DNA of 64,000 nt from Bartonella taylorii 8TBB. Its GTDB lineage: Bacteria; Pseudomonadota; Alphaproteobacteria; Rhizobiales; Rhizobiaceae. The notes beneath the pieces are model-generated. The model searched no databases and had not been told where the DNA came from. It saw nothing but the letters and a program-made list of their open reading frames with translations. The stretch is from the NCBI RefSeq assembly GCF_902825155.1, contig NZ_CADEAG010000001.1, positions 310,001 through 374,000 on the forward strand, given 5' to 3'. A program made the translations under genes and the position numbers. Numbering within the stretch: the stretch's first letter is position 1; every line of letters starts with the position of its first letter. This document shows, piece by piece, positions 1 to 64,000 of the stretch.

Positions 1-438
1 TCGTGCTGTTATAACTTCTGGTTTTTTTATTTTTTGGTAAACATCCTCAATTCTACAATGATAAACTTTTGCTGGAAGATTAAGTTGAGCAATGACCATT
101 CGTAAAAAAGCTACTTTTTTACCATTACTTTCAACGAGATCAATATGTCCTGCTTTTTTTTGTTTCAGAAAAATAGCAATAACAATTGCGGGAAATCCAC
201 CACCTGAACCAAGGTCACACCAATGAAGAAAATTGCTGTGTAAAGGATATATTTGTGCCGAATCTAAAATATGACGTGTCCAGAGAACTGGTATTGTTGT
301 AGAAGATATTAAATTAATATGTTTGTTCCATTGAATTATTAAAGCTTCAAATTGTATTAAATCCTCCATCGTTTCACGTGAAACAAAAGGAACAATATTT
401 AAAAGTGCTTGATATTTTTGTTCTGTAGAAATATCCAT
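1..438 (-). CDS. rsmG: RsmG, 16S rRNA (guanine-527-N7)-methyltransferase, 3' part missing
   Basis: This gene methylates G527 of 16S rRNA with S-adenosylmethionine. It is read from the ATG at 438 and stays open to the window edge (146 codons), so the C-terminus lies outside. The translation has the family N-terminal HINLIS stretch (about residues 40-45) and the SAM-binding GSGGGFP motif (77-83). Its ATG overlaps the TAA of mnmG by one base, so the two are translationally coupled, the usual mnmG-rsmG order that precedes parA-parB. Codons 19-23 (VSRET) are written by a perfect parS-like palindrome, so this coding sequence doubles as a centromere site. Identification is firm; only the end is unknown. 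Confidence 0.95.
   Translation of the reverse strand, partial: MDISTEQKYQALLNIVPFVSRETMEDLIQFEALIIQWNKHINLISSTTIPVLWTRHILDSAQIYPLHSNFLHWCDLGSGGGFPAIVIAIFLKQKKAGHIDLVESNGKKVAFLRMVIAQLNLPAKVYHCRIEDVYQKIKKPEVITAR
371..384. promoter_or_regulatory. parS: parS-like ParB-binding palindrome inside rsmG
   Basis: The 14-bp perfect palindrome GTTTCACGTGAAAC matches the core of the bacterial parS consensus TGTTTCACGTGAAACA. It lies in codons 19-23 of rsmG. Two more copies lie 2 kb away. ParB binding is inferred from the match and the location near the origin. Confidence 0.85.
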
Positions 439-2306
439 TAAACAAATTGAGCCTTTTCACGTCGTTGGCGTTGAATATACGTAATAATAAGCGATAATGC
501 CGCGGGCGTCATACCATCAATTTTTTGAGCATCAGCAATTGAACGCGGGGATATTTCTTGAATTTTTGTTTTTAGTTCATTTGAAAGACCTGAAATTGCC
601 TGAATATCAAGAGAAGAAGGGATTTCTAAACGCTCATCTCGCTGAAGAGCAGCAATATCTTGTGCTTGCTTTTCTAGATAAACTGCATACTGCGCTTCAA
701 TTTCTAAAGATTCAACAGTTTTAGAATCAATTGATCGCAATTGTGGCCAAAAATGTGAAAGACGTTCTATCGTCATATGAGGATAAGCAAGAAGATCATA
801 AGCCGAACGCCGAATTCCATCGTGATTTACCTGTAATCCTCGAGAAGATGCTTCATTAGGTGTTAGAAAAAGTCCCTGACATATTGATCGTGCTAAATCA
901 AGACGTTGTTGTTTTTTCTGATAAAAATCCCAACGGTTTTGACCCACAATACCCCATTGTTGTGCCAAAGGTGTTAAACGAGCATCAGCGTTATCAGACC
1001 GCAGAGACAAACGAAATTCAGCACGTGATGTAAACATTCGATAAGGCTCACAAACCCCACGTGAAATTAAATCATCTATCATAACACCAATATAGGCTGT
1101 AGAACGACTTATAAGAATTTCATCTAATCCAGAAACTTTCCGTGCAGCATTTAATCCAGCTAAAAGTCCTTGTGCTGCAGCTTCCTCATATCCTGTTGTA
1201 CCATTAATTTGCCCTGCTAAAAACAATCCTGGTAAAGAACGCAATTCTAAAGTTTTAGTCAGTTGTTGTGGATTAACAAAGTCATATTCAATAGCATAAC
1301 CAGGTTGTAAAACCTTAACATTTTCTAGCCCTTCAATTGTTTTCAATAAAGAAATTTGGACATCTTCAGGAAGAGATGTAGAAAGACCATTTGGATAAAT
1401 AGTATCATCATTTAATCCTTCTGGTTCTAGAAAAATCTGATGTCCATCACGTTCCCCAAATTTAATAATTTTATCTTCAACTGAAGGACAATAACGTGGT
1501 CCTAATCCTTCAATATTTCCAGAATATAAAGCAGACCGATGAATGTTTTCACGAATAATTTTATGCGTTTGCGCATTCGTACGTGTTATTGCACATTCAA
1601 TTTGTGACTGTTCAATTTTTTCTGTTAAAAGAGAAAAGGAAACTGGATTTTCATCAGCTTGTTGTTTGGGAAGATACTCCCAACGAATTGTTTTTTTACT
1701 GAGACGAGCTGGAGTTCCTGTTTTTAACCTTCCAAGATTTATATTATAATTTTTTAAACGTTCAGCAAGTTTAACACTCGACTGTTCTCCCATCCGTCCA
1801 GCAGGCCATTTTTTATCACCAATATGAATAAGCCCATTTAAAAATGTCCCTGTAGTTAAAACAACAGCACCAGAAAAAAGCTTTCCCTGTTTTTTTAAAA
1901 CAACACCTGAAACATAATTATCTTTAACAATAAGATCAATGACTTCATCTTCAAGTAGAATGAGATTATCTTGTTCTTGTAAAAAACTCTGAATTGCTTC
2001 TTTATAGAGTTGTCTATCAGCTTGTGTACGCGGTCCTCTTACTGCGGGTCCTTTGCGTCGATTAAGTAGTCTAAATTGAATTCCAGCAGCATCTGCTGCT
2101 CTCCCCATAAGACCATCCAAAGCGTCTATTTCACGAACCAGATGTCCTTTTCCAAGCCCACCTATAGCGGGATTACAAGACATTGTCCCTATTGCTGATA
2201 TTTTATGCGTAATGAGTGCGGTCCGCGCTCCAACACGTGCTGAAGCTGAAGCAGCTTCACAGCCTGCATGACCACCCCCAACAACAACAACATCATATAA
2301 TTGCAT
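438..2306 (-). CDS. mnmG: MnmG (GidA), tRNA uridine-34 5-carboxymethylaminomethyl synthesis enzyme
   Basis: This FAD-dependent partner of MnmE modifies U34 of tRNAs that read NNA and NNG codons. The protein opens with the Rossmann motif [10 protein letters not shown] and is 622 residues from the chosen start, the usual family length. Two ATGs compete, at 2315 and 2306. An AGG abuts the first ATG but sits nine bases before the second, and the family usually starts close to YDVVVVGGG, so 2306 is preferred. It lies downstream of mnmE across a spacer with two parS-like sites and runs straight into rsmG. Its partner gene mnmE being adjacent supports the function. Confidence 0.95.
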
Positions 2307-2337
2307 TTGTTTCATCCTATAGAAAACCTATTCTCAA

Positions 2338-2351
2338 GTTTCACGTGAAAC
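2338..2351. promoter_or_regulatory. parS: parS-like ParB-binding palindrome
   Basis: GTTTCACGTGAAAC is a perfect 14-bp palindrome in the mnmE-mnmG spacer, identical to the copy inside rsmG. It fits the parS core. With the copies at 371 and 2400 it makes a cluster about 3 kb left of the putative oriC. Confidence 0.88.
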
Positions 2352-2399
2352 AAGATGTAAAATACACAATCTTTTAGATCTGTCTATGAAATAATAAAT

Positions 2400-2413
2400 G
2401 TTTCACGTGAATC
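2400..2413. promoter_or_regulatory. parS: parS-like site, one mismatch
   Basis: GTTTCACGTGAATC differs from the perfect palindrome at one position. With flanks it matches 15 of 16 bases of TGTTTCACGTGAAACA. It lies directly beyond the mnmE stop codon and 62 bp from the perfect site at 2338. Confidence 0.78.
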
Positions 2414-2414
2414 A

Positions 2415-3722
2415 TTATTTACCAACACAAAACTCTGAAAAAATAATATCAAGCAAATCTTCAACATCTATATCTCCTGTAATCCTCCCAAGAAAATCAC
2501 TTGCACGGCGAAGATGTTCTGCGCGTAAACTTAAATCAAGAGTATGATGATTTATGGAAAATTCTATCTCTTTAACAGCTTCTTTTAATAACTGAAGTTG
2601 CCTTTTACGTGCTGGAACAAGATTTCCGATTTCAGCAGCACGACGTAAACAAAATGACTCAAGTTCTTTAATAAAAGAATCAAAATTTAAACCAGTTATT
2701 GCAGAAAACTGTATAGACCAATGATTTTCATTTTTTTCATAAAGGTCAAGCTTATTACCAACACGCCATATTTCAGCCGATGTTTTTGGTAATTCGATCT
2801 CTTTTGGATTTAGCATATCATAAACTAAAATAACTAAATCAGCATCCCTAACATGCTGCCTTGCCACTTCTATTCCTAATTGCTCAATTTTGTTTTCTGT
2901 TTCCCTAAAACCAGCAGTATCCGTCACAAAGACCGGTAAACCACCAAAAACAAGTCTCATTTCCAAAGCATCACGAGTCGTTCCTGCTTCTTCTGTCACA
3001 ATAGCAACAGGTCTTCCAGCCAAACGATTCATAATACTTGATTTTCCAGAATTTGGAGCACCAGCAATGACAATCTTTAATCCATCACGTAAAATACTAG
3101 CACGCTCTCCTTCAGCAATATGTTTGCGAAGAGAAGCACAAAATTCTTCCATATTTTTCCAAACTTCATCAGATATTGAGTTTGGGATATCAGCTTCATC
3201 AGAAAAATCAAGCTCTGCTTCTATAAAAGCACGTGCTTTTATAAGCTTATTACGCCAATCACGATAAAGAGTTGTTAAACGTCCACTTGTCCCCATAACT
3301 GCTAAACGTCGCTGACTTTCCGTTTCTGCCTCTATTAAATCAGCAAGACCTTCTGCTTGAACAAGATCTAATTTTCCCTCTATAAATGCACGACGCGAAA
3401 ATTCACCTGCCTCTGCAACACGACATCCAGTAAATGTGGATAACTCATCGAGAAAACGATTAACAACTGCTTTTCCTCCATGTAAATGAAATTCTGCACA
3501 ATCCTCCCCTGTAAAACTATGAGGAGCAGGAAAAAAAACAGTTAAAGCAGAATCTAGAAAACTACCATCACGAGCAGTAAGATTTCCATAATGCATAAAC
3601 CGTGCTTTTGGTAAGCAACCACAAAGCGTTTTAACTACATTTACAACATGGGGACCAGAAAGCCGAATGACCGCAACCCCTGAAGGCAACAACCCACTCG
3701 AAACAGCAAAGATTGTATCCAC
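2415..3722 (-). CDS. mnmE: MnmE (TrmE), tRNA modification GTPase
   Basis: This GTPase works with MnmG to build the 5-carboxymethylaminomethyl group on tRNA U34. Visible motifs are the G1 loop GAPNSGKSS, G3 DTAG and G4 NKLD. The essential C-terminal motif is CVGK (family C[IV]GK). The reading frame extends upstream to a TTG, but the GTG at 3722 gives the family N-terminus DTIFAVSSG and has GGGA eight bases before it. From there the protein is 435 residues. It ends 33 bp after rho would begin to its right in the same leftward group, consistent with co-transcription from the origin side. Confidence 0.95.
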   Translation of the reverse strand: MDTIFAVSSGLLPSGVAVIRLSGPHVVNVVKTLCGCLPKARFMHYGNLTARDGSFLDSALTVFFPAPHSFTGEDCAEFHLHGGKAVVNRFLDELSTFTGCRVAEAGEFSRRAFIEGKLDLVQAEGLADLIEAETESQRRLAVMGTSGRLTTLYRDWRNKLIKARAFIEAELDFSDEADIPNSISDEVWKNMEEFCASLRKHIAEGERASILRDGLKIVIAGAPNSGKSSIMNRLAGRPVAIVTEEAGTTRDALEMRLVFGGLPVFVTDTAGFRETENKIEQLGIEVARQHVRDADLVILVYDMLNPKEIELPKTSAEIWRVGNKLDLYEKNENHWSIQFSAITGLNFDSFIKELESFCLRRAAEIGNLVPARKRQLQLLKEAVKEIEFSINHHTLDLSLRAEHLRRASDFLGRITGDIDVEDLLDIIFSEFCVGK

Positions 3723-3755
3723 AGGATGTATCCCAATCAAAAAAATCCAATATTT

Positions 3756-5021
3756 CTACGTATTCATTGAATCAAAGAATTCACTATTGTTTTTTGTTTG
3801 TTTGAGTTTATCAATCAAAAACTCAATTGCATCTGTTACATTCATAGGCGCCAAAATGCGACGAAGTACAAAAATTTTATGTAAATCTTGTCGTGCTACT
3901 AAAAGCTCTTCTTTACGTGTTCCTGACTTTAATATATCCATAGCTGGGAAAATTCGCTTATCAGCAACTTTACGATCAAGAACAATTTCCGAATTACCAG
4001 TACCTTTAAATTCTTCAAAAATAACCTCATCCATACGACTACCAGTATCAATCAAAGCCGTTGCAATAATGGTTAAAGATCCACCCTCTTCAATGTTACG
4101 TGCTGCACCAAAAAAACGTTTTGGACGCTGTAGCGCATTTGCATCTACACCACCTGTTAAAACCTTACCTGATGAAGGAACAACCGTATTATACGCACGT
4201 CCAAGACGTGTAATAGAATCGAGAAGAATAACGACATCACGCCCATATTCAACAAGACGTTTTGCTTTTTCAATAACCATCTCAGCTACTTGCACATGTC
4301 GAATTGCTGGTTCATCAAAAGTAGAAGAAACTACTTCTCCTTGTACAGAACGCTGCATATCAGTAACTTCTTCTGGTCGTTCATCTATTAAAAGAACGAT
4401 AAGATAACATTCAGGATGATTAGTCGTAATAGAATGAGCAATATTCTGGAGTAAAACTGTTTTTCCTGTTCGAGGAGGCGCTACAATTAATCCTCTTTGC
4501 CCTTTTCCCAAAGGTGATATTAAATCAATCACCCGCGATGACATATCCTTCTCTGTAGGATCTTGTATTTCCATTTGAAAACGTTCATTAGAATAAAGGG
4601 GAGTGAGATTATCAAAATGAATTTTATAACGAATTTTCTCAGGATCTTCAAAATTAATTGTATTAATTTTAAGAAGAGCAAAATAACGTTCCCCCTCTTT
4701 TGGACTTCGTATAGGACCTTCAACGGTATCCCCTGTTTTCAAAGAAAACGATTGAATTTGTGCCGGAGAAAGATAAATATCATCAGGTCCTGGAAGATAA
4801 TTAGCATCAGCAGACCGCAAAAATCCAAATCCATCTTGTAAAACTTCAACAACTCCTTCTCCAATAATTTCCACATCTTGCAAAGCAAGTTTTTTCAAGA
4901 TAGCGAACATTAATTCTTGTTTACGCATTAGAGAAGCATTTTCAACTTCCAATGTTTCAGCAAAAGAGACAAGTTCAACGGGATTTTTACTTTTAAGTTC
5001 TTGTAGTTTCATTTCTTGCAT
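3756..5021 (-). CDS. rho: Transcription termination factor Rho
   Basis: Rho is the hexameric RNA-dependent ATPase helicase that ends transcription at Rho-dependent sites. The 421-residue product shows the N-terminal helical start MKLQELKSK and the RNA-binding cold-shock-like fold with [20 protein letters not shown]. It also has the Walker A motif APPRTGKT (about 180), Walker [17 protein letters not shown] and the Q/R loop region. Length is normal. It is the first gene left of the putative origin and is transcribed away from it. A 246-codon frame on the opposite strand (3667-4407) is an antisense shadow. Confidence 0.97.
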
Positions 5022-5253
5022 GAAATATGCTCTTTAGAGTGACGGGAAATTATCCTTGAATTAATTTACGGAAATTTTTGAGAATGGAACATTCTTATAA
5101 AGGAAAAAGATTTTACACTCAATTTTCTTAATCTGCAAGCACCATTTATATGAATTGTATTCGTATAATATTAAGTAATTGTATAAAAGATCAGTTATGC
5201 AAATTGGAAAATAACATCTTTTATAAAATAAATATAGACTTATTTCAGATATT

Positions 5254-5268
5254 TTAATTGAATATAAA
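5254..5268. promoter_or_regulatory. Weak CtrA-like site in the AT-rich stretch
   Basis: TTAATTGAATATAAA matches the CtrA pattern TTAA-N7-TTAA at 7 of 8 fixed bases. In DNA this AT-rich a chance match is quite possible, so it is recorded only as a companion to the perfect site at 5575. Confidence 0.3.
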
Positions 5269-5386
5269 ATTAGTTTATATCATTAACAAATCAATACCTA
5301 AAGGTATTTTCATATAATAAATTTTTAAAAAAAGAGTTATTTTTATTTTTGTCTGTGTTTAGTGTGAATTACTAGTTATACTTAAA

Positions 5387-5513
5387 TTATCCTCAATTTT
5401 ATCAACAGAGAAAAAATAAAAAAAAATAAACACAACACTATCTTAAAGATATTATCCCCACTCTTCTTTTATAAAAATGATTCAATGATCACAACCATTC
5501 AATTTGTGCATAA
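5387..5513. promoter_or_regulatory. Cluster of four near-consensus DnaA boxes
   Basis: Sites against TTATCCACA are TTATCCTCA (5387-5395), TTATCAACA (5399-5407), TTATCCCCA (5452-5460) and, on the minus strand, TTATGCACA (5505-5513). Each has one mismatch. A weaker TTATGCAAA lies near 5195. Four 8/9 matches in 127 bp next to a 90 percent AT stretch is the layout expected of an origin. Confidence 0.65.
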
Positions 5514-5574
5514 TAATATAAAATTTTTTCTAAATTCTAGTTTTACAAAAAATCTCAGAGTATATGCACATTTG

Positions 5575-5589
5575 TTAACAAGGAGTTAA
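5575..5589. promoter_or_regulatory. Perfect CtrA-type box overlapping the ppsR ribosome binding site
   Basis: TTAACAAGGAGTTAA is a full match to the CtrA recognition pattern TTAA-N7-TTAA. The seven-base centre contains the AAGGAG Shine-Dalgarno sequence of ppsR (GTG start at 5597). CtrA sites in the origin silence initiation in Caulobacter; the same role here is inferred. Confidence 0.5.
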
Positions 5590-5596
5590 AATTTTT

Positions 5597-6421
5597 GTGA
5601 CAAAAGAAAAAAAATCCTTTCATTTGCATATGCTTTCTGATGCAACAGGAGAGACATTAATTTCTGTTGGTAGAGCCGTTGCTTCACAATATACAATGAG
5701 CCAAGTAACAGAGCATATTTATCCAATGATTCGTAATGAAACACAGTTGGAGAGAGCTCTTAATGAAATACAACAAGAGCCGGGTATTGTTCTTTACACA
5801 ATCATTGATAAAAAAATAAAACTCCTTCTTAGGAAAAGATGTGAAAAAATAAAAGTTCCCTGTATTGACATATTACATCCTGTTCTAGATGCTTTTCAGA
5901 CATATCTTGGAATGCCGACCAATTTACGTGCGAGTGCACAGCATGATCTCAATGCAGATTATTTTCGCCGTATTGAAGCACTTGATTTTACAATAGAGCA
6001 TGATGATGGGCAGTCTTCCAATGATTTATCGGATGCAGACGTGATACTTGTAGGAATCTCAAGAACTTCTAAAACGCCTACGAGTATCTATTTAGCAAAT
6101 CGTGGAATTAAAACAGCTAATGTTCCTCTTATTCCGAGTATTGATTTACCAGAAGCTCTTTTGGAAGCAAAAAATGCTTTGATTATTGGTTTAATAGCTT
6201 CAGCTGAAAGAATTTCACACATTCGTCAAAATAGAGATTTGGGGGATAGTTTTGCCCTTGAAAGTTATACGGATCGCGTCAGTATAGCTGAAGAATTGAC
6301 TTACGCAAAACGTATTTGTGAACGTTTTGGTTGGCCTATTATTGATGTCACAAGACGTTCTATTGAAGAAACAGCTGCAGCTATATTTGAACTTTTGTCG
6401 CGATTTCGTGAAGGAAAATGA
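5597..6421 (+). CDS. ppsR: PpsR/DUF299 kinase-pyrophosphorylase, regulator of PEP synthase or pyruvate phosphate dikinase
   Basis: Members of this family phosphorylate and dephosphorylate PEP synthase or pyruvate phosphate dikinase, using ADP for inactivation and phosphate for reactivation. The 274-residue protein starts FHLHMLSDATGET, typical of the family. It has the nucleotide-binding GISRTSKTPTS segment near residue 153 followed by NRGIKTANVPLIP. It starts with GTG; an AAGGAG sits 11 bases upstream and no nearer ATG fits. It is the first gene right of the putative origin, as its homologue is in Caulobacter and Rickettsia. The target enzyme is not in this window. Confidence 0.92.
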   Translation: MTKEKKSFHLHMLSDATGETLISVGRAVASQYTMSQVTEHIYPMIRNETQLERALNEIQQEPGIVLYTIIDKKIKLLLRKRCEKIKVPCIDILHPVLDAFQTYLGMPTNLRASAQHDLNADYFRRIEALDFTIEHDDGQSSNDLSDADVILVGISRTSKTPTSIYLANRGIKTANVPLIPSIDLPEALLEAKNALIIGLIASAERISHIRQNRDLGDSFALESYTDRVSIAEELTYAKRICERFGWPIIDVTRRSIEETAAAIFELLSRFREGK

Positions 6422-6433
6422 AAGAAGACTCTC

Positions 6434-7030
6434 ATGCTAGCAGATACGTTAATCTTAGCATCCCTTAGTTCTTATCGTGCACAATTATTGAAAAAAGCAG
6501 GTTTAAATTTTTTCATTGAAGGAGCTTCTTTTGATGAAAGAGAAGTAGAAAAGACAGAAAAAACAAAGACTCCTAAAGAACTCAGTTGTTTTCTTGCAAG
6601 TGCAAAGGCAAAAAATGTTTCTGATCGCTTTCCTTATGCCTTGGTCATTGGTTGTGATCAAGTACTTGATTTGGAAGGACAGGTTTTTCACAAAGTCAAA
6701 AGTAGCAAGGAAGCACATCGACGTTTATCTGATCTATCAGGAAAAACTCACGCTCTTCATAGTGCAGTAGCTTTATTTCACAATGGTCAAGAAATTTGGG
6801 TGGAAGCCTTTAGTGCCCATATGTCGGTACGTCCTCTCTCGTCAGAATTTATTGAACGTTATTTAGCACGTGTAGGAACAGCTGTTTTTAACAGCGTAGG
6901 AGTTTATCAAATTGAAGGAGAGGGAATCCATCTTTTTGAAAGAATTGATGGAGATTTTTTTACTATTATTGGTTTACCTTTGTTACCTTTATTAGCAAAA
7001 TTGCGTCATTTGGGAATTATTGATGGTTAA
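6434..7030 (+). CDS. maf: Maf-like nucleotide pyrophosphatase
   Basis: Maf proteins hydrolyse non-canonical or modified nucleoside triphosphates. The 198-residue product starts with the family signature [15 protein letters not shown] and carries the FDERE and [15 protein letters not shown] segments that hold the catalytic acidic residues. The C-terminal [15 protein letters not shown] matches the family end. It lies 12 bp after ppsR and overlaps aroE, so ppsR-maf-aroE-coaE-dnaQ looks like one rightward operon. The exact substrate cannot be told from sequence. Confidence 0.92.
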
Positions 7031-7904
7031 CTTTACAATAAAACGCGAAAAAATAATTTCTCCACGTGCTTTTGTTGTTGGCATTCCTATTCATCATTCA
7101 ATGTCGCCAAAAATTCACAATTTTTGGCTTAAACAATATAATTTACAAGGTGAATATCTAGCACAAGAAGTAACATCTGAAAAATTTAGTGATTTTCTTA
7201 CATCTATGCAAAAAAGGGGTTTTTGTGGGGGCAATGTTACTCTGCCACATAAACAGGAAGCTTTTCATTTAGCAAATTATAAAGATGATGTAGCAACAAT
7301 GATTGGAGCTGCTAATACACTATGGTATGAAAGGGATAAACTTTGTGCCACAAATACTGATGCTTATGGTTTCAGTGCTAATCTTGATGATTCTATTTCT
7401 GATTGGGTTGGGGAGACAGCTCTTGTTTTTGGTGCTGGTGGCGCTGCACGTGCAATCTTATATGCTTTAAAAGAGCGTGGATTTGAACGTATTTTCTTAG
7501 CTAATCGTACAAAAAAACGGGCAGATGATTTAGCTGAACATTTTGGAAAACCTGTTAAAGTCCATGATTGGCACTGTTCTAGCGAAATACTTTACCAAGC
7601 TGATTTAATTGTCAACACGACTTCTGTGGGGATGACAAATCCACACGAGAATAAAAGTGATTCTTTTTTTTGCGATTTTAATAAAACAAAAACATCAACG
7701 TTGGTAACAGATATTGTTTATACACCATTGATGACGCCTTTTTTACAACAAGCAAAAGCACACGGTTTAAGGATAGTAGATGGACTTGGTATGCTTTTAC
7801 ATCAAGCTGTTCCTGGTTTTGAACGATGGTTTGGAATGAGACCACAGGTTACGAAGGCATTACGAGCAGCAATTTTAGAGGATATGGGTGAAAAAAAGGA
7901 ATGA
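7023..7904 (+). CDS. aroE: Shikimate dehydrogenase AroE
   Basis: This enzyme reduces 3-dehydroshikimate to shikimate with NADPH in the aromatic amino acid pathway. The 293-residue protein shows the substrate site [12 protein letters not shown], the catalytic lysine in NVTLPHK, NTDAYGF, and the NADP-binding GAGGAARAI. The frame can be extended one codon to a TTG at 7020, but the ATG at 7023 is preferred; it overlaps the end of maf by 8 bp. The stop overlaps the coaE start (ATGA). Tight overlaps on both sides indicate coupled translation. Confidence 0.95.
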
Positions 7905-8488
7905 AAATTATAGGACTTACTGGATCAATTGCTATGGGAAAATCAACAGTTGCTAATTTTTTCAGACAAGCTGGTATTTCTGTTTTTAATGCTGATGAAG
8001 CGGTACACCAACTTTACGAGCGTGAACCAGCTTTATCGCTTATAGCACGTACATTCCCTACTGTTATTGAAAATGGTAAAGTTAATCGCCTAAAGCTTTC
8101 TGAAATTTTGATGAACAATAATGAACAATTACAAACATTAGAAAAAGTAATTCACCCTTTAGTTAAAAAAAAAGAAAAAGAGTTTATTGATACAGCGCGC
8201 CAAAAAAGAGAAAAATTAGTTGTTCTTGATATTCCACTTCTTTTTGAAACGAAGAGTGAAAAACGTGTAGACAGTGTAGTTGTTGTCTCTGCTCCACGAG
8301 AAATACAAAAAAGGCGTGTAATGATTCGTCCAAATATGAATGAAAAAAAATTTGCCTTGATCAATGCTAGACAAATGTCTGATGAAAAAAAACGAGAACG
8401 TGCTGATTTTATTATTGATACAGGAAAAGATTTAGAGAATACACGTCAACAAGTTTTTTGCCTGATAAAAAGTTTGCTAAAGAAGTAA
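7901..8488 (+). CDS. coaE: Dephospho-CoA kinase CoaE
   Basis: CoaE phosphorylates dephospho-CoA in the last step of coenzyme A synthesis. The P-loop [12 protein letters not shown] opens the 195-residue protein, followed by [11 protein letters not shown] and the LDIPLLFE segment of the CoA-binding domain. Its ATG overlaps the aroE stop by four bases and AAGGA sits directly before it. CoaBC for earlier steps is encoded far away at 49.6-51.0 kb. Length and motifs are normal. Confidence 0.95.
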
Positions 8489-8492
8489 AATA

Positions 8493-9200
8493 ATGCGTGA
8501 AATTATTTTTGATACAGAAACAACAGGTTTAGATAAAGAGAAAGATCGCATAATCGAAATAGGTTGTGTAGAGATGATTGATCGTTATCTTACGGGACGC
8601 CGATTCCATGTTTATTTGAATCCGCAAGGCGTTATCATTCCTGATGAAGTTGTAGCAATTCATGGATTGACCAATGAACGCTTAAAAAATGAAAAAATCT
8701 TTAGTGATATTGCTGATGAGTTTTTGGAATTTATTAATGGCGCAACAATGATTGCACATAATGCGAGTTTTGATATTGGCTTTCTTAATGCAGAATTAGA
8801 ACGAGTGAATAAACCACTTATCAGTGTTGATAACATTCTTGATACATTAGCCATGGCGCGGCGTAAATTTCCCATGGGTCCTAATTCTCTTGATGTTTTG
8901 TGCAAACGCTTTGGAATTGATAATAGCCATCGTGTTCTTCATGGTGCTTTGCTTGATGCGGAGATTCTCGCCGATGTTTATATTGAACTCATTGGTGGAA
9001 AGCAGGGCGTATTGGGTTTTGATAACAGGGGGAGTATTGATGAGGATACTCAAAATGACAAAGATGCCCTCTACGCAGTTAAATTTCGCCCACAGCCTTT
9101 ACCTTCAAGACTAAGTGCACAAGAAAGAAGTATGCATGCTGATTTTATCAACAAAATGGTTAAAAAAGCTCTGTGGAATGACTTTGAAGTTTCTGAATAG
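8493..9200 (+). CDS. dnaQ: DNA polymerase III epsilon subunit (3'-5' proofreading exonuclease)
   Basis: This is the DEDDh proofreading exonuclease of the replicase. Exo I is FDTETTGLDKEKDRIIEIG, Exo II is AHNASFDIGFLN and Exo III is HGALLDAEILADVY, all intact in 235 residues. It starts 4 bp after coaE and closes the origin-proximal operon. A 335-bp spacer with a strong hairpin follows. In several relatives secB is a neighbour; it is not seen here. Confidence 0.95.
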   Translation: MREIIFDTETTGLDKEKDRIIEIGCVEMIDRYLTGRRFHVYLNPQGVIIPDEVVAIHGLTNERLKNEKIFSDIADEFLEFINGATMIAHNASFDIGFLNAELERVNKPLISVDNILDTLAMARRKFPMGPNSLDVLCKRFGIDNSHRVLHGALLDAEILADVYIELIGGKQGVLGFDNRGSIDEDTQNDKDALYAVKFRPQPLPSRLSAQERSMHADFINKMVKKALWNDFEVSE

Positions 9201-9282
9201 TTCGGCCACCCTTTCCCTGAAAAAGTTATTTGAAAACTTAGGAAGAACAAAGCCTCTAGAAATGTGTTCTTCAAAAAAATAT

Positions 9283-9315
9283 GGTCGTTGTGGGGAGGGG
9301 AACACCACAACGACC
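9283..9315 (+). ncRNA. Perfect 11-bp stem hairpin, possible leader or small RNA
   Basis: GGTCGTTGTGG (9283-9293) pairs perfectly with CCACAACGACC (9305-9315) around an 11-base purine-rich loop that contains GGAGGGG. No T-tract follows, so it does not look like a simple intrinsic terminator. The loop resembles a ribosome binding sequence. Function is unknown. Confidence 0.4.
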
Positions 9316-9356
9316 CTGTCGCTACATAGCACCTCAGCTATCATAGGAGGAGCAAA

Positions 9357-9398
9357 ATGAAAGCTATTATATCCTGTAACAGCAAAGAAAAGCTCTAG
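9357..9398 (+). CDS. Possible 13-residue leader peptide before polA
   Basis: An ATG at 9357 follows an unusually good Shine-Dalgarno sequence (TAGGAGGA, six bases upstream) and opens a frame of 13 codons that ends in TAG at 9398. The peptide reads MKAIISCNSKEKL. The frame is too short to judge by composition; the ribosome binding site and the flanking inverted repeats are the only support. It could be a regulatory upstream frame for polA, a real micropeptide, or chance. Confidence 0.3.
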   Translation: MKAIISCNSKEKL

Positions 9399-9535
9399 GT
9401 ACTAAACATAAGTCGTAGCGACTTCATGAAAAGAAAAAATGGCTTTTTAGAGGCAGATCGATAAATTTTAAAAATAATAGTGAAAAAAATATATAAAAGT
9501 GAATTGTTTTTTTGAAATGGAGAAATGAAATTGTC

Positions 9536-12442
9536 ATGAAAGCAACAGATCATCTTTTTTTGGTTGATGGATCGGGCTATATTTTTCGTGCTTACTACGC
9601 TTTGCCACCTTTAAAGCGCAAAAAGGATGGGCTTCCTGTGGGAGCTGTAGCTGGTTTTTGTAATATGCTGTGGAAATTGCTCTGTGATGCACGCAATACA
9701 GCTACCGGCGTTGTTCCAACGCATTTTGCTGTTATTTTTGACTATTCATCCGATACATTTCGGAAACAAATTTATCCACAATATAAAGCTAATCGGGAGA
9801 CACCTCCTGAAGATCTTATTCCTCAATTTGCTCTAATACGCCAAGCAACAAGGGCTTTTAATTTGCCTTGTATCGAAAAGGAAGGATTTGAAGCGGATGA
9901 TTTAATTGCTACCTATGCAACACTGGCAACAAAGATTGGGGCAAAAACAACGATTATCTCTTCTGATAAAGATCTTATGCAATTAGTAAATACGCATGTA
10001 TCTTTATATGATGGAATGAAAGATAAGCATATCGGTATTTCTGAGGTTGTAGAGAAATGGGGTGTTGTTCCTGAAAAAATGGTCGATTTACAAGCTTTGA
10101 TTGGAGATCTAACAGATAATGTTCCAGGAATTCCAGGCATTGGTCCCAAAATTGCAGCCCAATTGTTAGATCAATTTGATTCTCTTGATCTTTTGTTACA
10201 GCGAGTGACAGAAGTTAAGCAAACAAAACGACGTGAAAATATTCAAATTTATAGTGAACAAGCAAAAATTTCTCGTGAACTCGTTCGGCTTAAAACAGAT
10301 GTACCTGTAGATAATGATTTAGATGATTTTGTTTTAGAATCACAAGATGGTCCACGCTTAATCGCTTTTCTTAAAGCGATGGAATTTACGACATTAACAC
10401 GTCGTGTAGCAGCGACAACAGAATGTGACGCAGCAGTTATTGATGCACTCGATATAAATGTTGAGTGGGAAAAACCCACTCATGGGCGTGATTTTGATGT
10501 TAAAAAAATTGAGGGAGCATCTTTTCATGATTTTTCTGAAAATTCTCCACAATGTTTAGCACAAAAACGTAAAGATCAAGCTCTTACCCAAAAAATTACA
10601 AGAGATACCTATACAACTATTCTTGATGAAGAAATCTTGAAAAAATGGTTGTCAAAAACACAAGAGCAAGGCTTCTTTGCTTTTGATACTGAAACCACTT
10701 CTCTTGATCCACTGCAAGCAGAGATTGTTGGTTTTTCATTGGCATTACAGCCTGGAGAAGCTGCTTATGTACCCCTTGAACACGTTGAAGGAGGAGATGA
10801 TCTTTTAGGCGGTGGGCGCATTGTCAAACAGATTGAGGTACAAAAAGCTTTGGCACTTTTAAAGCCGATATTAGAAGACCAGTCGGTGTTAAAAATTGGT
10901 CAGAATATAAAGTATGATTGGTTGGTGATGAAGCAATACGGCATTGTGATACGCTCTTTTGATGACACCATGCTTTTATCATATGTTTTAGATACAGGAA
11001 CTCTAACACATAATATGGACGATTTATCTGAGCGTTGGCTTGGACATAAACCGATTGCTTACAAAGATCTAACGTATAACGGAAAAAAGATAACTTCTTT
11101 TGCGCAAGTGGATTTAAAACAGGCAACTCTTTATGCAGCGGAAGATGCCGATGTAACGCTGCGTTTGTGGCAAGTTTTAAAACCGCAACTTGTGGCGCAA
11201 GCGATGACAAAAATTTATGAGCGTCTTGATCGACCACTGGTAGAAGTTCTTGCAAGAATGGAAGAACGCGGGATTCTTGTTGATCGACAGATTTTATTGC
11301 GTCTTTCAGGAGAATTAGCGCAGGCTGCTTTTCTTCTAGAAGAGGAAATTTATCAATTGGCTGATGAAAAGTTTAATCTTGCCTCGCCAAAGCAATTGGG
11401 TGATATCCTTTTTGGCAAAATGGGATTACCTGGAGGTGCTAAAACCAAGGGGGGACAGTGGTCAACCTCTGCGCAGACCTTAGAGGAATTAGCTGCTGAG
11501 GGTCATATTTTACCTCGTAAAATTATTGATTGGCGTCAACTTGCAAAGCTAAAATCCACTTATGCAGATGCTCTACCTTCTTACATTTTACCAAAAACAG
11601 GGCGTGTTCATACCAATTATTCTTTGGCAACAACATCAACGGGGCGGTTGTCATCATCAGATCCCAATTTACAAAATATTCCAGTGCGGACTGCTGAAGG
11701 GCGTAAAATACGCACGGCTTTCATCGCTCCAAAAGGACATGTACTACTATCGGCTGATTATAGCCAGATTGAATTGCGCATTCTTGCACATATTGCCGAC
11801 ATTACGGCGCTAAAGGAAGCTTTTGCAAAAGGTCAGGATATTCACGCTATAACGGCATCGCAAATGTTTGGGGTTCCTATAGAGGGAATGCACTCAGATA
11901 TAAGACGACGTGCAAAAGCGATTAATTTTGGCATTATTTATGGCATTTCAGCTTTTGGATTAGCCAATCAATTGGGTCTTTCGCGGCAGGAAGCTGGGCG
12001 TTATATTCAACTTTATTTTGAAAGATTTCCGGGAATTAAAGACTATATGGAAACGACTAAAACATTTGTACGCCAAAATGGTTATGTAGAGACTATTTTT
12101 GGACGCCGTATCCATTATCCGGAAATAAAATCAGCTAATCTACAAGTCCGTTCTTTTAATGAACGTGCTGCTATCAATGCACCGATTCAAGGATCAGCGG
12201 CGGATATTATCCGTCGTGCCATGATTCAAATGGAAGAAGCTTTGGAAAAAGAAAAACTATCGGCAAAGATGCTGCTACAAGTGCATGATGAACTCATTTT
12301 TGAGGTACCAGAAGACGAAAGTGAAAAAACCATGGCTGTTGTTAAAAAGGTTATGGAAAATGCTACAATGCCGGTTCTTTCTTTGTCTGTACCACTTGAA
12401 GTGAAAGTAATGGTTGCTCAAAATTGGGAGGAGGCACATTAG
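9536..12442 (+). CDS. polA: DNA polymerase I
   Basis: PolA fills gaps and removes RNA primers. The 968-residue protein has all three parts. The 5'-3' exonuclease begins with LVDGSGYIFRAYYAL. A complete 3'-5' proofreading domain has FDTETTSLDP (about 385). The family A polymerase has motif A SADYSQIELRILAH, motif B RRRAKAINFGIIYG and motif C QVHDELIFEVP. The frame extends upstream to a TTG at 9512, but the ATG at 9536, with GGAGA upstream, gives the normal family start. The gene converges on the next gene with a 4-bp overlap. Confidence 0.96.
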   Translation: MKATDHLFLVDGSGYIFRAYYALPPLKRKKDGLPVGAVAGFCNMLWKLLCDARNTATGVVPTHFAVIFDYSSDTFRKQIYPQYKANRETPPEDLIPQFALIRQATRAFNLPCIEKEGFEADDLIATYATLATKIGAKTTIISSDKDLMQLVNTHVSLYDGMKDKHIGISEVVEKWGVVPEKMVDLQALIGDLTDNVPGIPGIGPKIAAQLLDQFDSLDLLLQRVTEVKQTKRRENIQIYSEQAKISRELVRLKTDVPVDNDLDDFVLESQDGPRLIAFLKAMEFTTLTRRVAATTECDAAVIDALDINVEWEKPTHGRDFDVKKIEGASFHDFSENSPQCLAQKRKDQALTQKITRDTYTTILDEEILKKWLSKTQEQGFFAFDTETTSLDPLQAEIVGFSLALQPGEAAYVPLEHVEGGDDLLGGGRIVKQIEVQKALALLKPILEDQSVLKIGQNIKYDWLVMKQYGIVIRSFDDTMLLSYVLDTGTLTHNMDDLSERWLGHKPIAYKDLTYNGKKITSFAQVDLKQATLYAAEDADVTLRLWQVLKPQLVAQAMTKIYERLDRPLVEVLARMEERGILVDRQILLRLSGELAQAAFLLEEEIYQLADEKFNLASPKQLGDILFGKMGLPGGAKTKGGQWSTSAQTLEELAAEGHILPRKIIDWRQLAKLKSTYADALPSYILPKTGRVHTNYSLATTSTGRLSSSDPNLQNIPVRTAEGRKIRTAFIAPKGHVLLSADYSQIELRILAHIADITALKEAFAKGQDIHAITASQMFGVPIEGMHSDIRRRAKAINFGIIYGISAFGLANQLGLSRQEAGRYIQLYFERFPGIKDYMETTKTFVRQNGYVETIFGRRIHYPEIKSANLQVRSFNERAAINAPIQGSAADIIRRAMIQMEEALEKEKLSAKMLLQVHDELIFEVPEDESEKTMAVVKKVMENATMPVLSLSVPLEVKVMVAQNWEEAH

Positions 12443-13317
12443 CCTTTTTCGCTTATTTTGTTTTTAAGAATGGTCATTGCATTGGCAAGATCAAGATAAG
12501 CTTTGATAGGCAAATGATCTGAAGCAATACGTGCAAGTGGTGAATGATGATTTTCAATATTTGTTAGCAATTGATGGGGAAAAGCAAGAATTCTATCAAG
12601 AGCCAAAAAGGGAAAACGAGAAGGAAAACTTGGTACAGTTCCAAGTGTGCTATCAAAATAGGGAGAGAAATGATTTAAAGAAGAGCCTTTTCCTATCCGC
12701 CATTCATTAAAATCCCCAACGAGGAGTGTCGGCATAAGGGGGCGTTTTTGCAGAAGTGCAAGGAGCGTTTTTGTTTGTTGATTACGAGAATGGCGTAATA
12801 AGCCAAAATGAGCGGCAATAATACGTATAAGGCCTACTTCCATTTCAAACTCTACAATCACAGCACCACGTGGTTCAATACCAGGAAGAGTGACTTGTAG
12901 GATATCGCGTACATGTCCTTTTCGCAAAAAAAGAGCGTTCCCATGCCAGCCATGCCCTTGAGGTGACATGGTATTCAGAGGCACTGGAATCAGACCTGTT
13001 TCGGCCTTTAATAGTTGAAGATCAATCAAGCCAATGCGTTCACCAAAACGTTTGTCTGCTTCTTGAAGGGCAAGAATATCAACGCGCAATTCAGCAATAA
13101 CACGTACAATACGCGTAGGATTAAAAATTTTATCAACACCTACGCATTTATGAACATTATAGGAAGCAACAGTAAGATCATAGTTATTGTTCTGATTGAT
13201 TATCTCTGATCGATGATGAGAATGGCTGCGAATAGTATGTAAAAGGGAACCACGAAGCTTTTGCTGGATAAATGCGGTAAACTGAGGAAATTTTTGCTTA
13301 TAAGGTATCTTTGTCAT
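12439..13317 (-). CDS. Endonuclease/exonuclease/phosphatase family protein
   Basis: The 292-residue protein belongs to the metal-dependent fold shared by exonuclease III, DNase I and phosphoinositide phosphatases. Seen are ASYNVHKCVG near 50, LQEADKRF with the catalytic glutamate, GDFNEW with the Asp/Asn pair, and the terminal SDHLPIKAYL with the catalytic histidine. Its substrate cannot be told: this subfamily includes nucleases and phosphodiesterases. No signal peptide is evident. It is convergent with polA, overlapping by four bases. The upstream side carries a strong terminator shared with the next gene. Confidence 0.8.
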   Translation of the reverse strand: MTKIPYKQKFPQFTAFIQQKLRGSLLHTIRSHSHHRSEIINQNNNYDLTVASYNVHKCVGVDKIFNPTRIVRVIAELRVDILALQEADKRFGERIGLIDLQLLKAETGLIPVPLNTMSPQGHGWHGNALFLRKGHVRDILQVTLPGIEPRGAVIVEFEMEVGLIRIIAAHFGLLRHSRNQQTKTLLALLQKRPLMPTLLVGDFNEWRIGKGSSLNHFSPYFDSTLGTVPSFPSRFPFLALDRILAFPHQLLTNIENHHSPLARIASDHLPIKAYLDLANAMTILKNKISEKG

Positions 13318-13370
13318 TTTATGAAGAGGGTTGTACTAAGAGGTAAGGGTAAGCATTTGTGCTAAAAACA

Positions 13371-13406
13371 AAAGAACCTTGTTTCTTTTTAGAAACAAGG
13401 TTCTTT
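13371..13406. terminator. Strong hairpin terminator, likely bidirectional
   Basis: AAAGAACCTTGTTTC (13371-13385) and GAAACAAGGTTCTTT (13392-13406) form a perfect 15-bp stem with a six-base loop. A and T runs on both flanks suit termination on either strand. It lies just after the Bax-inhibitor-1 gene. Confidence 0.8.
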
Positions 13407-13434
13407 AATTGAGCTATAACTTTGACTTTTACAA

Positions 13435-14208
13435 TCAATCACGGTTTGAGCCAAGAAATTGTAGCAAGAAGACAAACATATTGATGAAATCAAGATAAAG
13501 ATTCAGTGCACCCATAATAATCTTACGACCTTTCGTGTCACTTTCATCTCCTTCGTAATACATCAACTTAATGCTTTGTGTGTCGTAAGCTGTTAAACCA
13601 GCAAAAATCAACACGCCAATCACGGAGATAGCAAATTGCAAGGCACTTGATCCAAGAAAGATATTCACAATCATAGAAAAAAACAAACCGATCAAACCCA
13701 TAAAAAGGAATGAACCTATCGCCGTAAGGTCACGCTTTGTTGTATAACCATAAAGTGAAAGAGAACCAAAAGCCGCAGCGGAAATAACAAATGTTTGCAC
13801 AATACTTTCTGTCGTATAGCGCAAAATGATTGAGGACAGTGAAAGCCCAACGAGAGCAGCATAACCAAAAAAGAGACTGCGGGCTGCACTTGTACTCAAC
13901 GTGTTGATTTTGAAACTGAGGAATAATACTGCCACAAGTGGTGCAAACATAACAATATAAGAGAGCGGCGATGTATAAAATGTTACTCCAAACGAGGTTA
14001 AGTAAACACTGCTATTGATTTGAGCGGCTGCCTGGCTCATATCTGTTGTCGTTGCTAATGATGCAATTGCGTAAGCAGCAGCGGCTGTAATAAGCAAACC
14101 AATGGCCATTGTATTATAGACGCCCAGCATATAGCTGCGCAATCCTTGATCAATTGATGCATCGGCACGGGAAACAGACGCCGAACGTAAATTTTTAAAA
14201 TCAGCCAT
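13435..14208 (-). CDS. Bax inhibitor-1/YccA family inner-membrane protein
   Basis: This 257-residue protein has about seven hydrophobic segments from residue 30 onward and the family features LRSYMLGVYNTMAIGLL near the start and GLTAYDTQSIKLMYYEGD toward the end. It finishes with LNLYLDFINMFVFLLQFLGSNRD. Bacterial members act as pH-sensitive calcium leak channels or modulators of membrane proteolysis; which applies here is unknown. It is monocistronic, with a strong terminator after it and a 935-bp spacer before it. Confidence 0.9.
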   Translation of the reverse strand: MADFKNLRSASVSRADASIDQGLRSYMLGVYNTMAIGLLITAAAAYAIASLATTTDMSQAAAQINSSVYLTSFGVTFYTSPLSYIVMFAPLVAVLFLSFKINTLSTSAARSLFFGYAALVGLSLSSIILRYTTESIVQTFVISAAAFGSLSLYGYTTKRDLTAIGSFLFMGLIGLFFSMIVNIFLGSSALQFAISVIGVLIFAGLTAYDTQSIKLMYYEGDESDTKGRKIIMGALNLYLDFINMFVFLLQFLGSNRD

Positions 14209-15143
14209 AATATAAAGTCCTTTAGCATATGTTCCACCAGATGTTGGGGTTAAAAAAGATCTATGCCATTAAAACCGTAAGCTTGTGTAAGCTCTTACCT
14301 TAGCATATACAACCAACCCCAGGCGCCGCTGGCGGAATTCCAGCATACCTTCCCTTATTATGGAGATTTATTTTAAAATTACAAGAGACTTATCTTGGGA
14401 AGAAACCTTACAAATTGGTAAGAAAGATATTTATTTTCAATAAAACCATTAAGTCTTTATTTATAACGCTTTTGTGAGGGAGAAGGTTAAAGTAGACTTT
14501 TTTATTGCTCATAATATAATATCAAATCTATTAGGCACCACTATCTTTGTGTTTATGAAACTACAAACAGCACCAATCATTATATTTTGATTACCAATGT
14601 TGCGTCTGCAAGTTCCATCAAAGGTATATTGTATTATTTAAAACAGCATTTTCAAAACATATACCAATTCATCTATTGATCTTTTATTAAATGTTTTTTC
14701 TGTTTTAGAGTAAAGCAGTGTGAAACAGTCAAATTCCGCAATATCAAAGAGTCTGAATTCGATATGAAAAATGGTTACTTGTATTTAAAATTAATGAGTT
14801 AATTTTATAATTGGAAGATATGTAAAAAAGAGAGCAATGAAAGAATGAAAAGAATTTGTGCAATTATTTTAGTATAACGACTATAGCCATTAAAAAAACA
14901 ACGCGGAAAATGATAAAGTAAAAAAATGCAGTTTTTTTAAAAAAACAGTTTGCCCTTGATGCTTTAAAAGCATAGCTGTAAAAATAACAGAACAGAATTC
15001 TTTTAACAAAACGATAACATAAAATCGTAAAAAACGATTTCCATAATATAAGGTATGAAGATGTGCATATCTTATCAATATATTCTATGAAATGCGATTG
15101 TTTTTGGCAAATGAACAAGCTTTTATTCAGACGGTTTACGATT
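14209..15143. other. 935-bp spacer, no convincing gene
   Basis: No intact gene is recognised. Close to the Bax-inhibitor-1 start a GC-rich patch stands out in AT-rich DNA (GGCGCCGCTGGCG near 14322-14334, then GGAATTCC), and CTTTAGCATATG (about 14220) recurs as CTTAGCATATA (about 14300), which may mark promoter-proximal sites. A 13-bp sequence at 14597 recurs at 44102. A minus-strand frame at 14864-15118 is hydrophobic and low in complexity and is probably not a gene. Confidence 0.5.
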
Positions 15144-15626
15144 CTAAGAATGTTTTGCTTTTACCCAAATTCGTAATTCTTCAATTAAGATAGCAATAAC
15201 ACCAAGTGTGATAAACGTATCTGCAAGATTAAAAATAGCAAAATAAAAAATATCATCAATATGAAAGAGGATATAATCAATAACATGGTGGAAGCGGATA
15301 CGGTCAATAAGATTGCCAATTGCCCCACCGATGATAAGGGTAAGACCAAAACGCGTTAATGATTTATTATATTCAACCTTTTTCCAAAGCCATAAGAGAA
15401 AAACAATAATAATAAGTGTAATGGCAATAAATCCCCATTGAGAAAAGGAGGAAAAAAATGAAAATGCAATACCAGAATTACGCACATGGTAGAGAGAAAG
15501 AAAAGGAAGAAGCCGGCTTGCTGTTCCTAAGGGCATATTGTGCATAATCCAGTATTTGACTGCTTGATCAAGTCCTACTGTCAGAACCAAGCCAAGGAGG
15601 AAAAAAGGCAGTGATTTACGTATCAT
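15144..15626 (-). CDS. lspA: Lipoprotein signal peptidase LspA
   Basis: LspA cleaves signal peptides from diacylated prolipoproteins in the inner membrane. The 160-residue protein has four hydrophobic segments and the two catalytic aspartates in DRIRFHHVIDYI and FNLADTFI. Its ATG lies inside the end of the upstream methyltransferase gene (11-bp overlap), so the methyltransferase pair and lspA form a leftward operon. Length is normal. Confidence 0.95.
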   Translation of the reverse strand: MIRKSLPFFLLGLVLTVGLDQAVKYWIMHNMPLGTASRLLPFLSLYHVRNSGIAFSFFSSFSQWGFIAITLIIIVFLLWLWKKVEYNKSLTRFGLTLIIGGAIGNLIDRIRFHHVIDYILFHIDDIFYFAIFNLADTFITLGVIAILIEELRIWVKAKHS

Positions 15627-16470
15627 GTTCTGGCCTCATATGTTCCAGTTTTAAATAAGGACGGCGGATTTCATAAAGCATGAGAGCTGTTGCTATCGCC
15701 AAATTAAGCGAATCAGCCCGCCCACTTTGTGGAATACGTGCGAGTTTATCACAACGATCTGCAAGAATATCTGGTAAACCTTGTTTTTCATTTCCCATGA
15801 GAAGTATAACAGGACCATTTTTGAAATTAATTGTACGATAATCGGTAGATCCCTTGAGATGCGTGCCGACAACCGTGCCTTTTAAATTTTGAGACCAGGT
15901 TAAAAAGGTGCTTTCATCACAGTGATAAAGTGGTATAGAAAAAACCGATCCCATTGTTGCCCGTACTGTTTCGGGTGAGAAAGGATCTGTTGTTTCTCCA
16001 ATCAAAATAACACCTTTAGCTCCTACTGCATCGGCAGTACGAATAATGGTGCCGAGATTTCCAGGGTCACGCACCCGATCAAGCGCGACATAAACGGCAT
16101 CGGCTTCTCCTTTTATCATTTCAAGTGGTTGCCATTGTTGTTTGAAGATACCAATAACTGTTTGTGGATTATCGCGACGGGTAATGGATTCCATCACTTT
16201 TTGTGAGGCTTTAATGACAAAACCGCCATTTGCCACGGTGCGTGCAGCGGTGTTTTCGATAGCAGTGTTCTCCATTTTGCTTTTAGAAAAAATGAGTGTC
16301 TGTATTGTCCAGCCGAGGTTGAGAGCATCAATCACCAATTTCGGTCCTTCTGCCATGAAAAGACCTTCTCGATTACGGTTTTTTTTCTGGTTAAGTGCTC
16401 GAATGTCCTTGATGATAGGATTGCTAAGGGAGCTGATTTCTTTAACTTTACCGATTTTTGGTATACACAT
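15616..16470 (-). CDS. TrmH/SpoU-family RNA 2'-O-methyltransferase
   Basis: This SPOUT enzyme should methylate a ribose 2'-OH in tRNA or rRNA. N-terminal LSNPIIKDIRAL is the substrate-binding domain start. Motif 1 is DRVRDPGNLGTIIRTADA, motif 2 is LLMGNEKQGLP and motif 3 is IPQSGRADSLNLAIA. Extending to the upstream TTG would overlap the preceding gene; the ATG at 16470, two bases after the upstream stop, is chosen and gives 284 residues. The exact target nucleotide is not predictable. Confidence 0.9.
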   Translation of the reverse strand: MCIPKIGKVKEISSLSNPIIKDIRALNQKKNRNREGLFMAEGPKLVIDALNLGWTIQTLIFSKSKMENTAIENTAARTVANGGFVIKASQKVMESITRRDNPQTVIGIFKQQWQPLEMIKGEADAVYVALDRVRDPGNLGTIIRTADAVGAKGVILIGETTDPFSPETVRATMGSVFSIPLYHCDESTFLTWSQNLKGTVVGTHLKGSTDYRTINFKNGPVILLMGNEKQGLPDILADRCDKLARIPQSGRADSLNLAIATALMLYEIRRPYLKLEHMRPEHDT

Positions 16471-16472
16471 AT

Positions 16473-17417
16473 TCAGGCAATCCAACGGCTAAAAAGAGAA
16501 GTGGAAAGGGCGCGTCCCGCGGATTCTTCACGCAAGATTAGTTCTCCTGATTCAACCGTACCACCAAAATTTATGAATTCATCACGCATTAAAGTGTGAA
16601 GTGCGTAGAAGGAAGCACGAATAGAATAAGTGGTAAGTACGATAGAAAGAGGTTTATTGGAGAGAAGTTTACGACAGTTTGTGATCATAGCTGGTAAATG
16701 ATCAAACAGTTGCCAAATTTCGCCATGGGGTCCACGCCCATAGGCAGGAGGGTCGAGAAGAATCATATCATAGTTTTTTTTCCGACGCAGTTCGCGTTCG
16801 ACAAATTTTATGGCATCATCGCAAATCCAGCGAATAGAGCTACCTGATAATCCTGCTTTTTCTTGATTAGCTTTTGCCCAAGCGATAGCTTTTTTAGATG
16901 CATCAACATGTGTAACATTTGCGCCAGCACGTGCTCCAATCAGAGAGGCAATACCTGTGTAGCCAAAAAGATTGAGCAGCTTGATCGGACGTGTTGTGTT
17001 GACAATTTGTTCTTCCATAAAACGCCAATGGGCATCTTGTTCAGGAAAGACTCCTACATGACGAAAGGAAGTAAAACGACCTAGAAAGGGCAGCCCATTC
17101 CAAGAAAGTGGCCAAGTTTCACCAAGCGGTTTTTTAGGAAAATACCAACGACCAACACCTTCTTCATCTCGATTGCCTGTGAAAATAGCATCAACATCAG
17201 CCCATTGTTCTTGTGATAAAACGGGTTTCCATAGTGCTTGACCTTCAGGACGAATAATGCGGTAAGCTCCATAACGTTCTAATTTTTGCCCATTCCCAGA
17301 GTCAATGAGAGCATAATCTGCACTCATACTTGTTTCTAAAATAAGAGGTAACTTTTCCTGCGGATATTTATCGTTGCGTTGAGGTTTAAAGCATTGTGCA
17401 GGCATGTTCGCTATCAT
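16473..17417 (-). CDS. Class I SAM-dependent RNA methyltransferase, RlmI-like
   Basis: The 314-residue protein has a Rossmann methyltransferase core with motif I LNLFGYTGIASLIGARAGA (about 140), the acidic VTHVDASKKA after it, and motif IV LLDPPAYGRGPHG near 225. The DPPAY motif suggests a base methyltransferase of the RlmI/RlmK/RsmC type. It stops two bases before the SpoU methyltransferase start, so the two are co-transcribed with lspA. The substrate is inferred as rRNA from the fold only. Confidence 0.8.
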   Translation of the reverse strand: MIANMPAQCFKPQRNDKYPQEKLPLILETSMSADYALIDSGNGQKLERYGAYRIIRPEGQALWKPVLSQEQWADVDAIFTGNRDEEGVGRWYFPKKPLGETWPLSWNGLPFLGRFTSFRHVGVFPEQDAHWRFMEEQIVNTTRPIKLLNLFGYTGIASLIGARAGANVTHVDASKKAIAWAKANQEKAGLSGSSIRWICDDAIKFVERELRRKKNYDMILLDPPAYGRGPHGEIWQLFDHLPAMITNCRKLLSNKPLSIVLTTYSIRASFYALHTLMRDEFINFGGTVESGELILREESAGRALSTSLFSRWIA

Positions 17418-17572
17418 AATACAGATTTTTAAAAATTTGTGTTAAAAGGCTCTTAAATTTCTCATAAGAGTGCAAAAGCTTAAAGTGAATTAAAGCATGT
17501 ATAGGAAAAAAGAGGAAGAGTACTTTTAATTCTGCACAGAACCAGTCGGGAAAAAGTTTCTCTAAAGTATTA

Positions 17573-17881
17573 TTATACCATGTCTGTGATCGACGTTTTT
17601 AATTTTTCGAGCTCAGCTTTACTTTTTTTGAGAGCTTTTTTACATTTATGATACGCAAACCAATTTATTAGGCTTCCTAATAAAATACCAAGACCGAAAA
17701 AAACAAAGAACCATATAAAAAAAGGAGCGTGATAAGTAAAATTTCCAGAGCTTATCTGAAAAGGATCAAGGGTTAATGTAACCATCTGACGATTAGCTAC
17801 GATAATAGCAAGCAAAAATGCTGTGAGAATCACTACAATAATTGCTAAAAGGATACGCTTGATTGTCATAAGTTTACTCAT
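17573..17881 (-). CDS. LapA-family small inner-membrane protein (DUF1049)
   Basis: This 102-residue protein has two membrane segments, around residues 8-30 and 48-70, and a charged C-terminal helix [19 protein letters not shown] that looks like a short coiled coil. This is the layout of LapA/YciS, which in E. coli works with LapB in LPS assembly control. Its ATG overlaps the ihfB stop by four bases. The LPS export genes lie just to the right on the other strand. LapB is not seen here, so the role is open. Confidence 0.75.
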
Positions 17882-18156
17882 TGGTTAAGACGATCACGCA
17901 AATCCTTGCCAGTTTTGAAAAAAGGAATCCATTTTTCTTCAACGACGACGGCTTCACCTGTTCGTGGGTTACGGCCGTTACGGGCTGAACGGCTTTTGAC
18001 AGAAAAAGCTCCAAAACCGCGAAGCTCAACACGATTACCATTCGCAAGTGCTGTTGAAATTTCCTCAAAAATGGCGTTTACAATATTTTCCACGTCACGT
18101 TGAAAAAGATGTGGATTCTGACGGGCAATAATTTGCACAAGCTCTGATTTAACCAA
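17878..18156 (-). CDS. ihfB: Integration host factor beta subunit
   Basis: IHF-beta dimerises with IHF-alpha to bend DNA at specific sites in replication and transcription. The protein matches the family throughout, with the DNA-binding arm core [10 protein letters not shown]. The frame reaches upstream to a TTG at 18177, but the TTG at 18156, five bases after GAGG, gives the standard N-terminus [10 protein letters not shown] and 92 residues. No ATG is available, so a TTG start is inferred. Its stop overlaps the lapA-like start by four bases. Confidence 0.92.
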
Positions 18157-18347
18157 AATAGCCTCGCTTTCACACAAAAAGATTTTCTATAATTGTGCAT
18201 TCCATGTATGCATATTACAATATATAAATGGATGGAAGCAAAATAAAACCAAGAAAAAACAAATTGCAAGAAACAAAATTTTAAAATACACCTTATAGGG
18301 GGGTATAAAAATTGAAAAATGCGGAACATTTAAGAGATTAGGATAGT

Positions 18348-18992
18348 ATGTCCGTACACAATCATCATGAAGACTTTTTAACGCAATCATCTTTTGGTGA
18401 TGTTTTTAAAAAAGCATCCCGTCATTCGCGTCGCATTAGCGTATTAAAATTTCTTTTACCTCTCTTAGCATTGGCTATAGCTCTTATTTTTTGCTGGTTT
18501 ACATTTTTCTTTGTTCCCGTTGCTTCTGACCCTTTGACTGTGAATAATGAAGGGGAGGGGGTAATGAAATTGACAATGCGCAATCCAAAATTAGAAGGTT
18601 ACACGCGCGCTCATGAACCTTATTGGCTTAAAGCAGAAGAGGCATTTCAAGGTCGTACACGTTCTGGAGTGATTGGGTTGCAAAACATTACGGCCGAGGT
18701 ATCTGTGGGCAAACAAAAACGCGTTTTTCTTGATGCGCAAGGGGGATCTTACGATAATATGAATGGTTATTTACAATTGGATAAGCCATTCACCATTACA
18801 ACAAATGACGGAATGATTGCACAGTTTATAGCAGCAGATATTAATTTATCAGAAGGGCAATTAAATACGAAACAACCCGTCAATATTCAGCGTGCAGGTT
18901 TACATCTTGCAGCAAATGCTTTGCAAATTCGAGAAAAAGGACAAAATATATACTTTCATGGTGGTGTGCGTTTAGTGTTTGACAAACAATGA
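18348..18992 (+). CDS. lptC: LPS export protein LptC
   Basis: LptC is a bitopic inner-membrane protein that passes LPS from the LptBFG transporter to LptA. The 214-residue protein has a short cytoplasmic N-terminus, one membrane segment (about residues 30-52), and a periplasmic beta-jellyroll domain. AGGA sits five bases before the ATG. It heads lptC-lptA-lptB. A 170-bp spacer separates it from divergent ihfB and should hold both promoters. Confidence 0.88.
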   Translation: MSVHNHHEDFLTQSSFGDVFKKASRHSRRISVLKFLLPLLALAIALIFCWFTFFFVPVASDPLTVNNEGEGVMKLTMRNPKLEGYTRAHEPYWLKAEEAFQGRTRSGVIGLQNITAEVSVGKQKRVFLDAQGGSYDNMNGYLQLDKPFTITTNDGMIAQFIAADINLSEGQLNTKQPVNIQRAGLHLAANALQIREKGQNIYFHGGVRLVFDKQ

Positions 18993-19075
18993 GAGAGTAT
19001 CGATACGAACCTTAAGTGATCTTTATGAAAGAGAAGTATGTGTATATATAAACAGAAGAATATGAGAGTGATGAG

Positions 19076-19684
19076 ATGAAGCTGAGGGGATCATACAAAG
19101 AATGGGTGTGTGTAGCTTTGGCTTTGAGCATGGGCATATTAGGGTTTGGAACAGTTTTGGGATATGCTGAAGGTGCTCATTTTGGGATTAATTTATCAAA
19201 TGACAAAGAACCGTTAGAACTCTATGCAAATTCTTTAGAAATACGTGATAAAGAGGGGATAGCACTCTTTAATGGTGATGTTTCGGTGGTTCAAGGTGAA
19301 CGTCTTCTGCGAACAGCAAAATTAATTGTTTACTACGATAAAGCGCATAAAGGTGCTAATAAGAACCAAGTAGATACGAAGGCATTATCACCTGCTTGGT
19401 TTGGCTCGACAAGTATTAAGAAAATGGAAGCTTTAGGAAAAGTTTATATAAAAATTGCTACACAAATCGCTACGGGTGATAAAGGTGTTTTTGATGGAAA
19501 GTCTAAAATAATGAGCTTGACAGGGAAGAATGTTGTATTAACTGACGGTGATAATGTAGCAACGGGGTGCAAATTAACGGCAGATATGAAAAGCGGAAAA
19601 GCTTTTCTAGAAGGATGTGAGACATCTGAGAAAAAGGGCCGTGTTTCTATCATTTTTAAACAAAGTCAACAGAATGGCCATTAA
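19076..19684 (+). CDS. lptA: LPS transport periplasmic protein LptA
   Basis: LptA forms the periplasmic bridge for LPS from LptC to the outer-membrane LptDE. The 202-residue product starts with a signal peptide (hydrophobic core about residues 11-28). The OstA-like domain follows, with the pattern LYANSLEIRDKEGIALFNGDV and a later GDKGVFDGKSKIMSLTG repeat. It stands between lptC and lptB in the usual order, which supports the call over other OstA-like proteins. Confidence 0.88.
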   Translation: MKLRGSYKEWVCVALALSMGILGFGTVLGYAEGAHFGINLSNDKEPLELYANSLEIRDKEGIALFNGDVSVVQGERLLRTAKLIVYYDKAHKGANKNQVDTKALSPAWFGSTSIKKMEALGKVYIKIATQIATGDKGVFDGKSKIMSLTGKNVVLTDGDNVATGCKLTADMKSGKAFLEGCETSEKKGRVSIIFKQSQQNGH

Positions 19685-19690
19685 GATTTC

Positions 19691-20485
19691 ATGTTTGGAA
19701 TCAAAAGAAAAAAACAGACGGACAAACATGATCTTGCAGGTGAAGCTTTAAAAAAGCGCTTAAAGGGGACTTTAATTGCCAGTCATTTGATTAAAGTTTA
19801 CCGTGGAAGACAGGCTGTTAATGGTGTTTCTTTTGGCATTCGTACTGGAGAGGCTGTTGGCATTTTAGGTCCCAATGGTGCGGGAAAAACAACCTGTTTT
19901 TATATGGTTACGGGACTCATTAAATCTGATGGAGGGTCCATTAAAATTGATGGCTTTGATATCACGCATCTTCCGATGTATCGACGTGCTCGTTTGGGTA
20001 TTGGGTATCTTCCGCAGGAAGCTTCTATTTTTCGTGGTCTTTCAGTAGAAGATAACATTAAAGCTGTTTTGGAGGTCGTTGAAAAAGATCGCCTTAAGCG
20101 GCGTGAAGAGTTAGAGAGTCTTTTACATGAATTTAAAATTGAACATTTACGTAAAATGCCTGCACTTTCCTTATCAGGGGGTGAGCGTCGGCGACTTGAA
20201 ATCGCACGTGCTTTAGCTTCTCGCCCAAATTTTATGTTACTTGATGAACCATTTGCAGGAATTGATCCTATCGCCATTTTTGATATTCAGCAGCTTATTC
20301 GTCATTTAACACGACGTGGAATTGGTGTTTTGATAACGGATCATAATGTGCGCGAAACATTAGGGCTTGTCGACCGTGCCTATATCATTCACGCAGGACA
20401 AGTATTAGTTCATGGTTCTCCTAACGATATTATCAACAATGTTGATGTACGCAGAATTTATTTAGGAAATCAATTTTCTCTTTAA
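19691..20485 (+). CDS. lptB: LPS export ABC transporter ATPase LptB
   Basis: LptB powers LPS extraction from the inner membrane with LptF and LptG. The 264-residue ATPase has Walker A GPNGAGKTT, Q-loop, signature LSLSGGERRR, Walker B FMLLDEPFAGIDP and the switch histidine in TDHNVRE. It follows lptA by six bases. In related rhizobia lptB is followed by rpoN and hpf; here a long spacer follows with only an hpf remnant. Confidence 0.95.
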   Translation: MFGIKRKKQTDKHDLAGEALKKRLKGTLIASHLIKVYRGRQAVNGVSFGIRTGEAVGILGPNGAGKTTCFYMVTGLIKSDGGSIKIDGFDITHLPMYRRARLGIGYLPQEASIFRGLSVEDNIKAVLEVVEKDRLKRREELESLLHEFKIEHLRKMPALSLSGGERRRLEIARALASRPNFMLLDEPFAGIDPIAIFDIQQLIRHLTRRGIGVLITDHNVRETLGLVDRAYIIHAGQVLVHGSPNDIINNVDVRRIYLGNQFSL

Positions 20486-21004
20486 TTTTACAGCTTCTAT
20501 AAGTCCTAATTTAAGCTTAAATAAATCAACATGATAAACAGAAACATCATTTCCACATATTCAGCGACTTAAAACCATTCCACAAAAGAGGATGAATTTT
20601 ATTTTGATCTTTTGTTAATTATTTTTGCTACATGATCAAAAACAAGAGTTATTCCATTGTAAAAACTGTGATGATGTTTTTAAAATCTTAAAGGTAAATA
20701 AGGGGATACAGTTTAGTTTTTGAAATGTAAAAAGGAGAGAATAGGTATTTTTTAGAGGAGATAGCAATAGGATATTTTCTGGAAATTTCTGTTTATAATG
20801 TTATTGCTGAGGAGCTCCTTATTTATGCCAAAGCTTTTTTTAATTATCGTAAATTTAAACTGAATTTTTGCTGAGTATTGAAAAAGGACCTCATAAAGCT
20901 GAGATAGTTTTATTATTTTAGCGGTTTAGTTTGCTTTTGATTGTACCATGGAAAAGATACTACTAGATTAACCTGATAATGAATGATAAACGAGGCTATA
21001 AATA
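20486..21004. other. 519-bp spacer after lptB, no gene seen
   Basis: The position corresponds to rpoN in many relatives, but no RpoN motif is recognisable in any frame by eye, and the space is far too short for the full gene. Several purine-rich runs (AAAAAGGAGAGA near 20730) are present but no frame of note follows them. Confidence 0.5.
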
Positions 21005-21525
21005 AATGCGCGTGTTGTTGGAAGGTATACAGATATTAATATTTTTCTTTGTTAAATCAAACAACATATCGATGATGCTGTTTTCGGATATTTTTATGGT
21101 AACATCAAGGGTTATGTTTATTACGGTTGTCAAATAGGACTTGTTGTATTTTGTTGGTTTGCATTACGCGTTTAAAAGTGGGTGCACAGCTGCAGATATA
21201 AGGATGAGTCTGTGATTTTAAAACAGTCGTTGGATGATTTAAAGTTTTTAGATCATTATGTAGCACTCAAACCACATAGTCATTGTCAAAATAAAGTGCC
21301 ATTTTACCGCGATACGCTTCTCACTTTATAGAAGCTGGTTCTTAAAAGGAAGAATAAGATCTGATGAAGAATTGTACACTAACTCTTATAACGAAAAGGT
21401 CGATAAGTTTATGAATAATGGTCTTTGCTGGTATTGTGGGGAAATTAATTTTATGGACAACGTTATTTCCTTATTTTCTCATGCTGTTAACGAGGAGCTG
21501 AATTACTATCTATTGTTGCGCTGAG
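21005..21525 (+). pseudogene. hpf: Decayed ribosome hibernation promoting factor gene
   Basis: Reading the plus strand from 21008 gives ARVVGRYTDINIFLC, a TAA stop, then IKQHIDDAVFGYFYGNIKGYV in the same frame. This aligns in register with the long-form HPF N-terminus of rhizobia, of the type LRVSGKHMDIGEALR...RIDDAVSKYFDGGFSGHV. Later pieces fit less well: GLVVF against the GVVL strand, SCRYKDES against the RRYKRRLK helix, and HAVNEEL near 21480 against the AVMELD segment. Several stops and shifts make it non-functional. The place, directly before ptsN, is where relatives carry hpf. Confidence 0.65.
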
Positions 21526-21672
21526 AGTGATATTGGATGAATTGAAATATCACCCGTTATAAATTGAAAAATAAAGTCACATGCGATGATGCGAGAAAGT
21601 GAAAGAACTTTAGATAACACCGTTTACAAGTTTATAGGTGAGCATTTGAGCGTGTAAAAGGAAAATTAAAGT

Positions 21673-22137
21673 ATGAATTTGAGTGAGTTAATTGCACCGG
21701 AAGCAATTATTCCGGTTCTTAAAGCAAATTCGAAGAAACAAGTTCTGCAAATTTTAGCCGAAAAGGCGGCTGAGCTGACAGGTCTTAGTGAACATGTAAT
21801 TTTTGATATTGTTTTACAACGTGAAAAACTAGGTTCAACGGGGCTGGGCGGTGGTATTGCGATTCCTCATGGAAAATTACCGGATATTAACCGAATTGTT
21901 GGCATATTTGCACGCCTTGAAAGCCCAGTTGATTTTGAAGCTCTCGATGACGAACCTATTGATCTTGTTTTTCTCCTTTTAGCGCCTGAGAACGCTGGTG
22001 CAGATCACTTAAAGGCTTTATCACAAATTGCACGTGTTCTACGTCATACTGATGTTGTTCAAAAATTGCGCAACACCCATGATGCAAATGCTCTTTATGC
22101 TTTATTAATTCAGAATTCAGAATCAAATGCAGCTTAA
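21673..22137 (+). CDS. ptsN: Nitrogen-regulatory PTS protein EIIA-Ntr
   Basis: EIIA-Ntr is the phosphoryl acceptor at the end of the PTS-Ntr chain and regulates transporters and stress responses. The 154-residue protein starts MNLSELIAPEAI and carries the phosphorylated histidine in GIAIPHGKLP (about residue 60-69). Length is normal. In relatives the cluster is lptB-rpoN-hpf-ptsN; here both genes between are lost or broken while ptsN is intact, so it retains a role independent of sigma-54. Confidence 0.93.
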   Translation: MNLSELIAPEAIIPVLKANSKKQVLQILAEKAAELTGLSEHVIFDIVLQREKLGSTGLGGGIAIPHGKLPDINRIVGIFARLESPVDFEALDDEPIDLVFLLLAPENAGADHLKALSQIARVLRHTDVVQKLRNTHDANALYALLIQNSESNAA

Positions 22138-23247
22138 AGGGTGGTGGGATATATTATTGCCGATGGTGCACCACAGAGCACGGTTGGAAAATAATATAAT
22201 TTGCGCTTAAGAAACTGAAATCACTGATCATATTGTGTGGTTTTGAAGAAATTGCTCCCAAAGAAATTCTCATTTCAGAGAACAAGGGGCCAGAAACAAA
22301 TTATGGCTTTTGTTATTTTTTTTATGTGTGAAGTATCTACTATAATACTCTTTACTTTGGTGTTCATCCGTTAATTTTATTTTTTGTGTGCAAGCTGCCT
22401 CAATAGGAGTAATTAATTAAGTGATCGTTTAAAAAACTATAAAACAGAGGGTTTAGGAACGGTTGTTGAAAGGAAAAGAAATTGACATGTTTGTTCATAA
22501 ATCACATTAAAACAAGACACGACATTTGCCAAAAGAATTCCTCAGAATTTTTGGGTAAAGGAGAATGGAGATTATTGAGTACATTAAAACAATATAATGA
22601 AGTTAGTGTAGATTACTCGAATCATTTCAGAAATTGGCAATAAAAAATGATAAAGCAAATGGGGAGAGTAAATAGAATCAAAACAAGAAAACTCCATTAT
22701 ATACACGATAATTGAAGCAGTAGTTGCATATTATTAAGGCTTTAAAATTGTAAAAAGTTAGTGTCTAGACGATATTGAATATGAAGTGTGGACACACTAT
22801 AATCTGTACAAAAATAGAATATTTTGCGATTTTTATTAACGTAGATGCATGGGTTCTTGAGTTTTATGAATGATATTCACAGAGCTATGAGATTTGTATT
22901 ATTTTTTGATAATATGCATTTCTAAGATTTTGTAGCAAATTTCTTGCGGTAAAAGGACGTAGTTTATTTTGAATTCCAATTGCTTAAAAAGATAGATTTT
23001 TATACGAGAAACAAAATTTGTCGCATAAAATCAAAATGTTGTTTCTTTTAATCTAGTTATTGAATAAAAAGTTCATATTTTAGTAACGACTAAAAGGTCA
23101 CAATTAAAAGTAAGAAAACTGTTTTGATCAACGTAAAAGTATTTTGTTTGTTAAAAAGATTGAAGCAACTGAATTAGGATATTGACGAGTTTTTGTAGAA
23201 CTTTTCCAATGAAGAGAATCTTGTTAGAGATTAAAGAAGTGAGTTAA
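22138..23247. other. 1.1-kb spacer without recognisable gene
   Basis: All frames are interrupted often. The longest suggestive plus-strand run (about 22500-22640) translates without resemblance to a family I know. The composition is AT-rich with no clear repeats or hairpins. It may be fully eroded coding DNA, like the hpf remnant on the other side of ptsN. Confidence 0.5.
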
Positions 23248-23757
23248 ATGAAGATGTTTGAAAAGACTGTTATTGCTGCATCTATAATGGTTCTTGTTAC
23301 AGCTGGAGCAACATGTGCACAAGCGCCAAGCCGTTTAAATCAATTTGAAGCTTGGGGAGCCTATTCTTATAAGTCGCCAGAAAATACAATTTGCTACGCA
23401 TTGTCAGTACCTTTAGAATCGCTTCCAACGACAGTTAATCATGGCGATAATTTCTTTTTGGTAACCAGGCGCTCGAATTCGCCTGTCTCCTTTGAACCAC
23501 AATTCATGGCTGGTTATACCTTTAAAGAAGGGTCAAAAGTTATTGTGACCATTGGAGAGAAGAATTTTGATTTTTTTACAAAGGATTCCTCCGCTTGGTT
23601 GGCATCACCAGAGTCAGAAAAACAACTTGTTTCTGCTATGCGTGCTGGGATAAGTATGACAGTGAAGGCCATCTCAAAACGAGGAACTTATACAACCTAT
23701 ACCTATTCCTTAAAAGGGGTCACCGCTGCATTAAATGCGGTCCAGAAATGCCATTAA
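23248..23757 (+). CDS. Invasion-associated locus B (IalB) family exported protein
   Basis: The 169-residue protein has a signal peptide with probable cleavage after AQA near residue 26. The mature part shows the family sequence WGAYSY, CYALSVP near 50, and a C-terminal cysteine (QKCH). IalB of Bartonella helps entry into erythrocytes, while wider family members are periplasmic or outer-membrane proteins of unclear role. This copy need not be the virulence-linked paralogue, since ialA is not adjacent. It stands alone between a spacer and rlmN. Confidence 0.75.
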   Translation: MKMFEKTVIAASIMVLVTAGATCAQAPSRLNQFEAWGAYSYKSPENTICYALSVPLESLPTTVNHGDNFFLVTRRSNSPVSFEPQFMAGYTFKEGSKVIVTIGEKNFDFFTKDSSAWLASPESEKQLVSAMRAGISMTVKAISKRGTYTTYTYSLKGVTAALNAVQKCH

Positions 23758-23798
23758 GGTCTCTGTAACTCTAAAAGTGTAATATAAATTGGAAAACA

Positions 23799-25028
23799 AT
23801 GGCCGTTTCATATGACCTTAGACCAGTTGGTTCATGTCTAGCACGAGACACAGACAATGTTGTCGTGAAGGAAAATTCTAAGCTCTCCCTAATTGGCTTA
23901 TCGCAAGATGAAATGATGCAGGCCTTAAAGACTGTCGGTGTGCCAGAACGTCAAATACGTATGCGTGTACGCCAAATATGGCATTGGCTTTATGTGCGTG
24001 GCGTTTCAAATTTTAATGAAATGCTGAATATTTCTAAACCAATGCAAGAAATGCTTAAAAGTCATTTTTCTATTGCGCGTCCGGAAATTGTTGGAGAACA
24101 AATATCAAAAGATGGTACGCGTAAATGGCTCTTGCGTTTTCCAGCACGTGGTGCTGGAAGGCCTGTTGAAATTGAAACAGTTTACATTCCTGAAGAAGGG
24201 CGCGGTACTTTGTGTCTTTCATCTCAGGTAGGGTGTACGCTAACCTGTTCTTTTTGCCATACGGGAACGCAAGTTCTTGTTCGTAATTTAACAGCGGAAG
24301 AGATTTTGGCACAGTTATTGATTGCGCGCGATTGTTTAGGGGATTTTCCTGATAAGAATACTCCTGATGGAGCAATTGTTCCAGTTGAAGGACGCAAAAT
24401 CACCAATATTGTTATGATGGGAATGGGAGAACCACTTTATAATTTTGAAGCAGTTAAAAAAGCTTTATTGATTGCTTCCGATGGAGATGGGCTTTCTTTA
24501 TCAAAACGTCGGATTACGCTTTCAACCAGTGGGGTCGTTCCTGGAATTATCCGAACCGGAGAGGAAATTGGTGTCATGTTGGCGATTTCACTCCACGCAG
24601 TACATGATACGCTAAGGGATATGCTTGTTCCAATCAATAAAAAGTATCCACTTGCTTTGTTAATGAATGCTTGCCGTAATTATCCTGGTCTTTCCAATGC
24701 AAAGCGAATTACATTTGAATATGTTATGCTGAAAGATATAAATGATAGTTTAGAGGATGCTAAGCAATTGATTCAATTACTGAAAGGGATTCCTGCGAAG
24801 ATCAACTTGATTCCCTTTAATCCGTGGCCAGGGAGTAATTATCAATGTTCTGATTGGGAACAAATCGAGCGTTTTGCTGATGTAATTAATAAAGCAGGCT
24901 ATGCTTCACCTATTCGAATACCGCGTGGGCGCGATATTTTGGCTGCATGTGGTCAGCTTAAATCGGTTTCAGAGCGTTTACGAAAATCTGAGCGTTTACA
25001 ATCTGAGAATGCTGTTGCCTGTAAATGA
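23799..25028 (+). CDS. rlmN: RlmN, dual-specificity 23S rRNA/tRNA C2-adenosine methyltransferase
   Basis: RlmN is a radical-SAM enzyme that methylates C2 of A2503 in 23S rRNA and A37 in some tRNAs. The 409-residue protein contains the cluster motif [11 protein letters not shown] (CxxxCxxC), GMGEPLYN, and the methyl-carrying cysteine in the C-terminal AACGQL. It ends one base before the convergent LysE-type gene's stop. Length and motifs are typical. Confidence 0.96.
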
Positions 25029-25029
25029 C

Positions 25030-25668
25030 TCAATTTTCAGCTATAAGGAGATGGAGGGCAAAGCTGGTAAAAGTACCAGCAATAAGCCAGTTAAGAAAAC
25101 GCATATAAAGAGGATTTTGTTTGAGGCTTTTCAAAAGTTTGTGCGCCATAAAAACCGCGGAAATTGTAATAGGGAGAGAAATAGGGATATAAGAAAGTCC
25201 TAAAATGAGTAATTTTTGTGTTGCCATAGGATCTTTAGCATTGATAAATTGCGGTAAAAAAGTCACATTAAAGAGAATGATTTTGGGATTTAAAAGATTA
25301 ATTCCAATACCAGCAAGATAGTTGCGTTTAGAGCTTTGGTATTTAGATGGTACTGGTTCAACAGAAAATGTTAAGTGTTTACGTAATGCTTGAATAGCAA
25401 ACCATAAGAGGTAAAAAGCGCCAGCAATTTTAAGAAGAACAAAAGCGTGTGGTGAAGCAAAAATAAGAGCTGACAAACCAAGTGCTACAGCGGTAACTTG
25501 AATGGCAAAGCCTGTTGCACTTCCTAAAGCGCACATAATTCCAGCTTTTTTGTTTTGTGTGATGGTTCGTCCTATAGAAAGCATCATATCAGGTCCTGGA
25601 ATAAGTGCTAAAATCAACGATGCCGCAGAAAACTGTATTAAAATAGACCACTCAGGAAGAAATGACAT
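25030..25668 (-). CDS. LysE/RhtB-family amino acid exporter
   Basis: The 212-residue membrane protein has about six hydrophobic segments and the family signature PGPDMMLSIGRT near residue 25, followed by GIMCALGSATGF. LysE-type proteins export amino acids or related metabolites; the substrate is unknown. It is convergent with rlmN with a single base between the stops. The start ATG is at 25668. Confidence 0.88.
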   Translation of the reverse strand: MSFLPEWSILIQFSAASLILALIPGPDMMLSIGRTITQNKKAGIMCALGSATGFAIQVTAVALGLSALIFASPHAFVLLKIAGAFYLLWFAIQALRKHLTFSVEPVPSKYQSSKRNYLAGIGINLLNPKIILFNVTFLPQFINAKDPMATQKLLILGLSYIPISLPITISAVFMAHKLLKSLKQNPLYMRFLNWLIAGTFTSFALHLLIAEN

Positions 25669-25844
25669 ATAAACCTCTTCATTATTGTGTAAAGAGGTCC
25701 AAATAATTTACACCTCTTACAAAAAATGCTTCTTTACACTTTCTTGTTTTTTTTTGCATCTTTTAAATGCTGCTCAAAAGGAGTTTATTTTCATTCTTTG
25801 CATAATTCTAAATTCAAAGAAAACAAACACAGTAGAGTTCTAAA

Positions 25845-27077
25845 ATGAAAAAATGGCAAAATGTTAAAAAAGTTGTTTTGGCTTATTCAGGGGGACTGGA
25901 TACGTCAATTATTCTTAAATGGTTGCAAAGTGAATTAGGTGTTGAAGTTGTAACCTTTACAGCCGATTTGGGGCAGGGTGAAGAGTTAGCGCTTGCCCGT
26001 CGTAAAGCTGAAATGCTTGGTGTTAAAGAAATCTATATTGAAGATTTGCGTGAAGAATTTGTGCGTGATTTTGTCTTTCCGATGTTTCGAGCTAATGCAG
26101 TTTATGAAGGGACCTACCTTTTAGGAACGTCAATTGCTCGTCCACTCATTGCAAAGCGTCTTATTGAAATTGCCAAAGAAACAGGAGCAGATGCAATTGC
26201 TCATGGGGCAACAGGAAAAGGTAATGATCAGGTACGCTTTGAGCTTTCTGCTTATGCACTTAATCCTGATATAAAAATTATTGCTCCATGGCGTGATTGG
26301 TCTTTTAAAAGCAGGACAGATTTGATTAACTTTGCGCATGCACACCAAATTCCGGTGGAAAAGGATAAGCAAGGTGAGGCACCTTTTTCGGTTGATGCAA
26401 ATCTATTGCACTCGTCATCAGAAGGAAAAATTTTAGAAGATCCGGCACTTCCTGCTCCTGAATATGTGCATATGCGTACTCTTTCTCCGGAAGCTGCTCC
26501 AGATCAAGCAACTAGAATCACTATTGGCTTTAAAGAAGGTGATGCAATCTCGATCAATGGGAAAAGTTTATCGCCTGCGAAATTACTTTCTGAATTGAAT
26601 AGTTATGGACGCGACAACGGTATCGGTCGGTTAGATTTGGTAGAAAATCGTTTTGTCGGTATGAAATCGCGTGGTATTTATGAGACACCAGGAGGAACCA
26701 TTCTCTTAGCTGCTCATCGTGCGATGGAATCTTTGACATTGGATCGGGGGGCGGCTCATTTGAAAGATGAATTAATGCCGCGTTATGCAGAACTTATTTA
26801 TTACGGCTTTTGGTTTTCTCCTGAGCGCAAAATGTTGCAAGCTGCTATCGATTTATCCCAAGAAAATGTTGAAGGTGAAGTTATATTAAAGCTTTATAAG
26901 GGTAATGTGATTGTTGAAGGACGTCAAAGCAAAAAGTCGCTTTATTCCAATAAATTAGTGACCTTTGAGAATGATGAAGGTGCTTATAATCAAAAAGATG
27001 CCGCTGGTTTTATTAAATTAAATGCCCTGCGTTTGCGCACATTAGCAGCACGCTCATTAACACACACAAAAACATAA
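25845..27077 (+). CDS. argG: Argininosuccinate synthase
   Basis: ArgG joins citrulline and aspartate using ATP in arginine synthesis. The 410-residue protein has the ATP-pyrophosphatase loop AYSGGLDTS at residue 12, [13 protein letters not shown], and APWRDW. It is complete and of family length. The rest of the arginine pathway is not in the window. Confidence 0.96.
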
Positions 27078-27170
27078 CAGAAACCATTTTGACAGTGTTA
27101 AGCGCAGAACAGCTTTTATATCAAAAGTTGAAGAAGGTAATTTCTTTGATTGATTTTGGTCGCAGATAGA

Positions 27171-27293
27171 TTATTTATCAATTTTGAGTTCAATGCTAGA
27201 GGTTTTGCTTTCTTGCCGATAGGTGTAATAAGAAAAACCTATAAGAAGAACGATTAAAGCGCCGATAATCAAAACAAGTAAATTGCGATTCAT
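27171..27293 (-). CDS. Small single-pass membrane protein, 40 residues
   Basis: An intact minus-strand frame starts with ATG at 27293 and ends with TAA at 27171. The product begins MNRNLLVLIIGALIVLLIG, a clean membrane helix with a positive N-terminus, followed by a short polar tail ending IELKIDK. Such clean topology suggests a real gene rather than chance. It sits between argG and lysS on the opposite strand. The Shine-Dalgarno signal is weak. Function is unknown. Confidence 0.6.
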   Translation of the reverse strand: MNRNLLVLIIGALIVLLIGFSYYTYRQESKTSSIELKIDK

Positions 27294-27460
27294 AATATTC
27301 ACACTTTTATTGACATAAAATATAAGCAAAACAATAGGGCGGATGCTGATTATGGCAAGAGTATGATAAGAGTTTATGCCTTTTCACTTGCTATTATTGA
27401 CGAATAAATTCAAGAACCATACACCATATCGTGAAAGAGTTTAATTTTTAGGATAAAGAA

Positions 27461-29122
27461 ATGATGCGTGATCAGTGTGATGCCCTTAGCCTTACGCCAG
27501 AATTAAAAGATGCGGCTGTTCAATCGAGAGCTTGGCCATTTGAAGAAGCACGTAAGATTATAAAGCGGTATGAAAAAACAGGTTATCCAGAGAGTGTAAT
27601 ATTTGAAACTGGTTATGGACCTTCTGGTTTACCGCATATTGGAACCTTTGGGGAGGTAGCACGTACAACCATGGTGCGTCATGCTTTCCATATTCTCACG
27701 GAGAATAAAGTTAAAACAAAACTGCTTTGTTTTTCTGATGATATGGATGGTTTGCGCAAAGTACCTGATAATGTACCTGATCGCGAAAAGATGGAAAGTT
27801 ATCTTGGTCAACCGCTCAGTCGTGTACCAGATCCTTTTGGCGATAGTTACCCTTCTTTTGGAGTAGCAAATAACGCACGTTTGCGCGCTTTTCTTGATCG
27901 TTTTAGTTTTGACTATGAATTTGCAAGTGCCACGGACTATTATAACTCCGGTCGTTTTGATGAAACACTTTTAAAAATACTTATCTGTTACGACAAGGTA
28001 ATGGCAATTATCCTACCAACATTGGGTGAAGAACGGCGGGCTACCTATTCTCTCTTTTTACCTATTTCTCCTTTTTCTGGAAAAGTATTACAAGTGCCAA
28101 TGATTGCTCGTAATATTGAAAAAGGAACAGTTACCTATATTGAACCTGAAACCGGAGAAACCATTGAAACGGAGGTCACAGGTGGCAAGGTTAAATGCCA
28201 GTGGAAGGTGGACTGGGCGATGCGCTGGAAAGCACTCGGAGTTGATTATGAGATGGCGGGTAAAGATCTTATTGATTCTACTAATCTTTCCTCTAAAATT
28301 TGCAAAATACTTGGTGGAAATCCGCCAGAAGGATTTAATTATGAGCTCTTTTTGGATGATAAGGGGCAGAAAATTTCCAAGTCCAAGGGAAATGGTTTAA
28401 CCATTGATGAGTGGTTAACTTATGCACCAACGGAAAGTTTAGGGCTTTACATGTTTTCAAAGCCTAAAACAGCAAAACGACTTTATTTTGATGTTATTCC
28501 AAAAGCCGTTGATGAGTATTATGCGCATCTTTCAGCCTATGGTCGTCAAAGTTGGCAAGAGCGGCTTAATAATCCCGTATGGCATATCCATAATGGTTGC
28601 CCTCCGCAGGTTGATTTGCCTGTATCCTTTGCGATGCTCTTAAATTTGGTTAGTGCTTCAAATGCGGAGAATAAAGAGGTTCTTTGGGGTTTTATTTCTC
28701 GCTATGCTAAAGGAGCTAATGCGAAAGTTTATCCAGAACTTGATCAGTTGGTACAATTTGCCATTAAATATTTTGATGTCTTTGTCAAACCAAACAAAAA
28801 GTTTCGAACACCAGATAACGATGAACGCATAACATTAGAGCAAATCGATGCAAAATTAGCTAGTTTGCCGGAAAATGTTGATGGAAACATTCTTCAAAAT
28901 GCGCTTCTGGATGTTGCACGTTTAACGGAGCGTTATCAAGACCATAACAAAAAAAGCCCTGAAGGAGGTCCAGGTGTTTCAAATATCTTTTTTCAAATGC
29001 TCTATGAAGTCCTTTTAGGGCAAGAACGAGGACCACGATTAGGATCATTTATTGCACTGTATGGGATTAATGAAATGCGGGCACTGATTGCTGAAGCGCT
29101 TGCACGGTCGACGGGGGAATAA
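27461..29122 (+). CDS. lysS: Lysyl-tRNA synthetase, class I type
   Basis: This is the class I LysRS, unrelated to the class II enzyme of E. coli, known from archaea, spirochaetes and alphaproteobacteria. The 553-residue protein has the HIGH-like motif [13 protein letters not shown] and the KMSKS-like motif KISKSKGN (about 310). AGGATAAAG precedes the ATG-ATG start. Its TAA overlaps the prfC ATG by one base (TAATG), so the two are coupled. Confidence 0.94.
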
Positions 29123-30699
29123 TGGAACAGAGAGCGCAGGAGATAAAACGGCGGCGTACATTTGCGATTATTGCTCACCCTGATGCGGGCAAGACAACAC
29201 TAACAGAAAAACTTTTATTGTTTGGTGGAGCGATTCAACTTGCTGGTGAAGTAAAGGCGAAAAAAGATCGTATCCAAACCCGTTCCGATTGGATGAATAT
29301 TGAACGCGATCGTGGTATTTCTGTTGTGACCTCAGTCATGACATTTGAATATCAAGACCATATCTTTAATTTATTAGATACTCCAGGTCATGAGGACTTT
29401 GCCGATGATACGTACCGTACTCTCACGGCAGTTGATAGTGCTATTATGGTGCTGGATGGTGCACGCGGAATTGAACCGAGAACACTGAAATTGTTTGAAG
29501 TGTGTCGGATGCGGGATATTCCTATTATTACTTTTGTCAATAAAATGGATCGTGAGGCGCGCGACCCTATAGAACTTTTAGATGAAATTGAAGAGAAACT
29601 TGCGCTTGATACCGCGCCAATAACATGGCCCATTGGTATAGGTAAAGATTTTGTTGGAACATTTGACCTTCATCATGACCGTTTTCGAAAAAAAGATGAT
29701 GAGGTTACGCAACAGACGGTTTCTGGACCTGACGAAGTTGCAAAGTTGCTTCCTGAAAATCAACGCTTGTCTTTTATCGAAGGAGTAGACCTTGCGCGAA
29801 GTGCTTGCAAAAATTTTGATCTGCAAGCTTTCCGTGAAGGACATATGACACCGGTTTATTTCGGTTCGGCTTTAAGAAATTTTGGTGTTCGTGATTTGAT
29901 CAATGCGTTTATTGATTTTGGTCCAAGTCCTCGTAATCAGTTAGCAGATCAACGCAATGTCATAGCGATGGAACCAAGAATGACAGGGTTTGTCTTTAAA
30001 ATTCAGGCTAATATGGACCCACATCATCGTGATCGTATTGCATTTTTGCGGGTGTGTTCAGGAACGCTTGAGCGTGGTATGAAGACAAAGCTGGTACGGA
30101 CTGGAAAGTCAATGACACTTTCAGCACCGCAATTTTTCTTTGCCCGCTCGCGTCAAATTGCTGATCAAGCTTATGCCGGTGATATAGTTGGTCTTCCAAA
30201 CCATGGAACGCTGCGAATTGGTGATACTTTGACTGAAGGTGAAGAGATTCTTTTTAAAGGTGTACCCAATTTTGCACCGGAAATTTTACGTCGTGTTTGT
30301 TTGGGTGATCCGATGAAAGCAAAAAAGCTCAAAGAAGCTTTACAGCAAATGGCTGAAGAAGGTGTCGTGCAATTATTTATTCCTGATGATGGGTCACCTG
30401 CTCTTGTTGGGGTCATTGGTGCATTACAAATTGATGTTTTAACGGAGCGACTTAAGGTGGAATATTCTTTACCGGTGAGTTTTGAATCAGCACGTTTTAA
30501 TGTATGTCGTTGGATTTCAGCAGAGACAAAAGATGATCTGCAAAAATTTCTTACCAATCACCGCTCTGCGATTGCGCATGATTTGGATGGTGATCCAGTT
30601 TTTTTGGCAGAAAATCATTTTTCATTGAATTATGAAGCAGAGCGGGCTCCAAAAATAAAATTTGCAACTTTTAAAGATTATCAAATACGCTCTGAATAA
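29122..30699 (+). CDS. prfC: Peptide chain release factor 3
   Basis: RF3 is the GTPase that removes RF1 or RF2 from the ribosome after termination. The 525-residue protein shows G1 AHPDAGKTTL, the switch region with RGISVVTSVM, G3 DTPGHEDF and G4 NKMDREARDP, then the RF3 domains II and III. It overlaps lysS by one base. A hairpin terminator follows. Length is normal for RF3 and shorter than EF-G. Confidence 0.95.
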   Translation: MEQRAQEIKRRRTFAIIAHPDAGKTTLTEKLLLFGGAIQLAGEVKAKKDRIQTRSDWMNIERDRGISVVTSVMTFEYQDHIFNLLDTPGHEDFADDTYRTLTAVDSAIMVLDGARGIEPRTLKLFEVCRMRDIPIITFVNKMDREARDPIELLDEIEEKLALDTAPITWPIGIGKDFVGTFDLHHDRFRKKDDEVTQQTVSGPDEVAKLLPENQRLSFIEGVDLARSACKNFDLQAFREGHMTPVYFGSALRNFGVRDLINAFIDFGPSPRNQLADQRNVIAMEPRMTGFVFKIQANMDPHHRDRIAFLRVCSGTLERGMKTKLVRTGKSMTLSAPQFFFARSRQIADQAYAGDIVGLPNHGTLRIGDTLTEGEEILFKGVPNFAPEILRRVCLGDPMKAKKLKEALQQMAEEGVVQLFIPDDGSPALVGVIGALQIDVLTERLKVEYSLPVSFESARFNVCRWISAETKDDLQKFLTNHRSAIAHDLDGDPVFLAENHFSLNYEAERAPKIKFATFKDYQIRSE

Positions 30700-30749
30700 A
30701 CAAAAGCTTCTGTTATGATAAAAGAAGTTATTTTTTTACAAATCAGCAC

Positions 30750-30776
30750 AAAGGAGAGATAAAATCTCTCTCCTTT
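30750..30776. terminator. Hairpin terminator between prfC and trxA
   Basis: AAAGGAGAGA (30750-30759) pairs with TCTCTCCTTT (30767-30776) across a seven-base loop. It serves the convergent ends of prfC and trxA. Confidence 0.7.
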
Positions 30777-30800
30777 GGGAAAAAGTTACTATAAATGGAC

Positions 30801-31124
30801 TTAACGAAGCCCCTCTTTGATCCATTCAGAAACACGCCCTTTAGAAGCAGCACCAACCATATTCGATGAGACATTTCCATTTTTGAACATCAATAGAGTA
30901 GGAATCGATCGTACTCCGTATTGGGTCGCCAATTCTGGATTTTCATCAATATTTATTTTGGCAATTTTGATCTGATCTTGCATCTCTGTTGAAATTTCAT
31001 CCAAAATCGGAGCAATCATTTTGCAGGGACCACACCATTCTGCCCAAAAATCAACCACAACAGGGATGGAAGAGGTGAGAACTTCACTTTCAAAATTGCT
31101 CTTATCAATTTTTATACAGCTCAT
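30801..31124 (-). CDS. trxA: Thioredoxin
   Basis: Thioredoxin reduces protein disulfides in the cytoplasm. The 107-residue protein has the WCGPC active site at about residue 30 and the cis-proline region SIPTLL. The frame extends 15 codons further, but the ATG at 31124 has AAGGA eight bases upstream and gives the normal length. It follows addA by 93 bp, the conserved addB-addA-trxA order of rhizobia. Confidence 0.95.
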
Positions 31125-31217
31125 TATTTTATCCTTTATATCCATTTCTATAGATTGGTATAATGGCACTTCATATCAAGTTATTGCAAAGATAAATTAT
31201 AAGAGAAGTTCTTTAGC

Positions 31218-34200
31218 TTATAAGGCAATTTCATCAAGAAGTGCATCGAGTTTTTCCGGAGAGAGTTTGAAAATTTTTGCTTCTTTACTGTAAACAAGAA
31301 GAGCTTGGATTTCTTTATCAAGATGAATAGCTTGCAGCAATTTTCGGTAAAGAGCCATTTGTAGTAAATAATGTGGGGCGATAGCAGCTTCGTTTTCTGG
31401 TGGGATTCCTGTTTTAAAATCAGCAAAGATAATGCTATTTTTTGTGATGCATAGGCGGTCAATTTGACCAGAAATTGCCTGTTCTTTTCCACGGATTTTG
31501 ACAGTGCCCATTAAGGACACTTCAGCATGTGAATGGCCAGAAAAGAGGGGCTTGAGATACGAATGATTTAAAATTTTCCAAACATGACAAAGTGCTTTTT
31601 CTTTTTGGGACTCCTGCCAATGAGAGGCTTTGGTGTTGAGATAGTGTTGGGCATAATCTCGACGTTTTTCGGGAGGGCAATTGGGCAAATATTGCAACAA
31701 TCGGTGAACAATATTACCATATTCAATGAAAAAAGCTCTGTTGGTATTTGTTTCTCCTAAGACAGGCGAGATGCTAAGATATTTTGAATTGGGAGAAATC
31801 TCGGTATCAGCCTCAATGGAAAGACTAGCAACAGATGGCCTCAGCGGTTTTGGTAACACCGGTTCTGCTGGTACTTTATGGGAGAAAAAATCTGGTAGAG
31901 GTGGAAGTGCTTGGCACTCAGCACAAGAGACTTCTTGGTTTATTGGGGCAGAAGAAGAATCTGTGATGCAATAACGCCAAGCTGCAATATCTTCTGCAGG
32001 ACCTTTGATGGAAACTGCATGCGGTTTGAGAGCTTTCTTTACCAATTGTAGCCACGTATGAGGGGTGTTTCTCTCACTACTATACCCGCAAACAAACAAC
32101 CGATCTTCCGCGCGTGTCATTCCTACATAGAGAAGGCGCCTATATTCCTCTTCTGCACGCTGTTTTAAGCGCGAGATTGCCTGTTTAGAGGGCATTGTAT
32201 CAAATTCTGCATTAGGACGCCAGATAAAAGCTTGTTGGTCGCTTAAATGTGCTTTGTTCAAGGGAACTTTAAGCAAGTGAGGTGCATGCTGGGGATGCCA
32301 GATTGCACTACCAGGATCAACAAGAAACACAACGGCAGCTTCCAGTCCTTTTGCAGCATGAACAGTCATGATACGAATTTCTTCATGGTTTTGGTCAAAC
32401 TCACGTTTAATTTCTGGTTCACTTATACTTAATGTTTCCAAAAAAGCTTGTAATCCTGGTAAACCCGTTTTTTGAATCGTAAGTGTGTAATCCATAAAAG
32501 CATCAAGTACATCATTTGCTTCCGATCCTAAGCGCGCTAGAATCTTTTGTCGTCCCTTATCATTATTTAAGATATGGCTATAGAATTCGAAAACTGGTAT
32601 TTTATCCACTAAAGTACGATATTTACTCAAGTTTTCAAAAGCATCTTTAAAAGGGAAATGCGATGATGATTGCATACAAAGGCTTTGCCAAAGGGAACCT
32701 GTACGGTGAGCGGCAAGTTGATAAAGTTCCTCTTCGCTAAGTGCAAAGAGTGGACTTTTTAAAACACAAGCAAGAGATAAATCATCTTGTGGTTGTAAAA
32801 CAAAACGTCCAAGTGCCATTAAATCACGCACACTCATATGTTTTGTAAGCTGTAAACGGTCAGCACCAGCGACAGGTACATTGCGTTGTTTAAGAGCACG
32901 AGAAAGCGCTAAGGCAAATTGATCACGTTTACGAACCAAGACCATAATATCACTTGCACGCAATAAACGCCCCTTTGCTGGAAGCATTTCTCCATTGTGT
33001 AACCAGCCTGCAATAGTTTCAGCAATTTTTTCTGCTAAACGTACTGCGGGTGTGTCTAACTGATCAACAGTTGCATGCCAATCATCAGGAAATTCGTTTG
33101 TTTCTTTGGAAATGGCATCCCATAGAATAACTTCACCTGGGCTATGAACACGAATAGCTTCATGTACCGTTTTTGTATTTTCTGCTGAAAGCCCTTTATA
33201 ATTTTCTGGTGTTTCAAAGACAAGATCAACGCTTTTAAGAACATCGGGTGTGGAGCGAAAAGAATAATTTAGTTGTATTTTTTCAAATTTCTGCTTCGCT
33301 TGTTCTGCTTTTTTTTGAATAATTTTGCCATTTGCAGCAAAATTTTCTGGAGCAGCGCCCTGAAAAGAATAGATAGATTGTTTTTCATCTCCAACAGCAA
33401 AAAGAGTACGTATGTTTGTGCGTTGACTATAACCTGTGAAAAATTCTTGTGCCAAAAATTGAATAATTTGCCATTGCTCAGGGTTGGTATCTTGTGCTTC
33501 ATCAAGCAGAATATGATCAAGTCCATTATCAAGTTTATAGTGCACCCATTGGCTTGCACCTTTACGCTGTAACAAATGGAGCGTGCGTTCAATGAGATCA
33601 TCAAAATCTAAGAAACCATTGGCTTTTTTTAAATTCGCATAGATTTTGAGATACATGGCACAAAGCTGAAAAGCAGCCATATTGAGTGTAACGATTTTTA
33701 AGCATTGATATTTTTCTAAAAGAACAGAAAGTTTGTTTTGTTTATCTTCAAGCATTTGTTGAATAAAGGGCCAAATTTCATCTGATTTTTTACAAGATAA
33801 ACGTGAAAAACTACGGGGCTTTCCTGTTGTGGTAAAATAGATATCGGAAATAAAGTTGATAATGGTTGTTTCATCACGAGCTTTCGCTAATTGAGAAAAT
33901 TTCGCGATCATATCCTTGAGGTGTTGGTTGCCGTAAGTTTGGCAATGTGTAAAAGCATAAAGAGGCAGGCAAGCAGTCTGTTGAATTTTTTCCAACAACC
34001 GTTGGTTTGTTTCATCGGGTGCTAAATTAAACAGCGCACGCAATTTTTCTTCTCCATTTTCAGAGAGAAGAGAAGACAAGAAACCAGACAGTTTATGTTG
34101 CTTTTCAGTTGTTTCATACAGCAATTGGTTAAAAGTGTGTTCACTGATAATCTTAAGCAGCTGTTTCAAAGTGGGCTGTGCATCATTATGCTTTAAAAGT

Positions 34201-34694
34201 TGGCTGCGGGCTTCTTGTAGTAATTTTTTGCGGTTGACATCATCTATGAGTTCGAAATGTCCAGCAATATTGGCTTCTAGCATAAATTGATGCAAAAGAG
34301 ATTCGCAAAATGCATGAATAGTTTGTATTTTCAAGCCACCAGGTGTTTCTAGGGCACGAGCAAAGAGTTGGCGTGCATAAGTTATTTTTGTTGCATTGAT
34401 AGGTTTGTTTTCAAGTTGCGATAAGATTTCTTTAAGCTGTGCATCATCGAGCTCATTCCAGCTGGAGAGTGTACGAAAAATCCGCGATTGCATAACAGCG
34501 GCGGCGGCTCTCGTATAAGTAAGGCATAAAATACGTGCTGGAGGAGTACCGTTTAAAAGCAAACGAATAACGCGTTCGGTTAGAACATGGGTCTTTCCAG
34601 AGCCTGCATTTGCAGAAACCCATACATTTGTTTTTGGGTGTGTTGCCGTTGCTTGTGCATCAAGGGCTGCTTCTGGAATAGAAAAAAAAGTCAT
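31218..34694 (-). CDS. addA: AddA helicase-nuclease, double-strand break repair
   Basis: AddA is the UvrD-like 3'-5' helicase and nuclease of the AddAB complex, which processes DNA ends for RecA. The 1158-residue protein has Walker A SANAGSGKTH, the DEAQDT motif II, GDEKQSIYSFQGA, and a C-terminal RecB-type nuclease with GQIDRL and FADFKTG. Its ATG overlaps the addB stop by four bases. It replaces RecBCD in this lineage. Confidence 0.95.
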   Translation of the reverse strand: MTFFSIPEAALDAQATATHPKTNVWVSANAGSGKTHVLTERVIRLLLNGTPPARILCLTYTRAAAAVMQSRIFRTLSSWNELDDAQLKEILSQLENKPINATKITYARQLFARALETPGGLKIQTIHAFCESLLHQFMLEANIAGHFELIDDVNRKKLLQEARSQLLKHNDAQPTLKQLLKIISEHTFNQLLYETTEKQHKLSGFLSSLLSENGEEKLRALFNLAPDETNQRLLEKIQQTACLPLYAFTHCQTYGNQHLKDMIAKFSQLAKARDETTIINFISDIYFTTTGKPRSFSRLSCKKSDEIWPFIQQMLEDKQNKLSVLLEKYQCLKIVTLNMAAFQLCAMYLKIYANLKKANGFLDFDDLIERTLHLLQRKGASQWVHYKLDNGLDHILLDEAQDTNPEQWQIIQFLAQEFFTGYSQRTNIRTLFAVGDEKQSIYSFQGAAPENFAANGKIIQKKAEQAKQKFEKIQLNYSFRSTPDVLKSVDLVFETPENYKGLSAENTKTVHEAIRVHSPGEVILWDAISKETNEFPDDWHATVDQLDTPAVRLAEKIAETIAGWLHNGEMLPAKGRLLRASDIMVLVRKRDQFALALSRALKQRNVPVAGADRLQLTKHMSVRDLMALGRFVLQPQDDLSLACVLKSPLFALSEEELYQLAAHRTGSLWQSLCMQSSSHFPFKDAFENLSKYRTLVDKIPVFEFYSHILNNDKGRQKILARLGSEANDVLDAFMDYTLTIQKTGLPGLQAFLETLSISEPEIKREFDQNHEEIRIMTVHAAKGLEAAVVFLVDPGSAIWHPQHAPHLLKVPLNKAHLSDQQAFIWRPNAEFDTMPSKQAISRLKQRAEEEYRRLLYVGMTRAEDRLFVCGYSSERNTPHTWLQLVKKALKPHAVSIKGPAEDIAAWRYCITDSSSAPINQEVSCAECQALPPLPDFFSHKVPAEPVLPKPLRPSVASLSIEADTEISPNSKYLSISPVLGETNTNRAFFIEYGNIVHRLLQYLPNCPPEKRRDYAQHYLNTKASHWQESQKEKALCHVWKILNHSYLKPLFSGHSHAEVSLMGTVKIRGKEQAISGQIDRLCITKNSIIFADFKTGIPPENEAAIAPHYLLQMALYRKLLQAIHLDKEIQALLVYSKEAKIFKLSPEKLDALLDEIAL

Positions 34695-37600
34695 GACTGA
34701 TCTCCTCTATGAAATCCAGTTGACCATTCCCATAAGCGTGCCAGATGATCATAGTCACTTTCATATTGTTTTATCATGGGGACTGCGTGCGAAAGATAGC
34801 CTTGTCGTGGATTTTTATAATACTCCATTAATGCGATAAGATGTTCCCATGCTTTTTCACCGAGACTAATGACATTTTGGTGCTCTTTTTCCCCTTTCTT
34901 TGAAAGAATTGATTTAGGAGTAATTTCACCTTTTCCATTGAGGGGAATGTAAAATAAATTTGAGGGGATAAGATTTTGAAAATCTGTAAAGGCTCCTTTC
35001 ATTAACAAAGCTGTTTCCAGTGCTAATTGTGGAAATAATAAATCACGAACTTGTTTTGATGAGGGAGGCGTACTGGTTTTAAAATCGATAATTTCAACCG
35101 TTTTGTTTGCTAATACATCAATACGATCAGCACGTCCTGAAAGAGTTACCCCTGTTGTACCTATGGGTATTTTTTCGGATACTACTTCGGTATGTCGTTC
35201 TCGAGGCCCTAGACTTTGTTCCCATTGAAGAATGAAAGGAGCAAGATTTTCAAAATTTGTCCACCAGATTGTTTCAATATCGGCAGGTAAATTGCACTTA
35301 TCAAATTCTTGTCGTCCAAGTGTGAGGAGTATATCTAATGCATTTGCGGCATTTGGATTTTTTACTTGTGTTCCAAAAGCAGCAAGAATAGCATGATAAA
35401 GCGTTCCACGTTCAGCCGCGCAAGGGTCATGGATGAGTGCTTTAAGTGGTTTGAGACGCAAGATTTTTTTGGCATAAATGGCATAAGGATCATACCTCAA
35501 CGTTTCTATTTCAGTGATCGAAAAATGGCGAGGGCGCATATCAAGGGGCGGTATTGGGCAAGGGCGTTTTGCACAGACAGCCATGTTTGTATTGTCAAGC
35601 ATTTTTGCCCAATGGAGCACCCTTTCACCTCGTGCACGGATTTGTTTCCAGACCTGTTTTCCTACGACAGTTTCTAAACGTTGTAGCCAGCGTGAAGGGA
35701 GTGAAGGAACATGATTAACCCGTAGTGCTCGGCTCATCACTACTTTATTCATTCCCATAGCCCATTGAAAATCATGTGCAGAAAGACCAATACGCTGTTC
35801 TGGCGGTTCAAGAGTTAACATCATTTTCATCGGCCGCGATAAAAAAGCATCATTACGGGTTGTGATAGGCCATGATCCTTCATTGAGACCACCGATGACC
35901 ACTGTATCAACTGTTTGCAGACGTGATTCCAAAGTGCCCCAGATGAATAAGCGTGGATGTCCTCCAGGGGAAGGTGTGACCGAGCGGGTTGCTATAAGCG
36001 CTGAAAACATAGCGGGCCATTCGCAAAGACGAAATTTTAGCCCTGATTGATCATTCACCAATTCACGCAAAAAAATTGATAATGCTTGTCCCGCTTCATG
36101 TTGATAAAGATGGGCAAGGGAATCGTTTTCATCACGCCCAAAATTTTCAAAAACTTCAACAGTAGCTATTGCGGCTTCATTTATGCTGCATTCCTCTTCC
36201 TGTTCCATGAGAGACGCTAAAGGTTCAACAGCTTTGACCAAAAGCTGACAAAGCAGATGTGCTTCTTCACACTTTTGTTGATCAAGGATGCAGTTATCAG
36301 AAGTATTCTGGGAATGTGTTTTCATCCATTTTTCAAGAAAGTGGTCACATTTGCAAAGATGAATACGGCCAGTGCTGCCTCGAAGAATAAAGAGTTCAAA
36401 ATTTTCTGCCATTTCGCGTAAGCGATGACGGCTTTGTTTGAGTGTTGTAAGTGGATGTTTGAGAAGGGAAAGAAAAGCAATTGGATCACTAGGCTGAAAC
36501 ACATTTTCTAAAATAAGCCGTAACAAAGTTGAAGGCAGTGTTTGTGCTAATGGTATTCCTCCTGAATCATTTGCTTCAATTCCAAATCGCTGTAATTCAA
36601 CGGAGACACGACGTGCTAAATTACGATCATTTGTAATAAGAGCTGCGGTTTTTTGAGGTTCTTCAATAGCATTGCGTAAGGCAACAGCAATAGCAATAGC
36701 TTCTTCGCGCTCGTTTATAGTTTCAATGAATGACCAATCTGCACAAAGATTTTCATAATCATCGCGGACAATTTGTACCCATCGATCTGTTGTAGAGGCT
36801 GGTCGGAGGGCTTCTGATAAAAGAGCTGTACGCCTTTTCTTTATTGCACTTTGTTGACCAATTTCGCGAACATGAATGCGATGACATTTCATGAGAGAGA
36901 GAAGTTTTTTTAAATGATATTGAGGATGGCTAAAAGCATTTGTTGCATGATTGAAAAAATCACAAGTTGTTTTTTCTTCATTAATTGTACCTAATGCTTC
37001 CCATTGTGCTTCATCCATGTGCAGATCAAGTCCGGGAAGAACAACAGCTCCTTTTGGCAGAGAGGCAATTACCTTTAAAAGATGAGAAACGGCAGGAATG
37101 GACCCTGAAACACCAGCTGCAAGTATAGGTTTATTAGGTTGTGTGTGGTGTAAAGTCTCGGCGTGTATTTTGAGTGCTTGATTGCGCCATTCAGCTGGAT
37201 TACTTTGTTGTCTTTCTTGTAAGATTTGCGGCCAGCTTTGTGTAACAATATTGAGAAAATCGAGTGTTATTTGCCACCATTCAGCTACCATATCAGGAGC
37301 AATGTCTTTAAGTTTTGACCAATCGGCTGATTCTGTTTCAATTTCATCCATCAAATGTGCTAAATCTTGAGCAAGCCAAATTGCATCGGCAGTATGAGCA
37401 GGAATAAGCACGTCTTCTGTACCAAACATAGCACGCAAATGAGCAGGTAAATTTTCACGCCAAGAACGAATAAGGCGTGCTAAAAGTAGAAGGCGTTCAG
37501 TTTCTCCAATCGGAGAATTTAAGGTAAAGGTACAGTTTTCAACAAAAAAGAAACTGTCTTCATCCAGATCTCCTAGAGCGCGTATAGTTGGCAAGAAAGT

Positions 37601-37813
37601 TGATTTTGTAGCGCTTTTTTCAACAAAGGCTGTACGTAAAGCGCGAGCAGCACGGCGTGTTGGTACGTAAATAAGAGTATCAGCAAGAGCAGTCTGAATA
37701 TCTCCATTTGGTGCAAAGCTATCAATGAGAACACCAGAGAGTAGTGCATCAACAAAATGTGGTAAAAAAGCAGTTCCTGAAGAAATAGAAAAAACATGCG
37801 GTTTATAAGTCAT
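34691..37813 (-). CDS. addB: AddB, nuclease subunit of the AddAB complex
   Basis: AddB scans for recombination hotspots and supplies the second nuclease of AddAB. The 1040-residue protein starts with PHVFSISSGTAFLPHF, has the inactivated-helicase strand YVPTRRAARALR, and a C-terminal nuclease with SGRADRIDV and VEIIDFKTS. It overlaps addA by four bases. The gene is complete; upstream lies a remnant of a nucleotidyltransferase gene. Confidence 0.94.
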   Translation of the reverse strand: MTYKPHVFSISSGTAFLPHFVDALLSGVLIDSFAPNGDIQTALADTLIYVPTRRAARALRTAFVEKSATKSTFLPTIRALGDLDEDSFFFVENCTFTLNSPIGETERLLLLARLIRSWRENLPAHLRAMFGTEDVLIPAHTADAIWLAQDLAHLMDEIETESADWSKLKDIAPDMVAEWWQITLDFLNIVTQSWPQILQERQQSNPAEWRNQALKIHAETLHHTQPNKPILAAGVSGSIPAVSHLLKVIASLPKGAVVLPGLDLHMDEAQWEALGTINEEKTTCDFFNHATNAFSHPQYHLKKLLSLMKCHRIHVREIGQQSAIKKRRTALLSEALRPASTTDRWVQIVRDDYENLCADWSFIETINEREEAIAIAVALRNAIEEPQKTAALITNDRNLARRVSVELQRFGIEANDSGGIPLAQTLPSTLLRLILENVFQPSDPIAFLSLLKHPLTTLKQSRHRLREMAENFELFILRGSTGRIHLCKCDHFLEKWMKTHSQNTSDNCILDQQKCEEAHLLCQLLVKAVEPLASLMEQEEECSINEAAIATVEVFENFGRDENDSLAHLYQHEAGQALSIFLRELVNDQSGLKFRLCEWPAMFSALIATRSVTPSPGGHPRLFIWGTLESRLQTVDTVVIGGLNEGSWPITTRNDAFLSRPMKMMLTLEPPEQRIGLSAHDFQWAMGMNKVVMSRALRVNHVPSLPSRWLQRLETVVGKQVWKQIRARGERVLHWAKMLDNTNMAVCAKRPCPIPPLDMRPRHFSITEIETLRYDPYAIYAKKILRLKPLKALIHDPCAAERGTLYHAILAAFGTQVKNPNAANALDILLTLGRQEFDKCNLPADIETIWWTNFENLAPFILQWEQSLGPRERHTEVVSEKIPIGTTGVTLSGRADRIDVLANKTVEIIDFKTSTPPSSKQVRDLLFPQLALETALLMKGAFTDFQNLIPSNLFYIPLNGKGEITPKSILSKKGEKEHQNVISLGEKAWEHLIALMEYYKNPRQGYLSHAVPMIKQYESDYDHLARLWEWSTGFHRGDQS

Positions 37814-37866
37814 ATGCTCTCATTTTTGATAGTAAATATCCCATTTTATTGATTTTTTCATTGTTC

Positions 37867-38070
37867 CTACTGTATACAATTTTCACGCAGGGAAAAACGA
37901 AAAAGCGACATCTGTGCAGCAGATTTTTTTATGTGTATTAGGCAGTAGTCTAGCAGATAATATCCGTTAATTCTCATCAAAGGCTTGGGGAAAGAGAATG
38001 ATCGCGGGCATATACTTATCTTCGCGTTCTCTAGAAAAAGTAGATTGCTTGAATGAAGAGTATGTTGCAA
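37867..38070 (-). pseudogene. Remnant of a MurU-like nucleotidyltransferase
   Basis: The minus strand translates to a piece reading SFPKPLMRINGYYLLDYCL. It matches in register the start of sugar-phosphate nucleotidyltransferases (type MRPLTDTRPKPLVEVAG...LIDHCL), including the PKPL motif, with a cysteine where the arginine of the GTRMRP loop should be. Only about 35 residues can be followed and the LAAG loop before them is not in frame. In relatives a murU-type gene sits here, between the tsaE-amgK fusion and addB. A chance match is unlikely given the position. Confidence 0.6.
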
Positions 38071-38091
38071 AGGCTAACGTGTGAATTTCTA

Positions 38092-39582
38092 TTATGCTTC
38101 TAAAAGGAGTCCTAATTTTTGATAAAAACTTTGTAAAGGTGCAAGCATTGGGTGCGAGAGATTGCGGGCAAGATAATCCTGTACATGAGGTAGATATTTG
38201 AGATAAGATGATTTTTCATCTCGTTCGTGAAGACGGACAAAAATTCCTAAAACTTTCGAAGCTCGTTGGGCGCCTGCAAATGCGTAAAGCCTACGTAATT
38301 CATCTTCATTAAAAGGTCGTTGTGCTTGATGACGCGCATGACAATAGGCATCAAGAATTTTCTCTTCGAGTGTTGGTGGAATAAACAGACGTGCATCTTG
38401 TGCTAAAGAGACAAGATCATAGGCTGTTGGACCGATTAAGCCATCTTGAAAATCAATGAGACCAATGCGGGAAAATCCCTCTTTATCTGTGCGCCAAAGA
38501 ATATTAGGGGAATGGTAATCACGCATGACAAAGGTGTTTTCTCCTTTGGTGAGGCTAACGAGATAGGGTTGCCAACACGCAAAAAAGGCTTCACGCTGTT
38601 CTTGATCCAAGGTTTTTTGTGTTTGGAAGGGCAAATACCAGTCTAGCAATAAGGAGAGTTCTGCTTGAAGCGCTTGGCAATCATAGGAAGGAATTTGAAG
38701 AGAAAATGTTGCAAATTGCTTTTCAGAAGGCCATGACTTTTGGTGAAAGGTAGCCAGTAATTCACTACAGGCGATATAACGTTCTTCCAAAGGATTGCCA
38801 GTTTGATCTAAAATTCCTTCACGCCCGAAATCTTCTAGAATCAAAAGACCTTTTTCAGAATCTTCAACAAAGATATGGGGAGCAGAAAAGCCATTGTCCA
38901 AAATGAGCTGATTAATTCCTATAAATTGACGGATATTTTTTGCAAGGCGTGTCATTGTTACGTAAGAGAGATCTGTGTTTTGTTTCATCTGCATGGTTGG
39001 TGCATTCATAAGAACTTCTTGATAGTTTCCATCATCCAAAAGTTCATAGGTGCGAGCAGAGGCATCTCCAGCTAAAAAACGACGATGAACATGACCACGG
39101 TTATGGGTTTTTAAAAATGTGCGGATTGCAAAAGATCGCTGTAGACGCTCAATAGAATGTTGTGCTGATTTAAGAATCACACGACGCCCAGAGCCTTCAT
39201 GCTGTAAAGTAATTACAAAGGTAGCAGGTCCTAAAATATCAGCCCCTTTTTCTGGCCATTCAATGAGCAAAATGCTTTGCTCACGTTCTTCATGAAGTCC
39301 TAATTCATCAATTTCTTCTTCTATAGAAAGACGATAAAGATCAACATGAAGAACATCAAATTGTGGAAGCTTATAGCTTTGAGCGAGAGTGAAAGTAGGA
39401 CTTGGAACATCTAGAGTACTGTCATTGGCAAGTGTGTGGATGATTGTCCGTGCGATGGTTGATTTTCCTGTTCCAAGATCGCCTTGCAGCGTTACAATAT
39501 CACCTAGCTTTAAAGCGAGGGCTAAATCTTGCGCAAAAAGCTTTGTTGCTTCTTCATTTTCAAGAAAAAAATTAAAAGGCAT
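38092..39582 (-). CDS. tsaE: TsaE fused to an AmgK-like sugar kinase
   Basis: The 496-residue protein joins two functions. Residues 1-150 are TsaE, the ATPase needed for t6A37 tRNA modification, with Walker A LQGDLGTGKST, and DVLHVDLYRL. Residues 160-490 are an aminoglycoside-phosphotransferase-fold domain with RDYHSPNILW and LIDFQDG catalytic motifs. In alphaproteobacteria this domain resembles AmgK, the anomeric MurNAc/GlcNAc kinase of cell-wall recycling. This fusion is common in rhizobia. AmgK hands its product to MurU, whose gene here survives only as a remnant downstream, so the kinase role may be relaxed or served elsewhere. Confidence 0.9.
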   Translation of the reverse strand: MPFNFFLENEEATKLFAQDLALALKLGDIVTLQGDLGTGKSTIARTIIHTLANDSTLDVPSPTFTLAQSYKLPQFDVLHVDLYRLSIEEEIDELGLHEEREQSILLIEWPEKGADILGPATFVITLQHEGSGRRVILKSAQHSIERLQRSFAIRTFLKTHNRGHVHRRFLAGDASARTYELLDDGNYQEVLMNAPTMQMKQNTDLSYVTMTRLAKNIRQFIGINQLILDNGFSAPHIFVEDSEKGLLILEDFGREGILDQTGNPLEERYIACSELLATFHQKSWPSEKQFATFSLQIPSYDCQALQAELSLLLDWYLPFQTQKTLDQEQREAFFACWQPYLVSLTKGENTFVMRDYHSPNILWRTDKEGFSRIGLIDFQDGLIGPTAYDLVSLAQDARLFIPPTLEEKILDAYCHARHQAQRPFNEDELRRLYAFAGAQRASKVLGIFVRLHERDEKSSYLKYLPHVQDYLARNLSHPMLAPLQSFYQKLGLLLEA

Positions 39583-39635
39583 TACAAGTTCCGTAAAATG
39601 AATGAGAAAAAATTGTGTAACGATAAAGGGCGAAA

Positions 39636-42101
39636 TTAAAAAACTTTATCTCCTTTGGGGCTTGGAAAAAAACATTTAACCGTTGTTCCTTGTCCCGTAC
39701 CGGTAAGGATTTCAACGTGACCACCATGGAGTTCAACAAAGCTTTTTACAAGGGAAAGCCCAAGACCTGCTCCTGCACGTCCACCATGATGTGAATGAGA
39801 AGAAAAGCGTTTGAAAATGCGATCAAGAATATCTTCTGGAATATCAGATCCCTCATTGTGGACACTAAAGACGATGTTGTCATCTTGCTCATCGACACAA
39901 AATTCAATCGTGCTTGCTTCTGCTGCGAAATTAATCGCATTACTCAGAACATTAACAAAGATTTGGTGCAAACGTGTTGCATCAGCAGAAATAACATTTA
40001 AGGAGGGAGAAATTTGCTGTAGAAGTGTAATATGGCGTCCGTTAAGGCGCTCTTCCACGCGCGCTACTGCGTGTATCATAGCATCGGCAATATTAACTGG
40101 CTTTATGTCTAGCTTCATGATACCTGCATCAAGGGTTGCAAGGTCAAGAATATCATTAACAATATTCAAAAGAGTGTCTGATTCTGAATGAATATACCCA
40201 AGATATTCCTTTTGACGTTCATTGATAGAGCCAAAAATTTGATCACCTAAAATATCAGAAAACCCTATAATATTAGTAAGAGGTGTGCGCAGTTCATAGG
40301 AAACATGTTGGACAAATTCATTACGCAAACGATCAGCACTTTCCAAGGCTTCATTTTTTTCTTGAAGAGCACGCGCAACATGGACGGTGTCCGTAACATT
40401 AACGAAAGTGAGCATCGTTTGCCCATTGGGGAGCGGGACCAATGTGTAGTCAATAATCATTTCGTTTTTGAGATCCATACGACCTGAATATGTGTCACGC
40501 TTTTCAGCAAAACCTGTAATAAATTTGGCAAACTGATTCCATTCAGTCCCCGTGCACAGAGCTGAACAATGGCCTTGTAGCTGTGTGATATGGGTACCTT
40601 CTACCAATAAATTATAGGGAAGAGACCATAATTTAGACAGAGCTGGATTCGATAAACGAAGACGCCCGTCAGTGCCAAAAACTACCACTCCTTCTGAAAG
40701 TTTATCAAGCGTTTCGCCTTGTATTTTAATAAGTGTATTATAGCGTCGTTCAAGATCAATTTTTTCTGTGAGATTTTCGTAAAGCCAAGTGACACCTCCT
40801 TGTGGATGGGGGCTGGAAATAACACGTACCGTGCGCCCATCAGGAAGATTCCATATTTGTTGATTCGATTCTGTTTGCCGATAGGCTTTAAAAAGTTCTT
40901 CTTTCCACGCGCGCCAATCAGGATGTTCCGCAAGGAGTCCTTTTTCACGCAAGTGTTCAAGAAGCAATGTATGGCTTGGTTTACTTTCTAGAAAAGAACT
41001 CTCCAACGACCATAAAATTTTAAAAGCCTGATTGCAGAATTTTAATTTTTGGTTTGTATCAAAAATGGCTACAGCTGTTGAGATTTGATCAAGTGTTTCA
41101 CAATGGCTTTGAAGAACGTGCCTCAGTTCATTAGCAAGGTTTTCATATGCGCTGTCATCACGGGCAAAAGCTGCCATTCCTTCTTCTGTTGTAATCCGTG
41201 TGAGGTAAAAACAGTGCCGTTCTCCATCAATGACTGTATGAACGTGCTCTTGAAAAATCGTTTCTATTTCATCTGTTTTGGGTTGTGTTTTTTCATTAAA
41301 AAGATCAATGACTTCATTGTTATTTTCTCTAAAGCCTGTCATTTCTTTAAAGGCGCGATTGATAAAACAAACTTTCCCCTCACAATCTCGTATCCATACA
41401 GGTTCTTGAATACGATCAAGAAGATTGCGCTGCATTCTCAGTTCGGTAAGAATTGTAGCGATATCTTTCTGTAAACGAGCATTTTCGCTCTGTTGTGTTG
41501 AAATGTCTTGAAAGCGTGCAATGGCCGCTGTTCCGGCGATTACCCCTGTAACTTGTAACAGCATATTGTTTGTGGTGGTGATGGAAAGTTCAAAAGGGTG
41601 AGAATTGTAACGCAATTGCGTTAATGCGTAGTCAAGTTCTCGGCTTGAATTTTCTTCAAGCCATAGGTTAAAATGCTGAAAGTCTTTCTGATGAATTCCT
41701 GCTTTTTGTAATAGGGGAATATTACCAACTACACGGGGTGAATCCGTTGGGTTTTCCCAAATAAGAAGGGATTGTCCTGTTTCTTCCAAAAGCCACTCAT
41801 AATATCGAAGTTTTTCAGAAAAATCTGCTTGAATTACTTTCAAAGGTTTTTGTGAAGCTTTTTTTACGCGCATAATAACTGCCATACACATAAGAAGTGA
41901 GGCACAAGAAATTCCTCCGCAGAGCGCTAAAAGAAGCCATGGACCATCTGGTAAAGTGAAGGTAGGTGGTAGATGCATTTCCAATGACAGAGCAATAGCG
42001 CATGTTGGAGAAAAAATGAAAAAAAGGCAAAAGAGATGAGTACAGATTCGGATCATTTTTTGAGCTTTTTCTTTGGGGGTAGCATCACCAAAGTTGAGCA
42101 C
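39636..42101 (-). CDS. divL: DivL-type PAS-containing sensor kinase homologue with tyrosine at the phospho-site
   Basis: The 821-residue protein has an N-terminal membrane segment or pair (residues 20-80), three or four PAS domains, then a histidine-kinase core. Its H-box reads HVSYELRTPLTN: the usual histidine is a tyrosine (residue 602, codon at 40296-40298). This is the hallmark of DivL, the CckA regulator that reads DivK phosphorylation and so steers CtrA. The ATPase has an N-box NVLSNAINFA and G-box GAGLGLSLV. The GTG at 42101 follows AAGGA by nine bases. It lies between ahcY and tsaE, as in rhizobia. CtrA-type sites at the origin fit its pathway. Confidence 0.88.
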   Translation of the reverse strand: MLNFGDATPKEKAQKMIRICTHLFCLFFIFSPTCAIALSLEMHLPPTFTLPDGPWLLLALCGGISCASLLMCMAVIMRVKKASQKPLKVIQADFSEKLRYYEWLLEETGQSLLIWENPTDSPRVVGNIPLLQKAGIHQKDFQHFNLWLEENSSRELDYALTQLRYNSHPFELSITTTNNMLLQVTGVIAGTAAIARFQDISTQQSENARLQKDIATILTELRMQRNLLDRIQEPVWIRDCEGKVCFINRAFKEMTGFRENNNEVIDLFNEKTQPKTDEIETIFQEHVHTVIDGERHCFYLTRITTEEGMAAFARDDSAYENLANELRHVLQSHCETLDQISTAVAIFDTNQKLKFCNQAFKILWSLESSFLESKPSHTLLLEHLREKGLLAEHPDWRAWKEELFKAYRQTESNQQIWNLPDGRTVRVISSPHPQGGVTWLYENLTEKIDLERRYNTLIKIQGETLDKLSEGVVVFGTDGRLRLSNPALSKLWSLPYNLLVEGTHITQLQGHCSALCTGTEWNQFAKFITGFAEKRDTYSGRMDLKNEMIIDYTLVPLPNGQTMLTFVNVTDTVHVARALQEKNEALESADRLRNEFVQHVSYELRTPLTNIIGFSDILGDQIFGSINERQKEYLGYIHSESDTLLNIVNDILDLATLDAGIMKLDIKPVNIADAMIHAVARVEERLNGRHITLLQQISPSLNVISADATRLHQIFVNVLSNAINFAAEASTIEFCVDEQDDNIVFSVHNEGSDIPEDILDRIFKRFSSHSHHGGRAGAGLGLSLVKSFVELHGGHVEILTGTGQGTTVKCFFPSPKGDKVF

Positions 42102-42140
42102 GATGCGTTTTCCTTTTTTCTTTTAACTGAGGGAAACGTT

Positions 42141-43538
42141 TTAATAACGGTAATGATTTGGTTTATAGGGTCCTTGTGGTGTAACTCCAATATAAGCGGC
42201 TTGTTCTTCTGATAAAACGCTTAATTTTATTCCTAACCGATCAAGGTGAAGACGCGCAACTTTCTCATCAAGGTGCTTTGGCAAAACAGCTACTTCATTT
42301 TTATAGTGTTCTGAACGGGTAAAGAGTTCAATTTGCGCTAGAACTTGATTGGTAAATGAGGCAGACATGACAAAAGAAGGGTGTCCGGTAGCATTACCGA
42401 GGTTAAGTAAACGCCCTTCAGAGAGCAAAATGATACGTTTCCCATCAGGAAAGGTGATCATATCAACTTGTGGCTTAATATTCGTCCATGGTAAATTTCT
42501 AAGGGCTGCTACTTGGATTTCGTTATCAAAATGGCCAATGTTTCCAAGGATGCACATATCTTTAACTTGTCGCATATGGTCTAATCGGACAATATCTTTA
42601 TTGCCCGTTGTTGTGATGATAATATCAGCACTGGAGGCAGCATCATCTAAGTTAACAACTTCATAGCCGTTCATAGCTGCTTGAAGGGCGCAGATCGGAT
42701 CGATTTCTGTTACTTTGACGCGTGCTCCAGCACCTGAAAGAGAGGCTGCTGAACCTTTACCCACATCACCATAACCACAGACAATAGCAGTCTTACCAGC
42801 TATCATAACGTCTGTTGCGCGTCGGATGCCGTCTACTAATGATTCTCTACATCCATATTTATTATCAAATTTTGATTTAGTGACACTATCATTGACGTTA
42901 ATAGCTGGGAAAGGCAAAAGCCCTTCCTTTTGCAATTGATAAAGGCGTTGTACACCCGTTGTGGTTTCTTCGCTTACACCTTTGATTGCTGCACGCTGGC
43001 GTATGAAAAATCCTGGTGTAGCATCCATACGTTTTTGGATTTGTTTGAAAAAAATCCCCTCTTCTTCTGTTTTGGGGTGAGATAGAATATTTTTATTTTC
43101 TTCTGCACGGCATCCCATCAAAATATAGTTTGTAGCATCAGATCCATCATCTAAGATAAGATTGGAGGGATTGCCATCGGGCCATTGGAAAATTGCATCT
43201 ATATAAGTCCAATATTCTTCAAGTGTTTCACCTTTAACCGCGAAAACAGGAGTACCTGTGGCTGCAATAGCCGCTGCTGCATGGTCTTGCGTGGAAAAAA
43301 TATTGCTAGAACTCCAGCGTACATCGGCACCGATCACTTTCAATGTCTCAATCAAAACAGCTGTTTGAATTGTCATGTGCAATGAACCAGAAATACGTGC
43401 TCCGCGCAAAGGTTGGCTAGAAGAAAACTCCTCACGGCAAGCCATTAAACCAGGCATTTCAGTTTCAGCAATATCAAGTTCTTTACGCCCATAGGCAGCA
43501 AGCGCGATATCTTTGACAACATAATTTGGAGTTGCCAT
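42141..43538 (-). CDS. ahcY: Adenosylhomocysteinase
   Basis: AhcY hydrolyses S-adenosylhomocysteine to adenosine and homocysteine, relieving inhibition of methyltransferases. The 465-residue protein has [15 protein letters not shown] near the start, the NAD site [15 protein letters not shown], and the family C-terminal KPNHYRY. AAAGGA precedes the ATG. It is upstream of divL by 40 bp. Normal in length. Confidence 0.97.
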
Positions 43539-44340
43539 TTTTTATTCCTTTAAAATCAGTTTTTGCAAAACGGTAGGAGAAATTAAAAAAAAATGCAAGT
43601 GAAGTGAATAGAAAGGTTTCTTTACTTAGAAATTTTTTTAAGTTTCCATAAATTTTGTACAATAAACATGCTTTACCCATTGTGCAATGATGTTATCAGC
43701 AGGCTACAAAAAGCGCTTGCAAGGTCTTCTTAAGTGAACAAAGTTTTATCGACATTCGTTCATTTTTAAACTGTGAAGAGGATAAGGCAACAAAGAAAAC
43801 AGCTACGAGATTTGGTATTTTGAAAAGAAAGAGAGACATATTAATTTTTTCAATGTAGCTATACTCTCTTTTGTGGAGTAAGAAATTAATTCAGATGTAA
43901 AAAATATATACACTCACGAAGAATAGCATGTCGTTGTGTTGCTCATTCACGTATTTATTTTAAAAAGACATATCTCATTGCCTCTGATTCTATTTTTAGT
44001 ACTACCTATAGTGGTAGAATACAAAATTCATTGGGTATCACTTCCCTTACTTATGCTTGTAAAATAACGAGCTATAGCCATTTTATATTTTTTGTCTTCC
44101 TATGTTGCGTCTGCTCTTGTTAAAGCAGTTTTATAGTGCGTATATTTAGTCTTTTCTGAGATAATTTTTATCCAAACGTCGCTTTCTCTTGTGATGTACA
44201 AGTAAGCGTTTTTTTTATGATTCAAAATGTGAGGGCTCAAAATGAGAAAATATTAACTCTCTTCGGTGTGTACATTCCACTATGGAAAACAATGAATTCC
44301 CATTATAAATCAATATATTAAATAATTATAGGCATATACG
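43539..44340. other. 802-bp spacer with a sequence shared with the 14.5-kb spacer
   Basis: No gene is recognised. Positions 44102-44114 (ATGTTGCGTCTGC) are identical to 14597-14609, with weaker similarity on both sides. A further short match is ATAACGAGCTATAGCCATT near 44068 against ATAACGACTATAGCCATT near 14874. These may be copies of an old dispersed sequence. Confidence 0.4.
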
Positions 44341-45339
44341 CTACGCTGGAAAATTTTTGGAAAATTGGCCATGTGGACGAAACCGCCAGAGATAACTAGG
44401 CAAGAGTGCAGCCATTGCTCTAGGAACAATTCCTGCTCCCTCTAAAGTGTATCCGTTTTCTATCGCTGCTTGAGAGACAACATTATCTAATTGTAGGAAA
44501 CGTATTTGATCGGCAGTTAACAATGTTGGCACTAAAGGTAATTTACCGATAATTCCCAAAAAACTTCCAATCAACAGACCGGCAGAAAGAGGCATGGGTA
44601 GAGTTGTCTTTTTGCGGTGAATAATTTTAAATATATTTTCAAGGACATTGTGGAATGTCATAATTTGTGGGCCACCAAGATCATAGATTTTTCCAAAGGT
44701 AACATGTTCTTCTAAAGCGCGTACAACAAATTCCGCGATGTCACCTACATACACGGGTTGCAATTTACTTTGTCCACCACCAAAAAGGGGCATGATTGGT
44801 AAAAAACGTGATAAGTCTGCTAAGGTGTTAAAGAAACAATCCTCTGGTCCAAAGATAACGGATGGGCGCATAATAATCGCTTGAGGATGCTTATTTTGAA
44901 CGATTTGTTCACCCGCAAATTTGACGCGTGCATAAAGGCATGAAGCATGTTGATCGGCTACAAGTGCTGACATGTAAATAAGTGGAATACCGGCTTCTGC
45001 TGCTAATTCAGAAACATTTTGCGTACCTTCAGTTTGTGTTTTTTGAAAGTTTGACTGATTTGCTTGCGCTAAGCTACCAGGAAGAAATACTGCACCATCT
45101 GCTCCAAACAATGCACGTGCAACAGAGGCGCGATGCTTGATATCGGTTTTAAGCATTTGGGTTTGTCCCACTTCTCCTATTTGGAGCATGTAATAAGCTT
45201 TTTGCGGACAACGAACAGCAATGCGAACGCGATAACCCCGCTTGGTTAAAGTTTCAACAACATGCCGCCCTACAAAGCCAGAGCCGCCGAAAACAGTAAT
45301 AAGTTTAGGATGTTGATAAAGTGCAAAATCAAGTTGCAT
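44341..45339 (-). CDS. Complex I NDUFA9-like extended SDR protein
   Basis: This 332-residue protein has the NAD(P)-binding motif TVFGGSGFVGRHVVETL at residue 15 and the family segments RPSVIFGPEDCFFN and PVYVGDIAEFV. Alphaproteobacterial homologues resemble the NDUFA9 assembly subunit of respiratory complex I; whether it is bound to complex I here is unknown. A conserved YxxxK pair is not obvious, which fits a non-catalytic or nucleotide-binding role. It stands apart from the nuo genes, which are not in the window. Confidence 0.8.
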   Translation of the reverse strand: MQLDFALYQHPKLITVFGGSGFVGRHVVETLTKRGYRVRIAVRCPQKAYYMLQIGEVGQTQMLKTDIKHRASVARALFGADGAVFLPGSLAQANQSNFQKTQTEGTQNVSELAAEAGIPLIYMSALVADQHASCLYARVKFAGEQIVQNKHPQAIIMRPSVIFGPEDCFFNTLADLSRFLPIMPLFGGGQSKLQPVYVGDIAEFVVRALEEHVTFGKIYDLGGPQIMTFHNVLENIFKIIHRKKTTLPMPLSAGLLIGSFLGIIGKLPLVPTLLTADQIRFLQLDNVVSQAAIENGYTLEGAGIVPRAMAALLPSYLWRFRPHGQFSKNFPA

Positions 45340-45382
45340 GATTAAAAGGTCAATCTTTCAAAGCTCTATGTATAATCAATTC

Positions 45383-46702
45383 CTAACATGGTGGTGTTTT
45401 GTTGTCACGTAAAATATCGCCTGCAAGGTAAAGGGAACCACCAATAAGGACAATTGCATCTTTATGCTCTGAGTTGATTTTATGTAAGGCATCTTGTAGA
45501 TGATCTTGTGGGGTAGCAAAGAGCCCTACTTTCCGTGCGGATTCAGCTAAAATCGTTGGACAAATACTAGCGTTGTTGTCAGTTAACGGGATCGTATAGA
45601 CTTTATCTACGAGTTTTGCTAGAGGACGGAAATAACCGACAGCATCTTTAGTATTGAGCATACCAGCAATCATAATGAGAGGACGGTTTGATTTTTTTCT
45701 CCATTGAATAAACTCTGCCGCAACAACTTTTCCAGCAGCGGGATTATGACCACCATCTAACCATAAATCAATACTAGGAGACAGCTGATCAACCAAGTTT
45801 CCATGGGTGAGATGTTGCATCCGTGCTGGCCAGTAAATATTTTGCAAAGCATAATTTATTGATTGTTCTGAAAGTTGAAAACCTGCTTGATAAACTGCTT
45901 CAAGAGAGGCTCCGGCATTAGCAATTTGGTGAGCTCCAATAAGGTTAGGAAGTGGAAGATCCATAAGACCTTGACTATTTTGAAAGACCATATGCCCATA
46001 TTCTGTATAGCTTTGATAATCTTGATCAAACAGGGAATAAGGTGCTTTATTTTTATCCGCAAGGGTTGTTAAAAGTGAAAAGGTTTCATCATGATCTTGC
46101 TTACCGATAACCACTGGAACAGCTGGTTTGATAATTCCCCCTTTTTGAAAAGCAATTTGTGCAATTGTGTTTCCAAGAAAAGCCTCATGATCATAGTCAA
46201 TGGGCATAATAAGGGATACAGCTGGCTTGTTAATCACATTTGTAGCATCAAAACGTCCTCCTAATCCAACTTCTAGAATCACTACATCAGCTGGATGTGT
46301 GCTAAATAACATAAAGGCAGCTGCTGTAAAAATTTCAAAAACAGTGATCGGGTTGTCACGATTCACTTTTATGATTTCATGAATTGTTTCAGCCAATTTG
46401 TTCTCTGTGACAAATTGTCCGCCTCCTATTTGACCTAGCCGACAACGTTCATTCCAGTTCACCAAATGAGGTGAACTATAGACATGAACGCGGTAGCCTG
46501 CGCTTTCCAAAAGAGCACGACAAATCGCTGAAGCAGATCCTTTGCCATTTGTGCCAGCAATGTGAATAACAGGCGCAAGCTTTAAATGTGGATTGCCAAG
46601 ACGTTCTAAAAGGTGAAGAATACGTTCTAAAGAAAGATCAAACTTTTTTGGATAGTTTTTCAGTAAATCATCTACCACCCTTTGCACTTGGCTTTTTTCC
46701 AT
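45383..46702 (-). CDS. folC: Dihydrofolate synthase/folylpolyglutamate synthase
   Basis: FolC adds glutamate to dihydropteroate and folates. The 439-residue protein has the P-loop HIAGTNGKGSASA (about 48) and VGLGGRFDATN, and the C-terminal ligase domain with DGGHNPAA. It starts five bases after accD ends, the conserved accD-folC pair. In several rhizobia this pair is followed by trxA-addA-addB; here those genes lie about 8 kb away with others between. Confidence 0.95.
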   Translation of the reverse strand: MEKSQVQRVVDDLLKNYPKKFDLSLERILHLLERLGNPHLKLAPVIHIAGTNGKGSASAICRALLESAGYRVHVYSSPHLVNWNERCRLGQIGGGQFVTENKLAETIHEIIKVNRDNPITVFEIFTAAAFMLFSTHPADVVILEVGLGGRFDATNVINKPAVSLIMPIDYDHEAFLGNTIAQIAFQKGGIIKPAVPVVIGKQDHDETFSLLTTLADKNKAPYSLFDQDYQSYTEYGHMVFQNSQGLMDLPLPNLIGAHQIANAGASLEAVYQAGFQLSEQSINYALQNIYWPARMQHLTHGNLVDQLSPSIDLWLDGGHNPAAGKVVAAEFIQWRKKSNRPLIMIAGMLNTKDAVGYFRPLAKLVDKVYTIPLTDNNASICPTILAESARKVGLFATPQDHLQDALHKINSEHKDAIVLIGGSLYLAGDILRDNKTPPC

Positions 46703-46706
46703 ACAC

Positions 46707-47627
46707 TTAAGCTGCTTTTGTTGTAGAAACCGATGTTTGAGAATTTGTTGGCGATGGATTGGAAGGGTTAACAGTGGCAGGATATTTCATCATCAAGCGT
46801 AGAAGGCGTGCAATGGTCGCTTTCATTTTTAAGCGCGATACAACCATATCAACCATGCCATGTTCGAGCAGATATTCACTGCTTTGAAAACCTTCTGGTA
46901 AGGTTTCACGTATGGTTTGTTGAATGACACGTGGTCCCGCAAAACCAATCATAGCACCGGGTTCGGCAATGTGAACATCACCAAGCATGGCATAAGAAGC
47001 AGTAACACCACCGGTGGTTGGATTGGTAAGAACCACAATATAGGGGAGTTTTGCTTCTTTCATCATTTCGATAGCTACGGTTGTACGAGGCATTTGCATC
47101 AATGAAAGTGTTCCTTCTTGCATGCGTGCACCGCCAGAAGCAGCAAAAAGAACTAAAGGGCGTTTTTCAGCAATGGCGGTATCAAAAGCTTTTATGATAG
47201 CTTCCCCTGAAGCCATACCAAGAGAGCCACCCATAAAGGCGAAGTCTTGAACGGTAGCTATAATCGGTAAACCCTCTATGGTTCCTCGTGCACTTAAAAT
47301 ATTGTCATCAACACCAAGTTTAGAACGATAATCTTTTAACCGGTCAATATAGCGTTTTTCATCGCGAAACTTTAAAGGGTCTGTTACAACTTTTGGATTT
47401 TCAAGAGGCGTATAAACGCCATCATCAAAAAAATGTATGAGACGATTTTTAGCGCTGATGCGCATATGATAGCCAGAAATAGGAACCACATATTGATTCA
47501 TCTCCAGATCTTTATGGAAGACCATCTCACCACTCGTGGGATCTTTAATCCATAGATTATCTGGAATTTCACGACGCCCCAATATAGAGTTAATTTTAGG
47601 ACGAACATAATTTGTAATCCAGTTCAT
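46707..47627 (-). CDS. accD: Acetyl-CoA carboxylase carboxyltransferase beta subunit
   Basis: AccD pairs with AccA to transfer CO2 from biotin to acetyl-CoA in fatty-acid synthesis. The 306-residue protein contains [12 protein letters not shown] and [15 protein letters not shown] of the carboxyltransferase fold. The N-terminal zinc-ribbon region reads [17 protein letters not shown] and then [12 protein letters not shown]: the four cysteines of the E. coli zinc site are all absent. The rest of the fold is intact, so loss of zinc is probably a lineage trait. Stop and folC start are five bases apart. Confidence 0.94.
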
Positions 47628-48199
47628 CTTTATAGCCTCTCTTTAAATATTATAAACTCTCTGCATAATTTAAAAGAATATAGGACTCAAAATAGTCAGA
47701 CTTGCTTCGCTGGATGTATAAACAAGCCCATTTAATACTTTTACGTGTATACGTATAGCTCTAACTTCATTGTCTTTTAATTTTTTGTCTTTCCAAGATC
47801 ATAAAAATCCTTCCCCTTAAAAGTGTTCCTTACAATAAACCTCTCAGCAATTTTGATTTTTAATAACTGACGTTTTTTGTTTTTTTTGCTTTGATATAAA
47901 AACCTACTCCTTATGCCGGTTGGCAAACTCCTTATTTGCTTCTGATAAAACACATATTCAATTAACCATTAACACCAACAGCTGTACAGCAAAGAGGACT
48001 TATAATGTAACATCAATAAGACTATAATAGTCCAAAAAACAATGGACATGGTCGCATTATGTTAACGAAATGCCAGCATCAGAGCAAGATTTTTTAAAAG
48101 ATTTTCTTAATGAGAGAAATGAAAGCAGTCATTTAAGGCACAAAATTTGTTTTAACTTCTTTTTTCTCATGAGTTTTGTTGGATTTTAAGTAAGTGCCA
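47628..48199. other. 572-bp spacer, nothing firm
   Basis: AT-rich DNA upstream of accD. A 39-codon plus-strand frame at 48070-48189 lacks a ribosome binding site and is not called. No repeats or hairpins of note. The promoter for accD-folC should lie near 47640-47700 but no clear box can be named. Confidence 0.4.
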
Positions 48200-48919
48200 T
48201 TATTTTTGCGTAACACGCGCGGGAGTCTTTTGGGAAAGCATCTTGTGTAAGTGTGTCATAAAAGCAGCTGCGAAAAGCGGCGTTGCTAAATTAAGAATAG
48301 GAATTGAAACAAAAAGCGCTATCAACAACCCTGCACAAAAAACCGTTGTGTAATGGGTGTGTAAAAAAGCGTGCGCTTCTTGTTCGGATCGAAAACGGTA
48401 TGCTGCAAACACGAAGTATTCACGGCCAAGTAAGTAGCCATTAATAATATAAAAGGCGATCAAATTGATACCTGGCACAAAAAACAAAAGAAAAGCGATT
48501 CCATTACCCAAAAGACTTAAAAAAACAAATTTCAAGGAGAGAATGAGAGAACGCCCAAACGGCAGAGCATGTCCAACAGGATCGTTTGGATAATCTTCTT
48601 TTTCAATAATTTCAGCAGCAGAATCAATAAAAAAACCACCAATCATAGCGGTGATTGGGGCGATAAAAAAAGCCATCAGCAAAGCTAAACCAAGATTAAA
48701 AACGATTAGCATGCCAAATCCCAACCATCCTGCCCAACTAGGTAACCCAGGAAGAAAATCAGCAATCCAAGGCCAAAAGTAGGATATGAAAAGTTGGCGC
48801 GCACAAAGCCATAGAATAATGAGCACAACAACAGTAATTCCCAAAGCTTTCAATATCATAGTGCGATATTGTGGGGTAAGAAGACGTTGTAGGGCGCGAT
48901 AAGCAGCAGTAAAAATCAT
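48200..48919 (-). CDS. EI24/CysZ-like inner-membrane protein
   Basis: This 239-residue protein has four to six hydrophobic segments and the family features PITAMIGGFFIDSAAEIIE and FFVPGINLIAFYIINGYLLGREYFVFAAYRF given here only in part: GGFFIDSAAEI (about 93) and NGYLLGREYF (about 158). The EI24 family includes CysZ, the sulfate permease of enteric bacteria; no cys gene is nearby, so transport of sulfate is only a possibility. It ends near a spacer and is monocistronic. Confidence 0.8.
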   Translation of the reverse strand: MIFTAAYRALQRLLTPQYRTMILKALGITVVVLIILWLCARQLFISYFWPWIADFLPGLPSWAGWLGFGMLIVFNLGLALLMAFFIAPITAMIGGFFIDSAAEIIEKEDYPNDPVGHALPFGRSLILSLKFVFLSLLGNGIAFLLFFVPGINLIAFYIINGYLLGREYFVFAAYRFRSEQEAHAFLHTHYTTVFCAGLLIALFVSIPILNLATPLFAAAFMTHLHKMLSQKTPARVTQK

Positions 48920-49632
48920 AACAACTAAGTAAGTAATAAAAAAGTGAAAACAAGAGAGAGATTGGAAAGTACTTTACATATGCACTTATTTTATAAATCG
49001 TATAATTTTGTTGATTAAGGAGAAACTGTCAAAAGATGGTATTTTTTACCTCTAGTATCGTAAAGCAAGTGCTAGGGAACGGTTTCTTTCAGTACGGTGG
49101 TAAGACATATTCATGTATATTTTAAAACGCAATATTATTTATGCCTGAGTTCAATTTTTGTACCAACTAAGTATAAAAGTAGCATAAAATATTCAGGTTG
49201 GGAGTTATACATAGAATTTATGAAGCCAATCACATAAGTGGTCGTAAGCAGAAACTACCTGAGAAAACCCAACCTAATAACAGGTTGGTAGTGGCTAGGA
49301 ATCTTCGTCCTTTAGAGCTGGGAGGAGGTTAGCATTGTAGGAAACCACGATAGGATTTTTCTGCAAAGCTCATAAAAATGAATAGCATACACGGGTTGCG
49401 ATAAAAGAAACTAATCTAGCTATTTTACAAATAAACTGAAATACATAAGGATTTTCATCTCTTGCGAGAGAAAGAGATTGCGAAGTTGGCCGTTCTCTCA
49501 GTGAGAATCATACGTACAAATACTTTTATGTGATGTGGTAAGTGAGTTTCATTTTTGTTTTGTGTTGCACTTTTTAAGTATTTGATGGTTTGATGTTTGA
49601 AAAATTCTTATTTGAAATAAGGTTACGTTTGT
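48920..49632. other. 713-bp spacer carrying an IS200/IS605-like end
   Basis: The spacer separates the EI24 protein from coaBC, both leftward. Between about 49236 and 49334 it holds a transposon-end-like structure described separately. The remainder is AT-rich with no intact frame. No transposase could be recognised. Confidence 0.5.
49236..49336 (+). mobile_element. Remnant of an IS200/IS605-family right end (TnpB guide-RNA scaffold-like)
   Basis: The sequence has a 7-bp stem CCAACCT/AGGTTGG (49269-49288). It is followed by GGCTAGGAATC, CTTTAG and GGGAGGAGGTTAG (49293-49333). In tnpB-bearing IS605 elements the 3' end of the scaffold (omega) RNA has the pattern GAATC, stem, CTTTAG or TTCAG, stem, GAGG. 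The pattern here is complete but its inner stem is mispaired, so it looks decayed. No TnpA or TnpB remnant was recognised upstream. It could also be a chance likeness. Confidence 0.5.
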
Positions 49633-51030
49633 TCATTGATGAATAGGGGTATGGGGGTTGAAAAATGACACAATAACCCTTGCTAATCTTTGCGCTACTT
49701 TTTGTTTACTCATGTGCGGCCACTGTTCAACATTTTCTTTACTAACGAGATAAACTTGATTTGTATCAGCACCCATAACGCTTATGCCATCAGCTTGAAG
49801 AGAGATATCATTGGCAAGAATAAAATCTGCTCTTTTTTCGATACATTTTTTTTGCGCATTAGCAATGATATCACAGGTTTCAGCAGCAAAGCCAATCACA
49901 AGTGGGGGACGGTTTGAAGCATGGCTAATTGTTGCCAAAATATCAGGATTTTCAACCATCTGCAAGGATGGTGGTGCTTGATGAGCATGTTTTTTGATCT
50001 TGTGTGAAGATTGCGTTTGGCTGCGCCAGTCGCAAACGGCAGAAACAAAAACTGCGCCATCGGCAGGCAAAGCATCCTGAACAGCTTGTAACATTTGATG
50101 CGCTGTTTCAACATGAATGGTTTTGACCCCTTGTGGATCGGCAAGATTAACCGGTCCACAGATAAGCGTCACTTTGGCGCCCAAATGTGTAAGAGCTATC
50201 GCAATAGCATGACCTTGTTTGCCTGAAGAGCGATTAGCAAGGTAACGCACGGGATCAATCGGTTCATGGGTAGGGCCAGAAGTAACAATGAAATGGCGAC
50301 CAGCAAGTGGCCTTTCTTGCACACCCAAAAGAGTTTCTACTGCGGCTACAATGGTTAAGGGTTCACTCATGCGTCCACAGCCTGTTTCATCGCGTTCAGC
50401 CATTTTTCCAATTTCTGGTCCGACTATATGAACGCCATCTGTGCGCAGTTGTGCAACATTGCGAACCGTTGCTGGATGTGTCCACATCGTGGGATTCATG
50501 GCTGGTGCAATCAAGAGTGGGCATTGTGCTGCTAAAAGCACACAATTAGCCAGATCATCTCCTATGCCGTTGGCTATTTTTGCAATGCGATTGGCTGTAG
50601 CGGGCGCTAAAATAATAAGGTCAGCATTACGTGCTAATCGTATATGTCCAATATCATGTTCTTCTTCGCGTGAAAACAAATCACTATACACAGTATGACC
50701 GCTCAAAGCTTCAGCTGCTAAAGGGGTAATGAATTTTTGTGCTGCTTTTGTCATAATAATGTTCAAGTGCGCTCCACGTTCTTGCAAACGGCGAATCAAA
50801 TCAAGCGTTTTATAGGCTGCAATACTACCGCCAATAATAAGGAGAAGAGATTTTGATTGCAATGATTGCAATTCGACAGCACTCACTTGAGAGGGGTATG
50901 TCGTTGGAGTGGAGGGATTGCTTAAAAGGCGACGCGCTTCCTCTTCCATAGAGACACCATTTTTTGCGGCACGTATGCGCAAAGATTCTTTGACTTCAGA
51001 TGAAAGATTGCGAATGGTAATACTAGCCAT
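49633..51030 (-). CDS. coaBC: CoaBC fused to an N-terminal FitA-like ribbon-helix-helix domain
   Basis: CoaBC makes 4'-phosphopantetheine from phosphopantothenate and cysteine. Residues 1-40 (MASITIRNLSSEVKESLRIR, then SMEEEARRLL) are an antitoxin-like ribbon-helix-helix domain. Residues 60-230 are the flavin-dependent decarboxylase with GGSIAAYKTLDL, HIRLARNADL and PAMNPTMW. Residues 240-465 are the ligase with TSGPTHEPIDPVRYLANRSS. The usual ACGD cysteine motif is instead AERD with a cysteine six residues later. The ATG at 51030 gives the family RHH start; another at 51039 is possible. No toxin gene is adjacent. Length is about 60 more than E. coli CoaBC. Confidence 0.88.
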   Translation of the reverse strand: MASITIRNLSSEVKESLRIRAAKNGVSMEEEARRLLSNPSTPTTYPSQVSAVELQSLQSKSLLLIIGGSIAAYKTLDLIRRLQERGAHLNIIMTKAAQKFITPLAAEALSGHTVYSDLFSREEEHDIGHIRLARNADLIILAPATANRIAKIANGIGDDLANCVLLAAQCPLLIAPAMNPTMWTHPATVRNVAQLRTDGVHIVGPEIGKMAERDETGCGRMSEPLTIVAAVETLLGVQERPLAGRHFIVTSGPTHEPIDPVRYLANRSSGKQGHAIAIALTHLGAKVTLICGPVNLADPQGVKTIHVETAHQMLQAVQDALPADGAVFVSAVCDWRSQTQSSHKIKKHAHQAPPSLQMVENPDILATISHASNRPPLVIGFAAETCDIIANAQKKCIEKRADFILANDISLQADGISVMGADTNQVYLVSKENVEQWPHMSKQKVAQRLARVIVSFFNPHTPIHQ

Positions 51031-51099
51031 AAAATACATCCAAGAAGTGAATTGATTTCAACGATTTCATTATTGGTATTTTTTAGCATATTAAGCAGA

Positions 51100-52686
51100 T
51101 TAGAAAAGATGAAAAAGATAAAAAGTGAGACAAACACAACAAAGCGCAATGATAAATAGACTATAACGGCCATAACGGTTGGTACGACTTTGTTCGACCG
51201 CAAGTTGTTTAAGGGTAGTGGGAGAAAGATTAAGTCCCGTTTTTCTCATGTTGTTGAGGTCTTCTTCTATACGTTGGAAGTTTTGTATCAATTGCGGTGT
51301 TTTGCGTGCCAGCGAAAGGAGCGCTTGCGCTCCTTCACTAAAATCTTTTGCCAGTCCCACGGGTCCTAAATTTTTGCCAATCCATTCTCTGACAACGGGT
51401 TCAGAAGCTTTCCACATGTTAAAATGAGGGTCCAATGTGCGGGCTACACCTTCAACGACAACCATAGTCTTTTGTAATAGTAAAAGTTCAGGTCGTGTTT
51501 GCATATCAAACAATTCAGTGACTTCAAACAATAAGGTAAGCAACTTAGCCATGGAAATGCTTTGCGCTGATTGCCCGTGAATTGGTTCACCAATGGCACG
51601 ATTGGCTTGAGCAAAGCTTTCAATATTGTGGTGCGGAGGTACATATCCTGCTTCAAAATGAGCACGTGCTACCCGATGGTAATCGCGCGTAATAAAGCCG
51701 TAAAGAATTTCAGCAAGGAAATGCTTTTCTTTTTTGCCAAGTCGTCCTGTAATTCCCAAATCGACAGCAACAATACACCCTTTGGGGTCTATAAATAAAT
51801 TACCAGGATGCATATCAGCATGAAAAAAACCATCACGCAATGTATGACGAAGGAAAGATTGAATGAGTGTAATTGCGAGTGTTTCCAAATTAAAACCAGC
51901 CTCTTTGAGGGCAGAAATCTCGGATATTCTTATACCATCAATCCATTCCATTGTTAAAACATTGCGTCCTGTTCGCTCCCAGTCAATTTGTGGAACGCGA
52001 AATCCTACATCATGTTGAATATTTTCAGCCATTTCTGATATGGCAGCTGCCTCTAACCGTAAATCCATTTCAATACGTGTGGTTTGTGCCAAAGTATCGA
52101 CCACACAAACAGGGCGTAGCCTTCGAGAAGCTGGTATATAACGCTCTTGTAAATGGGCAATGAGATAGAAGCTTCTAAGGTCTTTAGCAAAACGCGTTCT
52201 GATACTGGGGCGGATGACTTTAACAGCACATTTTTTTTTATGACCGGTCCCATCATTGTATTCAGCTGGATGGACTTGGGCAATAGAAGCGGCGGCAATG
52301 GGTGGATAAAAATTTACGAATAAATCATTGATAGAACGACCAAGCGAACTTTCAATTTGTGCAATGGCAGCAGTGCAAGAAAATGTTTCGACACGATCTT
52401 GTAGTTGCGCCAAATCTTCCGCAAGATCACGTCCAACGATATCGGGTCTGGTAGCAAGAAATTGACCAAGTTTTATATAAGAGGGACCAAGCCTATTGAT
52501 GGCATAAGAAATATTTTCAGATCTTTGCTTTTTTTTCGTTTTGCGTCGCGCTAATGCACTTGCGATACGATGACATAATGCTGGAAATCCTTGAAGATCA
52601 TCGTGAGGAAGAGCCTTCAAAACACCTTCACGCGCTAAAACCCATCCTGCGCGCATCAATTGAAAGTAAGTGGAAATTTGCACCAT
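51100..52686 (-). CDS. ubiB: UbiB, ABC1-family protein of ubiquinone synthesis
   Basis: UbiB is an atypical kinase-like ATPase needed for ubiquinone synthesis. The 528-residue protein has the family KxGQ motif in YIKLGQFLATRPD, the alanine-rich AAASIAQVH loop, FHADMHPGNLF and VDLGITG catalytic segments, and a hydrophobic C-terminal anchor. The frame extends to a TTG but the ATG at 52686, two bases after the ubiE stop, is preferred. ubiE-ubiB is a conserved pair. Confidence 0.93.
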   Translation of the reverse strand: MVQISTYFQLMRAGWVLAREGVLKALPHDDLQGFPALCHRIASALARRKTKKKQRSENISYAINRLGPSYIKLGQFLATRPDIVGRDLAEDLAQLQDRVETFSCTAAIAQIESSLGRSINDLFVNFYPPIAAASIAQVHPAEYNDGTGHKKKCAVKVIRPSIRTRFAKDLRSFYLIAHLQERYIPASRRLRPVCVVDTLAQTTRIEMDLRLEAAAISEMAENIQHDVGFRVPQIDWERTGRNVLTMEWIDGIRISEISALKEAGFNLETLAITLIQSFLRHTLRDGFFHADMHPGNLFIDPKGCIVAVDLGITGRLGKKEKHFLAEILYGFITRDYHRVARAHFEAGYVPPHHNIESFAQANRAIGEPIHGQSAQSISMAKLLTLLFEVTELFDMQTRPELLLLQKTMVVVEGVARTLDPHFNMWKASEPVVREWIGKNLGPVGLAKDFSEGAQALLSLARKTPQLIQNFQRIEEDLNNMRKTGLNLSPTTLKQLAVEQSRTNRYGRYSLFIIALCCVCLTFYLFHLF

Positions 52687-52688
52687 TT

Positions 52689-53471
52689 TTAAATTTTCCA
52701 ACCTGAATGCAGTGCTGCGATTGCACCCGTAAGATTACGGTAAGATACTCGCGAAAATCCTGCACGATTTATCATATGGGCAAAATCATCTTGTTTAGGA
52801 AATTTACGAATAGATTCAACCAAATAACGATAAGCATCGCCATCATTTGCGATGACTTGTCCAAGCTTAGGGATAGCATGGAAAGACCAAAGATCATAAA
52901 TTTTGTCAAGCAGGGGCATCTCGACATTTGAAAATTCTAAACATAAAAAACGTCCTCCCGGTTTCAAAACACGAAAAGCTTCTCTAAGGGCTTTGTCGAT
53001 ATGAGGCACATTACGGATTCCAAAAGCGATAGTATAAGCATCAAAACTTTTATCTTCAAAAGGTAACTGTTCTGCATTGGCTTCAACAAAATCAACCTGA
53101 GAAGCAAGACCATTTTTTTGTGCGCGCTTTTTTCCGACATTGAGCATCGAGCCGTTAATATCAAGCACTGTAACATGGGCTTTTTGGCGTGAAGCATTAA
53201 GAATGCGAAAAGCGATATCACCAGTACCGCCAGCAACATCAAGAACCTTCCAATTAGAAAGTGCGGGTGGAGAGAGCCATGCAACCATAGAATTTTTCCA
53301 CACACGGTGTAGCCCTAATGATAAGATATCATTCATCTTATCATAGTTCTCAGCAACAGAGTGAAACACACCATCAACCATAGATTGTTTTTGTGCTGCA
53401 TCAACTCTTGTAAAGCCAAAAGAGTTCTCCATACCACCTTTGGCTCCTAAGCGTTCTGTTTCAGCTGTCAT
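52689..53471 (-). CDS. ubiE: UbiE, demethylmenaquinone/2-methoxy-6-polyprenyl-benzoquinol methyltransferase
   Basis: UbiE is the C-methyltransferase of ubiquinone synthesis. The 260-residue protein has motif [13 protein letters not shown], the family [17 protein letters not shown], and ending [16 protein letters not shown]. The frame extends upstream to a TTG, but an ATG at 53471 has the family start TAETERLG and AGG eight bases before it; the ATG at 53477 is also possible. It is followed by ubiB after two bases. Confidence 0.94.
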
Positions 53472-53591
53472 ATACATGACCTTCCTTATTTTTTTATCGT
53501 AAATGAAGTGAAGCAGAGAGAAAATATTCAAATACGAAAAAACAATATATAAAACTGCGACGTTTATACAGCTAGAAACGAAAGACTACCT

Positions 53592-56525
<2,934 letters not shown>

Positions 56526-57443
56526 TTGAACATACAGAAACCTATATATGCAAAACATTTTCAACTGCACTTACAACATTTTCTTCCCAAGAATATATTT
56601 AATACTCTTATTGGAGCGTTATTTATAACATGGGGATTTTTATTTTCCGCCTTTGCAGAAGCTGAAACGGTTGGAGAACTGCCTTCTTTTTTTGATTCGC
56701 ATGAATATTTTGTACAACCTGACACAACGGATATAATCCGTTTGCGTTTTGTAACAACTTTTGATTTTCCTCCCTTTAACTTTCTTGACAAAACAGGACA
56801 TCTTGCAGGTTATAATATTGATTTGTTGCGTGCTATTTGCTCGAAATTAGGCCTTAAGAAATTTTGTGAGGTAGAAGTTGTTCCTTGGGAAGAGCTTGTA
56901 GACCATGTAAAAAATGGTGGAGCAGAAGTGATTATCGCTGGTTTAAAAGAAACAATCAAAACACGTCAAGATATTGTTTTTACAAAGTCTTATTTACGCT
57001 TTCCGGCTCGATTTGTTGCCTCTCGACTTGTCAATCTTGATGCACCAATCAGCGATAGACTAGCACATTTAAACAGTGGATTTTTATTCAACAGTGCCCA
57101 TGAAAAGCTTTTCCAGAGTTATTTTCCTGAAGCCAAAGGACAGGGATTTAACAATAGGGAAGAGCTCTATAAAGCGCTACAGGATCATAAAATTGATCTT
57201 ATTTTTGATGATGGATTTGCTTTATCTTTATGGTTAAATGATGCAAAATCCATCAATTGCTGCCATTTTGTTGGAGGGGCGTATATGGCTCCACAGCTAT
57301 TGGGGCAAGGAATGCGTCTTGCTGTTGCAAAAAAGAACGAAAAATTGGTTGATATACTCAATTATGCTCTGAAATCTCTAGAAGATGATGGCAAGCTTTC
57401 AGAGCTTTATCTGCGTTATTTTCCTATTAGTTTTTATCGATGA
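56526..57443 (+). CDS. Periplasmic solute-binding protein, family 3
   Basis: The protein binds amino acids or similar small ligands in the periplasm. It has a signal peptide (hydrophobic core about residues 26-43, ending AFAEA) and the family 3 pattern LRFVTTFDFPPFNFLDKTG given in part: FDFPPFNFLD near 80 and GYNIDLLRAICSKLG. No ATG opens the frame. A GGGGTG lies six bases before TTG 56526, which is chosen (305 residues); GTG at 56517 is also possible. No permease or ATPase gene is nearby, so it is an orphan that may serve another transporter or a sensor. Confidence 0.78.
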   Translation: MNIQKPIYAKHFQLHLQHFLPKNIFNTLIGALFITWGFLFSAFAEAETVGELPSFFDSHEYFVQPDTTDIIRLRFVTTFDFPPFNFLDKTGHLAGYNIDLLRAICSKLGLKKFCEVEVVPWEELVDHVKNGGAEVIIAGLKETIKTRQDIVFTKSYLRFPARFVASRLVNLDAPISDRLAHLNSGFLFNSAHEKLFQSYFPEAKGQGFNNREELYKALQDHKIDLIFDDGFALSLWLNDAKSINCCHFVGGAYMAPQLLGQGMRLAVAKKNEKLVDILNYALKSLEDDGKLSELYLRYFPISFYR

Positions 57444-57453
57444 ATACTTTACC

Positions 57454-58986
57454 TTAAGTAAGAGCTGTTAGTCTTTCGGTGCCCAGTCGGTAGGAAATAG
57501 CCTCTGCGAGATGTTGGCGTGAAAGATGGTCTGCTTCGTCGAGATCAGCAATGGTGCGTGCAACTTTGAGAATGCGATGATAGGCACGTGCAGAAAGGTG
57601 CATCTTTTCACTCACATCCCGTAAGAGTTTAGCTGCGTTTTGGTCAGGAATAGCAATTTCTTCGATGATTTTAGCAGGGCAATCACCGTTGGTACGAATA
57701 TGATCAAGTCCCAGTTTAACAAAACGTTTGGCTTGAATCGCACGAGAACGTGCGACTCGTTTTGCAACATCGCAGCTTTTTTCTGATTGTTCTGGTTGCA
57801 TAAGATCCATAGCTGTCAAAGCAGGAACATCGATCCGTAAATCAATTCGGTCTAGCAGAGGACCAGAAATGCGGGATTGATAATCGATTTGACAGCGTAC
57901 TCCTTTTGCGCAAACATAGTCTTTTTCACCTGCCATACCACATCGACAAGGGTTCATTGCGGCAATGAGTTGAATGCGGGCAGGATAGCTGATATGGTGG
58001 TTTGCGCGGGCGATAACACATTCTCCACTCTCTAAAGGTTGACGAAGAGAATCAAGGACTTGTGGAGAAAATTCAGGTAATTCATCAAGGAATAAAACGC
58101 CATTATGTGCGAGTGAAACTTCTCCTGGTCGTCCTTTAAGTCCACCACCGATCATTGCTGCCATGGAAGCAGAATGATGCGGAGCACGAAAAGGGCAGTG
58201 AAGTGAAATGGTATTATGGACTGTGTCTCCTGTGATGGAAGCAATCAGAGAAACGTCTAACAGCTCACGGCTATCAAGAGGTGGCAAAATGGAAGGTAAG
58301 CGTTGGGCTAACATAGATTTTCCAGCGCCAGGAGGACCTACAAACAAAAGATTATGTCGTCCAGCTGCACAAACTTCTAATGCCCGTTTGGCGGTTTTCT
58401 GTCCTTTAATTTCGCAAAGGTCTGGAAGCTCAGTTTGTATAGTATATTGGCGAGGTTGTGGACGTTTTTGAATTTGGGTTCCTTTAAAATGATTGACCAT
58501 GGTGAGAAGAGTCTCGGGAGCGAGAATATTCATCTCTGCATTTGCCCATGCTGCTTCAGGCCCGCATGAGTGGGGACAAATGAGTCCTTTATCGTGTGAT
58601 AAAGCTGTCATTGCAGCTGGTAAAACACCGTTAACGGCGGTGATAGAACCATCCAGTGATAATTCGCCTAAAATGATGTAATCTTGTGCGACCTCAGGAG
58701 GAAGAAGTCCCATAGCAAGCATTAAGCCTACAGCTATTGGCAAATCATAGTGCGATCCCTCTTTAGGTAGATCAGCTGGCGCAAGATTAATCGTAACCCG
58801 TTTGTTAGGCATAGAAAGCCCACAAGCATGGAGAGCTGCTTGTACGCGTTCACGACTTTCTGCGATCGCTTTATCGGCTAATCCAACAATAGCCATTCCT
58901 ATTTTACCGGGGGAAATCATAACCTGTACATCAACAGGTACTGCTTCTAGACCGCGAAAAGCAACAGTTGTGACACGCGCGATCAT
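57454..58986 (-). CDS. comM: ComM/YifB magnesium-chelatase-like AAA+ ATPase
   Basis: The 510-residue protein has an N-terminal Lon-like protease-fold region, Walker A VGPPGAGKSML near 220, Walker B NGVLFLDELPEF, and the C-terminal Mg-chelatase segment. ComM in Haemophilus and Vibrio is a hexameric helicase that aids branch migration in natural transformation. In other bacteria the family role is unproved. It converges on the solute-binding gene with 10 bp between stops. Confidence 0.9.
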   Translation of the reverse strand: MIARVTTVAFRGLEAVPVDVQVMISPGKIGMAIVGLADKAIAESRERVQAALHACGLSMPNKRVTINLAPADLPKEGSHYDLPIAVGLMLAMGLLPPEVAQDYIILGELSLDGSITAVNGVLPAAMTALSHDKGLICPHSCGPEAAWANAEMNILAPETLLTMVNHFKGTQIQKRPQPRQYTIQTELPDLCEIKGQKTAKRALEVCAAGRHNLLFVGPPGAGKSMLAQRLPSILPPLDSRELLDVSLIASITGDTVHNTISLHCPFRAPHHSASMAAMIGGGLKGRPGEVSLAHNGVLFLDELPEFSPQVLDSLRQPLESGECVIARANHHISYPARIQLIAAMNPCRCGMAGEKDYVCAKGVRCQIDYQSRISGPLLDRIDLRIDVPALTAMDLMQPEQSEKSCDVAKRVARSRAIQAKRFVKLGLDHIRTNGDCPAKIIEEIAIPDQNAAKLLRDVSEKMHLSARAYHRILKVARTIADLDEADHLSRQHLAEAISYRLGTERLTALT

Positions 58987-59398
58987 CAGTTTATTCCCCC
59001 TCTTTTAACTTACGAAGAGACAAACATATCCGTACATAAAAATCAAGAAGTCTCTATATGGTTTTCTGTAGTGAAAGATCTATATACGTGTGCAAGCTTT
59101 TGTAGTGTAATTAGGGAGAATAATTTGCACAAATTTAACCATGATTATATGCGGTTAAATAAAATATTTATAATGCGCTAAATGAATGTGTTAGGGAAAA
59201 AGAAGAAAAGCTGTTTGTATTGTACAGCAGTGCAGGGTTTTATGAATTAAGGGGATGAGACATTATGCATCGTAAGAAAAGAATGTTATTTGCTGTGATC
59301 AAACGTATGAAATATCCAGAGTAGGTATATTTATCTTTCTTGTTCGATGTTATTTATAGTACAAAGTGATGTAAAGTATATTGAAGGTATCTGATTTG
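58987..59398. other. Spacer before tamA
   Basis: The 412-bp gap has one minor frame at 59265-59324 (19 codons, rich in lysine and arginine) preceded by AAGGGGATG; it is too short to support. The rest is AT-rich and holds the tamA promoter, not identifiable by eye. Confidence 0.35.
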
Positions 59399-61357
59399 AT
59401 GTTATATCAGACGGGAGTTTTTTTTAAATCAGGAACCATGCGCAGAGTATTTATAGGTCTATCCTTCGTCTGTGCCTTTCCGCAACCCCTTGCAGCATTT
59501 GAGCTTTTCGGCATTCCTCTTTTTGGTCAAAAGAAAACAAATTCCCCTTCTCATGTCAGTGGTATGGAGAAATTTTATAAAGTTGATGTCATTACATCAC
59601 CAGGTGCTCCATCAGAAGGCGTTAAAATAGTTAAAGCTGTATCTTCTCTCGTCGTTGATCAAGATAAAGCATTCAGCTCTTCTGGCTTGTTGGCTAAAGC
59701 GCGTTCAGATTATCAGGCAATTCTTTCTGCTCTTTATGCTGATGGACGCTACGGCGGTGTTATTAGTATTAAGATTAATGGCTTAGAAGCTGCTGATTTA
59801 AGCCCGGTGACTCAACTTCCAGCACAATCTAATATCGTTATTACCATTGATGCCGGTCCACAATATATTTTTAGTGTTGCAGGTATCGATAAAGTTGCTC
59901 CATTCGTAAAATATAAAACCAATAGAATGCCCACAATTGCAGAATTGGGTTATCAGGTTGGGGCTGTTGCCAAATCTGAAACCATTCTGAAAGCAGAAAG
60001 ATGGGCAATTGAAGGATGGCGTCGGCAGGGTTATGCTAAAGCTAAAGTTATGAAAAGTGAAGTTGTTGCTGATCATGCGTCACGTCTCATTGATGCGCAG
60101 ATTACTGTTGATCTTGGACAAGAAGCTTATTACGGCCCTTTAACTGTGCGTAATGTTAGTAAGAAGCCAAGCGTGGATTCAGCTTATATTGCATGGATGA
60201 CAGGACTGAAGGTAGGCCAAAAATATGATTCTGATGCATTAGCCAAAGCGAATGAAAGGCTTGCAAGACTTAATATTTTTCGTGCTGTGAATATACGTGA
60301 GGCCGAGTCAATTAACCCTGATGGGAGTTTACCGCTTATGCTTGTTTTAGAAGAACGTAAACCACGTCGTTTCGGTGTAGGCGGTAGCTATTCAACATTA
60401 GATGGTACTGGTTTTGAAGCTTATTGGATGCATAACAATCTTTTTGGCCATGCAGAACGTCTTAAAGTTGAGACGAAAATAAGCGGTATTGGCAGTAACA
60501 AGAAGGAATCGTATAATCTGAAAAATTTTGATTATCTTTTCGGCAGCACGTTTATAAAGCCTGGTATATTCACTCCTGATACGGATTTTAGAACAGAATT
60601 AAAAATACAGCAAGATGTCCTAGACAATTACACTACAAAAGCCATCAAAGGAAAGTTTGGTATAACGCATATCTTTAATAGTAATTTATCAGGACAGGTT
60701 GCTATAGAAGCTTCTAATGGTTATTCACACGATGTCTATTTTGGGAACCGTCATTTTACAACAATTGGGTTACCTAGTAGTTTGATTTACGATAGTCGTA
60801 ATAACAAATTTAATGCGACCAAAGGCTTGTATGGTGAGGTGAGTGTTGAACCTTTTTATGAAATACGCTCTAACAATTTTGTAGCAAAAATGACTGTGGA
60901 AGGTCGTTCTTATTGGGCGCTGGATGAAAAGGATCGTTTTATTTTTGCAGCGCGGGCAAAGTTTGGTAAAATTCTTGGAAGTGATAAAGCACAAGTACCT
61001 TCAGATACGCTCTTTTTTGCTGGTGGTGGTGGGTCTGTTCGTGGTTATGCTTATCGCAATATTGGTATCAAAACAGAACAAGATGCTATTGTTGGGGGGC
61101 GGGCGCTTGTTGAGGGGTCAGCAGAGTTACGTTTTTCTTTAAATGATAAGATAGGGGTTGTCAGTTTTCTTGATGGAGGGTTCGTAGGGGGAAAAGCGTT
61201 TGCTGATTTTTCTCAAAAAATAAAATGGGGAGCCGGTATTGGAGGTCGCTATATGACAGGTATTGGTCCTTTACGCATTGATTTAGCTTTTCCTCTTAAG
61301 CGGGGGAAAAGTGATCCTCGTATTGGTTTTTATGTGGGTATAGGGCAAGCGTTTTAA
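59399..61357 (+). CDS. tamA: TamA, Omp85-family outer-membrane assembly factor
   Basis: TamA with TamB inserts autotransporters and other outer-membrane proteins or moves lipids. The protein has a signal peptide (cleavage near PLAAFE), POTRA domains in the first half (GVGGSYS start of the barrel near 330), the GSVRGYAYRN lid-lock motif and a C-terminal phenylalanine (GFYVGIGQAF). The start is uncertain: ATG 59399 follows GAAGG by 11 bases, and ATG 59438 (MRRVFIG) would give a shorter signal peptide. The stop overlaps the next ATG by one base. Confidence 0.88.
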   Translation: MLYQTGVFFKSGTMRRVFIGLSFVCAFPQPLAAFELFGIPLFGQKKTNSPSHVSGMEKFYKVDVITSPGAPSEGVKIVKAVSSLVVDQDKAFSSSGLLAKARSDYQAILSALYADGRYGGVISIKINGLEAADLSPVTQLPAQSNIVITIDAGPQYIFSVAGIDKVAPFVKYKTNRMPTIAELGYQVGAVAKSETILKAERWAIEGWRRQGYAKAKVMKSEVVADHASRLIDAQITVDLGQEAYYGPLTVRNVSKKPSVDSAYIAWMTGLKVGQKYDSDALAKANERLARLNIFRAVNIREAESINPDGSLPLMLVLEERKPRRFGVGGSYSTLDGTGFEAYWMHNNLFGHAERLKVETKISGIGSNKKESYNLKNFDYLFGSTFIKPGIFTPDTDFRTELKIQQDVLDNYTTKAIKGKFGITHIFNSNLSGQVAIEASNGYSHDVYFGNRHFTTIGLPSSLIYDSRNNKFNATKGLYGEVSVEPFYEIRSNNFVAKMTVEGRSYWALDEKDRFIFAARAKFGKILGSDKAQVPSDTLFFAGGGGSVRGYAYRNIGIKTEQDAIVGGRALVEGSAELRFSLNDKIGVVSFLDGGFVGGKAFADFSQKIKWGAGIGGRYMTGIGPLRIDLAFPLKRGKSDPRIGFYVGIGQAF

Positions 61358-64000
61358 TGAAAAAAAGTGTGCGTTTATCGGCTTTCTTATTTGGTCTTTC
61401 ATTTTTTTTGATGGGCGCTTTTGTTTTTGCCCAGAAAGGCAATTCATCTTCTAGCGAAGCAACAGCAAATGATCGTTCATGGTTTGTTTCTTTGATTGAA
61501 CGCGGACTTTCAGCATCTAATCGCCAAGTTCGTTTATATAATATGCAGGGGGTATTATCGTCTCAAGCATCAATTGATGCTATTACTGTGAGTGATAAAA
61601 AAGGTGTTTGGCTTAAAATTACCAATGCTAAAATGGATTGGAACCGTCTAGCGTTACTGAGAGGACGTATAGATATTAACCAGCTTTCAGCAGAACAGAT
61701 TACGTTTTTACGCAAACCGCATGACAATTTTTCTCTTATTGCTTCTCTTGAGGCGAGGAAGTTTTCTTTGCCAAAATTGCCACTTGACATTTCTATAAAC
61801 ACGCTTACGGCTAAACACGTAGTGTTTGAACAGGGACTCTTGGGTTTTTCTGCTGATGTGTCCTTAAAAGGGAATCTAACCTTAGCTAATGGTGATTTTG
61901 ATGTCGATATAGCGGCGCATCGTTTAGATGCACCGGGATCTTTCTCTATTTTAACGAAGATATCCGATAGCAATCGTACAGCTAAAATTGATATTTCTGT
62001 TGATGAATCACAAAATGGCATTTTGGCGAATATTTTTAACATTGAAAAGCGTCCTGCATTAAATCTTTCCATAAGAGGTGATGGTACTTTCGATGATTTA
62101 GTTGTCAGCCTTTCTTTAGAAGCCAATCATCATCCTGTTTTGCATGGCAATGTTATTCTCGCAAGTGTTGCAGAAGGGCACGGTTTTTCTACTAAACTAG
62201 TAGGAACACTCGGTCCTTTGATACCTCCACAATATCGTAGCCTCTTTGAATCTGATATGACGTTGAAAGCAGAGGCGAGAATAACAAAAGAAGGTGTGAA
62301 GCACCTTGATCATATGGTGATTCAGAGCAAAACAATGAATATTTTGGCTAATGCTGAAATAACAACAGATGGATTTTTGCGGCGGCTTTTTATTGATGGC
62401 AAAATGGCTCTTGATAAGGAAAATGGTGCTACTCATTTATCAGCGTCAGAAACGCCAATGCGTGCGGATAATCTTGCTTTAAATATTGATTATGGCCGTG
62501 AAGGGCAACAATCTTGGAATGGTCGGCTTGTTGTACATCAGTTGAGCAATAAAAATATTCGTATTCGTGATGCGATTTTTGATATGGGGGGAGTGAGCGA
62601 AAATCTTGATAATGCAGCTTCTCGTCATGTTGGTATTCAAATTAAGGGAACGCTTCAAGGGATTGAAAAAAGTAAGAGCACATTGGGAGAAGGTCTAGGA
62701 CAAACAGTTCATGTGCATTTAGATACGGATGTTGTTTCTAAAAAGCCAGTTTTGATTCATGATTTTAGTATTACGGGTCAGGGGTTTTCTGCTTGGTTAA
62801 AAGGAAAAATGAATCGTTTTGTTTTTAAAGGTGACCTTGGTTTAAAAGCCCAAACACTAGCTCCTTTTAGTTTACTGAGTAGACAATCACTCTCTGGTAG
62901 TACAGATATTAAAGCCAAAGGAACTATCGGTTTAATTGACGGCGTTTTTGATCTTGAATTATCAGGGATGGCTGACAATATGAAAATAGGTGTGGAGCCT
63001 TTTGATCGTTTTTTCAAAGGAAATTTTATTCTTTCAGGTGGTGCTGCTTACGACACGGCGAGTTTGATTTTGCGTCGTTTAGATTTGAAAAGTCAATACG
63101 CAAACATAAAAGCTGATGGATATTTTTCAAGTGAGAGCGCTAAAATGGATTTCTATGCTCAAATATCTGATTTAGCCAAATTGGATTCGAGAATGAACGG
63201 TGCACTCACAGTCCAAAGTACTGCTAGAGGGCGTAATAACCTTATAAAATTTAATACAAATGCCCATGTTGCTGAAGCATTTTTAGTGGGGAAAAAACTA
63301 AAGAACACAACACTTACTATAAAAACTTTGATGGATAATACATCTCCGAGTGCTTCTTTAACGGGTTCTATAAAGGGAGAAGGAACTTTTTCTGAGAAAC
63401 CATTGCATTTATCTGCTTCTTTTAAGGATTCTAATCAAATTCGAAAACTTGAAGATATCAATATTAGAGGGGGAAGTGCAAAAATAACCGGTGACCTTTC
63501 TCAAAAACTTGGAGGTTTTGTGAAAGGAGCTTTGCATATTGACGCTGATGATATTTCAGTGCTTGCTGCATTATTTTTGCAGGAGGGTAGTGGAAAGGTA
63601 AAAGGAGATTTTATTTTTGACGAACAAAATGGCAGGCAAAAAGCCAACCTAAAGGCGCATGTTGACCGTTTAAGCTTTGCAAAGAATAAAATTAAAAAGT
63701 TGGAAGTCAAAGCAGATGTATTTGACCCTTTGGGTATGGCTCAGTTTGAAGGTTTTATCAATGCAGACCATATCCAAACGCCTTTTATGATGGTTAATCG
63801 TTTAAATGCTCACGCTAATGGCAACGATGGGCAAACAGTTTTTAATGTTAAAGCGATGTTGCCTAATGATACAAACGCACGACTTTCTGGCCGTATGGTT
63901 ACAGCGAGATTTCCAGAAGGTATAAAACGAGAAGTGCAGATTGAAACCATAGATGTTAAACAACACAATCTTCATGCGACATTGCCTAAATCGGCTACGA
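61357..64000 (+). CDS. tamB: TamB, translocation and assembly module, 3' part missing
   Basis: TamB is an inner-membrane-anchored periplasmic bridge partner of TamA. It starts at ATG 61357, which overlaps the tamA stop (TAATG), and remains open to the window end (881 codons). An N-terminal hydrophobic anchor (residues 7-24) is followed by repetitive beta-rich sequence typical of AsmA/TamB proteins. The conserved C-terminal DUF490 domain is beyond the window. The call rests on context and on the beta-repeat pattern. Confidence 0.85.
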   Translation, partial: MKKSVRLSAFLFGLSFFLMGAFVFAQKGNSSSSEATANDRSWFVSLIERGLSASNRQVRLYNMQGVLSSQASIDAITVSDKKGVWLKITNAKMDWNRLALLRGRIDINQLSAEQITFLRKPHDNFSLIASLEARKFSLPKLPLDISINTLTAKHVVFEQGLLGFSADVSLKGNLTLANGDFDVDIAAHRLDAPGSFSILTKISDSNRTAKIDISVDESQNGILANIFNIEKRPALNLSIRGDGTFDDLVVSLSLEANHHPVLHGNVILASVAEGHGFSTKLVGTLGPLIPPQYRSLFESDMTLKAEARITKEGVKHLDHMVIQSKTMNILANAEITTDGFLRRLFIDGKMALDKENGATHLSASETPMRADNLALNIDYGREGQQSWNGRLVVHQLSNKNIRIRDAIFDMGGVSENLDNAASRHVGIQIKGTLQGIEKSKSTLGEGLGQTVHVHLDTDVVSKKPVLIHDFSITGQGFSAWLKGKMNRFVFKGDLGLKAQTLAPFSLLSRQSLSGSTDIKAKGTIGLIDGVFDLELSGMADNMKIGVEPFDRFFKGNFILSGGAAYDTASLILRRLDLKSQYANIKADGYFSSESAKMDFYAQISDLAKLDSRMNGALTVQSTARGRNNLIKFNTNAHVAEAFLVGKKLKNTTLTIKTLMDNTSPSASLTGSIKGEGTFSEKPLHLSASFKDSNQIRKLEDINIRGGSAKITGDLSQKLGGFVKGALHIDADDISVLAALFLQEGSGKVKGDFIFDEQNGRQKANLKAHVDRLSFAKNKIKKLEVKADVFDPLGMAQFEGFINADHIQTPFMMVNRLNAHANGNDGQTVFNVKAMLPNDTNARLSGRMVTARFPEGIKREVQIETIDVKQHNLHATLPKSAT

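Follow-up and report, generated by a model that had tools for sequence, protein, structure and literature searches.

The spacer between rho and the ppsR homologue, at positions 5022-5596 of the window (the whole 64,000-base stretch of DNA analysed here), is very probably the chromosomal oriC of this Bartonella, an origin of the ordinary type for the Rhizobiaceae/Bartonella group, inherited from an ancestor with the gene order rho-hemJ-hemE-oriC-ppsR. This assignment, put forward in an earlier note on the same DNA, is supported by the GC-skew minimum, a cluster of DnaA boxes, a conserved anchor box, and the gene order in relatives. The skew minimum, the box cluster, a cluster of parS-like sites, the conservation, the gene order, and the gene absences were all obtained by computation.

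Genomic context of the rho-ppsR spacer

The window covers positions 310001-374000 of contig C1 (508,614 bases) of genome G000, whose assembly comprises 2.01 Mb in 236 contigs and is 99.99% complete. A search for ppsR homologues returned 34 loci, 33 from Bartonella and one weak match (38%) in a Limnoglobus MAG; the nearest match, at 97%, belongs to Bartonella sp. DB5-6, and the window DNA is Bartonella. The genes on both sides of the spacer are as follows:

438-2315, minus strand: mnmG (gidA), TIGR00136 (NCBIfam)
2415-3740, minus strand: mnmE, NF003661 (NCBIfam)
3756-5021, minus strand: rho, left origin flank, TIGR00767 (NCBIfam)
5022-5596, no strand: rho-ppsR spacer with the putative oriC; 575 bases, 22% G+C, skew minimum at 5556
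5597-6421, plus strand: ppsR homologue (COG1806/DUF299 type), right origin flank, NF003742 (NCBIfam)
6434-12442, plus strand: maf, aroE, coaE, dnaQ, and polA, a rightward leading-strand run (NCBIfam)

The switch in gene direction at the spacer was thereby reproduced: mnmG, mnmE, and rho lie on the minus strand, as does rsmG (identified by eye), and ppsR to polA lie on the plus strand. In locus L016, rsmG, parA, and parB continue leftward on the minus strand; these open reading frames (ORFs) were named by eye. The sole DnaA-family match in the genome search is located at C1:458,812, approximately 143 kb from the spacer, which is therefore not a dnaA-linked origin. Scans of the window with Rfam (at gathering scores) and for tRNAs gave no match, and a plasmid collection queried with the spacer gave none at an E-value of 1e-5. 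The spacer contains one GANTC site, at 5479.

Two side observations concern the surrounding genes. About 2-3 kb to the left of the window, with parB on one side and an ORF read by eye as glyoxalase-like on the other, are two tandem ORFs of 167 and 169 amino acids (L016:6911-7414 and 7485-7994) that share an identical first 46 residues and are similar over the remainder; judged by this similarity, the pair is a local duplication near the origin. In another genome (L225, i.e. G007:C1:1-4000, positions 1422-1751), the aroE matches were confined to two short pieces at its ends, which would fit a deletion of the middle.

GC skew

Cumulative GC skew was calculated on the 508-kb contig (467 N), the remainder of the assembly lying in other contigs. 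The minimum for this contig falls at C1:315,556, that is, at window position 5556, within the 575-base spacer. For B. koehlerae C-29 we used a supercontig of 1,737,518 bases with 11,865 N, the genome being listed at ~1.7 Mb. Its skew minimum, at 312,877, is again within the homologous spacer (312,363-313,003), and its maximum, at 1,139,758, lies 827 kb from the minimum, with a half-length of 869 kb, and thus near the opposite pole. The earlier note had proposed a skew minimum elsewhere as an argument against the origin; in both sequences the minimum was found inside the spacer and not elsewhere.

Genome G016, a near relative in a single contig with a ppsR 97% identical, gave a similar picture. 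In an 18-kb stretch around the locus, the skew minimum is at L224:5533, in the rho-ppsR spacer, which is bounded by ppsR from 5347 and rho from 6003 (L224). The skew was further sampled in 20 samples of 20 kb covering 0-0.94 Mb of the 1.94-Mb contig: up to 0.80 Mb, 16 of the 17 samples have a positive skew and one has -0.029, and the final three, beginning at 0.82 Mb, are negative. The sampled change of sign near 0.8 Mb is ~1.0 Mb from the spacer, which is located near 1.727 Mb.

DnaA boxes and AT-rich tracts

Of the 33 Bartonella loci fetched, 31 reach rho, which in every one of them is the gene next to ppsR on the left; their spacers measure 502-654 bases. Two loci (L045 and L052) start near a contig end, stop short of rho, and were left out of this count. 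We refer to these 31 loci together with the window as rho-bordered (n = 32), a term that covers the absence of hemE from this locus only. All 32 spacers were aligned, and 20 of them were taken into a display alignment. DnaA boxes were scored against the 9-base consensus TTATCCACA. The elements of the spacer are the following:

5219-5278, no strand: most AT-rich 60 bases, 6 G/C; overlaps the variable part of the spacer
5347-5596, no strand: conserved origin core adjoining ppsR; majority-base share of 0.76-0.92 per 25-base bin (32 spacers)
5363-5371, minus strand: weak DnaA box TAATTCACA, 7/9; TAATCCACA, 8/9, in 9 of 32 spacers
5387-5395, plus strand: DnaA box TTATCCTCA, 8/9; identical in 22 of 32 spacers
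5399-5407, plus strand: DnaA box TTATCAACA, 8/9; perfect TTATCCACA in 24 of 32 spacers
5410-5431, no strand: A-rich tract flanked by boxes and putative unwinding element; the 20 spacers of the display alignment are A-rich here as well
5452-5460, plus strand: DnaA box TTATCCCCA, 8/9; TTATCC in 31 of 32 spacers, an 8/9 box there in only 9 of 32
5505-5513, minus strand: DnaA box TTATGCACA, 8/9, family-wide anchor box; offset and strand conserved
5562-5570, plus strand: weak DnaA box ATATGCACA, 7/9; from the box scan and the aligned spacers
5574-5589, minus strand: candidate CtrA-type site TTAA-N7-TTAAC, GTTAACAAGGAGTTAA; perfect motif match

The four 8/9 boxes between 5387 and 5513 that had been noticed previously are present, and further 7/9 boxes occur in the spacer besides those at 5363 (minus) and 5562 (plus). 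The cluster exceeds chance expectation: 3000 dinucleotide shuffles of the spacer contained on average 0.21 boxes at 8/9, and none of them reached four. The 508-kb contig has 207 boxes matching at least 8/9 (0.41 per kb), and the spacer provides its only 150-base window with four. Each of the 32 rho-bordered spacers has between 2 and 5 boxes (mean 3.25). The B. koehlerae spacer has three boxes within 150 bases. A separate 150-base window with three boxes of at least 8/9 was observed in B. koehlerae C-29 at 1,083,272, ~56 kb from the skew maximum; box density as the sole criterion for an origin was rejected because of this second window.

The AT-rich stretch pointed out in the earlier note is real, with 6 G/C in 60 bases, and only 0.09% of the contig's 60-mers have a G+C content as low. 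As an argument for the origin it is weaker than was claimed: it extends into the part of the spacer with the lowest conservation and makes a poor candidate for a conserved unwinding element. A better one would be the A-tract at 5410-5431, located between boxes.

Conservation of the origin region

The alignment revealed an uneven distribution of conserved positions in the spacer. Beside the core adjoining ppsR, the rho side (5022-5171) is conserved, with a majority-base share of 0.73-0.86, presumably as the rho leader; between the two, the share falls to 0.25-0.30 at 5197-5246 (partly gaps) and is 0.60 at 5247-5271. Bases within the four boxes are more conserved than the other bases of 5325-5596 (0.946 vs 0.822), these counts coming from related species and hence not being independent.

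One box serves as an anchor: it matches at 8/9 on the minus strand, and its first base is located 84-100 bases before ppsR. It was found in 31 of the 32 rho-bordered Bartonella spacers and, on the same strand and at the same offset, in all six hemE-bordered Bartonella spacers and in 23 of 29 spacers from other genera of the family, the 29 being the non-Bartonella loci among the 30 best-scoring of 61 genomes in which ppsR was matched. For any other offset, a window of 17 bases contains minus-strand boxes in no more than 7 of the 32 or 6 of the 29 spacers. The place before ppsR and the anchor at a fixed offset are therefore shared with relatives, and the anchor ties the origin to the rhizobial hemE/ppsR spacer by the position of a box and not by gene order alone.

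Loss of hemE and hemJ, and a reverse loss of ppsR

The hemE family (PF01208) has no match in the whole assembly (236 contigs, 99.99% complete), nor in 48 of the 61 Bartonella genomes searched, the window's own genome included. In 10 of the 13 hemE-bearing Bartonella genomes, the hemE and ppsR matches are divergent and 437-448 bases apart; in two genomes (G024 and G056) they are found at opposite ends of one contig. In other genera, hemE faces ppsR across ~377-437 bases in all 29 loci read. A single gene lies between rho and hemE both in a hemE-bearing Bartonella locus (L151) and in a locus of another genus (L184), and it belongs to the UPF0093 family (PF03653; 8.6e-57 and 2.4e-58, respectively). 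We take this gene to be hemJ; PF03653 also has no match in the window's assembly. The proposal that hemE was lost beside the origin and ppsR was kept therefore holds, with two refinements, the loss of hemJ and one reverse case. Comparison of the loci indicates that hemE was lost together with hemJ from the order rho-hemJ-hemE-ori-ppsR still found in relatives, and with this pair gone rho became the neighbour of the origin. A loss of heme synthesis would be in keeping with a life in blood.

The reverse case is the last of these 13 genomes, G006, in which hemE and a hemJ-like ORF (by eye) are kept and ppsR has no match (L221, i.e. G006:C1:308000-327000, positions 11889-15132). Between the 5' end of hemE (L221:13477) and the start of maf (14536), seven boxes of at least 8/9, two of them perfect, are clustered at 13564-13849. 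In this 19-kb stretch, skew reaches its minimum at 12887, within hemE and ~0.7 kb from the first clustered box. The boxes stay whichever neighbour goes, which suggests that the origin, rather than its neighbours, is the conserved thing.

CtrA-type site

A CtrA-type site had been cited previously in favour of the origin. The site is present and matches the motif at 9/9, but its weight is less than was claimed: 26% of the spacer shuffles contain an 8/8 site (5.8% a 9/9 site), and it shares bases with AAGGAG (5580-5585), the ribosome-binding site of ppsR. We thus rejected it as proof of the origin, given the frequency of 8/8 sites in the shuffles. On the contig, TTAA-N7-TTAA is an uncommon motif (17 occurrences in 508 kb), and it is found in 31 of the 32 rho-bordered spacers, its full 9/9 form in 11 of them. 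In two spacers AAGGAG is altered (to AAGACG and AAAGGA) and TTAA-N7-TTAA is retained; the B. koehlerae spacer has a disrupted second TTAA. A ctrA gene is present in the window's genome (NF045991, 415 bits; cut-off 350).

When aligned with relatives, the left half of the CtrA-type site falls on their DnaA box TTATCAACA. An 8/9 box on the plus strand, 18-45 bases ahead of ppsR, occurs in 16 of 29 spacers of other genera, in three of six hemE-bordered Bartonella spacers, and in one of 32 rho-bordered ones; TTAA-N7-TTAA is present in one of the 29 spacers of other genera, at a different place. One scenario, which we regard as rather doubtful, is that in hemE-less Bartonella the DnaA box nearest to ppsR (TTATCAACA in relatives) became TNTTAACA, which together with TTAA seven bases on makes up the CtrA-type site, so that an initiator site would have turned into a repressor site. 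Direct control of initiation by CtrA is possible on these sequences; if true, initiation in these Bartonella would be under such control from a position at which their rhizobial relatives have no such motif.

The hemE-bordered Bartonella spacers (L190, L192, L193, L194, L195, and L197) were observed to have TTAA-N7-TTAA 76-78 bases in from hemE in six of six cases. This hemE-side motif is situated ~20 bases before a DnaA box; the rho-bordered species have the motif on the other side of the origin.

We also searched for the strict IHF consensus, WATCAANNNNTTR, and found none in the spacer of the window genome or of B. koehlerae.

parS-like sites

Sites with up to two mismatches to the parS motif TGTTTCACGTGAAACA were considered parS-like. 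Three are inside the window:

370-385, no strand: parS-like site, 1 mismatch to TGTTTCACGTGAAACA
2337-2352, no strand: parS-like site, 1 mismatch
2399-2414, no strand: parS-like site, 1 mismatch

The contig has four such sites with one mismatch each (C1 302,393, 310,370, 312,337, and 312,399), and all four are located 2.6-12.6 kb to the left of the spacer. Four of the five matches in B. koehlerae, one of them with two mismatches, are within 13 kb of its spacer, and the fifth, also with two mismatches, is at 1.006 Mb. Both parS-like sites, recognized by motif, and parA and parB, recognized by eye from ORFs, are thus found near the spacer. For an ant-associated relative, a published account places parS and gidAB-parAB near a skew-defined origin and states that its authors found no DnaA boxes (PMC5156944). 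A search for a dif motif with up to 4 mismatches gave scattered matches among the matches listed, and was dropped.

Discussion

The reconstructed events at this origin would be the following. DnaA-ATP would bind at least four boxes in the interval 5363-5570, and an AT-rich tract among or beside the boxes, most likely 5410-5431 or nearby, would open. The helicase would then be loaded and forks would leave both ways, the leftward rsmG-rho and rightward ppsR-polA genes being co-oriented with them. ParB is expected to act at the parS sites ~3-13 kb to the left to segregate the new origins. In the lineage of this species, loss of hemJ and hemE would have brought rho beside the origin.

The spacer might instead be a mere divergent promoter region of rho and ppsR in which DnaA serves as a transcription regulator, the true origin being elsewhere. 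The two genes are indeed divergent, TTAACAAGGAGTTAA adjoining ppsR fits a ppsR translation start, and the rho side at 5022-5171 is conserved (0.73-0.86) as a rho leader would be. We nevertheless consider this explanation very unlikely, as it does not account for a skew minimum at this place in two genomes or for the nearby parS-like sites of the contig; moreover, other genera have the anchor box before ppsR even though their left neighbour is hemE, not rho, and seven boxes remain where ppsR has been lost. Still less probable, and hardly to be credited, is that the spacer is a remnant and that Bartonella replicates mainly from some other site, such as the phage-derived origin of run-off replication. 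Replication of this kind has been reported in B. grahamii, with run-off products over-represented in phage particles already in exponential phase, yet the same account calls the phage site an extra origin, with a signal that declines in both directions and extends 'until ori' (PMC2697382). At the rho-ppsR spacer there is a turn in strand skew, which records fork direction over the long term.

The origin in this spacer resembles those of Caulobacter crescentus (Cori) and Rickettsia prowazekii, which are located between hemE and COG1806, as outlined in PMC1914354: the COG1806 (ppsR) flank, the AT-rich spacer, the DnaA boxes, and, as a candidate here, a CtrA-type site are in common. It differs from Cori, for which DnaA, CtrA, and IHF sites are described there, in that ppsR is kept as a boundary gene and hemE has no match, in having one CtrA-type site versus five, and in having no strict WATCAANNNNTTR IHF site in the spacer (PMC1914354). 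The same source mentions changed boundary genes at the origins of Wolbachia, Ehrlichia, and Anaplasma (PMC1914354), so that a change of neighbours is a known theme. Closer at hand, the hemE/oriC/ppsR locus in other genera of the same GTDB family has the same place before ppsR, DnaA boxes, and the anchor in 23 of 29 cases, and rho is situated farther to the left in L184 and L185, the two hemE loci examined; unlike the window, these genera keep hemE, and also hemJ in the one locus scanned (L184).

The place of the origin is not new. In five of the genomes searched, a chromosome-size contig of 1.59-2.62 Mb begins with the ppsR start codon or no more than one or two codons from it (C1 of G007, G025, G028, and G055, and C2 of G053), and their depositors seem already to have numbered from the origin edge at ppsR. 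In B. quintana MF1-1, an oriC predicted by Ori-Finder coincides with the GC-skew switch (PMC11091102); this oriC belongs to the same genus and lies at the skew switch, and its place is presumably the rho-ppsR spacer as well. Two papers treat the chromosomal origin of Bartonella as known and distinct from the phage-derived run-off origin (PMC2697382, PMC3610622). Our literature search, with most subscription papers outside it, found no publication that places the Bartonella origin in the rho-ppsR spacer.

With no hemE match in 48 of the 61 genomes searched, tools that locate origins by means of hemE would overlook the site in many Bartonella. The assignment fixes the origin for a genus that also uses a phage-derived second origin for gene transfer, and would thereby allow a correct reading of Bartonella coverage profiles.
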